From: Spirochaetota bacterium
Lineage (GTDB): Bacteria; Spirochaetota; UBA4802; JAFGJZ01
Reading direction: 5' to 3'
Assembly (NCBI GenBank): GCA_029554345.1
Contig: JAKPJF010000021.1
Location: forward strand, 1 to 46,187
Length of the DNA: 46,187 nt
Shown here: piece by piece, positions 1 through 46,187 of the stretch
How the letters are laid out: each line of letters starts with the position of its first letter
Position numbering within the stretch: the stretch's first letter is position 1
Position numbers and translations under genes: made by a program
Notes under the pieces: generated by a model
Databases searched by the model: none
The model's input: the letters and a program-made list of their open reading frames with translations, nothing else
What the model was told of the DNA's origin: nothing

Positions 1-214
1 TAGTTTCCGCACGGAGGCGGAAACATTGCCCGAGAGAAAGACTCAGTCTTTTGCGGGAGACAGCAAGAATTACCTCAGAGATGTGTGCGAAAGAAATATT
101 GATGTCAAATATCGAAACGGACATGGATGGACGTTGAGAAAGAGAAATAATCGATTGATATCAAAGACGAATTCAGGCTGGGTGAGGGCGCAAAACCGTA
201 TCAATTTTTACTGA
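1..214 (+). CDS. C-terminal fragment of an unrecognised ORF, open at the window edge
   Basis: The frame is open from base 2 to the TGA at 212-214, so this may be the 3' end of a gene that begins outside the window. The translation is basic and polar. A stretch reading NIDVKYRNGHGWT loosely resembles the start of an ankyrin repeat, but no full repeat follows, so I assign no function. The first 25 bases form a strong hairpin (3-10 with 17-24), which could equally belong to a structured or intergenic element. This may not be a real gene. Confidence 0.2.
   Translation, partial: SFRTEAETLPERKTQSFAGDSKNYLRDVCERNIDVKYRNGHGWTLRKRNNRLISKTNSGWVRAQNRINFY
3..24. repeat. Perfect 8-bp hairpin at the left window edge
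   Basis: GTTTCCGC (3-10) and GCGGAAAC (17-24) are exact reverse complements around a 6-base loop. No T-run follows, so it is not an obvious terminator. It lies inside the open frame at the edge, and its role is unknown. Confidence 0.4.
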
Positions 215-241
215 TATACAAAGTGTTTTTTGTACTTATTG

Positions 242-278
242 TTGACGAATTGTTTCGTGTATATTACTATTATATACA
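242..278 (+). promoter_or_regulatory. Promoter and putative operator of the BrnT-type TA pair
   Basis: TTGACG (242-247) and TACTAT (265-270) are separated by 17 bases. An inverted repeat TGTATAT (258-264) / ATATACA (272-278) straddles the -10 box and touches the ATG at 278. Type II TA operons are usually autorepressed by the antitoxin or complex, so this is the natural operator candidate. The predicted transcription start falls on the start codon, suggesting a leaderless mRNA. Confidence 0.5.
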
Positions 279-592
279 TGAATAATCCGATTGTCTTTGA
301 TTCCCTTACGGGATTTGACTGGGATGAAGGAAATATTTCTAAGAATTGGAACAGCCATAAGGTTTCTGCCGGCGAATCTGAAGAAGTATTTTTTAATGAA
401 CCTTTCTTTGTTTTTGACGATGATATACATTCTCTTTCTGAGAAAAGATTTTTCATTCTTGGAGAAACAAATGCCGGCAGAGAGTTATTCATTGTTTTTA
501 CCGTGAGAAAAAATAGGATACGTGTTATTTCTTCTCGTGACATGCACAGGAAGGAAAGGAGAGAGTATGAAAAACTTAAAGCAAATTCCTGA
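278..592 (+). CDS. brnT: BrnT family type II toxin
   Basis: This is a predicted ribonuclease toxin of the BrnT family (RelE-like fold), about 104 residues and normal for the family. Family hallmarks are an N-terminal FDWDEGNISKNWNSHKVS segment, a central HSLSEKRFFILG strand region, and a C-terminal RIRVISSRDMHRKERREYE motif with the conserved basic residues. The ATG at 278 was chosen because homology starts there. An upstream GTG-type extension would run through the promoter and operator. No Shine-Dalgarno sequence precedes the start. The gene overlaps the antitoxin start by 26 bases. Function is inferred from the family. Confidence 0.85.
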   Translation: MNNPIVFDSLTGFDWDEGNISKNWNSHKVSAGESEEVFFNEPFFVFDDDIHSLSEKRFFILGETNAGRELFIVFTVRKNRIRVISSRDMHRKERREYEKLKANS

Positions 593-842
593 TTTTAAAA
601 ATGAAGCTGAAGAATTTGATTTCTGGTCAAAAAATGATGCTTCCGATTTTTTTAGCATCGCTGAGGCTAAACGTGTTAACTTCAAAAACCTGAAGCCCTC
701 TACTCAGAGTATTTCTATCAGATTACCGGAATCTCTTTTGGAAAGAATAAAAGTGATCGCTAATAAAAACGATGTTCCTTATCAGTCTCTCATTAAGATG
801 TATTTGTCTGAACGGGTAAATGAAGAATTGATTAAAAATTAA
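567..842 (+). CDS. brnA: CopG-type antitoxin partner of BrnT
   Basis: The protein is about 91 residues. The N-terminal half (IPDFKNEAEEFDFW) is the segment typical of CopG-like antitoxins of the PF12441 type, thought to contact the toxin. The C-terminal half (SISIRLPESLLERIKVIA, then PYQSLIKMYLSERV) is a ribbon-helix-helix DNA-binding unit. The ATG at 567 has a good AGGAAAGGAG ribosome-binding site inside the end of the toxin gene, so the pair is translationally coupled. It should neutralise the toxin and repress the shared promoter. An upstream TTG frame extension (from 522) was rejected because it precedes the ribosome-binding site and the homology. Confidence 0.8.
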   Translation: MKNLKQIPDFKNEAEEFDFWSKNDASDFFSIAEAKRVNFKNLKPSTQSISIRLPESLLERIKVIANKNDVPYQSLIKMYLSERVNEELIKN

Positions 843-856
843 AGTCGGCTATCTTT

Positions 857-1333
857 CTATCTCGCGAATATTGTAAGCAGTGTTATAACTGTCGCGATGA
901 TTGTAAAGCCTGCGCTTGTCATCCACATCATCATGGTGAATTTCCTGTTCACATCATCGAAGCGCTTATCGACTTGTTCAAAGCGGTTGTCCATGTTTTT
1001 CTGTATCAATTCAAAGCGTGTGTCCATACTTTTCTGCATCATTTCAAAACGCTTGTCGACAGAACTAAAACGTTCATCCATCTGTTTCTGCATGGACTCA
1101 AAGCGTTTGTCCATCTGGGTGAAACCGAACTGCATCGTTTCGTTCTGTTTCAGTATTATTTCTCGCTGGCTTCTGAGTTCTTCTTCGATGCGGGTCATGC
1201 GTTCTATGAGCTGAATGTCGTAAGGACGCAGCTGCACTACATTGCTTTTCGCGCCGAAACGGTCGAAGTTTGATTCGATGTATGAACCGATCTGTTCAAG
1301 CTGTTCTTTCGTAAATTCCATAATGACACTCAT
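857..1333 (-). CDS. Coiled-coil protein with C-terminal membrane anchor, repeat-rich
   Basis: This protein of about 158 residues has no assigned function. An N-terminal helical segment is followed by tandem units of the form MDxRFExxQKx, with 11-residue units interspersed with 7-residue MDxRFxx units. This makes a mixed hendecad/heptad coiled coil over roughly residues 75-130. The last 25 residues (MMWMTSAGFTIIATVITLLTIFA) form one membrane helix, so it is probably tail-anchored. It recalls coiled-coil, C-terminal-TM families such as DUF1640 or the Borrelia Bdr proteins, but that is analogy only. I chose the ATG at 1333 because GAGG lies 8 bases upstream. A TTG four codons earlier is possible. 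It sits between two TA modules. Confidence 0.7.
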   Translation of the reverse strand: MSVIMEFTKEQLEQIGSYIESNFDRFGAKSNVVQLRPYDIQLIERMTRIEEELRSQREIILKQNETMQFGFTQMDKRFESMQKQMDERFSSVDKRFEMMQKSMDTRFELIQKNMDNRFEQVDKRFDDVNRKFTMMMWMTSAGFTIIATVITLLTIFAR

Positions 1334-1526
1334 TTGCTGCCTCAAAATATTATCATTTACGCCTTATGTCAAGGTTTTATCTAACAATATATACGTAATC
1401 CGGCTGAGCTTTTTCGGTAAGAATTATAGAATATATGTAAATAATGCAATTTTACTCCATGCATTAAATTTTCGGAATCATTTATAGGCGGTCGATCGCG
1501 CAATGTTTTGGTTTTTTAATATTCAC

Positions 1527-1560
1527 TTGACTTCATGTTTGGTTTTGCTTTAATTGATTT
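1527..1560 (+). promoter_or_regulatory. Promoter of the RelE/XRE TA pair, apparently leaderless
   Basis: TTGACT (1527-1532) and TTAATT (1550-1555) have a 17-base spacer, and the ATG follows only 5 bases after the -10 box. No ribosome-binding site is present. The transcript would begin at or beside the initiation codon. Confidence 0.4.
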
Positions 1561-1923
1561 ATGTGGGAAATTGAACGGACTGATGAAATTGCGCTTTGGA
1601 TTATGAGTCTTGATGAAGATGCCCGTCAGGCAGTTTTGAAAAGTTTGCTGATTTTGCGTGAAATCGGTCCGAATCTCGGCAGGCCGTATGTTGATAGTCT
1701 TAAACAGAGCCGCTATCAAAACATGAAAGAGTTAAGAATTCAGAACAAACTTAGAGTATATCGCATACTGTTTATTTTCGATCCAAAAAGAAAAGCTGTT
1801 CTGTTAATAGGCGGAGATAAAAGAGGAAAAAAAGATTTTTATAGTATAATGATTCCAGCAGCTGAAAAGTTATATGATAAATACCTTAAAAAAAGGGGCA
1901 TAGATGAAAACAAAAAAAAATAG
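1561..1923 (+). CDS. RelE/HigB-type toxin (phage Gp49-like family)
   Basis: The protein is 120 residues, normal for the PF05973-type RelE/HigB family of ribosome-dependent mRNA interferases. The landmarks are the RPYVDSLKQSRYQNMKELRI strand-turn region, the RVYRILFIFDPKRKAVLLIGGDKRGK core, and a helical, lysine-rich C-terminus. The gene precedes an XRE antitoxin and overlaps it by 20 bases, the toxin-first order usual for HigBA. The start has no Shine-Dalgarno sequence but begins with the family's WEIERTDE strand. The activity is inferred from the family. Confidence 0.8.
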   Translation: MWEIERTDEIALWIMSLDEDARQAVLKSLLILREIGPNLGRPYVDSLKQSRYQNMKELRIQNKLRVYRILFIFDPKRKAVLLIGGDKRGKKDFYSIMIPAAEKLYDKYLKKRGIDENKKK

Positions 1924-2224
1924 CATTATAGATGAAATATCATCATCTTTACCTGAGAAAAAAATAAGAAAAGCCTATGCTGAAGCAGAGAAAGCCATAT
2001 TGCAGATTCGTTTGTCTGAAATAAGAGAGAAAAGAGGAATTAGGCAGGAAGATCTTAAAACATTTTCTCAGTCAGGTGTTTCAAAACTTGAATCAAGAAA
2101 GGATATGAAAATATCTACGCTGATCGAATATCTGGATAATCTCGGTCTTGGGATTGAAATAAAAGCATATCCGAAGAATAATAAAAATAAATCAGAAAAA
2201 GAGATACTGATATTGAAGGCATAG
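1904..2224 (+). CDS. XRE-family antitoxin
   Basis: The protein is 106 residues with a helix-turn-helix around residues 35-75 (LSEIREKRGIRQEDLK, then SGVSKLESRKDMKISTLIEYL). It also has an N-terminal helix that in related HigA-type antitoxins contacts the toxin. The start at 1904 has AGGGG just upstream and lies within the toxin gene, implying coupled translation. It is likely both antidote and autorepressor. The HTH has lost a few residues compared with canonical XRE (the TQ.elA segment reads RQEDLKTFSQS), but the fold should hold. Confidence 0.8.
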   Translation: MKTKKNSIIDEISSSLPEKKIRKAYAEAEKAILQIRLSEIREKRGIRQEDLKTFSQSGVSKLESRKDMKISTLIEYLDNLGLGIEIKAYPKNNKNKSEKEILILKA

Positions 2225-2330
2225 TATTACCTCAGGCAGTTAATATCCCATCTATTATAAAGTTATTATTTTATTGACAGGCGTTTCTTTTCTGCATGGA
2301 TGATTTCATTTGTGATGACATGGAGGCTTT

Positions 2331-2825
2331 ATGAGCGATCTTTCAACAACCGCGTATTGCGGACTATTCTGCGAAACATGTTCCGTTTATATATTTTCCC
2401 GCACAAATGAAAACGCGCTTGAGGCACTGGCCTCCAAATTCGGCATGACGAAAGAAGAGATGCGCTGTAAAGGATGCCGTTCGGATAAGCTTAGCGTTTA
2501 CTGCGAAAAATGTTCATTTACGGCCTGTGCTTCACAAAAAGGAATTTTGAACTGCGAAGACTGCGCCGAATTTCCATGCGATAAACTTAAAGAATTTCAA
2601 AAGCAGATGCCTCACCGTGCTGAACTCTTTGAATCGGCAGAATGCAGAAAGAATCTCGGCATAGACAAATGGAAAGAAAAGATCGCCGCAGATTATTCAT
2701 GTGAAAAATGCGGAAACGTCAATTCGCCGTATTTCGTCAAATGTGCAAAATGCGGAAATATGCCGTCGAGCCCGTTTTTTGAAAGGCATTCGGCAGAAAT
2801 AAAGAAACACCTCAAAATTGACTGA
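2331..2825 (+). CDS. DUF3795-type cysteine-rich protein
   Basis: The protein is 164 residues with about 20 cysteines. The N-terminus (TTAYCGLFCETCSVY) matches DUF3795-type proteins, with CxxxCxxC-like groups continuing through MRCKGCRS, YCEKCSFTACA and NCEDCAEFPC. The C-terminus adds a separate zinc-ribbon (CEKCG then CAKCG, residues about 123-143). It is probably a Zn-binding protein, and an Fe-S cluster is possible. Function is unknown in the family. A strong GGAGG precedes the ATG. It appears monocistronic. Confidence 0.7.
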   Translation: MSDLSTTAYCGLFCETCSVYIFSRTNENALEALASKFGMTKEEMRCKGCRSDKLSVYCEKCSFTACASQKGILNCEDCAEFPCDKLKEFQKQMPHRAELFESAECRKNLGIDKWKEKIAADYSCEKCGNVNSPYFVKCAKCGNMPSSPFFERHSAEIKKHLKID

Positions 2826-2878
2826 TTTCTTTATCAATACTCCGCAAATTATCCATAAAAAGTTCTTGCCAATAGTGC

Positions 2879-2902
2879 TTACCCTAATAGAAGGAAGGGT
2901 AA
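2879..2902. promoter_or_regulatory. Inverted repeat upstream of glyS
   Basis: TTACCCT (2879-2885) and AGGGTAA (2896-2902) are exact inverted copies with a 10-base spacer, 18 bases before the glyS start. It could be an operator or a small leader hairpin. No T-box features are visible in the short leader. Confidence 0.35.
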
Positions 2903-2920
2903 TACTGTTTGGGAGAATTT

Positions 2921-4996
2921 ATGTTTGATAAAGCCAATCTTTTGTTTGAAATAGGTTCTGAAGAAATTCCTGCCGGATACATACCTCCGGCGCTTGAAAA
3001 TATTAAAAAAATGATGTCGGATAAGCTTTCAACCGCAAGAATTGATTTTTCTGTGATTGAAGTTTATGCGACTCCGAGACGTATTACCGCTGTTCTCTGC
3101 GGCGTTTCGGACACACAGAGAGACGAGATTCTTGAGCTGAAGGGACCTTCCGCTGACAGAGGATATTCTGAAGACGGCAAACCGACTCCGGCTCTTCTAG
3201 GTTTTCTCAAAGGAAACGATGTAGAAGAAAAAGATCTTGAGATTCAGGAAACCCCGAAAGGTAAATATTATTTCGCCAAAAAGAAAATGAAAAGCGGAAA
3301 GACCGAAGAAATTCTTCCGGAGCTTCTTTCTTCTGTTATCAAAGAACTTCCTTTTCCGAAAAAGATGAAGTGGGGAACTAAGCAGATAGGTTATCCGCGT
3401 CCGATAAGATACATTCTCACTCTTTTCAATGATAAGGTTCTTGCCTTCGATGTTGACGGAATAGTTTCTTCAAATTTGACGCGCGGTCATTATGTTCAGT
3501 CGGGTTCCATGATTGAAATTAAAAAGATTTCCGAATATAAATCGAAGCTCAAAGACGCAGGTGTTTTTCTCGATCAGAACGAAAGACGCGAAATGATTAA
3601 GGCTGAACTTGCTTCAGCGGCAAAGAAAGCCGGCGGTGTTTTGGTAGATGACGAAGAACTTGTTTCCATTGTAACATACCTTGTGGAAAAACCCCATGCG
3701 GTAGTCTGCGAGTTCAATTCCGATTATCTCAAAATTCCTGACATAGTTCTCATTACCGAAATGCGCGAGCATCAGAAATATTTTGCCGTGAGATCGGAAG
3801 ACGGCAAGCTCACAAATAAATTCCTCGTTGTTTCGAATAATCCCGCGACATCATTCGTCAAAGACGGAAACGAGCGCGTCATCAGGGCGCGTTTTTCAGA
3901 CGCGGAATTCTTTTTCAACGAAGACAGAAAGCACAAACTTGAAAGCAAAATTGAATCACTGAAAACCGTTCTCTTTCATAAAGAGCTCGGTTCTATATAT
4001 GACAAAGTCGAAAGAGTAAGAAAGACAGCTTCGGTTATTTCAAAACAGCTCAAACTCGATGCTGCTGTTTGTTCCAAAATCGACCGGGCGGTGCTTCTTT
4101 CGAAGGCTGATCTCAACACTTCGATGGTCATGGAATTTACATCGCTTCAGGGAAAGATGGGCCGCATTTACGCGCTTATGGACGGCGAGGATCAGCTCGT
4201 TGCTGACGCGATTGAGGATCATTACCGTCCGCGTTTTCAGGGCGATGCGGTTCCTTCATCTATTGTATCTGTTGTTCTTTCATCCGCAGAAAAAATCGAC
4301 AATATCATGGGTTCTTATTCAGTCGGAAATATTCCTAAGGGTTCACAGGATCCCTATGCTTTGCGCCGTCAGGCGAACGCGGTTGCCGACCTTTTCATAA
4401 AGAACCGCCTGAACGCCGATATCGCGCTTATTCTTGATGAATGCGCTTCAATGTACAAAGACGGAAAAAATCTTGTTTCCAAGGTTCTTGAATTCTTTTC
4501 TGCCCGTGTAAATACAATATTTGCGGATGCAGGTTTCGCTCATGACGAAATCGACGCGTGTCTTTCTCTCGGTGAATATGATTACTACGATTTGTTTCTC
4601 CGTGCCGGTGTTTTGAATAAATTCCGCAAAGCTGAAGATTTCTCCGCAATGCTTCTAGGTTTCAAGCGTATTAATAACATTTATAATTCGTTCAGAAGCA
4701 AGAATGAGAATTATACTCTTGATCTAAACGAAAAACTTTTCTCGGCGGATGCCGAAAAAAATCTTCATTCGTTTTTTGTGTCGAAGAAGGACGCCATTGA
4801 TTCGGCAATCGCTTCAAAAAATTACGATGCGGTTTTTTCTGTTTTAACAGAAGCGAAATCCCATATCGATAAATTCTTTGATGATGTAATGGTTATGGAT
4901 AAAGACACGGCTCTCAGAGATAACCGTCTCGCGCTATTGGAGTCAATTGTATTAAGATTCAGGGGATTGATTGATTTTTCAAAGATTTCCGATTGA
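2921..4996 (+). CDS. glyS: Glycyl-tRNA synthetase beta subunit
   Basis: The protein is about 691 residues, full length for the family. The start LLFEIGSEEIPAGYI is diagnostic of the beta subunit. The interior RGH, EMREHQKYFAV and GSQDPYALRRQANAV motifs are also typical, the last belonging to the C-terminal helical and anticodon-binding portion. Beta pairs with the catalytic alpha subunit (glyQ) to charge tRNA-Gly. I see no glyQ in this window, although the two are commonly adjacent. The ATG at 2921 is favoured by GGGAG six bases upstream. A TTG at 2909 is in frame but lies upstream of that site. Confidence 0.95.
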   Translation: MFDKANLLFEIGSEEIPAGYIPPALENIKKMMSDKLSTARIDFSVIEVYATPRRITAVLCGVSDTQRDEILELKGPSADRGYSEDGKPTPALLGFLKGNDVEEKDLEIQETPKGKYYFAKKKMKSGKTEEILPELLSSVIKELPFPKKMKWGTKQIGYPRPIRYILTLFNDKVLAFDVDGIVSSNLTRGHYVQSGSMIEIKKISEYKSKLKDAGVFLDQNERREMIKAELASAAKKAGGVLVDDEELVSIVTYLVEKPHAVVCEFNSDYLKIPDIVLITEMREHQKYFAVRSEDGKLTNKFLVVSNNPATSFVKDGNERVIRARFSDAEFFFNEDRKHKLESKIESLKTVLFHKELGSIYDKVERVRKTASVISKQLKLDAAVCSKIDRAVLLSKADLNTSMVMEFTSLQGKMGRIYALMDGEDQLVADAIEDHYRPRFQGDAVPSSIVSVVLSSAEKIDNIMGSYSVGNIPKGSQDPYALRRQANAVADLFIKNRLNADIALILDECASMYKDGKNLVSKVLEFFSARVNTIFADAGFAHDEIDACLSLGEYDYYDLFLRAGVLNKFRKAEDFSAMLLGFKRINNIYNSFRSKNENYTLDLNEKLFSADAEKNLHSFFVSKKDAIDSAIASKNYDAVFSVLTEAKSHIDKFFDDVMVMDKDTALRDNRLALLESIVLRFRGLIDFSKISD

Positions 4997-5003
4997 GGTA
5001 TAA

Positions 5004-6926
5004 ATGCTCGATTCTGCACTGAGTTCTTATGAACAGGCAAGGAAGCTCGCTAAAGCTTCTTACATGGAAAATGTTTCGGCCGGTAGATCAGGCTATCTTC
5101 CTTCGCTCGACGGTATTCTCGGCAATGCCGAAGTTGCGAGCGAAGTAAACATCGGAATCATAGAAGTTCCGCTCAAAAAAGTTGTCGGAACTTATTCCCA
5201 TTCGCGTGCGAGCGCATTTTCAGCAAATTTCATGCCTCTTGCGCCGATTGATTCCGAATTCAGCGGAAAATGGAAATCACTTTATTCCGCTCATCTGACG
5301 GAAGGAATACGCGACTATATAATCGCCTATGAATATCTCAACTGGTTCTATGTCAAAGAAGGCAATAAACGCGTCAGCATTCTGAAATATTTTGACGCTG
5401 CATCAGTCACTGCTGAAGTACGCCGTCTTATACCGAAGAAAGACGATTCTGATTTAACCAACAGAATTTATTATGAGTTTCTTGATTTCAACCGCATAAC
5501 GGGAGTTTCTTCTGTTTGGTTTACCGTCGACGGCGGTTTTTCGCGACTGCTCGAACACATGGAATCATATACCGGCAAGCTGATTCCTTCGCTGACGAAA
5601 TACGAATCATACATGATTAACTGTTTCAATCCGTTCCGTTCTATTTATCACGCGAACGGAGGCGGACGCCTTAAGATTACTACCGGCGACGCTTTTGTCA
5701 AATTCCTTGAAGTTTACGGCGATGATAATCTTATAGATTCTGACGACTCAGGGCGAATAAAAAAATTCATTGATGAGCTTGAGAACATGGAGTCTCATCC
5801 TCTGAAAATCGTTACCGAGCCGGTTAAAGATTCCGGCAAAAAAATATTCAATCCGTTTAATTTTGTTACACCGCGCAAGGACAGCATCAAGGCCGCATTC
5901 GTATACGCGAAAAATATTAATGATTCGGGATGGACTTACGCGCATGAACTCGGAAGGCTTCATGTGGCGAATGCTTTCGGGGACAATGTACTTCTTGATT
6001 TTGCAGATTCAGTTCCGGAAAATATTGACGCTTATGATACTATAAAAAAACTCGCAGAAGAAGGCAATGAGCTTATATTTACGACATCACCGACGTTTTT
6101 GAATCCGACTCTGAAGGCGGCCCTTGAATATCCGAAAGTGAAATTCTTCAACTGTTCGGAAGCTAATTCGTATAAGAATGTCGTAACGTTTTTCGGACGT
6201 ATTCATGAACCGCGTTATCTGATGGGCATCATTGCAGGTTCATTGACCCGCACCAATAAGATCGGTTACATTGCCAGATGTCCGCTTCCTGAAGTAATAG
6301 AATCAGTAAACGCTTTTGCTCTCGGAGTAAAACTCGTTAATCCATATGCCGAAGTTCTTATCAAGTGGATGAATAAGAATGAATATACCGGTTTCAATCC
6401 TGAGCTTACCGGAGAACTTCTCGTTGAAGGCGTCGATATTATAAACGGCGATTCGCTTCCTGTTCCGGGCGACCGCGGAAAGACATGCGGACTTTTTTCG
6501 ACTGCCTATGATCAGAACGCCGGAAGATTTATTCCTTCGTGTCAATATGCTATTCCGATATGGCATTGGGGAATATTTTATGAAAAGGTAGTGCGTGCGG
6601 TCTTGAACGGCACATGGGGTTCTGTCTTTGAATCGGCCGGAGCAAGCGTCAGACCGGTTAATTTCTGGTGGGGAATGGATTCGGGTCTTGTTGATATTTT
6701 TTATTCACTTACTCATGTTCCGCGCGAAACACAGAGGCTTATTGACTTCTTTAAAAAGATGATAATGCAGAATGAATATTCTATTTTCAACGGGCCTATT
6801 TATGATCAGAAAGGAGAACTCAGGGTTTCAGAAGGTCAACTCGCTACTTTTGATCAGATATTCAACATGGACTGGCTGTGCGACAACATTTCCGGAACCA
6901 TAGATGACGGATATGTTTCTGATTAA
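5004..6926 (+). CDS. Cytoplasmic BMP/PnrA-like substrate-binding protein with N-terminal ParB-like domain
   Basis: The protein is 640 residues without a signal peptide. Residues about 1-240 contain segments such as VNIGIIEVPLKKVVG, EYLNWFYVKEGNKRVSILKYF and GVSSVWF. These are typical of large two-part proteins, known from anaerobic Firmicutes, in which an N-terminal ParB/sulfiredoxin-like region precedes a BMP (basic membrane lipoprotein, PnrA-like) domain. Residues about 290-560 are the BMP domain (KAAFVYAKNINDSGWTYAHE, IFTTSP, RYLMGIIAGSLTRTNKIGYI). Lack of export suggests a cytoplasmic nucleoside-like ligand sensor rather than a transporter subunit. It lies 7 bases after glyS, probably in the same transcript, and overlaps the next (convergent) gene's stop by 4 bases. 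Confidence 0.75.
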   Translation: MLDSALSSYEQARKLAKASYMENVSAGRSGYLPSLDGILGNAEVASEVNIGIIEVPLKKVVGTYSHSRASAFSANFMPLAPIDSEFSGKWKSLYSAHLTEGIRDYIIAYEYLNWFYVKEGNKRVSILKYFDAASVTAEVRRLIPKKDDSDLTNRIYYEFLDFNRITGVSSVWFTVDGGFSRLLEHMESYTGKLIPSLTKYESYMINCFNPFRSIYHANGGGRLKITTGDAFVKFLEVYGDDNLIDSDDSGRIKKFIDELENMESHPLKIVTEPVKDSGKKIFNPFNFVTPRKDSIKAAFVYAKNINDSGWTYAHELGRLHVANAFGDNVLLDFADSVPENIDAYDTIKKLAEEGNELIFTTSPTFLNPTLKAALEYPKVKFFNCSEANSYKNVVTFFGRIHEPRYLMGIIAGSLTRTNKIGYIARCPLPEVIESVNAFALGVKLVNPYAEVLIKWMNKNEYTGFNPELTGELLVEGVDIINGDSLPVPGDRGKTCGLFSTAYDQNAGRFIPSCQYAIPIWHWGIFYEKVVRAVLNGTWGSVFESAGASVRPVNFWWGMDSGLVDIFYSLTHVPRETQRLIDFFKKMIMQNEYSIFNGPIYDQKGELRVSEGQLATFDQIFNMDWLCDNISGTIDDGYVSD

Positions 6927-7528
6927 AATTCGAGAAGCTGGTATTCGTAGCTGTTAATTATCTTTGTGTTATTTTTTGTGATTGAGCGCTCGGTGTCTCC
7001 GTAATTGAGATGCTGATGTCCGTGAAAATGATATGCGGGTTGATATGTTTCTATAAGTTTCGTAAAACACTTAAAGCCCGTATGGCAGAGGTCTTTGCCG
7101 TCACCGAGTCCGAAAGCAGGCGCGTGCGACACGAAAATATCAACTCCTTTGTTGAATAGAATATACGGCTTTAGCTTCAAAAGCCTCCTGCTCATTTCAG
7201 ATTCCGTATATTGGTGATTTCTGCTGTTGTAGAACTGGCTTCCGCCAAGCCCCATTATTCTTAAACCCTTATATTTTATGAATTTGCCGTCAATCGAATC
7301 GCATCCTTCAGGCGGAATGGTTTTATAAAGCGTGTCGTGATTTCCGTGAACGTAAAAAAGAGGGACATTTGTTATCGTAACAAGGAAACTTAGAAATTCG
7401 GGTTTTAAATCGCCGGTAGAAATTATAAAATCCAAACCGGAAAATCTGTCATAATCGTAGTGTTCCCATATGTACTGCGATTCTTTGTCGCCGACTAATA
7501 ATATTTTCATTTCATATTCCGGTGACAT
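6923..7528 (-). CDS. Calcineurin-like metallophosphoesterase
   Basis: The protein is 201 residues. The metallophosphoesterase motifs appear in order: VGDKES (the first Asp, with the usual DxH replaced by DxE), ISTGDL, HGNHDT, VSHAP and HFHGHQH. They supply the ligands for a dinuclear metal site. The first motif departs from DxH but is consistent within a subfamily with GDE/GDK starts. AAGGA lies about 6 bases before the ATG at 7528; an ATG at 7510 is the alternative. The substrate is unknown. The gene converges on the preceding BMP gene, sharing a TTAA at the stops. Confidence 0.85.
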   Translation of the reverse strand: MSPEYEMKILLVGDKESQYIWEHYDYDRFSGLDFIISTGDLKPEFLSFLVTITNVPLFYVHGNHDTLYKTIPPEGCDSIDGKFIKYKGLRIMGLGGSQFYNSRNHQYTESEMSRRLLKLKPYILFNKGVDIFVSHAPAFGLGDGKDLCHTGFKCFTKLIETYQPAYHFHGHQHLNYGDTERSITKNNTKIINSYEYQLLEF

Positions 7529-7604
7529 ATTTTTCCTTCAACCGGCGCTATTTCGTCAACACATTAATTCTATTTCGCAAGTGTGATTGTTAATCGTTTT
7601 GTGT

Positions 7605-8432
7605 TTATGTAAATATTTCATTCTGCGGATACTCAGTTCCGGCAACTGTTCTGTTAATGCGGACGATTTTTTCTATTTTTGCAATATCGACCTTGAAAGC
7701 GTTCGCGGGGCAAATAACCGCACAGTGATAGCAATAAGCGCATTCTGATGAGATTCTGCTTACATTCCCGCTGATTTTTATTGCACCATCAGGGCATTCT
7801 CTGATGCATCTTCCGCACTTATTGCATTTTGATTCATCAAAAGAAATATTCTGCCGGCGCAGAAAACCTATTATTTTTCCGAACGGATAAATGATTTTTA
7901 TTACTTTTTTCTGATAAGCGAGGATTGACTTCGTTTTGCTGAAGCTGATAGGTGAAAAATTCTTTGAATTAAGTCTTTTAAAGAAATCTTCGAGTACAAG
8001 TCTGGTTTCATTGTCCGGGTATCCGTCAGTCTTCCAGAAATGCGGCGCTGTTATTTTTGCCGCCCCGCAAAGAGGTATATTGTTTTTTTTCAGTATACGT
8101 GAAATATTAAGGAGAGCTTTTCCGGATGTTACACCTCCATAGGTAACAAGAGCGAAACCGGATTTAATATTAGAATGGCTGAGGATACCTGAAAGATTCT
8201 CTTTCAGGTATCTGTCGAGCGTTTTGAATATTCTCAGATGATAAACAGGCGAAGCTATTCCGATAAGATCAGCATTTTTAATCAGCACTGCTGCAGATTC
8301 GCACTTTACTTCAGGCTTTGAAATGTCAAGAGCAATGAAGTCGTGCCCGTTATTTTGAAAAATACTGCCGAGAAAATTTACTGCTTTTTTAGTCGTTCCG
8401 TTTGGAGAAATGTATAATACAACTGTTTTCAT
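7605..8432 (-). CDS. EFR1-type flavodoxin-ferredoxin fusion
   Basis: The protein is 275 residues. Residues 1-160 form a flavodoxin-like domain (VVLYISPNGTTKKAV phosphate loop, IGIASPVYHLR, FALVTYGG). Residues 200-245 hold a two-[4Fe-4S] ferredoxin domain with C203-C206-C209-C213 and C231-C234-C237-C241. This matches the EFR1 family of small electron-transfer proteins common in anaerobes. It is the last gene of a three-gene operon with a monooxygenase-like gene and a TetR regulator. Redox partner and role are unknown; it may feed electrons to the neighbouring protein. Confidence 0.85.
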   Translation of the reverse strand: MKTVVLYISPNGTTKKAVNFLGSIFQNNGHDFIALDISKPEVKCESAAVLIKNADLIGIASPVYHLRIFKTLDRYLKENLSGILSHSNIKSGFALVTYGGVTSGKALLNISRILKKNNIPLCGAAKITAPHFWKTDGYPDNETRLVLEDFFKRLNSKNFSPISFSKTKSILAYQKKVIKIIYPFGKIIGFLRRQNISFDESKCNKCGRCIRECPDGAIKISGNVSRISSECAYCYHCAVICPANAFKVDIAKIEKIVRINRTVAGTEYPQNEIFT

Positions 8433-8441
8433 TATAACTTT

Positions 8442-8867
8442 CTACTTCTCCTTTATTGTGTAAGTAAGTGATCCCGAAACGGAAATTATCCTCATGAATT
8501 TCATCGCCGGTGATGTTATATAACTATTGATGTATTCTTTATTTTCCCATTCATAATGTCCTTGAAGAGTGTTCGTTTTTCTGCACATGTAGAATTTTTT
8601 TGAAATGAATCCCGGAAATCCGGCGTAAAAAGGTGTACTAAGTACAGGAAGAATATATCTTTGAAAAAAAGATAATTTATTAACGCGGAAGCGGATGTTC
8701 AGTTTTGATTTGGATGGAAAAATCTCTTTATCCGGAATTGAAACTTTTAAAAAATATAAATTACTGCTTTCTGTTTTCCTTGCAAAACTGTTATTTATAA
8801 ATCTTATACTGATTTTTCCTGAAAAAAACAAAAAGTGATATTTGATGAATGATTTTATAAGTTTCAT
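8442..8867 (-). CDS. Hypothetical protein, possibly YdhR/ABM monooxygenase-like
   Basis: The protein is 141 residues. The second half (AGFPGFISKKFYM, NTLQGHYEWENKEYINSYITSP) resembles the core of YdhR/ABM-type dimeric alpha-beta barrel proteins, in which a PGL.SK strand is followed by GG.Y.WES..A. The N-terminal 45 residues are unlike that family. AGGAAG lies before the ATG. The gene is 8 bases after the TetR gene and 9 bases before EFR1, so it is surely co-transcribed. A monooxygenase function is only suggested. Confidence 0.5.
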   Translation of the reverse strand: MKLIKSFIKYHFLFFSGKISIRFINNSFARKTESSNLYFLKVSIPDKEIFPSKSKLNIRFRVNKLSFFQRYILPVLSTPFYAGFPGFISKKFYMCRKTNTLQGHYEWENKEYINSYITSPAMKFMRIISVSGSLTYTIKEK

Positions 8868-8875
8868 GCGGCTTC

Positions 8876-9460
8876 CTATTTTTCTTCCTTTATGCCGTTT
8901 ATTATTATTCTGAAAGCATCAGAAATTCTTGATTTTTTTTCATGAGGTTTGTAATCGCTTTTTAGGTAATAAAGAATTATCGATTGAAAAGACTCGTAAA
9001 CTACTTCGGCGTTAATATTCTTTTTCAGTTCATTAATGAGAATTCCCTCATTGATAAAACCAATTATACTTCTGTTTATTTCTTTTCTTCGGCTGATTAT
9101 ATTTGTTTCAATGGAAGGAAAATCTTTGAAAACACAGGAGAAAGATTCGGAGTATACGGCATTTAATAAATCCAGATAAACGTCTGAAGCTTTTTCCAGT
9201 CTTGATGAAAAATCATCATCAGAATTGAGAATGCCGAATAAACGGGATTGGACATCTTTTATATGTTCCATAATTGATTCTTGAATAACTTCTTCTTTTG
9301 ACCCGATGATCCGGTATAATGTGTTTTTCGCAAGTCCGACTCGTGCGGACAAATCGTCCATGTTCCAGCCTTTGGTTCCTTTTGTGAATATGATTTCGCC
9401 GACATGCCGAAGAATTTGTTTTTTGATATTTTCATTGTCGTATTTTATTAGTGTGCTCAT
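8876..9460 (-). CDS. TetR-family transcriptional regulator
   Basis: The protein is about 194 residues. The N-terminal HTH is clear (QILRHVGEIIFTKGTKGWNM, DDLSARVGLAKNTLYRIIGS, KEEVIQ), followed by an all-helical ligand domain of normal length. It heads the operon containing the ABM-like and EFR1 genes, so it likely represses its own operon in response to a ligand. The ATG at 9460 is chosen because the upstream in-frame TTG is itself the -35 hexamer. There is no Shine-Dalgarno sequence. Confidence 0.85.
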   Translation of the reverse strand: MSTLIKYDNENIKKQILRHVGEIIFTKGTKGWNMDDLSARVGLAKNTLYRIIGSKEEVIQESIMEHIKDVQSRLFGILNSDDDFSSRLEKASDVYLDLLNAVYSESFSCVFKDFPSIETNIISRRKEINRSIIGFINEGILINELKKNINAEVVYESFQSIILYYLKSDYKPHEKKSRISDAFRIIINGIKEEK

Positions 9461-9467
9461 GTGAACT

Positions 9468-9496
9468 ATGAAACAGCATATAGTGTATACTGTCAA
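9468..9496 (-). promoter_or_regulatory. Promoter of the TetR operon
   Basis: On the minus strand a consensus TTGACA (9491-9496) is followed after 17 bases by TTTCAT (9468-9473), then 7 bases to the ATG, placing the start of transcription at or next to the start codon. The spacer begins with the palindrome GTATAC (9485-9490), a possible part of the TetR operator. Confidence 0.4.
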
Positions 9497-9531
9497 GATG
9501 AAAGTAGTATAAAGTGCTTTTGTGTAATATG

Positions 9532-9547
9532 CCGCCCGTTAGGGCGG
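9532..9547. terminator. Terminator-like hairpin
   Basis: CCGCCC and GGGCGG form a GC stem with a 4-base loop GTTA. On the plus strand a T-rich stretch follows, but no plus-strand gene ends here. It lies between the nitroreductase stop and the TetR promoter, so it may insulate them. The T-tract is on the wrong strand for the nitroreductase. Confidence 0.35.
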
Positions 9548-9642
9548 TTATTGAATTATTATTTTTTCAGTTCATTATCAAACGCTTTTGAAACACCGGC
9601 AAATCGAATGGAAAACGGCTTGTTATAAGATATTTTTCTCCT

Positions 9643-10236
9643 TTAGAATGTTTCGTTAATTACTATCTGGTCACGTGATTTCCGTGTTTTATTATGTCGA
9701 TCCGGTGACTGTTCTTTGTCCGCAGAATATCCGACGAGAAGAATGTTCACCGGTTCATATTCAACAGGAATATTGAAGTTTTCTCTAATTGCGTCAGGCT
9801 TGAAGTATGTCATCCATAGACTGCCGAGTCCCAGGTCTGTTGCAGCGTGCATTATATGATCCGTTACAATTGAAGCGTCAATATCCGATGTGATTTTTCC
9901 GTCAAACGGGCGTTTCCATGCTTCTTTGATGTTCGCACATATTATAAATGCGGATGAAGCTCCGTATGTTTCCGCTCCCTTTGAAAGTTTTCTGATGCCT
10001 TCCTGCGTCTGAATTACTAATATGCGGTAGGGTTGAATATTTGCCGCTGTCGGTGAACATATTCCGGCTTCAATAATTGTGTCGATTTTCTCAGCTTCGA
10101 CTTTTTTTTCGGCATACTTTCTTACTGAATAGCGTTTTTTTGCAATCTGAAGAAAATAGCTTTCTGAATTCTTTCTACCTGAAATTTCAATTCCTGAATC
10201 CGAACTGCCGCAGCAGCTGCTTTTTCCGTGTGACAT
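9643..10236 (-). CDS. Nitroreductase-family flavoprotein with Cys-rich N-terminus
   Basis: The protein is 197 residues. Nitroreductase hallmarks are KKRYSVRKYAEKKVE, AGICSPTAANIQPYRI, ASIVTDHIMHAATDLGLGSLWM and VNILLVGY. These bind FMN in a dimer and use NAD(P)H. The first 25 residues carry an unusual SCCGSSDSG segment, which could bind metal or sense thiol state. A strong AGGAGG precedes the ATG. The upstream 100 bases carry repeated TTACAGTT elements shared with the adjacent Rrf2 gene, suggesting Rrf2 control. The substrate is unknown. Confidence 0.85.
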   Translation of the reverse strand: MSHGKSSCCGSSDSGIEISGRKNSESYFLQIAKKRYSVRKYAEKKVEAEKIDTIIEAGICSPTAANIQPYRILVIQTQEGIRKLSKGAETYGASSAFIICANIKEAWKRPFDGKITSDIDASIVTDHIMHAATDLGLGSLWMTYFKPDAIRENFNIPVEYEPVNILLVGYSADKEQSPDRHNKTRKSRDQIVINETF

Positions 10237-10263
10237 TTGTACCTCCTAGTGTAAAAATATATA

Positions 10264-10335
10264 TTACAGTTAGATGTGATATTATCCCGGTGCATGCAGT
10301 CCGGCACACTAACAGTAATCCAAAATGTTACAGTT
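10264..10335 (-). promoter_or_regulatory. Repeated TTACAGTT operator-like sites before the nitroreductase gene
   Basis: Identical TTACAGTT octamers occur at 10264-10271 and 10328-10335, with a related inverted AACAGTAA at 10311-10318. The same octamer recurs at 10781-10788 in front of the Rrf2 gene. This is consistent with binding sites for the Rrf2 regulator. Confidence 0.45.
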
Positions 10336-10348
10336 TGCGGCAAAAAAA

Positions 10349-10762
10349 TTACATTTGCTGCATCTTATCCAGAACTTTCTGTAAAGAGTAATCTTCGAGA
10401 TAGTCCTGAAATTTCTCATCGGCATCGGACAAAATGATGTCCAAGACTTTTTCTATATTTACTCCTATTTTACAGGAAGGACAGCACGAATGACATTTTG
10501 CCTTCATTAGATCATCATGGGTTAAAGTATAAATATCTTTCAAAGTTACCTTTTCAATATTGCATGATATGAAAAATCCGCCTCCTGCGCCTTCTTTTGA
10601 TTCAATGTATCCGGCGTTTTTCATCTTCGATAAGACTTTTCGAATGCGCACGGGGTGAACCTTGAGCATGGATGAAAGTGTTGAACTTGTTAAGCAGGCG
10701 TCTTTATCTGCTGCAAGCAGCAATATTGAATGCAGACCCAATGCGAAATCACTATTGATCAT
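10349..10762 (-). CDS. Rrf2-family regulator with a CxxCCxxC cluster
   Basis: The protein is 137 residues. The N-terminal winged helix (LTSSTLSSMLKVHPVRIRKV, LSKMKNAGYIESKEGAGGGF) is typical of Rrf2. Cysteines C90, C93, C94 and C97 form CHSCCPSC in the loop where IscR/NsrR carry Fe-S ligands, although spacing differs from the classic C-x5-C-x5(7)-C. It probably senses redox, NO or Fe-S status and controls itself and the nitroreductase 113 bases downstream. Confidence 0.85.
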   Translation of the reverse strand: MINSDFALGLHSILLLAADKDACLTSSTLSSMLKVHPVRIRKVLSKMKNAGYIESKEGAGGGFFISCNIEKVTLKDIYTLTHDDLMKAKCHSCCPSCKIGVNIEKVLDIILSDADEKFQDYLEDYSLQKVLDKMQQM

Positions 10763-10766
10763 TAAG

Positions 10767-10798
10767 TGTTACAAATATTGTTACAGTTAATTTGTCAA
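10767..10798 (-). promoter_or_regulatory. Promoter and direct-repeat operator of the Rrf2 gene
   Basis: The minus strand has TTGACA (10793-10798), a 17-base spacer and TTTGTA (10770-10775). Two TGTTACA copies (10767-10773 and 10779-10785, plus strand) lie 12 bases apart across the -10 region and spacer, fitting autoregulation. Confidence 0.45.
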
Positions 10799-10881
10799 GC
10801 ACTTGCAGAAAAATGTTTGACTCATTTTCGCGATTTCAGTGATACTTAAAAAATATTAACCAATGTTTAAAGAGGTGTTTG

Positions 10882-11646
10882 TTGAAAGTTGGTTTGCTCG
10901 GTTTCGGAAGAACAGGCAGAATGGTAGCTCAGGAAATTATTTCAGATGATGAATGTAACCTATTGTGGGTTGCTCGAAAGTCGGCTGAAGCTCTTGGCGA
11001 TTATGTCGGCGAAATGTTCGGATTTTACCGTAAAGAGGGTGAGATAATATCGAAGCAGAATATTCTCAGAGATGGATTTTTTCCTGATAATTCAGTAGAT
11101 GTTGTAATAGATTTCTCTTCTCAGTTTGCCGTAAAATATTATCCGGAATTCGCAAAGCACGGAATAAAAATCGTATCGGCGATATCACACTATTCAAAAC
11201 ATGAGCTTGAAGTGATAAAAAAGGTCAGCCGTAAGACTGCTGTTCTTTATTCGCCGAATATAACCATCGGTATAAATCTGATCATGGTTATGGCTAAGAT
11301 GCTTAAAGAAATTATTCCATTCGCGGATATTGATATAATTGAAGAACATTTTAAAAATAAGAAAGGTCCGTCGGGTACAGCTGAACGAATCGCTGAATCT
11401 CTCGATTTGAATCCCGATAAAGTAAAAAGCATCCGTTCGGGCGGAATTGTCGGAAACCATGAAATTCTTTTCGGATTACCGAATCAGGTTCTGAGACTCT
11501 GCCACGAAACATACAGTCGCGCCGCTTTTGCTCTTGGCGCGATTCACGCCGCGAAATGGATTTCGGATAAATCTGAAGGACTATATTCGATGGAAAGTCT
11601 GATTAACGAAAAAATAAAATCACATATTAATAAAGAAGAGGTATAG
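10882..11646 (+). CDS. DapB-like dihydrodipicolinate reductase family protein
   Basis: The protein is about 254 residues. It has the Rossmann start VGLLGFGRTGRMVAQEI and the DapB substrate-loop equivalent EEHFKNKKGPSGTAERIAE (canonical E.HH..K.DAPSGTA). The second His is Phe but the first His, Lys and PSGTA are kept. The SGGIVGNHEILFG motif is also present. In lysine/diaminopimelate synthesis DapB reduces dihydrodipicolinate. The substitutions mean this could be a paralogue with altered substrate, and no other dap gene is nearby. The start is a TTG: 10882 gives 6 bases from AGAGG; 10879 is the alternative. Confidence 0.75.
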   Translation: MKVGLLGFGRTGRMVAQEIISDDECNLLWVARKSAEALGDYVGEMFGFYRKEGEIISKQNILRDGFFPDNSVDVVIDFSSQFAVKYYPEFAKHGIKIVSAISHYSKHELEVIKKVSRKTAVLYSPNITIGINLIMVMAKMLKEIIPFADIDIIEEHFKNKKGPSGTAERIAESLDLNPDKVKSIRSGGIVGNHEILFGLPNQVLRLCHETYSRAAFALGAIHAAKWISDKSEGLYSMESLINEKIKSHINKEEV

Positions 11647-11653
11647 AGAAAAG

Positions 11654-11824
11654 ATGAAAAATATATTGAGAATTGCCGGTTTGATTGCCGCGGGGGTTAT
11701 GATTGCCTTTGCTGTTATGATGAAAGAAAAAAATAATGTAAGCGTAGTTCTTTTTCTTGTGAGTTTTTCTATAGTTGCGTTTGTCTTAAAAAGCTTTCAA
11801 AAAGGAGTTGATGCTCCTAAGTAA
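11654..11824 (+). CDS. Small two-TM membrane protein
   Basis: The protein is 56 residues. Two hydrophobic helices (about 5-22 and 29-46) are separated by a charged KEKNN turn, and the tail is polar. The ATG at 11654 lies 7 bases after the DapB-like stop, with GAGAAAAG as a weak ribosome-binding site, so it is probably co-transcribed. Function is unknown. It is easily missed because of its length. Confidence 0.5.
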   Translation: MKNILRIAGLIAAGVMIAFAVMMKEKNNVSVVLFLVSFSIVAFVLKSFQKGVDAPK

Positions 11825-11841
11825 ATTATTGCAGTAGATAT

Positions 11842-12402
11842 GTGAATCTTTTTGATATCATAGAAAAAACCGATTACATGCTGTTGATGTTTGTCAGGGA
11901 TAATCTGTCGTCACTAGTCTGCGACAGATTATTTGTTTATATTTCGCGTGCCGGAAACAGTGCGTTCCTATGGATGGTTTCGGCGGTTATATTTCTTTTT
12001 TTTAAAAAGACCCGTCCCGCGGCCTTTTTGACGGTATTTGTTTTCGTTTTTGAACTTTTATTCTTTGAAGTAATAATCAAGAATGCATTTGCGCGCCCGC
12101 GTCCGTTCGTTGAATATGGAGTGAATATAATAATTCAGCCGCCGTCTTCATTTTCATTTCCGTCCGGACATGCATTATCTTCTTTTTCTTCTGCTGTAAT
12201 TTTTTATCATTTCATAGGCCGTAAAGCACTTCCGTTTATTCTGATGGCGCTGCTGATAAGTTTTTCGAGAATATATCTATTAGTTCATTATCCGTCTGAT
12301 GTTGCGGCAGGCGCGCTTTTCGGAATTCTGACTGCATACGGTGCAGTCAGAATTTACGAACATCTAGTCATCTCTTCCGGAAAGAAGCCCCAGACGGATT
12401 AA
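11842..12402 (+). CDS. PAP2-family membrane phosphatase
   Basis: The protein is 186 residues with about five TM helices. The acid-phosphatase signature is complete: K80-x6-R87-P88, P107-S-G-H110 and S142-R143-x5-H149-x3-D153. Such enzymes dephosphorylate lipid phosphates such as undecaprenyl pyrophosphate or phosphatidate at the membrane. The start is GTG, 17 bases after the small membrane gene and without a clear Shine-Dalgarno sequence. The 3' end overlaps the convergent peptidase gene by 39 bases. Confidence 0.85.
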   Translation: MNLFDIIEKTDYMLLMFVRDNLSSLVCDRLFVYISRAGNSAFLWMVSAVIFLFFKKTRPAAFLTVFVFVFELLFFEVIIKNAFARPRPFVEYGVNIIIQPPSSFSFPSGHALSSFSSAVIFYHFIGRKALPFILMALLISFSRIYLLVHYPSDVAAGALFGILTAYGAVRIYEHLVISSGKKPQTD

Positions 12403-13059
12403 ATAATAGAGAAGGGTTACTATCGCGGATGCTGCAGCGGCAACATATGTCATTGCGGCGGCGCTGAGAACCTTTTCTACACCGCCGATTTCGTTGGGTC
12501 CTACAATGCTGTATCTTCTTACGAGCTCTTTCGCTCTTGAAGAAGCATTAAATTCTACCGGAAGTGTTATCAGCTGAAAGAAAACGACCGCGCTGAAGAG
12601 TATTATGCCGAGCTGCATTAGTCCTGCAGAATTCATTATCATTCCGAGAAATATAATTATGTAAGAGCCCCATGATCCGATGCTTGCCATAGGTACGACT
12701 GCCGATCGTATTGCGAGAGGTGAATATTTTTCGGCATGCTGAAGAGCGTGACCTGTTTCGTGAGCTGCTACTCCGATTGAAGCTATAGAGTTTGAATTAT
12801 AAACGTCGGGAGAAAGTCTGACTTCCTTCGCCTTCGGATCGTAATGATCTGAGAGGAATCCGCTGGATTTAACGACTTTAACGTGTGCAAGTCCGTTAGC
12901 TCTCAAAATATACTCCGCCGTGTCCTTTCCTGTCATGCCTGAAGAAGCCGGAATTTTTGAATATTTTGAGAAACTGCTTTTAACTTTCACCGATGCCCAC
13001 ATTGAAAACAAAAGCACCGGAAGTATCATTGCGATGTATAGAGGATCAATGCCAAACAT
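12364..13059 (-). CDS. Neutral zinc metallopeptidase, YugP-like
   Basis: The protein is 231 residues. An N-terminal TM helix is followed by an HETGHALQH zinc-binding helix (H100, H104) and a C-terminal group of hydrophobic helices. This is the arrangement of PF04298 (YugP-like) membrane peptidases. AAGGAG precedes the ATG. The substrate is unknown. It is convergent with and overlaps the PAP2 gene. Confidence 0.85.
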   Translation of the reverse strand: MFGIDPLYIAMILPVLLFSMWASVKVKSSFSKYSKIPASSGMTGKDTAEYILRANGLAHVKVVKSSGFLSDHYDPKAKEVRLSPDVYNSNSIASIGVAAHETGHALQHAEKYSPLAIRSAVVPMASIGSWGSYIIIFLGMIMNSAGLMQLGIILFSAVVFFQLITLPVEFNASSRAKELVRRYSIVGPNEIGGVEKVLSAAAMTYVAAAASAIVTLLYYLIRLGLLSGRDD

Positions 13060-13123
13060 AAAAACTCCTTTTTAATTTCTTATGAGAATAATATAACAAG
13101 AAAAAGCATATTTGAAAAGAATT

Positions 13124-13705
13124 TTACCATGTAATTATGTAAGTGCATGAATCCGCTCCTTTTTTTCTCGAAGGACTAGTTGAGTCTGTTGTTACTCTTA
13201 TTCTGTCTCCTTTTACTTTGAACTTATTTGCCGCAGATTCGATTATTCCCTTGTCAAAATCACTTGGGTAAGGATTATCGCATACCATGGTAATTCTTTT
13301 TTCAGAATCTTGTCTGAAAGCATAGTGCCCGATTCCTTCGAGCATTGATCCGTTTTGCGGATCGAACATTATTCTGCCCTGAATTCTATGGTTCATGTGA
13401 TAGGCTATATCAATTGATGAAAGTGCGGTTTCAATTGAGTTAACCTGCGGAGGCCAGTCTGCGTTTTCCGGGATTTGTCTCCCAATCTCCATGAGAGTAT
13501 ATTCTCCGACATTCTCGGCGATTTCTTTGAACGCATCGAGCCATGACTGCTGTAAATACCAGTCATTTTCTTTCGGGGAGGAAATCCCTTTTGATTCAAG
13601 AATTTCAAGTGCGATTTCTCTGAAAGTATCCATTCCCGCAACAATCGAAAGAACAGTCTGTCCGTTGACTTCAACATCGTGAGAAAGAGCTGTGAATTGT
13701 GCCAT
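13124..13705 (-). CDS. Uncharacterised soluble protein, candidate sensor domain paired with a chemoreceptor
   Basis: The protein is 193 residues without TM or signal. No family is confidently recognised. The layout is a helical N-terminal half, then strands with a conserved-looking NPYPSDFDKGI, and a terminal RKKGADSCTYIITW. The last C-x-Y-x-I-x-W strand resembles the end of V4R/HNOB-like small-molecule sensor domains, but this is a weak impression. It starts 15 bases after the MCP stop with an AAGGGG ribosome-binding site, so the two are one operon. The link suggests a soluble input component for the receptor. Confidence 0.5.
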   Translation of the reverse strand: MAQFTALSHDVEVNGQTVLSIVAGMDTFREIALEILESKGISSPKENDWYLQQSWLDAFKEIAENVGEYTLMEIGRQIPENADWPPQVNSIETALSSIDIAYHMNHRIQGRIMFDPQNGSMLEGIGHYAFRQDSEKRITMVCDNPYPSDFDKGIIESAANKFKVKGDRIRVTTDSTSPSRKKGADSCTYIITW

Positions 13706-13720
13706 ATATACCCCTTGATA

Positions 13721-14962
13721 TTATTCGAAATCTGAAAGTTTGTTCATGTTGTCAAAAATTTTATGAATAAGATCGCGGCTTTTCAAGGTGGCGCGTTCGA
13801 TACTTATTCCCACATTTTTAAGCGCTTTAATGCTGTCCACCATTCCGTCTGCTGACCGTGTGAGATTTTTTGCATCTTCGCTGATGCGGTTTACTTCCTG
13901 TGCTACGTTTTGTGTTTCGGATGATATCACGGCTGTGCTTTCATTCTGCTGAAATATGGCTCCTGTTGTGTTTGATATTTCTCTTTTTACGTCATTGATA
14001 ATGGAATAAATCGATTTAACTTTTTCAACTGTATCAGATGATGTTGTGCGCATAAGATTGATGTTGGTGTTGATTCCGGTCAGTGAATTATTTGTTTGTC
14101 CGGCGAGTTCGTTTACTTCTGCCGCAACTATCGCAAAGCCTTTTCCGAGGTTACCCGCGCGTGCAGCTTCAATTGTAGCGTTGAGCGCCAGCATTTTTGT
14201 CTGATCGGAAATGTCCATAATCATCGTAACAATTCTTTCTATTGAACCGCTTGCTTCCTGGAGACGGTGTACAAGGCTGATTGTTTCATCGGTTGAAGTT
14301 ACGGCATTTTTAGTTATAGATTCTGCATTTTCTGAAATGACGGATATGTTTTCGTTTGTTGCGGTAAGTTCTTCCGTGGCTGCGGCTAAGCTCGAAATAC
14401 TTTCATAGGTCTTGCCTGTGCTTTGTGATACGAGAGCGATGCTGTTATTTATTATTTCAACATCAGATATGATATTTCCTATTTTTGAATTTAATGTCCG
14501 GAGAAAAAAGAAATATTGTTCTGTTACCGCAGCCAGACCGTTTAATGCCGGGCGTATTTCTTCGAAGCAGTCTTCAATTTCATTCCTGTGTTTGGTGCAT
14601 TTGTCGCCATGCGATTTTTTGATTTTTTCGAAAATTTTGTGCAGAGGGTGGAAATCTCTTTTTGCTGATTCTTCATCACTGAGAACTTCGGTTAATTTTT
14701 CGGTAAGTCCGTTTGACATTTTTTTGAGGCATATGACCGTAATGATAAATGCAGTTAGTACAGATACTGCCGCAGCAATAAATAACATATTTTCAGGAAT
14801 CAAATGAAAGGAGAAAAAAACAGCATTAAGAAAAACTGCTGTGATTGTGAAGACGGCGGCCCCTGCTTTTTTTACAGGATCATATTTTTTAAATCTGGCA
14901 GAAATGTGTAAGACAACGGCAGCGGCAATTGAGATGAATGGAACTGACAGGTATGCAGTCAT
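13721..14962 (-). CDS. Methyl-accepting chemotaxis protein without a periplasmic sensor domain
   Basis: The protein is 413 residues. Three closely spaced TM helices (about 3-21, 33-54, 58-79) leave no room for an extracellular ligand domain. Then comes a cytoplasmic linker with several Cys/His residues ([18 protein letters not shown]) and a signalling domain with the hairpin tip [19 protein letters not shown] that binds CheA/CheW. It may sense through the membrane, through the Cys/His linker or through its operon partner. It has no C-terminal CheR-tether pentapeptide. AAGAGG precedes the start. Confidence 0.9.
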
Positions 14963-15118
14963 AAAACCTCTTTATGAAAAAATGTATTCCACCGTGAATT
15001 TGTTTTTATGATTGTTCAATTTATTTTTTGAATCAGATGAAAAATAATTGATTAGTTTTTATTTTTAATTTAAATGTAGCTTAAAGTTTTAAATTTCCAA
15101 AGGTGATACGGTAAATAT

Positions 15119-15574
15119 ATGAAAAAGATCCTGTTTGCTGTTTCAATTGTTTTTTCTGTGTTTTTGTCTGCGGATGATTTTTCTTACCGCGGAATATTTC
15201 TCGGTATGAATAAATCTGATCTGCTCAGGGAGGTTGACGGACTTCCGTATATTGAGACTTCGGATAAGATAGTCATCGGCAATTATCATGATTCTTCAGT
15301 ACTTGTAACTGTGACCGGAAATAAAGTTTCAGATTTTACGGTGAAAACTGATTCTGAGGATGATAAAAATGAATTTATCCGCCTTATAGCAGAATTATCT
15401 GCGAAATTCGGTAAACCTTTCTATCTTGATTCTAAAAAGTTTAAGGCGCTCTTTGCAAAAGACGGTAAATTCGTATCTTTGCGTATTAACAAAAAGTCTT
15501 CAGGTTTTACAAGATTTATAGGTTTCGGATATTCCAAAGAATGCTATAGTATTAAAAGTGTTCTTGAAGACTAA
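15119..15574 (+). CDS. Small exported protein of unknown function
   Basis: The protein is 151 residues with a signal peptide (MKKILFAVSIVFSVFLSADD, cleavage likely after the SA). The mature part has a YRGIFLGMNKSDLL motif, as in short periplasmic proteins where a strand and helix begin with GI.lGmsk.el. It lacks a lipobox and other domains. It is monocistronic, between the chemoreceptor (divergent) and the hydrogenase operon. Confidence 0.6.
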   Translation: MKKILFAVSIVFSVFLSADDFSYRGIFLGMNKSDLLREVDGLPYIETSDKIVIGNYHDSSVLVTVTGNKVSDFTVKTDSEDDKNEFIRLIAELSAKFGKPFYLDSKKFKALFAKDGKFVSLRINKKSSGFTRFIGFGYSKECYSIKSVLED

Positions 15575-15619
15575 AAGATGATATATAATTCATAAAAATA
15601 TCGCATAATTCTTGAATAA

Positions 15620-15635
15620 TGTGAAAAATATCACA
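15620..15635 (+). promoter_or_regulatory. Perfect TGTGA-N6-TCACA operator upstream of the hydrogenase operon
   Basis: TGTGA (15620-15624) and TCACA (15631-15635) form an exact palindrome with a 6-base AT spacer. It matches the CRP/FNR-family half-site consensus and nearly matches Rex-type TGTGAA-N4-TTCACA sites. It lies 8 bases upstream of the -35 box, a usual position for an activator. Confidence 0.6.
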
Positions 15636-15643
15636 CTAATTTC

Positions 15644-15672
15644 TTGACCGTTTAACCCCTCTTCGATAATTT
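15644..15672 (+). promoter_or_regulatory. Promoter of the hydrogenase operon
   Basis: TTGACC (15644-15649) is followed by GATAAT (15665-15670, 15-base spacer) or TAATTT (15667-15672, 17-base spacer). The ribosome-binding site and start codon of the first gene lie directly downstream. Confidence 0.45.
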
Positions 15673-15688
15673 GTCGATGGAGTTCAAT

Positions 15689-15955
15689 ATGGAAAGTGAT
15701 ATTAAGACTGTGATTTCTGTATGCATGGGCAGTTCCTGTTTTTCAAGAGGAAACAACGAAAGTATCGAATTGATAAAAAAATATATATCGGATTACAATC
15801 TTTCCGAAAGAGTCATTCTCAAAGGAAATTTATGTCATGCCAATTGTTCACTCGGCCCCAATATGTCTATCGGAGACAACATGTATCAGGGGATTTTGCC
15901 TGAAAATATTTATGATATAATGAAGTCGGCTTTTCCTTCTGAGAGGAAAGAGTGA
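15689..15955 (+). CDS. NuoE-like thioredoxin-fold [2Fe-2S] protein
   Basis: The protein is about 88 residues. The four [2Fe-2S] ligands are in CMGSSC (C-x4-C) and CHANC (C-x3-C), followed by LGPNMSIGD, as in the C-terminal domain of NuoE/HydC-type subunits. It lacks the N-terminal helical domain of full NuoE. It is the first gene of the hydrogenase operon and probably passes electrons to or from the H-cluster proteins. The ATG at 15689 is chosen because GGAG lies 6 bases upstream; earlier TTG and ATG codons overlap that site. Its stop overlaps the next gene's GTG start (GTGA). Confidence 0.8.
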   Translation: MESDIKTVISVCMGSSCFSRGNNESIELIKKYISDYNLSERVILKGNLCHANCSLGPNMSIGDNMYQGILPENIYDIMKSAFPSERKE

Positions 15956-17655
15956 ATACTCAGAGTCCTGTTTATACGCAGAAAACCGAATGTCAGGACT
16001 GCTATAAATGCGTTAGAGTATGTGAGTTTAAGGCAATTAAAATTGAAGACGGTCATGCAATCGTTATAACCGAAGCATGTGTTTACTGCGGACGCTGTGT
16101 CGAGGTTTGTCCGGCCGGAGCTAAACGCGTCCGAAATGATCTTGTACGCCTCAAGTATATGATATCATCAGGACGTAAGCTGATTGCGAGTGTTGCGCCT
16201 TCTTATATAGCATGTATTTCTTCTCCGGCTCAAAATGCCTTCATTAATTCATTCGCACGCAGCGGATTTATCGGAGTCAGTGAAACGGCTCTCGGTGCGC
16301 AATCCGTCAGTTCAGCGATAAAAGACAGTATCAGGCAGGGCGAAATAAATATTACAACCTGCTGTCCGGTAGTGGTGGAGATTATACGAAAATATTATTC
16401 ACATCTGGTTCCGCTGCTTACTCCGGTTATGTCTCCGGCACTGGCTCATGCTAAACAACTAAAAGATTCTTTCGGATCAGATTGTGAAGTAGTGTTTGTC
16501 GGACCCTGTATTGCGAAAAAAATTGAAGCAGACAGAAATCCGTCGCTCATCTCCATTTCAGTTTCATTTGATGAGGCCGTTAGCCTTTTCGGTGACCTTA
16601 AAGAAGAGGAATCCGCTGATTTTATTACAGATAAAGCAGGTGCCGGAAACTATTATCCCGTTGAAGGCGGAATGATACGAACGGTATCTGATGCAAGACA
16701 TGCCGATAACTGCTACATGGCATTTTCGGGAGTAGATGAGGTTCGCGGAGTTCTCGACAGCATCGGCGGAATTGAAAAATGTAAAACGCTTGTTCTCGAA
16801 CTTATGGCCTGCCGCGGAGGATGCATCAATGGACCTCTGGCCGGAAAAAACAAATCCTTTCTTTCAAAACGGATGAATGTTTTACAGAAAGCATTCGAGC
16901 GTGAAAATATAGCGGCGTCAGTATTCAAGGATATCACTGCCGGATGGGATAAGAGCTGTGTTAACACCAATGTCTATCGCGAAGAAGATATTGCTGCCGT
17001 TTTGAAAACTACCGGAAAATCCCGTGAAGATCAACAGCTTAATTGCGGAGGCTGCGGATATGATTCCTGCCGCGATTTTGCCAAAGCTATAATTGATAAA
17101 AAAGCCGAAAGATCGATGTGTGTTACCTATATGCGCCGTCTTGCCCAGAAAAAGGCGAATGCACTAATTAAGTCAATGCCTTCCGGTGTTGTAATTGCCG
17201 ATGATTCTCTATCTGTTATCGAGTGTAATCTGAATTTCGCGAGGCTTTTTATAGAACAGGCCGACACCATGTTTAACGCTCGTCCGGGTCTAGAAGGAGC
17301 GAATCTTTCAAAAATACTTCCGGCAAATATATGTTCCATTTTTTTAAATGTTATACGTACCGGAAATGATTTCTTTGAAAAAGATATCCGTGTTGAAAAC
17401 AAGTTCTATCATTGCAGCATTTTTCTTATTGAGAAAGGTCATGTCGCCGGAGGAATTTTTCAGGATATCACGAGTCCGATGATGAGAAAGAAGAATGTCA
17501 TTGATAAAGCCGAAAATGTAATAAATAGAAACCTTCAGACTGTTCAGACTATTGCCGCTCTGCTCGGCGAGAATGCCGCAAGTACGGAAGTTCTTCTGAA
17601 TTCAATAATTGAATCATTTAATGCGTCCGAGATGAGAGAGGACGAAGATGAATGA
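15952..17655 (+). CDS. PAS-containing sensory [FeFe]-hydrogenase-like protein
   Basis: The protein is 567 residues. Its order is a two-[4Fe-4S] ferredoxin (C14-C17-C20-C24, C43-C46-C49-C53), then an H-cluster domain with L1 TTCCPV (C137, C138), L2 GPCIAKK and L3 ELMACRGGC. A [4Fe-4S] domain follows (CGGCGYDSC from C365, plus C390), then a PAS domain (about 395-510) and a short helical tail. All H-cluster cysteines, including the proton-relay Cys of L1, are present. Proteins of this build sit next to SpoIIE phosphatases in anaerobes and are classed as putative H2 sensors. The output here is the phosphatase encoded next, whose start overlaps by 8 bases. The start codon is GTG. Confidence 0.85.
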   Translation: MNTQSPVYTQKTECQDCYKCVRVCEFKAIKIEDGHAIVITEACVYCGRCVEVCPAGAKRVRNDLVRLKYMISSGRKLIASVAPSYIACISSPAQNAFINSFARSGFIGVSETALGAQSVSSAIKDSIRQGEINITTCCPVVVEIIRKYYSHLVPLLTPVMSPALAHAKQLKDSFGSDCEVVFVGPCIAKKIEADRNPSLISISVSFDEAVSLFGDLKEEESADFITDKAGAGNYYPVEGGMIRTVSDARHADNCYMAFSGVDEVRGVLDSIGGIEKCKTLVLELMACRGGCINGPLAGKNKSFLSKRMNVLQKAFERENIAASVFKDITAGWDKSCVNTNVYREEDIAAVLKTTGKSREDQQLNCGGCGYDSCRDFAKAIIDKKAERSMCVTYMRRLAQKKANALIKSMPSGVVIADDSLSVIECNLNFARLFIEQADTMFNARPGLEGANLSKILPANICSIFLNVIRTGNDFFEKDIRVENKFYHCSIFLIEKGHVAGGIFQDITSPMMRKKNVIDKAENVINRNLQTVQTIAALLGENAASTEVLLNSIIESFNASEMREDEDE

Positions 17656-18832
17656 AGCATCTCTTTTTTTCGAAGTTGATTATTATCAGATAAATAAAAG
17701 CGGCATGAGCGTCGCGGGCGATGTTTTTCTATCGACACGCTCGGATGACGGAAGCATAGTTACGGTTTTAGCCGATGGTCTCGGAAGCGGAATCAAAGCG
17801 AATGTTCTCGCTACACTGACTGCGAAGATGGCGTCTGTATTTGTTCTAAACAGCATGGATATACGTAAAAGCGCTGAAATCATAATAGATACGCTTCCGG
17901 TATGTTCAGAAAGAAAAATCGGTTACTCGACTTTTACAGTTGCAAGGATTGAACCTGACGGAAACGTTCATATAATTGAATATGATAATCCCGGGTTTAT
18001 TTTTCTTTCAACAAGCGGAGCAAAAAAAATAAACTGTGAGCGCATCGATATTAAAAGTTCGCCAGTCAAAAAAAATTTTATAAATTACTATACTCTGCGT
18101 CTTGAAAGGGGAGACCGTTTGGTATTTTTTTCTGACGGCGTAACTCAAGCGGGCATGGGCTGCGCTTCAACTCCGCTTGGATGGGGAAGTTTTAATACTT
18201 GCGGGTATATCGAAAATCTCGTTAAAACCGATCCGGGTATAGGCGCCGGTAAACTTTCCCGCAGTGTTGTCTCACAGGCTCTTGCCCATGATATTTATAA
18301 GGCTCATGATGATATTACCTGTGAAGTAATTTGCTGCCGTGAGCCGAGAAAACTGTTATTGGTCACAGGCCCTTCGATGCATCCTGAAAAAGACCGTGAA
18401 ATGTCCGAAAGAATTCGTGACTTTAAAGGGTGCAGAATAATCTGCGGAGGAACAACTTCTCAGATTGTTTCGCGTGAACTCGAAATGGATGTTGAAGTTG
18501 ATATTTCCAAAATTTCAAAGGATATTCCGCCGAAATCGATAATTAAAGGAATTGATCTTGTTACAGAAGGTATTTTAACATTGTGCCGTATTGCTGAACT
18601 GCTTGAAAGCGGAAAATTCAGAAATTCTGATGAAGCTAACGCTGCGACGGAGGCAATTGCCATTATGATGAATAATGATATCATTTATTTTCTGGTTGGC
18701 ACAAGAATTAATGAAGCTCATCAGGATCCGAGCATGCCGCGTGAAATTGAAATAAGAAGAAATATTATAAAAAAAATAATTTATAATCTTGAAAATAAAT
18801 ATTTAAAAAAGACAGAATTGCAGTTTATCTGA
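17648..18832 (+). CDS. SpoIIE-family PP2C-type serine phosphatase
   Basis: The protein is 394 residues. The PP2C metal-binding aspartates are visible: G24-D25-V, A42-D43-G-L-G-S-G, S162-D163-G and D221-D222-I-T. The catalytic domain therefore appears intact (residues about 10-230). Residues 235-394 form a second domain (LLLVTGPS, CGGTTSQIVSRELEM, KGIDLVTEGILTL) conserved among operon-linked phosphatases of this kind, perhaps for interaction. It probably dephosphorylates an anti-sigma-antagonist or a similar switch under control of the PAS-hydrogenase. It overlaps the upstream gene, so expression is coupled. Confidence 0.85.
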   Translation: MNEASLFFEVDYYQINKSGMSVAGDVFLSTRSDDGSIVTVLADGLGSGIKANVLATLTAKMASVFVLNSMDIRKSAEIIIDTLPVCSERKIGYSTFTVARIEPDGNVHIIEYDNPGFIFLSTSGAKKINCERIDIKSSPVKKNFINYYTLRLERGDRLVFFSDGVTQAGMGCASTPLGWGSFNTCGYIENLVKTDPGIGAGKLSRSVVSQALAHDIYKAHDDITCEVICCREPRKLLLVTGPSMHPEKDREMSERIRDFKGCRIICGGTTSQIVSRELEMDVEVDISKISKDIPPKSIIKGIDLVTEGILTLCRIAELLESGKFRNSDEANAATEAIAIMMNNDIIYFLVGTRINEAHQDPSMPREIEIRRNIIKKIIYNLENKYLKKTELQFI

Positions 18833-18842
18833 AGGAGGAAAA

Positions 18843-19091
18843 ATGGAAAAGATTAAAATTACTATCTGCACGGGAACTGCGTGTTATGTTTTGGGCGGTG
18901 CCGCTCTTCTCGAACTCGAAGATTTTCTTCCGGATGAACTTAAGTTTAAAGTTGAAGTAGTCGGATCAGCCTGCCTTGGGATGTGTAAAAACGCTTTGCC
19001 GGATTCAAAACCGCCTTTTGTAAAAGTTGACAATGAAGTAATTCATTCGGCTACTGTTCAAAAAATAATTTCATATATTTCTCAGAGGTAA
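18843..19091 (+). CDS. NuoE-like [2Fe-2S] ferredoxin
   Basis: The protein is 82 residues. It has C-x4-C (CTGTAC) and C-x3-C (CLGMC), the thioredoxin-fold [2Fe-2S] ligand pattern. It differs in sequence from the first NuoE-like protein of the operon. A strong GAAGGAGG precedes the ATG. It sits directly before the monomeric hydrogenase (1-base gap) and is its likely electron partner. Confidence 0.8.
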   Translation: MEKIKITICTGTACYVLGGAALLELEDFLPDELKFKVEVVGSACLGMCKNALPDSKPPFVKVDNEVIHSATVQKIISYISQR

Positions 19092-19092
19092 T

Positions 19093-20541
19093 ATGTTTGT
19101 CGATAACAGAATGACATATCTAAAAAGAGAGGTTATGGCTGCTGTTGCTTCTCTTTTTTTTGGAAATAAGCTGAAAGAAGAAATTAACCGTATTCCTACA
19201 AGAATAATTCCGCGCAATTCCGTGTCTCACCGCTGTTGTGTCGAAAAAGACCGTGAGATAATCAGACAGAGGGTAATTGCCTCACTTGGTTTCGGACTTG
19301 AGGATGAAAAGCTTGTAGATGAAAGTCTGCTCTCGGATTTTGCAGAAAAAGCGCTCGATAGAGTTTCTCCGGATAAACAGATACTTTCATTTATTGACGA
19401 AGCATGTAAGGCTTGCGTCAGGGTTAATTATTATGTAACGGAAGTCTGCCGTAATTGTGTTGCCAAACCGTGCATAACAAATTGTCCAAAAGGTGCTATT
19501 TCAAGCGATGAAAAAAAAGCTAATATTGACGGAATGAAATGCGTTAACTGCGGACTTTGCCTGAAAATGTGTCCCTATCACGCGATCGTATATGTTCCTG
19601 TTCCTTGTGAAGAGGCGTGTCCGGCAGGAGCAATCAGCAAGAATGCTTCAGGCAAGGAGGAAATAGATTATAATAAATGTATTCATTGCGGCAAGTGTAT
19701 TAGAGCCTGTCCTTTCGGGGCAGTCGTCGAAAAAAGTCAGATTATCGAAGTATTAAAATCTTTAACAGGTTCAGGTAAAACAACTGCGCTGATTGCGCCT
19801 GCCATTGCAGGACAGTTTCCATTTTCAATGAAACAGCTTTCAGCAGGACTTCGTGAGATAGGTTTTGATTATGTTGTAGAAGTCGCTCTCGGCGCTGATG
19901 TAACTGCGCATACAGAGGCGGAAGAATTTATAGAGCGCATGGATTCCGGAGACAGTATGATGGGAACAAGCTGCTGTCCGGCTTATGTAGAAGCTGTAAA
20001 AAAACATGCCAGTGCATTTGAGAAGTATGTTTCGCATGCAAAAACTCCTATGTCATATACAGCGTCGATGACACGCGAAAAATTTCCCGATGCGGTCAAT
20101 GTATTTATCGGTCCGTGCATTGCGAAACGCCATGAAGGCTTGAGTGATGATAATGTTGATTATGTACTAACATTTGAAGAGCTCGGCGCACTTTTTATTG
20201 CGAAAGGAATTGATGTTTCGTCATGCGCTGAATCGGATTTTGATTTAGGGCATGCTTCGCCTCAAGGACGGAATTTTCCGGTAAGCGGGGGTGTCGCTGC
20301 CGCAGTAAAAAAAATTCTGCAAGACGAGGGCAGAGAATCAGAATTAACTCCGGTATATATCAACGGTTTCAATAAAAAGAGCATAAATCTTCTGAATATA
20401 TATGCATCCGGGAAATCTCCGGGAAATTTAATTGAAGTGATGAGCTGTGAAGGCGGCTGTATCTGCGGACCCGGCGTTATTGCAAATCCGAAATTTGCGG
20501 CAAATAAACTTAAAGAATATGTTGACAGCAAAGAGGTCTGA
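19093..20541 (+). CDS. Monomeric [FeFe]-hydrogenase with multiple [4Fe-4S] clusters
   Basis: The protein is 482 residues. The N-terminal 118 residues contain VSHRCCVEKDREIIRQRV, typical of this monomeric subfamily. Fe-S ligands follow: C119-C122-C127-C131, C150-C153-C156-C160 with C172/C176, and C196-C199-C202-C206. The H-cluster motifs are L1 TSCCPAY (C294, C295), L2 GPCIAKRHE (C342) and L3 EVMSCEGGCICGPG (C452, C456). All cluster ligands and the L1 proton-relay Cys are present. In L2 the Met seen in catalytic group A enzymes is Gly, and L3 has CEGGC, features of the group B type. It likely oxidises or produces H2 in the cytoplasm. AGAGG precedes the ATG. Confidence 0.9.
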   Translation: MFVDNRMTYLKREVMAAVASLFFGNKLKEEINRIPTRIIPRNSVSHRCCVEKDREIIRQRVIASLGFGLEDEKLVDESLLSDFAEKALDRVSPDKQILSFIDEACKACVRVNYYVTEVCRNCVAKPCITNCPKGAISSDEKKANIDGMKCVNCGLCLKMCPYHAIVYVPVPCEEACPAGAISKNASGKEEIDYNKCIHCGKCIRACPFGAVVEKSQIIEVLKSLTGSGKTTALIAPAIAGQFPFSMKQLSAGLREIGFDYVVEVALGADVTAHTEAEEFIERMDSGDSMMGTSCCPAYVEAVKKHASAFEKYVSHAKTPMSYTASMTREKFPDAVNVFIGPCIAKRHEGLSDDNVDYVLTFEELGALFIAKGIDVSSCAESDFDLGHASPQGRNFPVSGGVAAAVKKILQDEGRESELTPVYINGFNKKSINLLNIYASGKSPGNLIEVMSCEGGCICGPGVIANPKFAANKLKEYVDSKEV

Positions 20542-20550
20542 TAAAAATAG

Positions 20551-20562
20551 AGTATATATACT
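20551..20562. promoter_or_regulatory. 12-bp perfect palindrome AGTATATATACT
   Basis: This exact palindrome lies between the hydrogenase stop and the lipoprotein gene. It could be an operator, but AT-rich palindromes of this length also arise by chance. Confidence 0.25.
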
Positions 20563-20599
20563 TAATAAAGTAATAGCTCTATGATGTTTCGGGGATAAA

Positions 20600-22525
20600 A
20601 TGCGCTTTTTATATATACTGTCTCTTGTTTTTCTGTTTTCATGTTCTCAAAGTGATTTATGGAAAGAACTTACAAGAAATCCGGATATTTTACCGCCGGT
20701 TATTTCAATGGTTTCTCCTCGTGACGGAGAGACGGAAGTATCTATATCAAAAATGTCCGTAAAAGTTCAGTTTTCTGAACAAATGAATGCATCTTCAGTG
20801 AATAAAGAAACTTTTTATATAATGGACTCTTTTGGTTCAAAAATCGAATGTGCTGTTTCGGATTTTTCCGGATCGATTATTTTTAAAGCATCTCCGGTTT
20901 CTGATCTTTCGCTAAACAGCATTTATACGGTTTTTATTTCAAAAGAAGTTTGCGATATTTCCGGCAATAAAATGAAAAAGGATTATTCCTTTTCATTTAC
21001 TACCGCTGTTACTGCTCCGCCCGCAGATTCAATATCGCCTCAAGTTACTATAAAAACGGGCGGGGCTCTTCTGACGAGCGGAAAAACCATATCTTCATCT
21101 TCTGTAATTATCATAGAGATAATCGAGAAGGAGTTGAGTTCCAAGGATTATGTAACAGGCAATACGGTTATTTCAGCAGGAAAATATTCGGTTCAGGAAA
21201 CATTTGATCTTGCTAATGATAAGTTGACAATTACCATAACACCGGATCCATCGCTTAATTTAGGAAATAATCTTATTTTCCGTATCACTGCATCAGATTC
21301 ATCCGGTAATGTTTCTACAACAAGTATAACAATAAATGTTACTGCGGCCGCTTCTAATAAAGTATATGTAAATTCATCGGCGGGTGATGATTCAAATCCC
21401 GGAACTGATGTTTATCCCGTCAAAAGCATTTCAGCCGCTATTAATCTTTTAAACAAGAGTGATGAATGTTTTATTTATCTTACTTCAGGCAATTACAATG
21501 AATCAGTTGCGGTTTCCGGTTTCAATAACGGAATCACAATCTCCGGAGGTTGGCCGAATGATTTTGGTACGGTGAATCAATTTAATTCAAAATCGATTAT
21601 TTCGGGTTTGGACAGCGGAATATCGGTTAGTAATTGCTCAGATGTAAAATTATCAGGTCTTGCAGTTGTTACCAATGTCGGCACATATATTTCAGGAAGT
21701 GTTTATTCTAATATAACTGTTGCAGGAACATCTTCGTTTGAGATTAATTGCTGTGATCTGCAGGGAATCAATACGCCAAATTCAGAATATAAAGACGCTA
21801 CTGGATTATTGATTAATTATATTTCTAATGTCAAAATTATCAACAGTAAAATCCGAACTAATTATGAGCGTAATAAATCATATTCAGATTCTGGAATTTT
21901 TAAGGGAATAGAAATCAAAGGTAATTCCGGAGGCAGCGAAGTTAGTGTTATAAATTCTCAGGTAGCTACAGGTGATTCTAATTATGCTTTAGGAACTTCG
22001 GTTTATTGCCTTTTTTATGATGGAGCCAGTTCTAATGATAAATTGTATATAGTTAATAATACTTTTGATCTTAGAGGCGGATCTGTTATGCAGTGTGTAT
22101 ATTTCGAGAATTCGTCTGACGGGGCTTACTATTATGACTGTAATTTTGCTCTTGGGCGGTTTAGCTCACCATTAGACTATGTTGTACTTTTATCTGATCC
22201 GAATATGAAATTTAAAAGTTATTACGGCAATATATCACTAACAAACTTTGCAAATCATAATAATTCAACTACTATTAATAATCCGGCATGTGCATTTCAT
22301 AATGATTCTGGAAATGATTATGAAAATGACTTTATCCTATATTCTGCATTTGATTATTGTCCTAAAAGTACTTTGGGGCATTCAATTAATGAGGGATTCA
22401 CAAATTGTATTGATGGTAAACCGTATCAAAATATGTTTCCAAAAAACACCTCAAATGATTATTGTGATATGAATGGGGATGCCCGCAGTACCTCAGGTTG
22501 GTGGGAAGTTGGAGCCTTTAAGTGA
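20600..22525 (+). CDS. Lipoprotein with Ig-like domain and right-handed beta-helix
   Basis: The protein is 641 residues. The signal peptide ends in the lipobox LFSC. Residues about 35-130 form an Ig-like domain of the Big_5 type (VSPRDGETEVSISKMSVKVQ, FSEQMNASS). A second strand-rich region (about 140-250) follows. From about 253 a DUF1565-like beta-helix begins with VYVNSSAGDDSNPGT and continues with repeated short strands to the end. It is likely surface-exposed, perhaps carbohydrate-binding. Such proteins are often paralogous families in diderm anaerobes. It is probably transcribed alone. Confidence 0.75.
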   Translation: MRFLYILSLVFLFSCSQSDLWKELTRNPDILPPVISMVSPRDGETEVSISKMSVKVQFSEQMNASSVNKETFYIMDSFGSKIECAVSDFSGSIIFKASPVSDLSLNSIYTVFISKEVCDISGNKMKKDYSFSFTTAVTAPPADSISPQVTIKTGGALLTSGKTISSSSVIIIEIIEKELSSKDYVTGNTVISAGKYSVQETFDLANDKLTITITPDPSLNLGNNLIFRITASDSSGNVSTTSITINVTAAASNKVYVNSSAGDDSNPGTDVYPVKSISAAINLLNKSDECFIYLTSGNYNESVAVSGFNNGITISGGWPNDFGTVNQFNSKSIISGLDSGISVSNCSDVKLSGLAVVTNVGTYISGSVYSNITVAGTSSFEINCCDLQGINTPNSEYKDATGLLINYISNVKIINSKIRTNYERNKSYSDSGIFKGIEIKGNSGGSEVSVINSQVATGDSNYALGTSVYCLFYDGASSNDKLYIVNNTFDLRGGSVMQCVYFENSSDGAYYYDCNFALGRFSSPLDYVVLLSDPNMKFKSYYGNISLTNFANHNNSTTINNPACAFHNDSGNDYENDFILYSAFDYCPKSTLGHSINEGFTNCIDGKPYQNMFPKNTSNDYCDMNGDARSTSGWWEVGAFK

Positions 22526-22549
22526 TATTGATATTTTCTACAAATTAAT

Positions 22550-23086
22550 TCACTTACCTGCGAGCCGAAGAAGAAGATAATAAACAGAAATGAAAAAATA
22601 AAGTGCCGCGAAGGTTTGTTCGTAAACGAGCAAGCCGGTTGCGGATAAAATAAATACTCCTGTCAGAAGAATGAACGGCGGAAAGTTAATCTTTGAAGGT
22701 TTGCAGATAGTCATCATTCCGAAAATCAGAAAAGAGAATGCTGCCGTTATGAATTTTTCTGCTTCCGGTTTTGCGGATATGCTGCCGGAAATCAGAAGAT
22801 AAGCACCGAATGCCATTCCCGCGGCTGAAAAAATAATATAGGGAAGCGTGCTTACGGTTTCTGACGCGCGCAGATATTTTTTAATTGAAACAGCTATGAA
22901 TACCGAAAGTGATACGATATAGATAGTTTCTCCAAGCGGAAAAGCTATAAATGATTTTTCCAAAAGAATGAGACCCATGAGAAAGAACCATGCTGAAAAA
23001 ATCAGTTCCGTTCTTTCTGAAGTTTTCATTCTTTCTTTGACTATTTTTTCTATGTCTGCAAATGAGTTTTTACGTGCTGATTTCAT
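22550..23086 (-). CDS. Four-to-six-TM membrane protein, unknown
   Basis: The protein is 178 residues. The N-terminal 30 residues are polar and helical, followed by hydrophobic segments paired as helical hairpins. No motif points to a function. Its ATG overlaps the stop of the winged-helix gene, so it is the last member of a three-gene coupled operon that may constitute its regulatory unit. Confidence 0.6.
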   Translation of the reverse strand: MKSARKNSFADIEKIVKERMKTSERTELIFSAWFFLMGLILLEKSFIAFPLGETIYIVSLSVFIAVSIKKYLRASETVSTLPYIIFSAAGMAFGAYLLISGSISAKPEAEKFITAAFSFLIFGMMTICKPSKINFPPFILLTGVFILSATGLLVYEQTFAALYFFISVYYLLLRLAGK

Positions 23087-23397
23087 TTTGTTTTCCGTAT
23101 TTTGTTTTTAAACTGGTTAATCGTGTCAATGTGGCTGTTGAGCTCCTGCAGGCCCTTCTCGGTTATTTTGTAAAAAGAACGCGGTTTTTTGCTGATAAAT
23201 TCCTTTCGGGATGAAAGGAAACCGGCAGTCTCAAGTTTTGAAAGGTTTACGCTAAGGTTTCCGTCAGAGGCAGAAAGCTCTTTTTTTAGGAAGTTAAAAT
23301 CAACTTCCTCATACATCGCTAGAACCGTCATAATAAAAAAACGCAGTTCTGATGTGAAAATGTGGTTCAGTTCATATTTCTTTTTTTCTGGACTCAT
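23083..23397 (-). CDS. Winged-helix transcriptional regulator
   Basis: The protein is 104 residues. It has the winged-helix DNA-binding build (SELRFFIMTVLAMYEEVDFN, FLKKELSASDGNLSVNLSKLETAGF, then the wing KKPRSFYKITEKG). This is typical of the small HTH_34/ArsR-MarR-like regulators encoded beside membrane proteins. GGAG lies 5 bases before the ATG. It overlaps both neighbours, so the stoichiometry of all three proteins is coupled. Confidence 0.8.
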   Translation of the reverse strand: MSPEKKKYELNHIFTSELRFFIMTVLAMYEEVDFNFLKKELSASDGNLSVNLSKLETAGFLSSRKEFISKKPRSFYKITEKGLQELNSHIDTINQFKNKIRKTK

Positions 23398-23935
23398 ATG
23401 TGCTCCATAATCCCGGGAGAAAAAATCCCGACATGAACTGTACCGAAAATATAATCACTTCCGTGTTGTTGTCCGGCTGTTTGAAATATATGCCGGTGAA
23501 AAGATAAACCATTGCACCGGCTAAAAACGGAAGGCTTCTAAGATAAGCCGAGGTAATAAGAAGCCCCATAAACATTTCTATTGAGATGAAAGGCAGTATG
23601 TATTTCGGCGGATATAATTCCATGACTATGGGAAGTACGAAAAAGAAAAGTATTGTTGAAAGGGCGAGAAATGCCCATATTCCGCTTATAATCAAAGACT
23701 GTTTGAAAACAAACCCATGTTTTTTGATACAATATTTTGTGAATGCCTGCTGAACAATAACGCCTGTGATTGTCGAAAAAAACCATAGACTATAAATACC
23801 TGTCAGGTAGACGATGTTGCAGGTTAACGTAAGCCATATTCCCCAGAATGCGAAATACTTGCCTGTAGAATCATATTCTTTTTTTCTTTTAGAATAACCG
23901 GATGTTATTGTTGCCAGTTTTTTACTTTTATTCAT
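23372..23935 (-). CDS. Multi-TM membrane protein, unknown
   Basis: The protein is about 187 residues starting at ATG 23935. It has a short basic N-terminus (NKSKKLATITSGYSKRKKEY) and then about five TM helices. No family motif is recognised. It is the first gene of the operon, and the winged-helix gene starts within its last codons. An upstream in-frame start (23992) was rejected because it runs through the likely promoter. Confidence 0.55.
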   Translation of the reverse strand: MNKSKKLATITSGYSKRKKEYDSTGKYFAFWGIWLTLTCNIVYLTGIYSLWFFSTITGVIVQQAFTKYCIKKHGFVFKQSLIISGIWAFLALSTILFFFVLPIVMELYPPKYILPFISIEMFMGLLITSAYLRSLPFLAGAMVYLFTGIYFKQPDNNTEVIIFSVQFMSGFFLPGLWSTYESRKKEI

Positions 23936-24040
23936 AAGTAAACTTTGTAATATAAAGTATATTTGTCCAGAAATTTTTAAAGCATATTCCAATAGCTTGA
24001 CATTTAGGTTGATGAAGAATAAAAGAGAAGGGGTGTTTCA

Positions 24041-25273
24041 ATGAATCGCAAAAAGGACATACTAAAATCAATTATAGTTGGAGATGCTCTTGGTTCAGTC
24101 TTTCACGGGTTAAGTGAAGGACATATAAGAGCTAATTTTACTTCAGATGAAATTTATCCTGATCCTATAAAGGCATTGAAAAAAAATGAATCGCTATGGA
24201 GAAAGCCGGCTCTTTATACCAGCGTCTCTCAGCTTTCAGTTATAGCGGCTGTTCTTTCATCCTCGCGCAGAATTTCACCGGATTCTTTTTATCAGGCATT
24301 GCGATCATCTCAGGCAAGCTCTATGCTTCCATGGGGATGTTTCCGCCACCCTGACAGGGTATTTCAGGTATTTATAGAGTCGCAATCGGCAAAATTGCCG
24401 TTACCGGAATTTCAATCTCTGACGGTGCCGGTTATAGCGTTTGCCGGTGCATGCTATTATCCGGCGAAAATTTCATTTAATGATATCATAGAATTTGTCA
24501 TTTCCTTTACGAAAGATGTTCCGACTGTTTGTTCGGCGCTTATTCTTTCTAATATCGCAGGCAAAGACTGTAAGTCTGCCGTAAACGCTCTTGCCGAATC
24601 TTCTGAATATCTTCTGGGATGCAAGGATTTATATCCCCGCTTTTTTTCAGCCGGAATAAATCCTGATAAGGCGGAGAATTCATTATCGCTGTTCAGCGAA
24701 ATATTTGCAAAAGTTTTAGGAAAAGACTATCAGACTGCTGAGAAATATTTATCTGAAAAGATTTCAAAAATAACTTCTCAGAATATTACACGCGCTACCG
24801 TCGAAAATGTTTATTCATCGACTGCGATTGCCGCCGTAATTGCGGATTCGAATGATTCATTTGCTGCAAATGCCGCGGCTCATAAGGGAGGATTTTCAAC
24901 ACAGATAGCATCTCTTTGCGGTTTGTTTTCGGCTCTCCGCGGTTTTCCGGCTGATGATGAGTATTTTGATAAACTTATAAATAAAAAACGCATGGCTGAA
25001 ATAATCAGTCAGCTGGATTCCGGAAAAATAAAATCAGCATTTCAGTTTATTGAAGAATTTCTGTCAGATGAATATCCTCTGACAGTCAAAGAGAATGAAG
25101 AATTTCAGAGAAAGACCAAAAATAAGGAAACATCTAAAGCATCTGACAGCAAAAAACGTCAGACTGAAGAAGAGCGTTTGAGCAGACATGTCGTTGAAAG
25201 CTGGACAAAGCTCGACAGGGCGAAATACAAAAAAGAAAAAAAACGGAACTCCGATTACGATGATTATTCGTAA
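24041..25273 (+). CDS. ADP-ribosylglycohydrolase-fold protein lacking the catalytic metal-binding motifs
   Basis: The protein is 410 residues. The N-terminus (ILKSIIVGDALGSVFHGLSEGHIR) and the helical core match the ADP-ribosylglycohydrolase (DraG) family. The helix that normally carries TDDT reads ALYTSVSQLSV. The C-terminal GGDTDTIA helix reads KGGFSTQIA, in an otherwise family-like context (AALCGLFSAL). All Asp ligands of the dinuclear Mg site at these two places are therefore absent. The protein is probably a binding, not hydrolysing, member. Residues from about 355 form a charged K/E-rich tail. GAAGGGG precedes the start, and the stop overlaps the convergent acyltransferase by 10 bases. 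Confidence 0.75.
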   Translation: MNRKKDILKSIIVGDALGSVFHGLSEGHIRANFTSDEIYPDPIKALKKNESLWRKPALYTSVSQLSVIAAVLSSSRRISPDSFYQALRSSQASSMLPWGCFRHPDRVFQVFIESQSAKLPLPEFQSLTVPVIAFAGACYYPAKISFNDIIEFVISFTKDVPTVCSALILSNIAGKDCKSAVNALAESSEYLLGCKDLYPRFFSAGINPDKAENSLSLFSEIFAKVLGKDYQTAEKYLSEKISKITSQNITRATVENVYSSTAIAAVIADSNDSFAANAAAHKGGFSTQIASLCGLFSALRGFPADDEYFDKLINKKRMAEIISQLDSGKIKSAFQFIEEFLSDEYPLTVKENEEFQRKTKNKETSKASDSKKRQTEEERLSRHVVESWTKLDRAKYKKEKKRNSDYDDYS

Positions 25274-25986
25274 TCGGGCGTAAATCCTGCTTCTATAGTT
25301 TTCCGGACTTTCTCTGCAACCGCATTGAGATCTGCCGCTGAAGTTTCTGTTACGTTAACAGGCGGATGAATTACAGCTTTCACTTTGCCGTAATGAACAA
25401 AAATAGATCTCGGCGGAATGATTTTTTCTGAACCGGATATCGAAACCGGGAGGATCGGAAGACCGAGTTCGGAAGCAAAATGAAAAGCTCCTTTTTTAAA
25501 CGGACCTATTTCATTTCCGTGAAAGCGTGTTCCTTCTGGAAAAAAGCCTACACAAGTTCCTTTTGTAAGTCTTTTTTTGGCTTCACCGATGCTTGCTATT
25601 GCTTTTTTTGAATTTTTTCTGTCTATACCCATGTTTCCGAGTCTTTTCATTATAAATCCGAATACCGGAATTTTAAGCAGTTCGGATTTCATAACCCATA
25701 AAATATCGGCGTTGAGTGATGCCCATAGAATTATCGGATCTGCATTGCTTTTATGATTTGCAACTACAACATAAGATTTTGTTCTGTCATAATTTTCAAT
25801 GCCTTCCGTGATGATCGTCATTCTCATCATGAAAGCGGTAAAATTATTATACAAAAGGATAATTTTTCTTCCGCGTTTTTCACCTAAAAATATCGATGAA
25901 AAAAACGACACAAATGTCATAAAAACGAATCCGATCGGAAATATTGTATAAAGAAACGGTCTGTATAGAAAATATAGCAATCTCAT
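25264..25986 (-). CDS. plsC: 1-acyl-sn-glycerol-3-phosphate acyltransferase (PlsC family)
   Basis: The protein is 240 residues. It has an N-terminal TM helix, the NHKSNADPIILW acyltransferase motif I (HxxxxD variant NH-x4-D), the GFIMKRLGNMGIDR region and the FFPEGTRF motif III, then a conserved ILPVSISGS. It makes phosphatidic acid for phospholipid synthesis at the inner membrane. The ATG at 25986 is used; the longer frame reaches into the tRNA and terminator. The gene lies immediately downstream of the tRNA-Asp terminator. Confidence 0.9.
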   Translation of the reverse strand: MRLLYFLYRPFLYTIFPIGFVFMTFVSFFSSIFLGEKRGRKIILLYNNFTAFMMRMTIITEGIENYDRTKSYVVVANHKSNADPIILWASLNADILWVMKSELLKIPVFGFIMKRLGNMGIDRKNSKKAIASIGEAKKRLTKGTCVGFFPEGTRFHGNEIGPFKKGAFHFASELGLPILPVSISGSEKIIPPRSIFVHYGKVKAVIHPPVNVTETSAADLNAVAEKVRKTIEAGFTPDYE

Positions 25987-26064
25987 GTTTAACTCCGTAT
26001 CAAAACAATCATCATTGAACTGGGATTCTTGCAAGGATTTTTTGGAAGATATACTAAAGTAAAA

Positions 26065-26088
26065 AAGACCGGTCTTTCGACCGGTCTT
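26065..26088 (-). terminator. Rho-independent terminator of tRNA-Asp
   Basis: A perfect 10-bp stem AAGACCGGTC / GACCGGTCTT with a 4-base loop is followed on the minus strand by a T-run (26064 down to 26061). It lies a few bases after the tRNA. Confidence 0.85.
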
Positions 26089-26090
26089 AT

Positions 26091-26164
26091 CGGGGTTGAC
26101 GAGGCTCGAACTCGCGACCTCATACGTGACAGGCATGCGCTCTAACCAACTGAGCTACAACCCC
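26091..26164 (-). tRNA. tRNA-Asp (anticodon GTC)
   Basis: On the minus strand the acceptor GGGGTTG pairs with CAACCCC, with D-stem GCTC/GAGC, anticodon stem CATGC/GTATG (one G-T pair) around loop CTGTCAC with GTC, and T-arm with TTCGAGC. The discriminator is G, as expected for Asp. CCA is not encoded. It stands alone, with its own promoter and terminator. Confidence 0.95.
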
Positions 26165-26176
26165 GTTTATATGAAC

Positions 26177-26204
26177 AAACTATTTCAGGGTGAGTTTTTG
26201 TCAA
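26177..26204 (-). promoter_or_regulatory. Promoter of tRNA-Asp
   Basis: On the minus strand a consensus TTGACA (26199-26204) and TAGTTT (26177-26182) are separated by 16 bases. The tRNA 5' end follows about 12 bases after the -10 box. Confidence 0.55.
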
Positions 26205-26242
26205 TTAAAATCATAAGGTGAATCAAAATATTTTTTCTGTTC

Positions 26243-29140
26243 TCATTCTTTTTCGCTGAGACGCTGTTTTAAAGCGCTTTCATTGATTGGAAGAGGAAAA
26301 TTGACATCCTTTTCGCTTTCAAGCTGATTATCACGGACTTCTTCTTTCCATTTGTTTCTTTCAGCTTCGATTTTTTTTGCAATACGGTCAACTGCTGTTT
26401 TAATGTCAGTATCCTGCGGATCAAGCAGAAACGCCTGTTTGTAATACATCTCGGCTTTGAGAAGATCTCCTATATTTTCATAACAGAATCCGGTAAAGAA
26501 AATCGTTTTTGTTTCCTGATTGTTGAGTTCAATTGCTTTTAACAGATACTCAAGAGCTTTCTGATATTCTCCGCGCGACATCAGCAGAATTCCCATCTGA
26601 TAATTAACAAGATTATTTGTCGGATTGATATCCAGGGCTTTGGAGAAGTAAATAAAGGCGGAATCGATATCCTGAACGGTAATTGCAATCAGTCCCAGTT
26701 TGCAGTTAGCGTCAAAATTTCTTTCATTAAGAACGAGAACCGCTTTGTAAAGATTTCTGGCATCTTCCCATTTTTTTTCTTTTTCAAATAATTCCGCTTC
26801 TTTTATATAGATTTTTTCTTTGGCTGCAAGAGTGTTTTCGAGATAAACTGAAAATATCTCATAGCCGAGCTGAAATTTCTTTAAAGAAAACAACAGCTGC
26901 ATCTCTTTATCGAATTCAAAAGCTGACTCGTATTTTTCGGCTTCTTTCAGCGGCAAAAGAATATCATTGTGCTTGATTAGTTTTTGTGAAAGATATTGCT
27001 GAAGTTCCGCTTCAGAAATCATTGCGTTGTAAGATGCGTTATTTGAGAAATAAAAAGAATATAATGAATCGGTAAACATGTCTCCGCGCTCGGAACTTTC
27101 ATCGGGAACAATGTTTTGGTCTTTAAGGTTCACGCTCATCATTTTTGATAGAAAGTGTACATCTTCATAAAAAAGTTTTTCGGCATCAATTGCCGCTGAA
27201 AGTTTCTGAAGGGATTTGTTGCCGAAGAAAAGGCTGTCCTTTGAATCCGATGCCATAATTAAAACGGAATCCTGCGAAACAAAGACGCTGTGATTGGAAA
27301 AGAGTTTTCCGAGAATTCCGTAGATTGAGCATCTTTCGCGTGCATATTCCTTTGTAGAAGGAATGAGGACGGCGTAGATACCGTTTGCATTTATTTTCGT
27401 TTTTATAAGCGAAATTACAGGAAGAGAAAACCTGTAGCGGCTTTCGGTTATATCGAAAAGGTTGGGAATATCCAGAATAAGATCAAAACGGTCCTTTTCA
27501 GTTGCAAGCTTGAAAAGCAGATCGCCGGTTTTAACTGCCGGACCGCTCAATCCTGAGACCGGAGGACGGTTGAAATCTACAAACCGTCCGGGAACATAAC
27601 TGAAAATTCTTCCTTCCCGGAAATAGCTGAACGATTTTATTCCGAAAAACTGAGAGCTACCTGAAAGAATGAGAGTTTTTTCACCGCTTGAAATTATGTG
27701 TGCCGCTAGGACTGCACGCTCCATTGATGTACGTGCGTATCCGCTGGTTTTGATTACAATTTTTCCGTTTGAACTTACAACAGATTCACCCGGTGCTTCG
27801 GGTCTGAACAAATCAGCGTTTGAATGTTTTAGAATTAATTCTGATCCGAAAGGCATCGCAAATTTTTTATGAAGAAAAATGAAAGTCGGAATAAGGATGA
27901 TGAGAATAACGAAAAAAAGAACCTTCTTGTATTCCGGCATTTTTTTCTGGGCAATATAAATTCCCGGAAGAACTATGTTAAAAGCTGCTACGATGTAAAA
28001 AAGCAGAAAGTATGAAAAAGTAGTAAACGGTATGAACATGATAGATGAAAAAATACATGCAGGAAGAGCGAAGAATGATGTTCCTATGATGTGATGGGCT
28101 CTGGATTGATCAGAACTCTTAAGTATCGATTTAAGAGAATGACAAAGCGTGAATCCGAAAAGGAGTCCAAGGGGTACAAAAAAGAATAACGATTTGGAAA
28201 CAGGAATTTCGCTTCCGAAGCGGCTTATCAATATAAAAAATATGAAAAAGAAAACAGGGTAGAGTATTTCAGAATAAATATACCATGACCTTAACCTTGC
28301 AAATGAAGAAAGTGCGTATCCGGTTAATATTGATAGTACGGAAGTGCTGAGAAAAATGAATGCCGATGTTGTGCTTTCTCCGTAATAACGCATAAATGCA
28401 AGTGCGCCGAGAAAAAGATATATTGCTATTGATGAGAAATTCAGAAAATTAAAAAATATTTCATCCTTGTCAGGTTCAGATTGCGGATTTTCTCCTGCAA
28501 AAACATCTTTTGCGAAGATATCTTCAGGCTGATATTTCAGGGAAATGAATATTGCCGGAAGAATTGATAATCCGAGAAATGAGACTGCTGCAAGTTTTGA
28601 AGCCGATAATGGAATAAAATGATAAATAAGAATGCCTGAAGCAAGTCCGAAAATGAAAAAGCCCATGTAGGTATGAGCGCCTTTTTTTTCATCAAAAAAT
28701 TTTCCGCATGAAGCTTTGAGAAAATAATTGTTTTTGATACCGAGAAAAAACGGAACTGAAAGAGCTGCTGCCGCGTATAGAACCGGGCTGAATATAAATC
28801 TGCTGAGCACGGCTTCTGTTTTTGTTCCACCGGACTGACAGTAGAAATAAAAAGCAAAAGCAGATGCCGCAAGAAATAATATTTCATTAACAAGAAAAAG
28901 AATGCGGGTTGACTGAATTTTTCTGAAAATGATGCGCCCGCAGAATTTTCCGAGAAGATGGGCTATCAGTCCGCCCGCGATTACTATTTCAAAGACGTTT
29001 GCATAAGGGAATATCTGGCTGTAGACGGAAGAGAGTTTCATCATTAAAAAGGATGCTGCGGTCATTGAAAAAAATATGTTAAGATATATAAGTTTTCTTT
29101 GATAATTTTGGATATAATTGTACTGTTTGATCTCGCTCAT
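26243..29140 (-). CDS. Polytopic membrane protein fused to a spermidine-synthase-like domain and TPR repeats
   Basis: The protein is 965 residues. Residues about 15-430 contain roughly twelve TM helices, as in the membrane half of spermidine-synthase-like proteins. Residues about 440-640 resemble a spermidine-synthase Rossmann domain (ISSGEKTLILSGSSQFFGI, DLILDIPNLF), but the glycine-rich GGGDG loop and catalytic Asp are not preserved. Residues about 750-930 are TPR repeats (ANCKLGLIAITVQDIDSAFIY, NYQMGILLMSRGEYQKALEY, IFFTGFCYENIGDLLKAEMY). It is probably a membrane scaffold or transporter-like protein, not an aminopropyltransferase. The arrangement is unusual but full length and uninterrupted. 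Confidence 0.65.
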   Translation of the reverse strand: MSEIKQYNYIQNYQRKLIYLNIFFSMTAASFLMMKLSSVYSQIFPYANVFEIVIAGGLIAHLLGKFCGRIIFRKIQSTRILFLVNEILFLAASAFAFYFYCQSGGTKTEAVLSRFIFSPVLYAAAALSVPFFLGIKNNYFLKASCGKFFDEKKGAHTYMGFFIFGLASGILIYHFIPLSASKLAAVSFLGLSILPAIFISLKYQPEDIFAKDVFAGENPQSEPDKDEIFFNFLNFSSIAIYLFLGALAFMRYYGESTTSAFIFLSTSVLSILTGYALSSFARLRSWYIYSEILYPVFFFIFFILISRFGSEIPVSKSLFFFVPLGLLFGFTLCHSLKSILKSSDQSRAHHIIGTSFFALPACIFSSIMFIPFTTFSYFLLFYIVAAFNIVLPGIYIAQKKMPEYKKVLFFVILIILIPTFIFLHKKFAMPFGSELILKHSNADLFRPEAPGESVVSSNGKIVIKTSGYARTSMERAVLAAHIISSGEKTLILSGSSQFFGIKSFSYFREGRIFSYVPGRFVDFNRPPVSGLSGPAVKTGDLLFKLATEKDRFDLILDIPNLFDITESRYRFSLPVISLIKTKINANGIYAVLIPSTKEYARERCSIYGILGKLFSNHSVFVSQDSVLIMASDSKDSLFFGNKSLQKLSAAIDAEKLFYEDVHFLSKMMSVNLKDQNIVPDESSERGDMFTDSLYSFYFSNNASYNAMISEAELQQYLSQKLIKHNDILLPLKEAEKYESAFEFDKEMQLLFSLKKFQLGYEIFSVYLENTLAAKEKIYIKEAELFEKEKKWEDARNLYKAVLVLNERNFDANCKLGLIAITVQDIDSAFIYFSKALDINPTNNLVNYQMGILLMSRGEYQKALEYLLKAIELNNQETKTIFFTGFCYENIGDLLKAEMYYKQAFLLDPQDTDIKTAVDRIAKKIEAERNKWKEEVRDNQLESEKDVNFPLPINESALKQRLSEKE

Positions 29141-29390
29141 GAACGGGAAACCTCTGGTTCGGATTTTCTGATTATGTTTTTCAATATAATAACCGACATT
29201 TTTAGTCTGTTACAATATAAAACAAGACATTTTCTTTAAGTTTTTAGAAAAACTGCCTGCTTCGGCGTTTAATCCTTTTTTATCCGTTAAATCAACAGAA
29301 AATCTTCTTTTGATTCATTTTATGTTATAATGAATAATCAATTACCGGTTTATCTTCTAAGGCTTTCCGCAGTATAAATTAAAACTTATG

Positions 29391-31835
29391 TTATTTGCTT
29401 AAAACTGAATAAAGAGTTTGAGCCATTTTTCTGCCGCTAAGAGGTTTTTTTAAGAATGAATCGATTTTCAATGCCTTCATCTTCGTCTCGACGTCGGTAT
29501 CAATATATCCTGAGCACAAGATAAAAGGAATTTCGGGCCGTATATTTCTGATTATTTCAGCAAGATCAAATCCGGTATAACGGGGCATTGTGTAGTCCGA
29601 GATTACTGCATCAAAAAAGAGAGGTTTTTCCCTGAAGAGAGATAATGCTTTTTCGGGATCGCTGAATCCGAATGCGCTGTAACCGAAATTTTTCAGCAGA
29701 GAAGAGCCTGTTCTTACAAGATTTTCTTCATCATCTATAAGCAGTATATTTCCGGTTCCTCTAAAAAGCCCTGTTTCATCGGTAAAATCCTCTTTTTCCA
29801 TGTTTTCTTCAACTGTAGGAATATAAATCGAAAAAACAGTTCCTTTTCCTTCTTTGCTTTTAACGCAGATTACACCTTTCAGCGATCGGATTATGCCGTG
29901 GACTACGGAAAGACCAAGGCCTGTTCCTTCTCCCTGCGGTTTTGTAGTGAAAAAAGGTTCGAATATACGGTCGATAGTTACATCAGGAATTCCGTTTCCG
30001 GTGTCTGTAATTTTAATTTCAATATGTTTCCCTTCCTGAAGCGGTTCACATCCGAACTGTGTAGCGGAAGTGATTTCAATATCATCAAGGGAAATTTCTA
30101 GTGAGCCTCCTTTGTCTTTCATGGCATATCCGGCGTTTGTACACAGGTTCATCATTATCTGGTGAAGCTGAGTTTTGTCGGCAAGAATTGATGATTCGCT
30201 GTTAAGTTTTTTGTGTATCTCAATAGTTGAGGGAAGCGACGCCCGGATGAGTTTTAATGCGTCCTCAATTACGTCTTTTGGTCTAATCGGCTGTTTTGCG
30301 TGTTCCATCTGCCTGCTGAAGACTAGGATGTGGTTTATAAGGTCTTTTGCGCGTTCTGCCGCGGATATTGTCTCCTGAAGATAGCTTTTAATTTCCTCCT
30401 TATTGTCAAGTGATGATAAGGAAAGTTCGATATAGCCGAAGATTGCCCCCAGTATATTGTTGAAGTCATGGGCAATTCCTCCGGCAAGCGTTCCGATTGC
30501 TTCCATCTTCTGGCTCTGCCTCAGTTGATTTTCCATTGCAACTTCTTTTGTCCTGTCGCCTGCAATCGCGAGATACGCATTTATTTTTTGAGAATCATCA
30601 CGAACCGGTGTTACCTTCAGATTTATTGTATAAGAACTGCTGTCTTTTTTCGTTCCGTGAATTACCGAATTCCATGTTCCGCCCGATTTGAGTTTTTCCC
30701 AGATTTCGTCTGTTTCAATATCGCTGTTTTTGAGATCAAAAACCGAATCCTTTAAATCATTTGCGGATTCACCGCTTATTTCCGATGCCGCCGGATTGGC
30801 AAAACTGATTTTGCGGTCAGGATTGATTATGAAAATAGCGTCCGCCGCCTGATTGATCGCCTGATTGAGTGTTGCCAGAATATTCTGTACCGGACTGCTG
30901 ATTTTTCCGGACAGAAATAAAAGCAATAATCCTGAAATGAAAAGGCTTATTCCTGTCACGATTAAAATCAGATTGCGGTTAGAATAGGCTAGAGTCATCA
31001 CTTCATGTTTTGTCTGCGTGACGCCGATGCTCCATCCTGCGATATGAACAGGTGTAAAGCCGACCAGTTTCCGTGCACCGTTGAAGAAATATTCACCTGT
31101 TCCTGTTTCCTTATTTATCATTCTTTTTGATATTCCTCGGACGTCTTTGTTTTCTTTTAATGTGTCGATTTTCAGAATAAATCTTTTTTCGGGGTGGGCG
31201 ATTATTATTCCGTTCCGGTCTATCATGAAGCCGAAGCCGGTTTTTCCGAGTTCAAGCGATGAGATATAACGCAGAAGATAATCGGCCTTGACTACGCCGA
31301 CTATGCCTCCGAGAAATTCTCCGCGTTCCGATAGAATCGGTGCGCAGATTCCAAAGACGGGGTAACCTGATACCAGAGAAAACTTTACTGATCCTATTGC
31401 CACTTTGCCTTTTTTTGCTTCCTGAAAATATTCTCTTGAAGAAAGCGATAATCCGATTCGGGCAGGATCAACTCCGTCAGCCCTTATTATTCCCTCGGAA
31501 TCGACCATGGTGATTCCTTCATAGTCAGTACCTATTATTTTATCGAGATCGGAAAGAATTTTGGATATTTCATTATATTTTTTCTTTATAACAAGATTGT
31601 GCATGTTGGGATCTTCCGCCGTTTTTTTTAAAACGTTAAGATCTTTGTTTATTGCGGTTTCAACCATGCTTGAAAGACTTTTAGCGATCTGAATATTCTG
31701 GGTTTTGGATATCTCTTCCATTGCTTTTGAAGAGTTTCTGAAGATAATAGCGGCCGTTGTCACAAGAGGAACTATCGATATCAGGACTCCAACAAGAATT
31801 ATTTTCAGCCGCAGTGATATTTGTCTGCTCTTCAT
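29391..31835 (-). CDS. Hybrid sensor histidine kinase (dCache-PAS-HisKA-HATPase-REC)
   Basis: The protein is about 814 residues. TM1 is near the N-terminus, followed by a periplasmic double-Cache domain (IIGTDYEGITMVDSEGII, SGYPVFGICAPI, GFMIDRNGIIIAHPE) and TM2 (LILIVTGISLFISGLLLLFL). Then come a PAS domain (FIINPDRKISFANPAASEI), the HisKA phospho-acceptor (GTLAGGIAHDFNNIL), an HATPase with EGTGLGLSVV, and a C-terminal receiver (ILLIDDEENL, SDYTMP, KKP). It is of the class that often has no separate regulator. The ATG at 31835 has AGGAG upstream; the in-frame TTG at 31859 is less likely. It shares an intergenic region with dnaE. Confidence 0.95.
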   Translation of the reverse strand: MKSRQISLRLKIILVGVLISIVPLVTTAAIIFRNSSKAMEEISKTQNIQIAKSLSSMVETAINKDLNVLKKTAEDPNMHNLVIKKKYNEISKILSDLDKIIGTDYEGITMVDSEGIIRADGVDPARIGLSLSSREYFQEAKKGKVAIGSVKFSLVSGYPVFGICAPILSERGEFLGGIVGVVKADYLLRYISSLELGKTGFGFMIDRNGIIIAHPEKRFILKIDTLKENKDVRGISKRMINKETGTGEYFFNGARKLVGFTPVHIAGWSIGVTQTKHEVMTLAYSNRNLILIVTGISLFISGLLLLFLSGKISSPVQNILATLNQAINQAADAIFIINPDRKISFANPAASEISGESANDLKDSVFDLKNSDIETDEIWEKLKSGGTWNSVIHGTKKDSSSYTINLKVTPVRDDSQKINAYLAIAGDRTKEVAMENQLRQSQKMEAIGTLAGGIAHDFNNILGAIFGYIELSLSSLDNKEEIKSYLQETISAAERAKDLINHILVFSRQMEHAKQPIRPKDVIEDALKLIRASLPSTIEIHKKLNSESSILADKTQLHQIMMNLCTNAGYAMKDKGGSLEISLDDIEITSATQFGCEPLQEGKHIEIKITDTGNGIPDVTIDRIFEPFFTTKPQGEGTGLGLSVVHGIIRSLKGVICVKSKEGKGTVFSIYIPTVEENMEKEDFTDETGLFRGTGNILLIDDEENLVRTGSSLLKNFGYSAFGFSDPEKALSLFREKPLFFDAVISDYTMPRYTGFDLAEIIRNIRPEIPFILCSGYIDTDVETKMKALKIDSFLKKPLSGRKMAQTLYSVLSK

Positions 31836-31960
31836 GCGCTTTGCTCCTGCCGGATCCAATTGATCATTATTTATTCTATACGGATTTTCAGATTAAGTCA
31901 ATTTATTTCATAGATCTGATTTTTATATAAAAACACATGAAAAAATATTAATTTTGATTC

Positions 31961-31988
31961 TTGACGGCGGTTTGAAGAGGAATATTTT
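31961..31988 (+). promoter_or_regulatory. Promoter of dnaE
   Basis: TTGACG (31961-31966) and TATTTT (31983-31988) have a 16-base spacer, just upstream of the GGAG and ATG of dnaE. Confidence 0.35.
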
Positions 31989-32005
31989 CAGGTTTGGAGT
32001 TTATT

Positions 32006-35000
32006 ATGAGTTTTGTTCATCTTCATGTTCACACAGATTACTCTGCACTTGACGGAGCGATTAAGGTTGATGAGCTGATTACTTCAGCCGTGAAATATAA
32101 TATGAAAGCTGTGGCAGTTACTGACCATGGTAACATGGCGTGCGCAATTGATTTTTATAAAAAAGCCGTCAAAGCAGGAATAAAACCCATCATAGGACAG
32201 GAATTTTATATTGCTCCTAAATCGCGTTTTGAGAAAACAAAATCTGAAGATGAAGATGCGGCGTATCACCTGATACTTCTTGCGGAAAACTATGAAGGCT
32301 ACAGAAATTTGATGGAGCTTTCTTCAATCGGATATACCAAAGGATATTACTATAAACCCAGGATAGACAGAGAATGCCTTGAAAAATTTTCAAAAAACCT
32401 TATCTGCGCAAGTGCCTGCATAGGCGGAGAGATTCCGCAGTTCATTCTTTCTAATAAAAAGGAAGAAGCGAAGAAAACCGCGCTTTACTACAAGGAGCTT
32501 TTCGGTCCGGGACGTTTTTATCTTGAGCTTCAGGATCATGGTCTCAAAGAACAGAAAATTGTTAACCGTGAATTAGCACTTCTTTCTAAAGAACTTGATA
32601 TTCCGCTGATAGCTACAAATGACTGTCACTATCTTAACAAAGAAGATTCCTTCGCGCATGAGGTTCTTCTCTGTGTTCAGACGGGAAAAACCATCTCCGA
32701 CGAAAAGCGTATGCGTTTTGACACCGAGGAGTTTTATTTTAAGACAAGTGAGGAGATGGCTTCACTTTTTTCTGAATATCCTGATTCAATTTATAATACC
32801 GTAAAAATCGCGGAGAAGATAAACATCGAGCTACCTCTCGATAAGCCGGTTCTTCCTGTTTTTGAGGTTCCGGCAGGGCATACTCTTAACAGCTATATGA
32901 AGGAAATCGTTGAGAAGGGTGCACATAAAAAATTCGGCGAGAATATCCCGGATAATGTGCGCGAGAGAATCGACTATGAGCTCGGCGTAATTTTCAAAAT
33001 GGATTTCGCTGGTTACTTTCTGATCGTGTGGGATTTTATCAATCATTCACGCGAGGTCGGAATACCGGTTGGGCCGGGACGCGGTTCCGCAGCGGGATCA
33101 ATCGTCAGTTACTGCATGGGAATAACACAGCTTAATCCGCTTGATTATAATCTTCTCTTTGAGCGGTTTCTTAATCCTGACAGAAAGGAAATGCCCGATA
33201 TGGATATTGACTTCTGCGCCGACAGGCGGGAAGAAGTCATTCAGTATGTAAAAAACAAGTACGGCGAAGATCATGTTTCTCAGATTATAACTTATAATAC
33301 AATGGCTCCGAAAGCTGCGGTAAAAGACGTTGCGCGAGTTCTTGATGTTCCGTTCAACGCGGCGAATGCGATAACTAAAATGATCACCGAGAAAAATCTC
33401 AAGAAGTCAATTGACGCATCTAAAGATCTGCAGAAATTTATTAAAGAGAATGATGAAAACAAAAAGATTATAGATATTTCACTTCGCCTAGAAGGGTTAC
33501 TCCGCTCATTCGGAAAACACGCGGCCGGGATTGTTATTTCAAAGGAGCCGCTGACTCATTATGTACCGCTTTATAAGGATCCGAAGGAAGGTAGCATAAT
33601 CAGTCAATATGATAAGATCTTCGCTGAATCAGCCGGTCTTGTCAAGATGGACTTTCTGGGTCTAAAGAATCTTACGGTCATTGAAAGCGCGGTAAATCTC
33701 ATCCGCAAACACAAGGACAAAAATTTTGATATAGAAACGGTCGCGATTGACGATAAGGAAACTTTTGAACTTCTGCGAAAAGCTGAAACGGACGGTGTCT
33801 TTCAGCTCGAATCTCCGGGCATGCAGAATCTTCTGCGCCGTCTCGGACCTACTGAATTTGAAGACATCATTGCCTGCGGTGCGCTTTATAGACCTGGTCC
33901 TCTTGAATCGGGAATGGCTGATCAGTATGTTCAGCGTAAGCATAATCCGTCACTTGTGAAATATGAACATCCTGTCCTGGAACCAGTTCTGAAGGATACT
34001 CTCGGAGTTATCATTTACCAGGAACAGGTAATGAAAATATCCCAGGTCATGGGCGGTTTCACCATGGGTGAAGCGGACAAACTCCGTAAAGCCATGGGAA
34101 AGAAGAAGATGGAAATAGTAAACGAGATGCGTGACAAGTTTCTCAAGGGCGCGAAGGAAAAGAAGATTCCGTCTAATGTAGCCGAAGAAATATATGACGC
34201 CATGAGTAAATTTGCCGAGTACGGTTTCAATAAATCTCATGCGGCCGCGTACGGACTTGTAACTTATCAGACAGCATATCTTAAAGCTCATTACAGAACC
34301 GAATACATGTGCGCGCTTTTATCAGTTTATATCGGCGATCAGGATGATGTGAAAAAATATCTGACTGACTGCCGAGCCGGCGGTATAGAAATACTTCCGC
34401 CTGATGTAAACAAAAGCTACTACGGTTTTTCAATCGAAGGTGATAAGAAAATCAGATTCGGACTAAATGCCGTAAAAGGTATGGGTGAAAAAGCCATTCA
34501 GGAAATAATTGCGGCCCGTGAAGCGAACGGTGAATTCAAGACTCTCAGGGATTTTCTTGAAAATGTTGCGCTTTCAGCCTTAAACAAAGGCACGCTTGAA
34601 GCTCTTGTCAAAAGCGGTGCGTTCAGTTCAATTGAACCTAACAGGGCCAAACTGTTTACGTCAATTGACAGAATGACGGATGCCGCGAAAAGATTTCAGA
34701 ATGAAAAAAAATCAGGTCAGGCGAATCTATTCGGTTCGGCTTCTGTCGACATTGAGCTTCCGAAGATGACCGATTTTCCTGATTCTCTCAAGCTTACATA
34801 CGAGAAGGAAACGCTTGGTCTTTATATTTCGGGTCATCCGCTTGAAAAATATGAGCGCGAGATACGCGCTTTTTCGAGCTGTTCTACTGCGAAGCTCGAA
34901 GAAAGAACTGAAAGCGTGTCGCTGGTGGGATTGATTGAAAATGCCCAGAAGAGAATTTCGAAAAAAGGTAAAACATACGTAACGGCGCTTCTTGAAGATC

Positions 35001-35425
35001 TTGACGGAGCAGTTGAAATATTCATCTTCGAAAAGGTTTTGAAGAAATATGAGGAAATTATTTTTTCGAATGAAGTCGTTATGATTTCGGGAAAGATTGA
35101 CGCTGAAGACGAAGTTAAGCGAAAGATAATCGTCGATGATATCATTCCGTTAAAGCAGGCGAGAGCGAAGGCTATATCGGCGGTTCATGTGAGCATCGAT
35201 CCTATTTTTGTCGATGATGAGATTCTTGAAAAAATAAGAAGCGCGATTGAAAACAACAGGGGCAATTGCCCTGTTTATTTTCATGTGACAAATCAGTACA
35301 TCCCCGAAAAAATAGTCAGAGCAAACGGATTCTATAATATAAATCCGACGGATTCTCTGCTCAACACGCTTTCGGAATGTCTTGGAGATGATTGTGTCCG
35401 GTTCAGTTTCAAAGGCTGTGCCTAA
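32006..35425 (+). CDS. dnaE: DNA polymerase III alpha subunit
   Basis: The protein is about 1139 residues, full length. The PHP domain (HLHVHTDYSALDG, TDHGNMA, ASACIGGE, DCHYLN) keeps its metal-binding His/Asp/Glu/Cys residues, suggesting intrinsic exonuclease activity. The palm has GPGRGSAAGSI and PDMDIDFC with the catalytic aspartates. Then come the fingers, the tandem HhH region (GFSIEGDKKIRFGLNAVKG), and an OB domain near the C-terminus (VSLVGLIENAQKR). It is the replicative polymerase. The ATG at 32006 has GGAG six bases upstream; the TTG at 31994 is an alternative. Confidence 0.95.
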   Translation: MSFVHLHVHTDYSALDGAIKVDELITSAVKYNMKAVAVTDHGNMACAIDFYKKAVKAGIKPIIGQEFYIAPKSRFEKTKSEDEDAAYHLILLAENYEGYRNLMELSSIGYTKGYYYKPRIDRECLEKFSKNLICASACIGGEIPQFILSNKKEEAKKTALYYKELFGPGRFYLELQDHGLKEQKIVNRELALLSKELDIPLIATNDCHYLNKEDSFAHEVLLCVQTGKTISDEKRMRFDTEEFYFKTSEEMASLFSEYPDSIYNTVKIAEKINIELPLDKPVLPVFEVPAGHTLNSYMKEIVEKGAHKKFGENIPDNVRERIDYELGVIFKMDFAGYFLIVWDFINHSREVGIPVGPGRGSAAGSIVSYCMGITQLNPLDYNLLFERFLNPDRKEMPDMDIDFCADRREEVIQYVKNKYGEDHVSQIITYNTMAPKAAVKDVARVLDVPFNAANAITKMITEKNLKKSIDASKDLQKFIKENDENKKIIDISLRLEGLLRSFGKHAAGIVISKEPLTHYVPLYKDPKEGSIISQYDKIFAESAGLVKMDFLGLKNLTVIESAVNLIRKHKDKNFDIETVAIDDKETFELLRKAETDGVFQLESPGMQNLLRRLGPTEFEDIIACGALYRPGPLESGMADQYVQRKHNPSLVKYEHPVLEPVLKDTLGVIIYQEQVMKISQVMGGFTMGEADKLRKAMGKKKMEIVNEMRDKFLKGAKEKKIPSNVAEEIYDAMSKFAEYGFNKSHAAAYGLVTYQTAYLKAHYRTEYMCALLSVYIGDQDDVKKYLTDCRAGGIEILPPDVNKSYYGFSIEGDKKIRFGLNAVKGMGEKAIQEIIAAREANGEFKTLRDFLENVALSALNKGTLEALVKSGAFSSIEPNRAKLFTSIDRMTDAAKRFQNEKKSGQANLFGSASVDIELPKMTDFPDSLKLTYEKETLGLYISGHPLEKYEREIRAFSSCSTAKLEERTESVSLVGLIENAQKRISKKGKTYVTALLEDLDGAVEIFIFEKVLKKYEEIIFSNEVVMISGKIDAEDEVKRKIIVDDIIPLKQARAKAISAVHVSIDPIFVDDEILEKIRSAIENNRGNCPVYFHVTNQYIPEKIVRANGFYNINPTDSLLNTLSECLGDDCVRFSFKGCA

Positions 35426-36465
35426 TGTATTCTTTTGATATGAGTTTTTAAAAGCGAATAGCCGGGTGATGATGAAAGAATTTTTTCATTGGCACCGGTA
35501 GCGCATAGATAAGCGCCTGCAAACCTGTTAAAGAGCTTATTCATAAGATTTGCCGTGCTGATTGCGATTGAATTGTCAATTCTGCAGTTGTCGCGAAGAT
35601 AAATTCTGAGTTCATCTTTATATGTAATGATTCTGTTTTCAAGAAGCGTTCCGACTGTCATGATTATTTTGTCATTTATATCAAGCAGATTGGAGCTTCC
35701 CCATTCGCCGATTATGGTAATCTGAGAATCGTTCAATCCGTCATAATTTCCTGCTTCAGCATTCAGTTCTCCGTTAAGAATAATCTTTCCGTCTTTCTTC
35801 TTGAAGACGACATCCGCTTTCAGATTGTTATCTTTTTTGATAATTGGGGATGCTTCAATTTCTTTTTTGACTTCGAAGCTGATACGTTTTTCTATACTCT
35901 TGAAATATATCTTCATCTTGGTATTGATGTGTTCCGTGTTTCCGTCGGTTTCGATGAAGTTCAAAGTAAAAAGCGAATCGAACCGTTTTTTGTCGCTTCT
36001 GAATGCTTCTATAACGCTTTTCATCGGTTCGTCGTGAAACTTCATGCCTGAAAAAAACAGGCTGTGATCCGCTTTCAGTTTTCTTATCAGGTCGTGATCA
36101 TAGTGTCTGTAAGGAATCATAAAACTGATGTTGAGATTTTCAAAATCACGCGATAGAGATAAAAGCATGAAAGCTGAAATAACCGAACGGAAAAGTTCGG
36201 ATCTGTCCTCATGTTCGCTGTTATGAATTGTGTTGTGATAGCTCATCACGATTACAAACGGCGGCGCGTCTGTTTTGGAAAGTGCGACTATTTCTTCCTG
36301 AATGAATGCAAGGGTTCCGTTTTGGCGCAGTTTGAGCCTCACACTTTCAAGATTTGAAAGTTCCGCTGTGTCTGACGGAACAATATTCTGTTCCGAAAGT
36401 ATGGTTTCAACACGGTTTTGAAGAAACTTGTCTTCAAGAAGAATTATTGCTTTATTACTGTATCT
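35422..36465 (-). CDS. Uncharacterised protein, possibly with a degenerate receiver-like N-terminus
   Basis: The protein is about 347 residues. Residues 1-120 have hydrophobic strands (KAIILLED, GTLAFIQEE, PPFVIVMSY) spaced as in a receiver fold, but the phospho-acceptor region is not recognisable. The remainder has strands and the segment TIIGEWGSSNLLDINDKIIMTVG without a known motif. No signal peptide. It is divergent from the methyltransferase gene and convergent with dnaE (4-base overlap). The ATG at 36465 follows a potential promoter and lacks a clear ribosome-binding site. It is hypothetical with no function assigned. Confidence 0.5.
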   Translation of the reverse strand, partial: RYSNKAIILLEDKFLQNRVETILSEQNIVPSDTAELSNLESVRLKLRQNGTLAFIQEEIVALSKTDAPPFVIVMSYHNTIHNSEHEDRSELFRSVISAFMLLSLSRDFENLNISFMIPYRHYDHDLIRKLKADHSLFFSGMKFHDEPMKSVIEAFRSDKKRFDSLFTLNFIETDGNTEHINTKMKIYFKSIEKRISFEVKKEIEASPIIKKDNNLKADVVFKKKDGKIILNGELNAEAGNYDGLNDSQITIIGEWGSSNLLDINDKIIMTVGTLLENRIITYKDELRIYLRDNCRIDNSIAISTANLMNKLFNRFAGAYLCATGANEKILSSSPGYSLLKTHIKRIH

Positions 36466-36533
36466 CATTTGACAAATCCATGCACTATATTTAAGCATAT
36501 AATCAGGAAGAATCAAGAAAATTAAGGTGAGCC

Positions 36534-37442
36534 ATGAATGCATGTCCTGTTTGCGGCGGAAAAAAATTCAGGTTTCTTTTTGATAAGGAAGGCAGTGGAA
36601 GAAAGATATTTTCTCTTTATAAATGTGCCGGATGCGCTCTGGAACTTCTGCGTCCATTCCCTTCCGATGCGGAAATTGACGGCTGTTATCAGGGAGATTA
36701 TTTTACGAAACGTACTGACCGCGGGTATGATGATTACTTTTCCGAAAAAGTCCGTTTGGAAATTGAGAGAGTTTTCAGGCTTAATCTCCGTGATCTGGAT
36801 TTTAATGATTATGAAAAAACACTCGAAAAACCTTTTTCTCTCGATATAGGCTGTGCGGCCGGTTACTTCGTCGGTTATATGCATCAAAGGGGCTGGAATT
36901 CCTGCGGCATTGAAGTCTCTGAGCCATGCGTCGATTTTGCCAAAAAAAATAATCTCAATGTAATTAAGGGAGATTATCTTCAGACGGAATTTCCTTATAA
37001 ATTTGATCTCATAACAATGTGGGCGACGATAGAACACCTTAAGAACCCGGATAAGTTTATCGAAAAAATATTTCATGATCTCAAGCCGGGCGGAATGCTT
37101 ATTGTTTCTACATGCAGAAGGGGAATATCTTTTTCAAAACTATTCGGTAAAAAATGGCGGTTCTATAATTTCCCTGAGCATTTGTGTTTTTTTAATTCTA
37201 AAAATCTCAAGCGTCTTATATCTGAACGCGGTTTTTCTGTGAACAAAACAGTGACTTACGGAAGCGGGATCGGCAAGGGCCGGGACGTAAAAAAGAAGAT
37301 TGCTGATTTTTTTGCTAAAAGATTTTTTTTAGGTGACATGATTCTTCTGTCAGCGCAAAAGAATCTGGTTCCGGAGGAGTTGGAATGTTTACAGAAGGAA
37401 GGATTGAAAGAATTCGTAGTATTGTCGCCGAAGCGAAATTAG
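36534..37442 (+). CDS. Zinc-ribbon class I SAM-dependent methyltransferase
   Basis: The protein is 302 residues. A CPVCGG...CAGCALELL zinc ribbon at the N-terminus is followed by the SAM-binding motif I DIGCAAGYFVG (about residue 104) and a FDLITMWATIEHLKNPD motif. These are as in methyltransferases of the UbiG/Methyltransf_23 type that act on sugars or peptides of cell-surface polymers. The closing 20 residues are encoded in a 58-base overlap with panC, out of frame. AAGGTGA precedes the start. Confidence 0.8.
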   Translation: MNACPVCGGKKFRFLFDKEGSGRKIFSLYKCAGCALELLRPFPSDAEIDGCYQGDYFTKRTDRGYDDYFSEKVRLEIERVFRLNLRDLDFNDYEKTLEKPFSLDIGCAAGYFVGYMHQRGWNSCGIEVSEPCVDFAKKNNLNVIKGDYLQTEFPYKFDLITMWATIEHLKNPDKFIEKIFHDLKPGGMLIVSTCRRGISFSKLFGKKWRFYNFPEHLCFFNSKNLKRLISERGFSVNKTVTYGSGIGKGRDVKKKIADFFAKRFFLGDMILLSAQKNLVPEELECLQKEGLKEFVVLSPKRN

Positions 37443-38254
37443 CCGGAAAAAAAACGGCTTTTGTTCCCACTATGGGAGCGCTTCATGAGGGCCATTTGTC
37501 TCTTGTACGTGCCGCGAAGGAAAAAGCGGATTTCGTTGTAATGAGTATATTCGTCAACAGAATTCAGTTTAATGACATCAATGATTTTGCAAATTATCCT
37601 AAGACGCTTGAAAATGATTTGTCGCTTGCCCGCGAAAACGGCGTCGATCTTGTTTTTATTCCAGACGAGGATGAGATATATCACGATCATAAAACCTATG
37701 TGGATGTTGAAGGTCTTACCGAGGAGCTTTGCGGCGCGCACAGACCGGGTCATTTCAGGGGAGTGTTTACAGTAGTTTCAAAGCTTTTTAATATTGTTCA
37801 GCCTGATATTGCCGTTTTCGGACAGAAGGATATTCAGCAGGCGGTATCAATTGAAAAGATGGTAAGTGATTTAAACTTTCCGATAGAAATAATAGTTGCA
37901 CCGATAATCCGTGAGAGTGACGGGCTTGCGAAAAGTTCGAGAAACGTCAGACTTGATGCAGTTCAGCGAAAGAATGCGGTTTCGATTTTTAATGCGCTTT
38001 CTTCCGTTGAAAAAATGATTGAAGGCGGTGTTTATGATTATCAGAAGATGTATCATGAAGCCGAAAAAATAATTCTGGAAGCGTGCGCTGAAAAAATAGA
38101 TTATATAACTCTTGCTGATTATCATTCTCTCAGGCGCATTGACAGGATTAAACACAAGGCGGTTTTTGCTGTTGCCGCGTATTTCGGCGGAGTACGCCTC
38201 ATCGACAATATGATAATAGATTTTGACGGAGAAAAAATAAAATGCGTTCTTTGA
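37385..38254 (+). CDS. panC: Pantothenate synthetase
   Basis: The protein is 289 residues, normal length. Motifs are FVPTMGALHEGHLSLV (H34, H37), FGQKDIQQ and GLAKSSRNVRL, as in ATP-dependent pantoate-beta-alanine ligases. The usually invariant Pro of FVNPxQF is Arg59 (FVNRIQF); the rest of the active-site set is retained. The strong GGAGGAG six bases before the ATG supports this start although it lies inside the upstream methyltransferase gene. No panB or panD is near. Confidence 0.95.
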   Translation: MFTEGRIERIRSIVAEAKLAGKKTAFVPTMGALHEGHLSLVRAAKEKADFVVMSIFVNRIQFNDINDFANYPKTLENDLSLARENGVDLVFIPDEDEIYHDHKTYVDVEGLTEELCGAHRPGHFRGVFTVVSKLFNIVQPDIAVFGQKDIQQAVSIEKMVSDLNFPIEIIVAPIIRESDGLAKSSRNVRLDAVQRKNAVSIFNALSSVEKMIEGGVYDYQKMYHEAEKIILEACAEKIDYITLADYHSLRRIDRIKHKAVFAVAAYFGGVRLIDNMIIDFDGEKIKCVL

Positions 38255-38661
38255 TTTTAGTTTTAACAGCTTTGGTTTTGTGTTCGTGCAATTCTGCTGA
38301 TGATGTTTATAAAAAAGCAGCCAGAGCTTATGCAGAAAAGGACGCTGCAGTATTTGAAAAATGTTTAAGCACAGCAAGCTTAAGTAAAACAGTTTCTGAT
38401 ATTGAAATGATTAAGCAGCTGTCCCCTGAAGCAAAAAAGGAACTGCAGGCCGGGTCAAAACATAAGATGAAAGATGATTCTGTTAAAGAATATCTTTTGT
38501 TTCAGATGAATGTTACGGGCGTTGATAACAGTTTTGAAGACCGATTCGGCAGTAAAGTCAAAACCGTTTCAGTTAATGGAAATGAAGCGGAAGTTCTTAA
38601 TGAAAACGGCGTAATCGTAAAGCTGATAAAGGAAAACGGCGAATGGAAAATTGATTTATAA
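38242..38661 (+). CDS. Small lipoprotein with a DUF4878-like fold candidate
   Basis: The protein is 139 residues. The signal peptide ends in the lipobox LCSC. The mature region has an N-terminal helix-turn-helix (YKKAARAYAEKDAAVFEKCL) followed by a strand pair ending GVIVKLIKENGEWKIDL. This order is shared with DUF4878-type NTF2-like lipoproteins. It overlaps the panC stop by 13 bases, so it is translationally coupled. Role unknown. Confidence 0.6.
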   Translation: MRSLILVLTALVLCSCNSADDVYKKAARAYAEKDAAVFEKCLSTASLSKTVSDIEMIKQLSPEAKKELQAGSKHKMKDDSVKEYLLFQMNVTGVDNSFEDRFGSKVKTVSVNGNEAEVLNENGVIVKLIKENGEWKIDL

Positions 38662-38673
38662 ACCAGGATTGAT

Positions 38674-38698
38674 GATTGTCATTGTGGTGATGACAATC
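38674..38698. terminator. Hairpin after the panC operon
   Basis: A perfect 9-bp inverted repeat GATTGTCAT / ATGACAATC with a 7-base loop lies 12 bases after the lipoprotein stop. No U-run follows directly, so it could be a processing or weak termination hairpin. Confidence 0.45.
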
Positions 38699-38751
38699 GC
38701 CACTTATCATATCAGTGTTTTTGTGTTTTATTAGCCGGAAAGAGGTTAACA

Positions 38752-39516
38752 ATGAAAGCAAAAATAATTATTATGATGTGCCTTTTATCGGCGGCAATAT
38801 CATGCTCGAAAAAGGCTGATGTCCCGGGCATCAGTCTTTTCAACTACGGCAGTATCCCTCAAACGGAAATTGAAACTGTTTCAGGCACAAGAATTTATAT
38901 TGATATTGCCGATCCCCAGATGGTAATCAAGCCGCCTAAGGCAGAAGACATTCTTCTGATTACACATTCCCATCATCCCGATCATTATAATTCAGTATTT
39001 GCCGATTCATTTCCGGGAAAAAAATTAATTGCCGAAGAAGGGAATATTGAAACAGCCGGATGTAAGATTACCGGAATTAAAGCAATTCATAATATCGGAG
39101 ATCCGTATCTTGCGAAGGGCGGAACAGATTATATCTTTTTGATCGAAGCCGACGGAGTCAAGATAGCTCATTTCGGGGATATCGGTCAGGAGTCATTTTC
39201 TGATGAACAGTTATCTCTTTTGAATGGACTTGATGTTGCACTTATGCAGTTCGAAAATCAGTATAGCGGAATGCCTGCAGGAAGCGATAAAGGATATAAT
39301 CTCATAAAACAGATTCAGCCTAAAATAATTATTCCGACTCATGTTCAGGATGCTTCAATAAAAAAAGCCTGCGGAATATGGAAACCCTATTTTTCTGTTA
39401 AAAACGGCGTTAAGATAACGAAAGACATTTTGCCTGGTTCAACTTCATTCATGCTCATGGGATATAATGGATCGATATATTCGAAAGAATTAAATGCACA
39501 GAGCTGGGATAACTGA
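38752..39516 (+). CDS. Metallo-beta-lactamase-fold lipoprotein
   Basis: The protein is 254 residues. The lipobox is AAISC. The MBL fold is seen in LLITHSHHPDH, AIHNIG, HFGDIGQ and IIIPTHVQD, with candidate metal ligands H72/H74/D77/H78 and later His/Asp residues. The first motif carries one extra residue relative to HxHxDH. The family (COG2220-like) is usually cytoplasmic; a lipid anchor here places it in the periplasm or outer membrane. Substrate unknown. It has its own start with AGAGG. Confidence 0.75.
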   Translation: MKAKIIIMMCLLSAAISCSKKADVPGISLFNYGSIPQTEIETVSGTRIYIDIADPQMVIKPPKAEDILLITHSHHPDHYNSVFADSFPGKKLIAEEGNIETAGCKITGIKAIHNIGDPYLAKGGTDYIFLIEADGVKIAHFGDIGQESFSDEQLSLLNGLDVALMQFENQYSGMPAGSDKGYNLIKQIQPKIIIPTHVQDASIKKACGIWKPYFSVKNGVKITKDILPGSTSFMLMGYNGSIYSKELNAQSWDN

Positions 39517-39550
39517 AATATATATTTCTTTATAAAATGATAGTTATGAC

Positions 39551-39571
39551 TGCGCGGCAGTAAGCCGCGCA
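39551..39571. terminator. GC-rich hairpin after the MBL lipoprotein
   Basis: TGCGCGGC / GCCGCGCA forms a perfect 8-bp stem with a 5-base loop, 34 bases after the stop codon. A T-run is lacking. A terminator or barrier function is likely. Confidence 0.5.
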
Positions 39572-39667
39572 TGGCGTTTAAGTTATGATTATTCCGCACT
39601 CATAAAAAGCTTGCTTATTTAACCTGATTTGTTTCATTAAATTATTATAATAAATCAGGAAACAAAA

Positions 39668-40681
39668 ATGAAAATATTATTTATCGGCGGAACGGGAACC
39701 ATCAGCCGCGCAGTTTCGGAGAAAGTCATCGAAGAAGGCCATGAGCTCTATCTTTTAAACAGGGGTAACCGCGATCTTCCAGAAGGTGCCCTAAGCATAA
39801 AGGCGGATATTCATAATATTGATGAAGTTTCCGCAAAAATCAAGGACATGAGATTTGACTGTGTAGCGGATTTCATAGCTTTTACGCCTGAAAATGTTGA
39901 ACGCGATTATAATCTTTTCAAAGATAAAACCAGTCAGTATATTTTTATAAGTTCCGCTTCTGCGTATCAGAAACCGGTTGGAAATTATCTCATTAATGAA
40001 GGAACACCTCTTTGCAATCCGTACTGGGAATATTCACGCAATAAAATCGCATGCGAGGATGTTCTTCTTAAACTATACAGAGAGAAAAATTTTCCGGTAA
40101 CGATTGTCCGCCCGAGTTATACTTACGATGAAAGAAGCATTCCTTTAGCCGTCCACGGCAAAAACGGAAGTTATCAGATTATCAAACGAATGCTTGCAGG
40201 AAAGAAAGTTATTGTTCAGGGTGACGGGACATCGCTTTGGGTGATGACTTATAATAAGGATTTCGCGAAAGGTTTTACCGGACTCATCGGAAACATCCGT
40301 TCAATTGGAGAGTCCTTTCATATTACTTCTGATGAAGTACTTACATGGAATCAGATTTATACCGCTCTTGCAAATGCTCTCGGTGTTGAATACAAGCCTT
40401 ATTATGTCAGTTCGGATTTTCTTGCTAAATGCGGCAGTTATGATTTTACAGGAAGTCTGACCGGTGATAAATCAGCTTCAGTAGTTTTTGATAATTCAAA
40501 GATCAAGAAACTGGTTCCTTCGTTTTGTTCTACGGTGCGCTTTGATCAGGGAATGCGTCTTGCCGTAGACTACATCATGAAGCATGAAGAGTGCCGCAAA
40601 GAAGATGCAGAATTTGATAAATGGTGTGATAATGTCATTGCCGTTTTAGATGAATCTGCCGAAAAATTAAAAAAGATGTAA
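39668..40681 (+). CDS. NAD-dependent epimerase/dehydratase (atypical SDR)
   Basis: The protein is 337 residues. The Rossmann start is ILFIGGTGTISRAV (GGTGxIS), followed by SSASAY and the active-site YSRNK (YxxxK). It has the long C-terminal half of nucleotide-sugar epimerases and the related plant CSP41-like and isoflavone-reductase-like SDRs. The substrate is unknown. AGGAAAC precedes the ATG; the next gene is 9 bases downstream, so the two probably form an operon. Confidence 0.85.
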   Translation: MKILFIGGTGTISRAVSEKVIEEGHELYLLNRGNRDLPEGALSIKADIHNIDEVSAKIKDMRFDCVADFIAFTPENVERDYNLFKDKTSQYIFISSASAYQKPVGNYLINEGTPLCNPYWEYSRNKIACEDVLLKLYREKNFPVTIVRPSYTYDERSIPLAVHGKNGSYQIIKRMLAGKKVIVQGDGTSLWVMTYNKDFAKGFTGLIGNIRSIGESFHITSDEVLTWNQIYTALANALGVEYKPYYVSSDFLAKCGSYDFTGSLTGDKSASVVFDNSKIKKLVPSFCSTVRFDQGMRLAVDYIMKHEECRKEDAEFDKWCDNVIAVLDESAEKLKKM

Positions 40682-40690
40682 GGAGGAATT

Positions 40691-41146
40691 ATGTTTATTG
40701 CCGCTGTTATATTACTTACAATATCTGTGATATTTTTCGGAGTATGGGTTCACGCAATGTTTGCTATGGTAAAACAGAAGAAGCCAAAATTCCAAAAAGT
40801 AGACAGAGAAACAAAAACTTCAAAAAGCTCAATAGGTCTGACAGGTTTTTCCAAAGAAGTATCTTTCGTGAAAGAAAAAGGTTATGAAGCAGAAATGAAA
40901 TCCGCGATGACATATAGTGAAATTGCCGAGGGAATCAAACGGAAAGATCCCAATGTCTTTATATTTCTGCGGATAATGATCGGTTTCGGCGTCGGCATTC
41001 TTGCGGGTCTCGCCTCAATTGGTTTATTTGTAGCAAGTTACGGAAATTCTGACGGATATTTTATTCTCGGTGTGTCATGCTTCTTTACATTTACATTTCT
41101 GTTTATAATAATAAATCAAAGGATTAAGAACAAAAAATCAGTATAA
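40691..41146 (+). CDS. Three-TM membrane protein
   Basis: The protein is 151 residues. TM1 is at the N-terminus (AAVILLTISVIFFGVWVHAM), a polar loop of about 70 residues follows, then two more TM helices and a basic end. A strong AAGGAGG precedes the start. It is the second gene of the epimerase operon. No function is recognised. Confidence 0.65.
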   Translation: MFIAAVILLTISVIFFGVWVHAMFAMVKQKKPKFQKVDRETKTSKSSIGLTGFSKEVSFVKEKGYEAEMKSAMTYSEIAEGIKRKDPNVFIFLRIMIGFGVGILAGLASIGLFVASYGNSDGYFILGVSCFFTFTFLFIIINQRIKNKKSV

Positions 41147-41167
41147 GTATAAGTATATTGATTCTAA

Positions 41168-41211
41168 GCCCTCTCCCTTTGGGAGAGGGCACGCGGTAGC
41201 GGGGTGAGGGG
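41168..41211. repeat. REP-like repeat, copy 1
   Basis: A perfect 10-bp stem GCCCTCTCCC / GGGAGAGGGC with a TTT loop is followed by the tail ACGCGGTAGCGGGGTGAGGG. It lies between convergent genes and may also act as their shared terminator. A second copy occurs at 42787-42869. Confidence 0.8.
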
Positions 41212-41218
41212 AATAACA

Positions 41219-41692
41219 TTAACTTTGCATTTTCAATAATATCTTCAATATTCTTTCTTTCGGAACATCTTTATTCTTTACCATAGTATCATAATCTTCA
41301 TCATAATATTCGAGGTCATATCCAGTACTCTCGACACTTATCTTTTTTTCGCCGATGTAATCGAAGATTTTTTTAAACCAATCCGGATTCAAGTCCCGTG
41401 CATTGACTTCAAATGCGCAATAAGTTCCCTGTTTTCTGATAAATTGAGTATACCCTTCATTGCCGACAAAACTGTTTACGGGAGCCAATGGCGTGTAGCT
41501 GAAACTGTTGTCTGTAAAATCCGTATCAATCGCCATGAAATGTTCGTGTTTATCGATGTTTTTAATATCTGCTTCGCATACTTCTTTATGAAGCTTTCCG
41601 AAATCGGTTTTGTCTGCATCTTTAAAAAAGATTACTGTTTTTACTCCGGCGTATTTCTGTTCTTTAAGTTCAATGACTTCATGTTTTATCAT
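41219..41692 (-). CDS. GyrI-like/effector-binding domain protein
   Basis: The protein is 157 residues, a stand-alone GyrI-like effector-binding domain (AraC-effector type) with IKHEVIELKEQKYAGV, the central YTPLAPVNSFVGNEGYTQFI and LEYYDEDYD near the end. The GyrI-like fold binds small molecules in a two-lobe beta-alpha-beta structure. No DNA-binding part is present, so it is a sensor or partner of a separate regulator. AGAGG precedes the ATG. Confidence 0.75.
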   Translation of the reverse strand: MIKHEVIELKEQKYAGVKTVIFFKDADKTDFGKLHKEVCEADIKNIDKHEHFMAIDTDFTDNSFSYTPLAPVNSFVGNEGYTQFIRKQGTYCAFEVNARDLNPDWFKKIFDYIGEKKISVESTGYDLEYYDEDYDTMVKNKDVPKERILKILLKMQS

Positions 41693-41889
41693 TTTCTATT
41701 ACCTCTTTTGTTTCATTAAACATTGCAAAACTAAACAAATGTTAAGTCAAGTTAATAATTAGTTTATACGCTTTAAAAATTTGCGTGAATACGCCCGCCT
41801 GCTTTTCGGGATATGAAGATTGTTAGTAATAATTAATTATTCCGGACCTATGACGGCAGTTTCTTTATTCTCGGGCATGAAGCGTACTT

Positions 41890-42378
41890 TTAAGAAAGCG
41901 CCGGTCCGACAATCACGCATTCGAAATCTTTCTCGTTATATTTGACTTTAACAAATGATCCCTTGCTGTATTTTGGAATATCTAATATCGAAACAGTCTG
42001 CTGTGCTTCAGAAGTAAAGGGCATTAGATTTTCGGGATAAACTTTCAGGCTGAAATCAAGAACCGGGTTTTCGTTGATTCTTGTTCCGGATTCTCTAACC
42101 GAAAGAATTTCAGCACGGGCTTCCTTGCCCTTTGACATAAGTGAATAATTTTTTAAACTGCCGGCAACAAGAGAAGCAAACATCAGACCAAGGAATAGTA
42201 TGAGAAAAAAGACAGCGATAAAAAAGGGCCAGCAGTAAAGAAGTAATTCTGAAACAGTTACGGGTTCTTTTGCTCCGAGAGCAATAAGCCAGACTGCTCC
42301 GAAAATTCCGAACAGGCAAAGAAGTAAAAACGAGCGGCTGCTGATTCTGTTTATTTTCTTTATTGTCGCGCGTTTCAC
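41890..42378 (-). CDS. DUF3592-like membrane protein
   Basis: The protein is 162 residues. Two TM helices (about 17-35 and 48-72) are followed by an OB-like soluble domain (GKEARAEILSVRESGTR, LDFSLKVYP, KGSFVKVKYNEKDFECVIV). This is the pattern of DUF3592 and related two-TM proteins. The start is GTG with a strong GAGGAGG. Role unknown. Confidence 0.6.
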   Translation of the reverse strand: MKRATIKKINRISSRSFLLLCLFGIFGAVWLIALGAKEPVTVSELLLYCWPFFIAVFFLILFLGLMFASLVAGSLKNYSLMSKGKEARAEILSVRESGTRINENPVLDFSLKVYPENLMPFTSEAQQTVSILDIPKYSKGSFVKVKYNEKDFECVIVGPALS

Positions 42379-42482
42379 GGATGCCTCCTCAAGTTTGGTT
42401 CTAATAAAAAAAATGCTGATTAATCTGAATTTCTAAATGTTTTAATTTATTTGTCAATGAAAAGAGTTATTGATGTCGCAAG

Positions 42483-42727
42483 CAAAGGCTTCGCCTTTGT
42501 GATTCGTTGTTTGCATGGATCATGCAATAATATTCAAAGGGCGTTCCTCGCCCTTTACCTGGTTTTCGCATGGTCTCATGCGATAAGATCAAAAGGGACC
42601 GGGCTTCAATCGCCAGCCCCGCCCCTTTTGAAATCCCCGCCCGCTCTTTGTCGCGACAGAACTATCGCGCATTACTTCGTAATGGCTGCGATAGTCTGCG
42701 CTGAAGATGTGTCCGACTTCATCGGAC
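42483..42727. repeat. Tandem hairpin array with covarying stems
   Basis: Seven hairpins lie head to tail in 245 bases: 42483-42499, 42511-42527, 42536-42556, 42566-42583, 42591-42629, 42662-42694 (nested inner stem 42670-42684) and 42711-42727. The first four are two repeat units of an A-hairpin (CAAAGGC-type), a roughly 10-base linker and a B-hairpin (T[T/C]GCATG loop CATGC[A/G]A), then ATAA and AAAGGG. It lies in the non-coding gap between divergent genes, which extends over 42379-42955. Confidence 0.7.
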
Positions 42728-42786
42728 GATTTAGGTGTTCTTGATATAATTGATTTTTTGCTTAAGCATAAAATGAATGAGAGATA

Positions 42787-42869
42787 GCCCTCTCCCGGGA
42801 AAGGTTTTTTTTTGGCTTTGCCAGTTAGAATTTCATTTTGGGAGAGGGCACGCGGCAGCGGGGTGAGGG
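42787..42869. repeat. REP-like repeat, copy 2, with an enlarged loop
   Basis: GCCCTCTCCC (42787-42796) and GGGAGAGGGC (42840-42849) are the same arms as in copy 1, but the loop is 43 bases rather than 3, including a T9 run. The tail ACGCGGCAGCGGGGTGAGGG differs from copy 1 by one base. Confidence 0.75.
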
Positions 42870-42907
42870 CACACTTCTTTGTCCCCGGCATTTGATTTAA
42901 TTTGAAG

Positions 42908-42936
42908 TTGACAGTTGATAATAGCTTCATTCTAAA
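42908..42936 (+). promoter_or_regulatory. Candidate promoter of the downstream lipoprotein gene
   Basis: A perfect TTGACA (42908-42913) lies just upstream, with TCTAAA (42931-42936) at a 17-base spacer. The -10 match is weak. A CGGAG ribosome-binding site follows before the ATG at 42956. Confidence 0.3.
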
Positions 42937-42955
42937 TACTTTCCGGAGAAACTTT

Positions 42956-43900
42956 ATGAAAAATATTGTTTTTATAGTGAACCTTCTTCTTTTCCTTTTA
43001 GTATTATCATGTAAGAAAGTAAACTCTGAAGAGCATCAGATTGAAGATAAGTCGATCTATCAAAAAAAAGTTCTTCCTTCAAATTATGATTATACGCAGA
43101 TAGAAGGAGAACCTTTACGTCTCAGTCTAAGTTATATTCATCCTTCTGTTTATTTCAAAATTGCCGAGGAATCAAATATTGATGTTTCTCTAAAAGAGAA
43201 AAAACTGATTTTAGAAAAAGCCGGCGGGGCAAAAAATATTGAGTCATATAAGATTTATTTAGAAAGAAATTCAGATGAAGATATTGATAATTATCTTAAT
43301 AAAAATGTTCATTTATTAGATTTGAATAATGACGGATTAAATGACGTTGTAATATATTCTCATCCAATGTCTTTAGCTTCAATTGAAATATTTTTAGCAG
43401 ACAAAAGCAATTTCTTTAAGATTCTTTCCTATACAGGGGGATATGCAGAAATTAAGTTTGATTATCTCATCGGGAAAAAGAATTACTTGATCGTTAAAGA
43501 TTCTGAATCGGGTGGTGGTTTATTTTCTTATACTACAATTTATGAAATATCTAATGACAAAGCAGTTATGTTGGAAAGACGTGTATATAATTCTGAAACA
43601 TTATTCCCAAAAGATTTTAAAAATTATGATAAAGCACAAGTAATAAAGGACTCCGATATATGGGCAGTTTGTGATAAAAATATAATTGAGGGTGAAGAAA
43701 GTCAATTTTACCGTGCGGCAACTATTCAAACTGATACTGTATGTTTTATTCTTAATTCACATAAAGAAGATGGTGTAGATTGGTTTTTCTGTATTTTCTC
43801 TTATAATTCTGAGAATTTTGAAGCTTTAAATACTTATCAAGGGTTTACTGGTGAAACATTCTATTACGGTTGGATAAAATCTGAAAATGTTAAAAAATGA
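42956..43900 (+). CDS. Lipoprotein with an EF-hand-like/FG-GAP motif
   Basis: The protein is about 314 residues. The lipobox is LVLSC. Near residue 120 the segment LDLNNDGLNDVVIY resembles the DxDxDG Ca-binding loop seen in FG-GAP or dockerin-like repeats, but only one copy is clear. The rest is strand-rich with no recognised domain. The ATG at 42956 follows CGGAG. It is AT-richer than the core genes. It is possibly a surface protein. Confidence 0.6.
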   Translation: MKNIVFIVNLLLFLLVLSCKKVNSEEHQIEDKSIYQKKVLPSNYDYTQIEGEPLRLSLSYIHPSVYFKIAEESNIDVSLKEKKLILEKAGGAKNIESYKIYLERNSDEDIDNYLNKNVHLLDLNNDGLNDVVIYSHPMSLASIEIFLADKSNFFKILSYTGGYAEIKFDYLIGKKNYLIVKDSESGGGLFSYTTIYEISNDKAVMLERRVYNSETLFPKDFKNYDKAQVIKDSDIWAVCDKNIIEGEESQFYRAATIQTDTVCFILNSHKEDGVDWFFCIFSYNSENFEALNTYQGFTGETFYYGWIKSENVKK

Positions 43901-44077
43901 TAATTCAATATTTGATGAATTGATTCTTTGTGATCTGTTCATATGGATTATATTAAAATGGTGTAATTAATTTAGTTTATAACACTCAAAGATATTGATT
44001 GAATTTGGAAAAGCTTAACTTTTTATAAAAATATATATTATAAATAAGATCGTTAATTAATAATAAGGATAATCAAT

Positions 44078-44737
44078 TTGACTACAAGTTCTGATAATGA
44101 TTATGTACTAACAAAATCTATAAAAAAGGGTGATACAACAATTAGTTCAGTCTTTAATGATTTCGTTGAAAGAATCAATTCAGAATTTTCAGTAAATGTA
44201 TTAAATGTAATTTTAGATTATCTTTATATTAATAATTTTAAAAATCCTCGATTAAATATTATCGTTGAGAATTTCGATGACTATATCAAGTTTTACAAAT
44301 CTCCATATAATTTTGATAAAAAGATTGAGCGGAAGATTAAAAAAATATTTGAAGTCAGTTTTGATACTTCTAAAGTTATAAATTATAACAAATTATTTGT
44401 TATTGCTAGTAATTTTCGAAATGTTGCAATTGATGAGGCTCATAATAAAATATCAGAAGAAAAGCTTCAAGATATTGCACAAGTAATAGATAAAGATAAT
44501 ATCTGGTTAATAAGAAAATATGGATCTTGTATCACAGTATTTTTGTATAAAGAAAAAAATTACAGCTACACTAATAAAAAAGATATCCTAAAACAATTTA
44601 CAGAACTATATTTTCCTCTACTAAAAAAATTCGATGAGTTTAATTATTGTAAATTTTCCGATCTTAAAGTTGATTTTGATACAAAAGAAAATTTTGAAAA
44701 AAATTATCAAGGAAATTGGTATTATTATTGCAAATAA
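44078..44737 (+). CDS. Hypothetical protein in a strongly AT-rich segment
   Basis: The protein is 219 residues, start TTG with AAGGAT seven bases upstream. It is rich in Asn, Lys, Ile, Tyr and Phe, with no signal peptide or TM. No motif is recognised. The gene and its flanks are visibly poorer in G and C than the window's core genes, which suggests recent acquisition. The gap that follows (44738-45013) has an 8-base C-run at 44863-44870 and no convincing gene. Confidence 0.5.
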   Translation: MTTSSDNDYVLTKSIKKGDTTISSVFNDFVERINSEFSVNVLNVILDYLYINNFKNPRLNIIVENFDDYIKFYKSPYNFDKKIERKIKKIFEVSFDTSKVINYNKLFVIASNFRNVAIDEAHNKISEEKLQDIAQVIDKDNIWLIRKYGSCITVFLYKEKNYSYTNKKDILKQFTELYFPLLKKFDEFNYCKFSDLKVDFDTKENFEKNYQGNWYYYCK

Positions 44738-45013
44738 ACTCCAATCGCTTTTTCCGATAATACTCAGGATAAAATGGAAGATTCTGTAATTTCATTATTA
44801 ATTCCAAAAAGATCAATATAGATGATGATTGCTTCTGTATATTCATTATTCATCATGTGAAGCCCCCCCCTTCTTGTTAGTAAAAAATATAAAGTCAATA
44901 ATCACAGTTATTAAATTGAATCTGCAGTAAAAGAGCTATGCTGGAAGTAGAGATTCAATGAGAAAATACTGCAAGTATAAAGATAAGAAATTTCTCCAAT
45001 GTTTTGTAATGTT

Positions 45014-45883
45014 CTATGGATTAAATTTAATTACTTTTAATTCCATTTTGTTGTTAATAATTCCAATTGTTTTCTTGTCTCGAATATAATAACTGGAATC
45101 TTCTTCGATATGTGCAATTACGCGGGACTCATTTGTTTTTAGATTAAGTACTTTTAAATCAGCTGTTTTTTTGTCGTTATTGTTTACATCAATGAAAAAC
45201 AAGTAATTAAAATTATCATCAATTTCAATTTTTGATTCATTGACGAGCAGCTCCGGAATTGGGATATCTCTAATTGAATCATCTTCTGTATCGATAATTT
45301 TAATTGTATTACATGTAAGTTGTGAAGGAGTATACATCAAGGCAATTTTAGTTGAAGCCATTTTCAGAATAGAAATATTGCTGCTAAAGGTATACTTTTT
45401 TGTTATCTTTGAATTTGAAGTAGAGACTACATTTATTGTTCCGCTTTCAGTAGAACTCTCGGTAATAATGACGACGTTTTTGTTGTCGATCGACGGTTTA
45501 AACCCGTAAACTGCCCCTTGATAAATTACTTTTTTATTTTCCCCAAATTCTATCGTCGATTGATTTGAAGGGATATCCTTTGGGTTTGACCACAATAATA
45601 TCTGCCCGGCGTTATAATGTAATTGAACCAGATTTTCTGATGAATAATTATTAATTGTACTGAAATGCTTTACGAGTTCCGAGTTTACATTGTAAACTTT
45701 AAATAAATCCATTTTATTGTTTCTTATCCGGCACAGGAGAATAATAAAGTCATCATCATATCTGTCTATAAATACATTAGAAAATATTTGATCGTGTTTT
45801 GATAATGGATTAACTTTAGTTCCTGAAAATAAAATACATGTGCAGAAAAAAAGTAAAGACGGCAACAGTAATAATTTTTTCAT
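45014..45883 (-). CDS. Exported protein, WD/propeller-like composition
   Basis: The protein is about 289 residues. A signal peptide (MKKLLLLPSLLFFCTCILFSG) has no clean lipobox, but a cysteine pair is near the end. The body is made of repeated short strands separated by turns (KNVVIITESS, TINVVSTSNSK, STKIALMYTPS, NTIKIIDTEDD, KTADLKVLNLKTNESRVIAHI), as in beta-propellers. AAAGGAG precedes the ATG. The start lies about 76 bases from a likely insertion-sequence end. Confidence 0.55.
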   Translation of the reverse strand: MKKLLLLPSLLFFCTCILFSGTKVNPLSKHDQIFSNVFIDRYDDDFIILLCRIRNNKMDLFKVYNVNSELVKHFSTINNYSSENLVQLHYNAGQILLWSNPKDIPSNQSTIEFGENKKVIYQGAVYGFKPSIDNKNVVIITESSTESGTINVVSTSNSKITKKYTFSSNISILKMASTKIALMYTPSQLTCNTIKIIDTEDDSIRDIPIPELLVNESKIEIDDNFNYLFFIDVNNNDKKTADLKVLNLKTNESRVIAHIEEDSSYYIRDKKTIGIINNKMELKVIKFNP

Positions 45884-45958
45884 AACAACTCCTTTATATT
45901 GTACTGAATTGATTGCAGTTCTGCAGTCATATTTTCTGCAAAATATCAATTAGATGAA

Positions 45959-45980
45959 TGTACTTGATCTGTCTCGCTTC
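45959..45980. mobile_element. Candidate terminal end of an insertion sequence
   Basis: TGTACTTGATCTGTCTCGCTTC begins with TGTACT, as do the ends of IS150-group IS3 elements, and lies about 28 bases beyond the transposase stop. The other end and any target duplication are outside the window, so this is only a candidate. Confidence 0.3.
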
Positions 45981-46007
45981 AAATAATTTGAACATTTTGA
46001 AAATAAA

Positions 46008-46187
46008 TTAAGAGGCAAACTCCATGCATTCCTTATTTTTTGCCACTCGGCATTTTTTTGCAAGCATTAACTTGCTTTTACGCTCATTAAGTATGTTTTT
46101 ATCACGTCCAAAAAACATATCAGACGGACGAAGATAGTTTATACCCGAATGAAGTCTGGCATAATTGTATTCATAAACATAATCATT
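46008..46187 (-). CDS. Transposase (IS3/IS481-type rve domain), C-terminal part; cut by the window edge
   Basis: The frame runs from the window edge to a TAA at 46008-46010, giving 59 residues. They include YNYARLHSGINYLRPSDMFF, the C-terminal rve motif of DDE transposases of the IS3/IS481 kind, followed by a basic tail (GRDKNILNERKSKLMLAKK). The rest lies beyond the window. The reading frame is intact here, so the element may be active. It is not in an ORF of normal start within this window. Confidence 0.8.
   Translation of the reverse strand, partial: NDYVYEYNYARLHSGINYLRPSDMFFGRDKNILNERKSKLMLAKKCRVAKNKECMEFAS

Follow-up and report, generated by a model that had tools for sequence, protein, structure and literature searches.

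The window, which is the whole stretch of DNA analyzed here (46,187 nucleotides, contig JAKPJF010000021.1 of a Spirochaetota bacterium), carries an array of hairpins between two divergent genes that start at 42378 (minus strand) and about 42957 (plus strand), and the array lies upstream of both (Table 1). Every hairpin listed in a preliminary description of this DNA, namely two A-B units followed by C, a nested D, and E, was recovered at its position, the alignment of the two A-B units holds as described, and the change from a T-A pair in B1 to a C-G pair in B2 is present. The element is, however, bigger than first described, since it extends rightward into a tail and a further repeat. CAAAGGCTTCGCCTTTG (A1 type) is one of the most frequent hairpins family-wide, and GTCCGACTGCGTCGGAC, a close variant of E, is the most frequent hairpin sequence across copies. 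A coding role was set aside, as the 97-aa and 113-aa open reading frames (ORFs) spanning the array look like chance.

TABLE 1 Parts of the window copy and of the sequence adjoining it
Feature	Position	Strand	Sequence or layout	Basis or remark
A1 hairpin	42483..42499	+	CAAAGGC-TTC-GCCTTTG	Sequence and DNA fold
B1 hairpin	42511..42527	+	TTGCATG-GAT-CATGCAA, then linker TAATATTC	Sequence
A2 hairpin	42536..42556	+	AAAGGGCG-TTCCT-CGCCCTTT	Sequence; 30 distinct members with compensatory pairs
B2 hairpin	42566..42583	+	TCGCATG-GTCT-CATGCGA, then linker TAAGATC	Sequence
C hairpin	42590..42630	+	5' purine-rich arm (42590-42605), loop, 3' pyrimidine-rich arm (42615-42630)	Sequence and DNA fold
Third tract	42634..42646	+	TCCCCGCCCGCTC, mirror of the C 3' arm	Potential triplex, of class III on the plus strand and class I on the minus strand
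D nested hairpin	42653..42701	+	Outer GCGACAG.., then ACTATCGC/GCGATAGT, inner CATTAC-TTC-GTAATG	z = -4.8
E hairpin	42711..42727	+	GTCCGA-CTTCA-TCGGAC	Sequence and DNA fold
Conserved tail	42728..42766 (about)	+	TTTAGGTGTTCTTGATATAATTGATTTTTTGC..	Many copies have similar tails
Adjacent repeat	42788..42869	+	CCCTCTCCC (42788-42796) .. GGGAGAGGG (42840-42848) .. GGGTGAGGG (42861-42869)	Resembles the E. coli triplex motif TM_ECO; loops long

Folded as single-stranded DNA, positions 42470 to 42745 gave -63.3 kcal/mol, compared with -35.8 ± 3.8 kcal/mol for shuffled sequences (z = -7.2), and folding as RNA gave z = -5.6, with no shuffle matching the fold of the array as either DNA or RNA. Moreover, perfect stems of at least 7 bp had a density of 5.6 per kb in element copies, whereas 30 kb of the window examined for comparison had 0.4 per kb. 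The adjacent repeat, whose likeness was judged against the TM_ECO consensus of PMC4666352, occurs twice in the window, at 42788-42869 and from 41169 onward, with a first loop of 43 nt in the first copy and a loop of 3 nt in the second, and was also found at L050, L067, L071, L087, and L093.

Genomic distribution of the repeat

As the preliminary description had proposed, the genome was searched for further copies: the array sequence as a blastn query returned 49 matches in its own spirochaete MAG (G000; 3.0 Mb, 96% complete). Another copy as query returned 65 matches in the same genome and 46 in the sister species UR.bin167 (G001; 66% complete), the sole other genus member compared; these counts derive from searches and retrieved loci, and the two genomes sampling the genus are both fragmented MAGs. 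No match at an E value of ≤0.001 was obtained in 37 other genomes belonging to its family or order. The plasmids, phages, and viral contigs searched gave none either, and an origin from such sequences was rejected. Dozens of copies in two congeners and none in the 37 related genomes mean that a lone tandem array is ruled out; the structure reported initially is real, but instead of being private to this site it belongs to a dispersed mosaic family. It represents one of the copies of an interspersed repeat with interchangeable hairpins that is restricted to a little-known spirochaete genus.

The copies sit in intergenic DNA without orientation bias toward genes, the flanking ORFs (from a crude ORF caller) being tandem in the same direction in 18 cases, tandem in the opposite direction in 26, divergent in 13, and convergent in 11. 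At one locus (L024 1400-2900, G000:C34), a two-gene cassette, by eye a MazE/MazF-like toxin-antitoxin pair, lies between two element copies.

Modular organization and comparison with the sister species

Read in one orientation, the copies share a module order, composed of an A/B string, C, a pyrimidine tract, D, E, and the tail. The A hairpins vary in number and include AAAGGC-TTC-GCCTTT, AAAGGGCG-n5-CGCCCTTT, AAAAGGTG-n5-CACCTTTT, and others, alternating either with B hairpins (nnnCATG-n3/4-CATGnnn) or with short GTCCGG-n3-CCGGAC hairpins. The two genomes together hold 88 B hairpins, 79 of them distinct, with an almost invariant central CATG/CATG. The C module has the general form AAAAGGG.., a loop containing TCGCC, and ..CCCTTTT, with 15 distinct intact sequences and 5 main alleles, and the D slot is occupied by several unrelated sequences of similar nested layout. 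Extra hairpins are inserted within the C loop in some copies (L022, L012, L014); the C loops of L054, L061, L070, and L095 contain nested inserts of about 105 to 110 bp with more hairpins (GTGCTCATCGTGAGCAC, TCCAACGCGGACA..TAGCGTTGGA). Dispersed intergenic copies built of palindromic modules in varying combination are the hallmark of bacterial interspersed mosaic repeats, and the array, first said to fit none of the named feature types, fits this one.

Flanking genes were mostly 80 to 92% identical between the two species, and the hairpin bodies at orthologous sites had changed in several ways. At L049/L094, the element is retained (AAAGGCTTCGCCTTT versus AAAGACTTCGTCTTT), with one A hairpin altered in both arms (GGC/GCC to GAC/GTC) alongside several uncompensated changes, and in L094 an 18-bp deletion takes out the C 3' arm. 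L066/L091 have, at the same site, exchanged the D module and differ by the gain or loss of one unit, while L064/L116 and L072/L115 share a gene end and a similar tail with a different hairpin body. At L088/L120, a hairpin chain of about 850 bp in G001 corresponds to about 50 bp in G000, for which gain and loss are both possible. At this single presence/absence site, a terminal inverted repeat of the kind found in MITEs is not clear, and GTTTTTGCATGG is present at both ends of the filled site (L088 1407-2260) and not cleanly in the empty one, a possible trace of a joining event. Since the flank of the window copy was not found in G001, these comparisons concern copies other than that of the window. 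In addition, blocks at L070/L102, L055/L101, and L079/L103 were 98 to 99% identical between the species, where most others were 80 to 92%; this similarity suggests that the blocks were transferred recently or belong to a conserved mobile region.

Covariation of the stems

Covariation was counted with identical rows dropped and with copies treated as independent despite their kinship, so that the numbers overstate independence; on this basis, the 30 distinct A hairpins had 92.9% of cells paired and 24 doubly changed cells, compared with 8.4 ± 3.6 after shuffling, a value reached by 0 of 500 shuffles. Shifting the partner position abolished the signal. The signal was weaker in those B hairpins whose loop is 4 nt long (8 cells versus 4.3 ± 1.5, reached by 11 of 500 shuffles). 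At the B pair to which the preliminary description had drawn attention, T-A occurred in 39, C-G in 21, C.A in 12, and T.G in 4 of the 79 distinct hairpins (Fisher P = 9e-7); the next pair outward (pair 3) had no association, with C.A in 14 of 79. The T-A/C-G change is a genuine family-wide pattern, yet the B stems are not strictly kept. A pseudoknot of the B loop with the downstream linker (GTCT/AGATC, GTGT/ACAC, GAT/ATTC) was also considered and discarded: a linker of 2 nt crossing a 7-bp stem makes for poor sterics, and allele linkage explains the pattern.

As the stems covary above chance in other copies too, the array is not merely a decayed repeat. Free disruption of the stems in relatives, regarded beforehand as evidence against conserved structure, was encountered in part: some stems are broken (the 12 C.A pairs above and the lost C arm of L094), and covariation is still above chance. 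The initial interpretation is therefore supported in part: mere decay is rejected, but covariation alone does not distinguish selection on RNA or DNA structure from template-switch correction, given that template switching at palindromes makes and repairs stems in a single event (PMC8794818).

The C module and its third tract

Every intact C module has a pyrimidine tract after its 3' arm, and in the five C alleles this tract mirrors the arm core, allowing for no more than one gap and one mismatch (arm/tract pairs CCCTGTCCCG/CCCTACCCG, CCCCGCCC/CCCCGCCC, CCCATTCCCG/CCCATCCCG, CCCCGCTCCC/CCCCCTCCC, and CCCTACTCCT/CCCACTCCT). In mirror reading, the combination of each arm with its own tract was the best of 120 permutations, where the attainable P value is at least 1/120, the alleles and the scoring were chosen after the sequences had been seen, and the tracts compared are short and rich in C. 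We rejected the reading in which the third tract repeats the 3' arm directly, allowing alternative Watson-Crick pairing, with 17 of 120 permutations matching the own-allele score versus 1 of 120 for the mirror.

The layout of C is that of a class III intrastrand triplex (class I on the other strand) as defined in PMC4666352. The ITxF limits for classes III and I specify a mirror third tract, a stem of 6 to 15 nt, at most one mismatch, and loops of 1 to 6 nt; in the main alleles the mirror tract of C measures 8 to 10 nt and has no more than one gap, but the 9-nt hairpin loop of C and base interruptions exceed these limits. It is possible, although we hold it doubtful, that selection maintains C as an intrastrand DNA triplex, its arms and mirror tract changing together across alleles. 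If true, such three-strand covariation would be comparative evidence of a triplex in living cells, within a new mobile hairpin-mosaic element.

Mobility genes

The Y1/RAYT transposase (PF01797), whose gene marks the genomes of RAYT-linked REP/BIME systems, had no match in the array's own genome, a MAG 96% complete, versus matches in 5 of 14 controls; REPs apparently without a dedicated transposase exist (PMC3733652). Visual inspection of the window copy gave no evidence of the GTAG tag found at the palindrome foot of REP/BIME, and neither a transposase nor a target-site duplication was identified for the family. A reverse transcriptase (RT) was rejected as the mobilizer, since the own genome has a single group II intron RT and G001 has none, and one such copy provides no link to the family. 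This intron, at L072 (G000:C114), has its domain V at 1721-1795 and its RT ORF (L119) at 389-1699, with repeat-covered hairpin sequence from 1796 onward. Group IIC introns insert at or beside hairpins, and an insertion of this kind, into a hairpin or next to one, may have taken place here.

Nature of the element and alternative explanations

If the array were transcribed as a 5' leader, 3' UTR, or sRNA, its stems could be selected as those of a structured regulatory RNA, a reading which the RNA fold, the covariation of the A hairpins, and the expression of large BOX elements in pneumococcus (PMC3049150) would suit. Loose matches to terminator-like stems numbered two on the plus and two on the minus strand, against a shuffle average of 0.8, and this too speaks for RNA, although a clean T tract is mostly absent, copies occur in all gene contexts, and that of the window sits between two divergent genes rather than at gene 3' ends. 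Against it, the array had no Rfam match at gathering score and E ≤ 1 (only tRNA elsewhere and the group II intron in another locus were matched), no promoter within it scored above shuffle expectation, copies face genes in every orientation (with that of the window upstream of two divergent genes), and module order and content differ at orthologous sites. Moreover, a stranded RNA should favor one wobble type, but among 203 distinct single-mismatch stems, G.T on the reading strand numbered 34 versus 48 for A.C, which is G.T on the other strand (P = 0.15); this symmetry, with no excess of G.U over A.C, favors DNA hairpins. Individual copies may have RNA-level roles, but the array looks like a spreading DNA repeat, unlike a single dedicated regulatory RNA, and we consider the latter improbable. 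Far less credible still is an integron-type cassette array with attC-like recombination sites: hairpin strings do lie between genes and modules are gained and lost, but the modules are non-coding, about 17 to 50 bp long, and scattered over dozens of contigs instead of forming one array.

In our judgment, the array is very probably a copy of a genus-specific, non-coding mosaic repeat that spreads and reshuffles in intergenic DNA and is largely selfish. Direct support comes from the dispersed copies, their common module order, the module swaps, the one presence/absence site, the compensatory changes, the lack of strand and gene-orientation bias, and the absence of Y1 transposase matches from the own genome; the presence/absence site could reflect loss, and transposition proper is no more than a possibility. 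How the stems stay complementary admits two further explanations. There is a substantial chance, somewhat short of even, that covariation is a mutational by-product in which template switching and exchange between copies keep the arms complementary without selection. The mechanism is an established one, and the symmetric mismatch types, the several alleles per hairpin, and the many perfect stems agree with it; however, it would not produce a mirror third tract that tracks the C arms, and the imperfect stems persisting at B pair 3 mean that correction is not efficient everywhere. Alternatively, the B-pair association and the mirror tract may indicate that structure is under selection and that the element is not neutral or selfish. 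Hairpins and intrastrand triplex would then serve the cell as sites of recombination or replication pausing or bind a nucleoid protein, which we regard as rather unlikely. The tracking of the C arms by the mirror tract, the TM-like repeat adjoining the window copy, the greater rearrangement of E. coli triplex loci (PMC4666352), and the nearly invariant CATG core of B are consistent with such a role, whereas the alleles are only five, the P value is no better than 1/120, and TM_ECO has neither an in vivo triplex footprint nor promoter or terminator activity (PMC4666352).

For the spreading mosaic repeat, we propose a mode of action at the DNA level, in which the hairpins would fold once DNA becomes single-stranded, on the lagging strand or following breakage. 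Conserved linkers, CATG cores, and C-rich tracts would be the places where modules are added, deleted, or swapped by recombination or template switching, with recombination between conserved linkers explaining the module swaps, and template-switch correction would keep the stems perfect. The repeat would thus be non-autonomous and rearranged via its own DNA hairpins, with first entry into a new site probably depending on a separate enzyme or on recombination at other hairpins, and effects on neighboring genes, if co-transcribed, would be a side effect. The modules recombine fast enough for sister species to differ at orthologous sites. Because several alleles exist for every hairpin slot, the family lends itself naturally to testing whether palindromes are kept perfect by selection or by template switching, and whether intrastrand triplexes are of consequence in cells.

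Comparison with known repeat systems

By sequence, the repeat is a new family within the collections searched, while its kind is known, namely that of BIME/BOX-like mosaic repeats, which it resembles by design; the spirochaete genus joins the bacteria with such repeats, with an unusually rich module set. BOX repeats are modular, being made of boxA, boxB, and boxC sequences. The BOX, RUP, and SPRITE repeats of Streptococcus pneumoniae are small, structure-forming, interspersed, nearly confined to one species group, and probably parasitic (PMC3049150), and the spirochaete repeat shares their size, structure, dispersal, and narrow host range; it differs in its set of at least five classes of hairpin, each with several alleles, and in its triplex-type module. 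The likeness is one of general design. The REP/BIME elements of enterobacteria and pseudomonads (PMC3733652, PMC2817692) are likewise multicopy mosaic clusters of extragenic palindromes, but they use one palindrome in alternating orientation, whereas the spirochaete repeat alternates several unrelated hairpin types in a genome in which no Y1/RAYT transposase was found. The C module resembles the BoxC, PIT, and TM_ECO triplex motifs (PMC4666352) in its R-Y-Y class III layout (class I on the opposite strand), intergenic position, absence of orientation bias, and unstable loci, but its arms are interrupted by 1 or 2 nonmatching bases, its loops go beyond the ITxF limits, it is embedded in a hairpin string, and it has triplex potential only. 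The double-hairpin elements and palindromic repeats of organelles (PMC7218506, PMC4478555) are also mobile-looking small intergenic hairpin repeats, similar in style although organellar and of other sequences.
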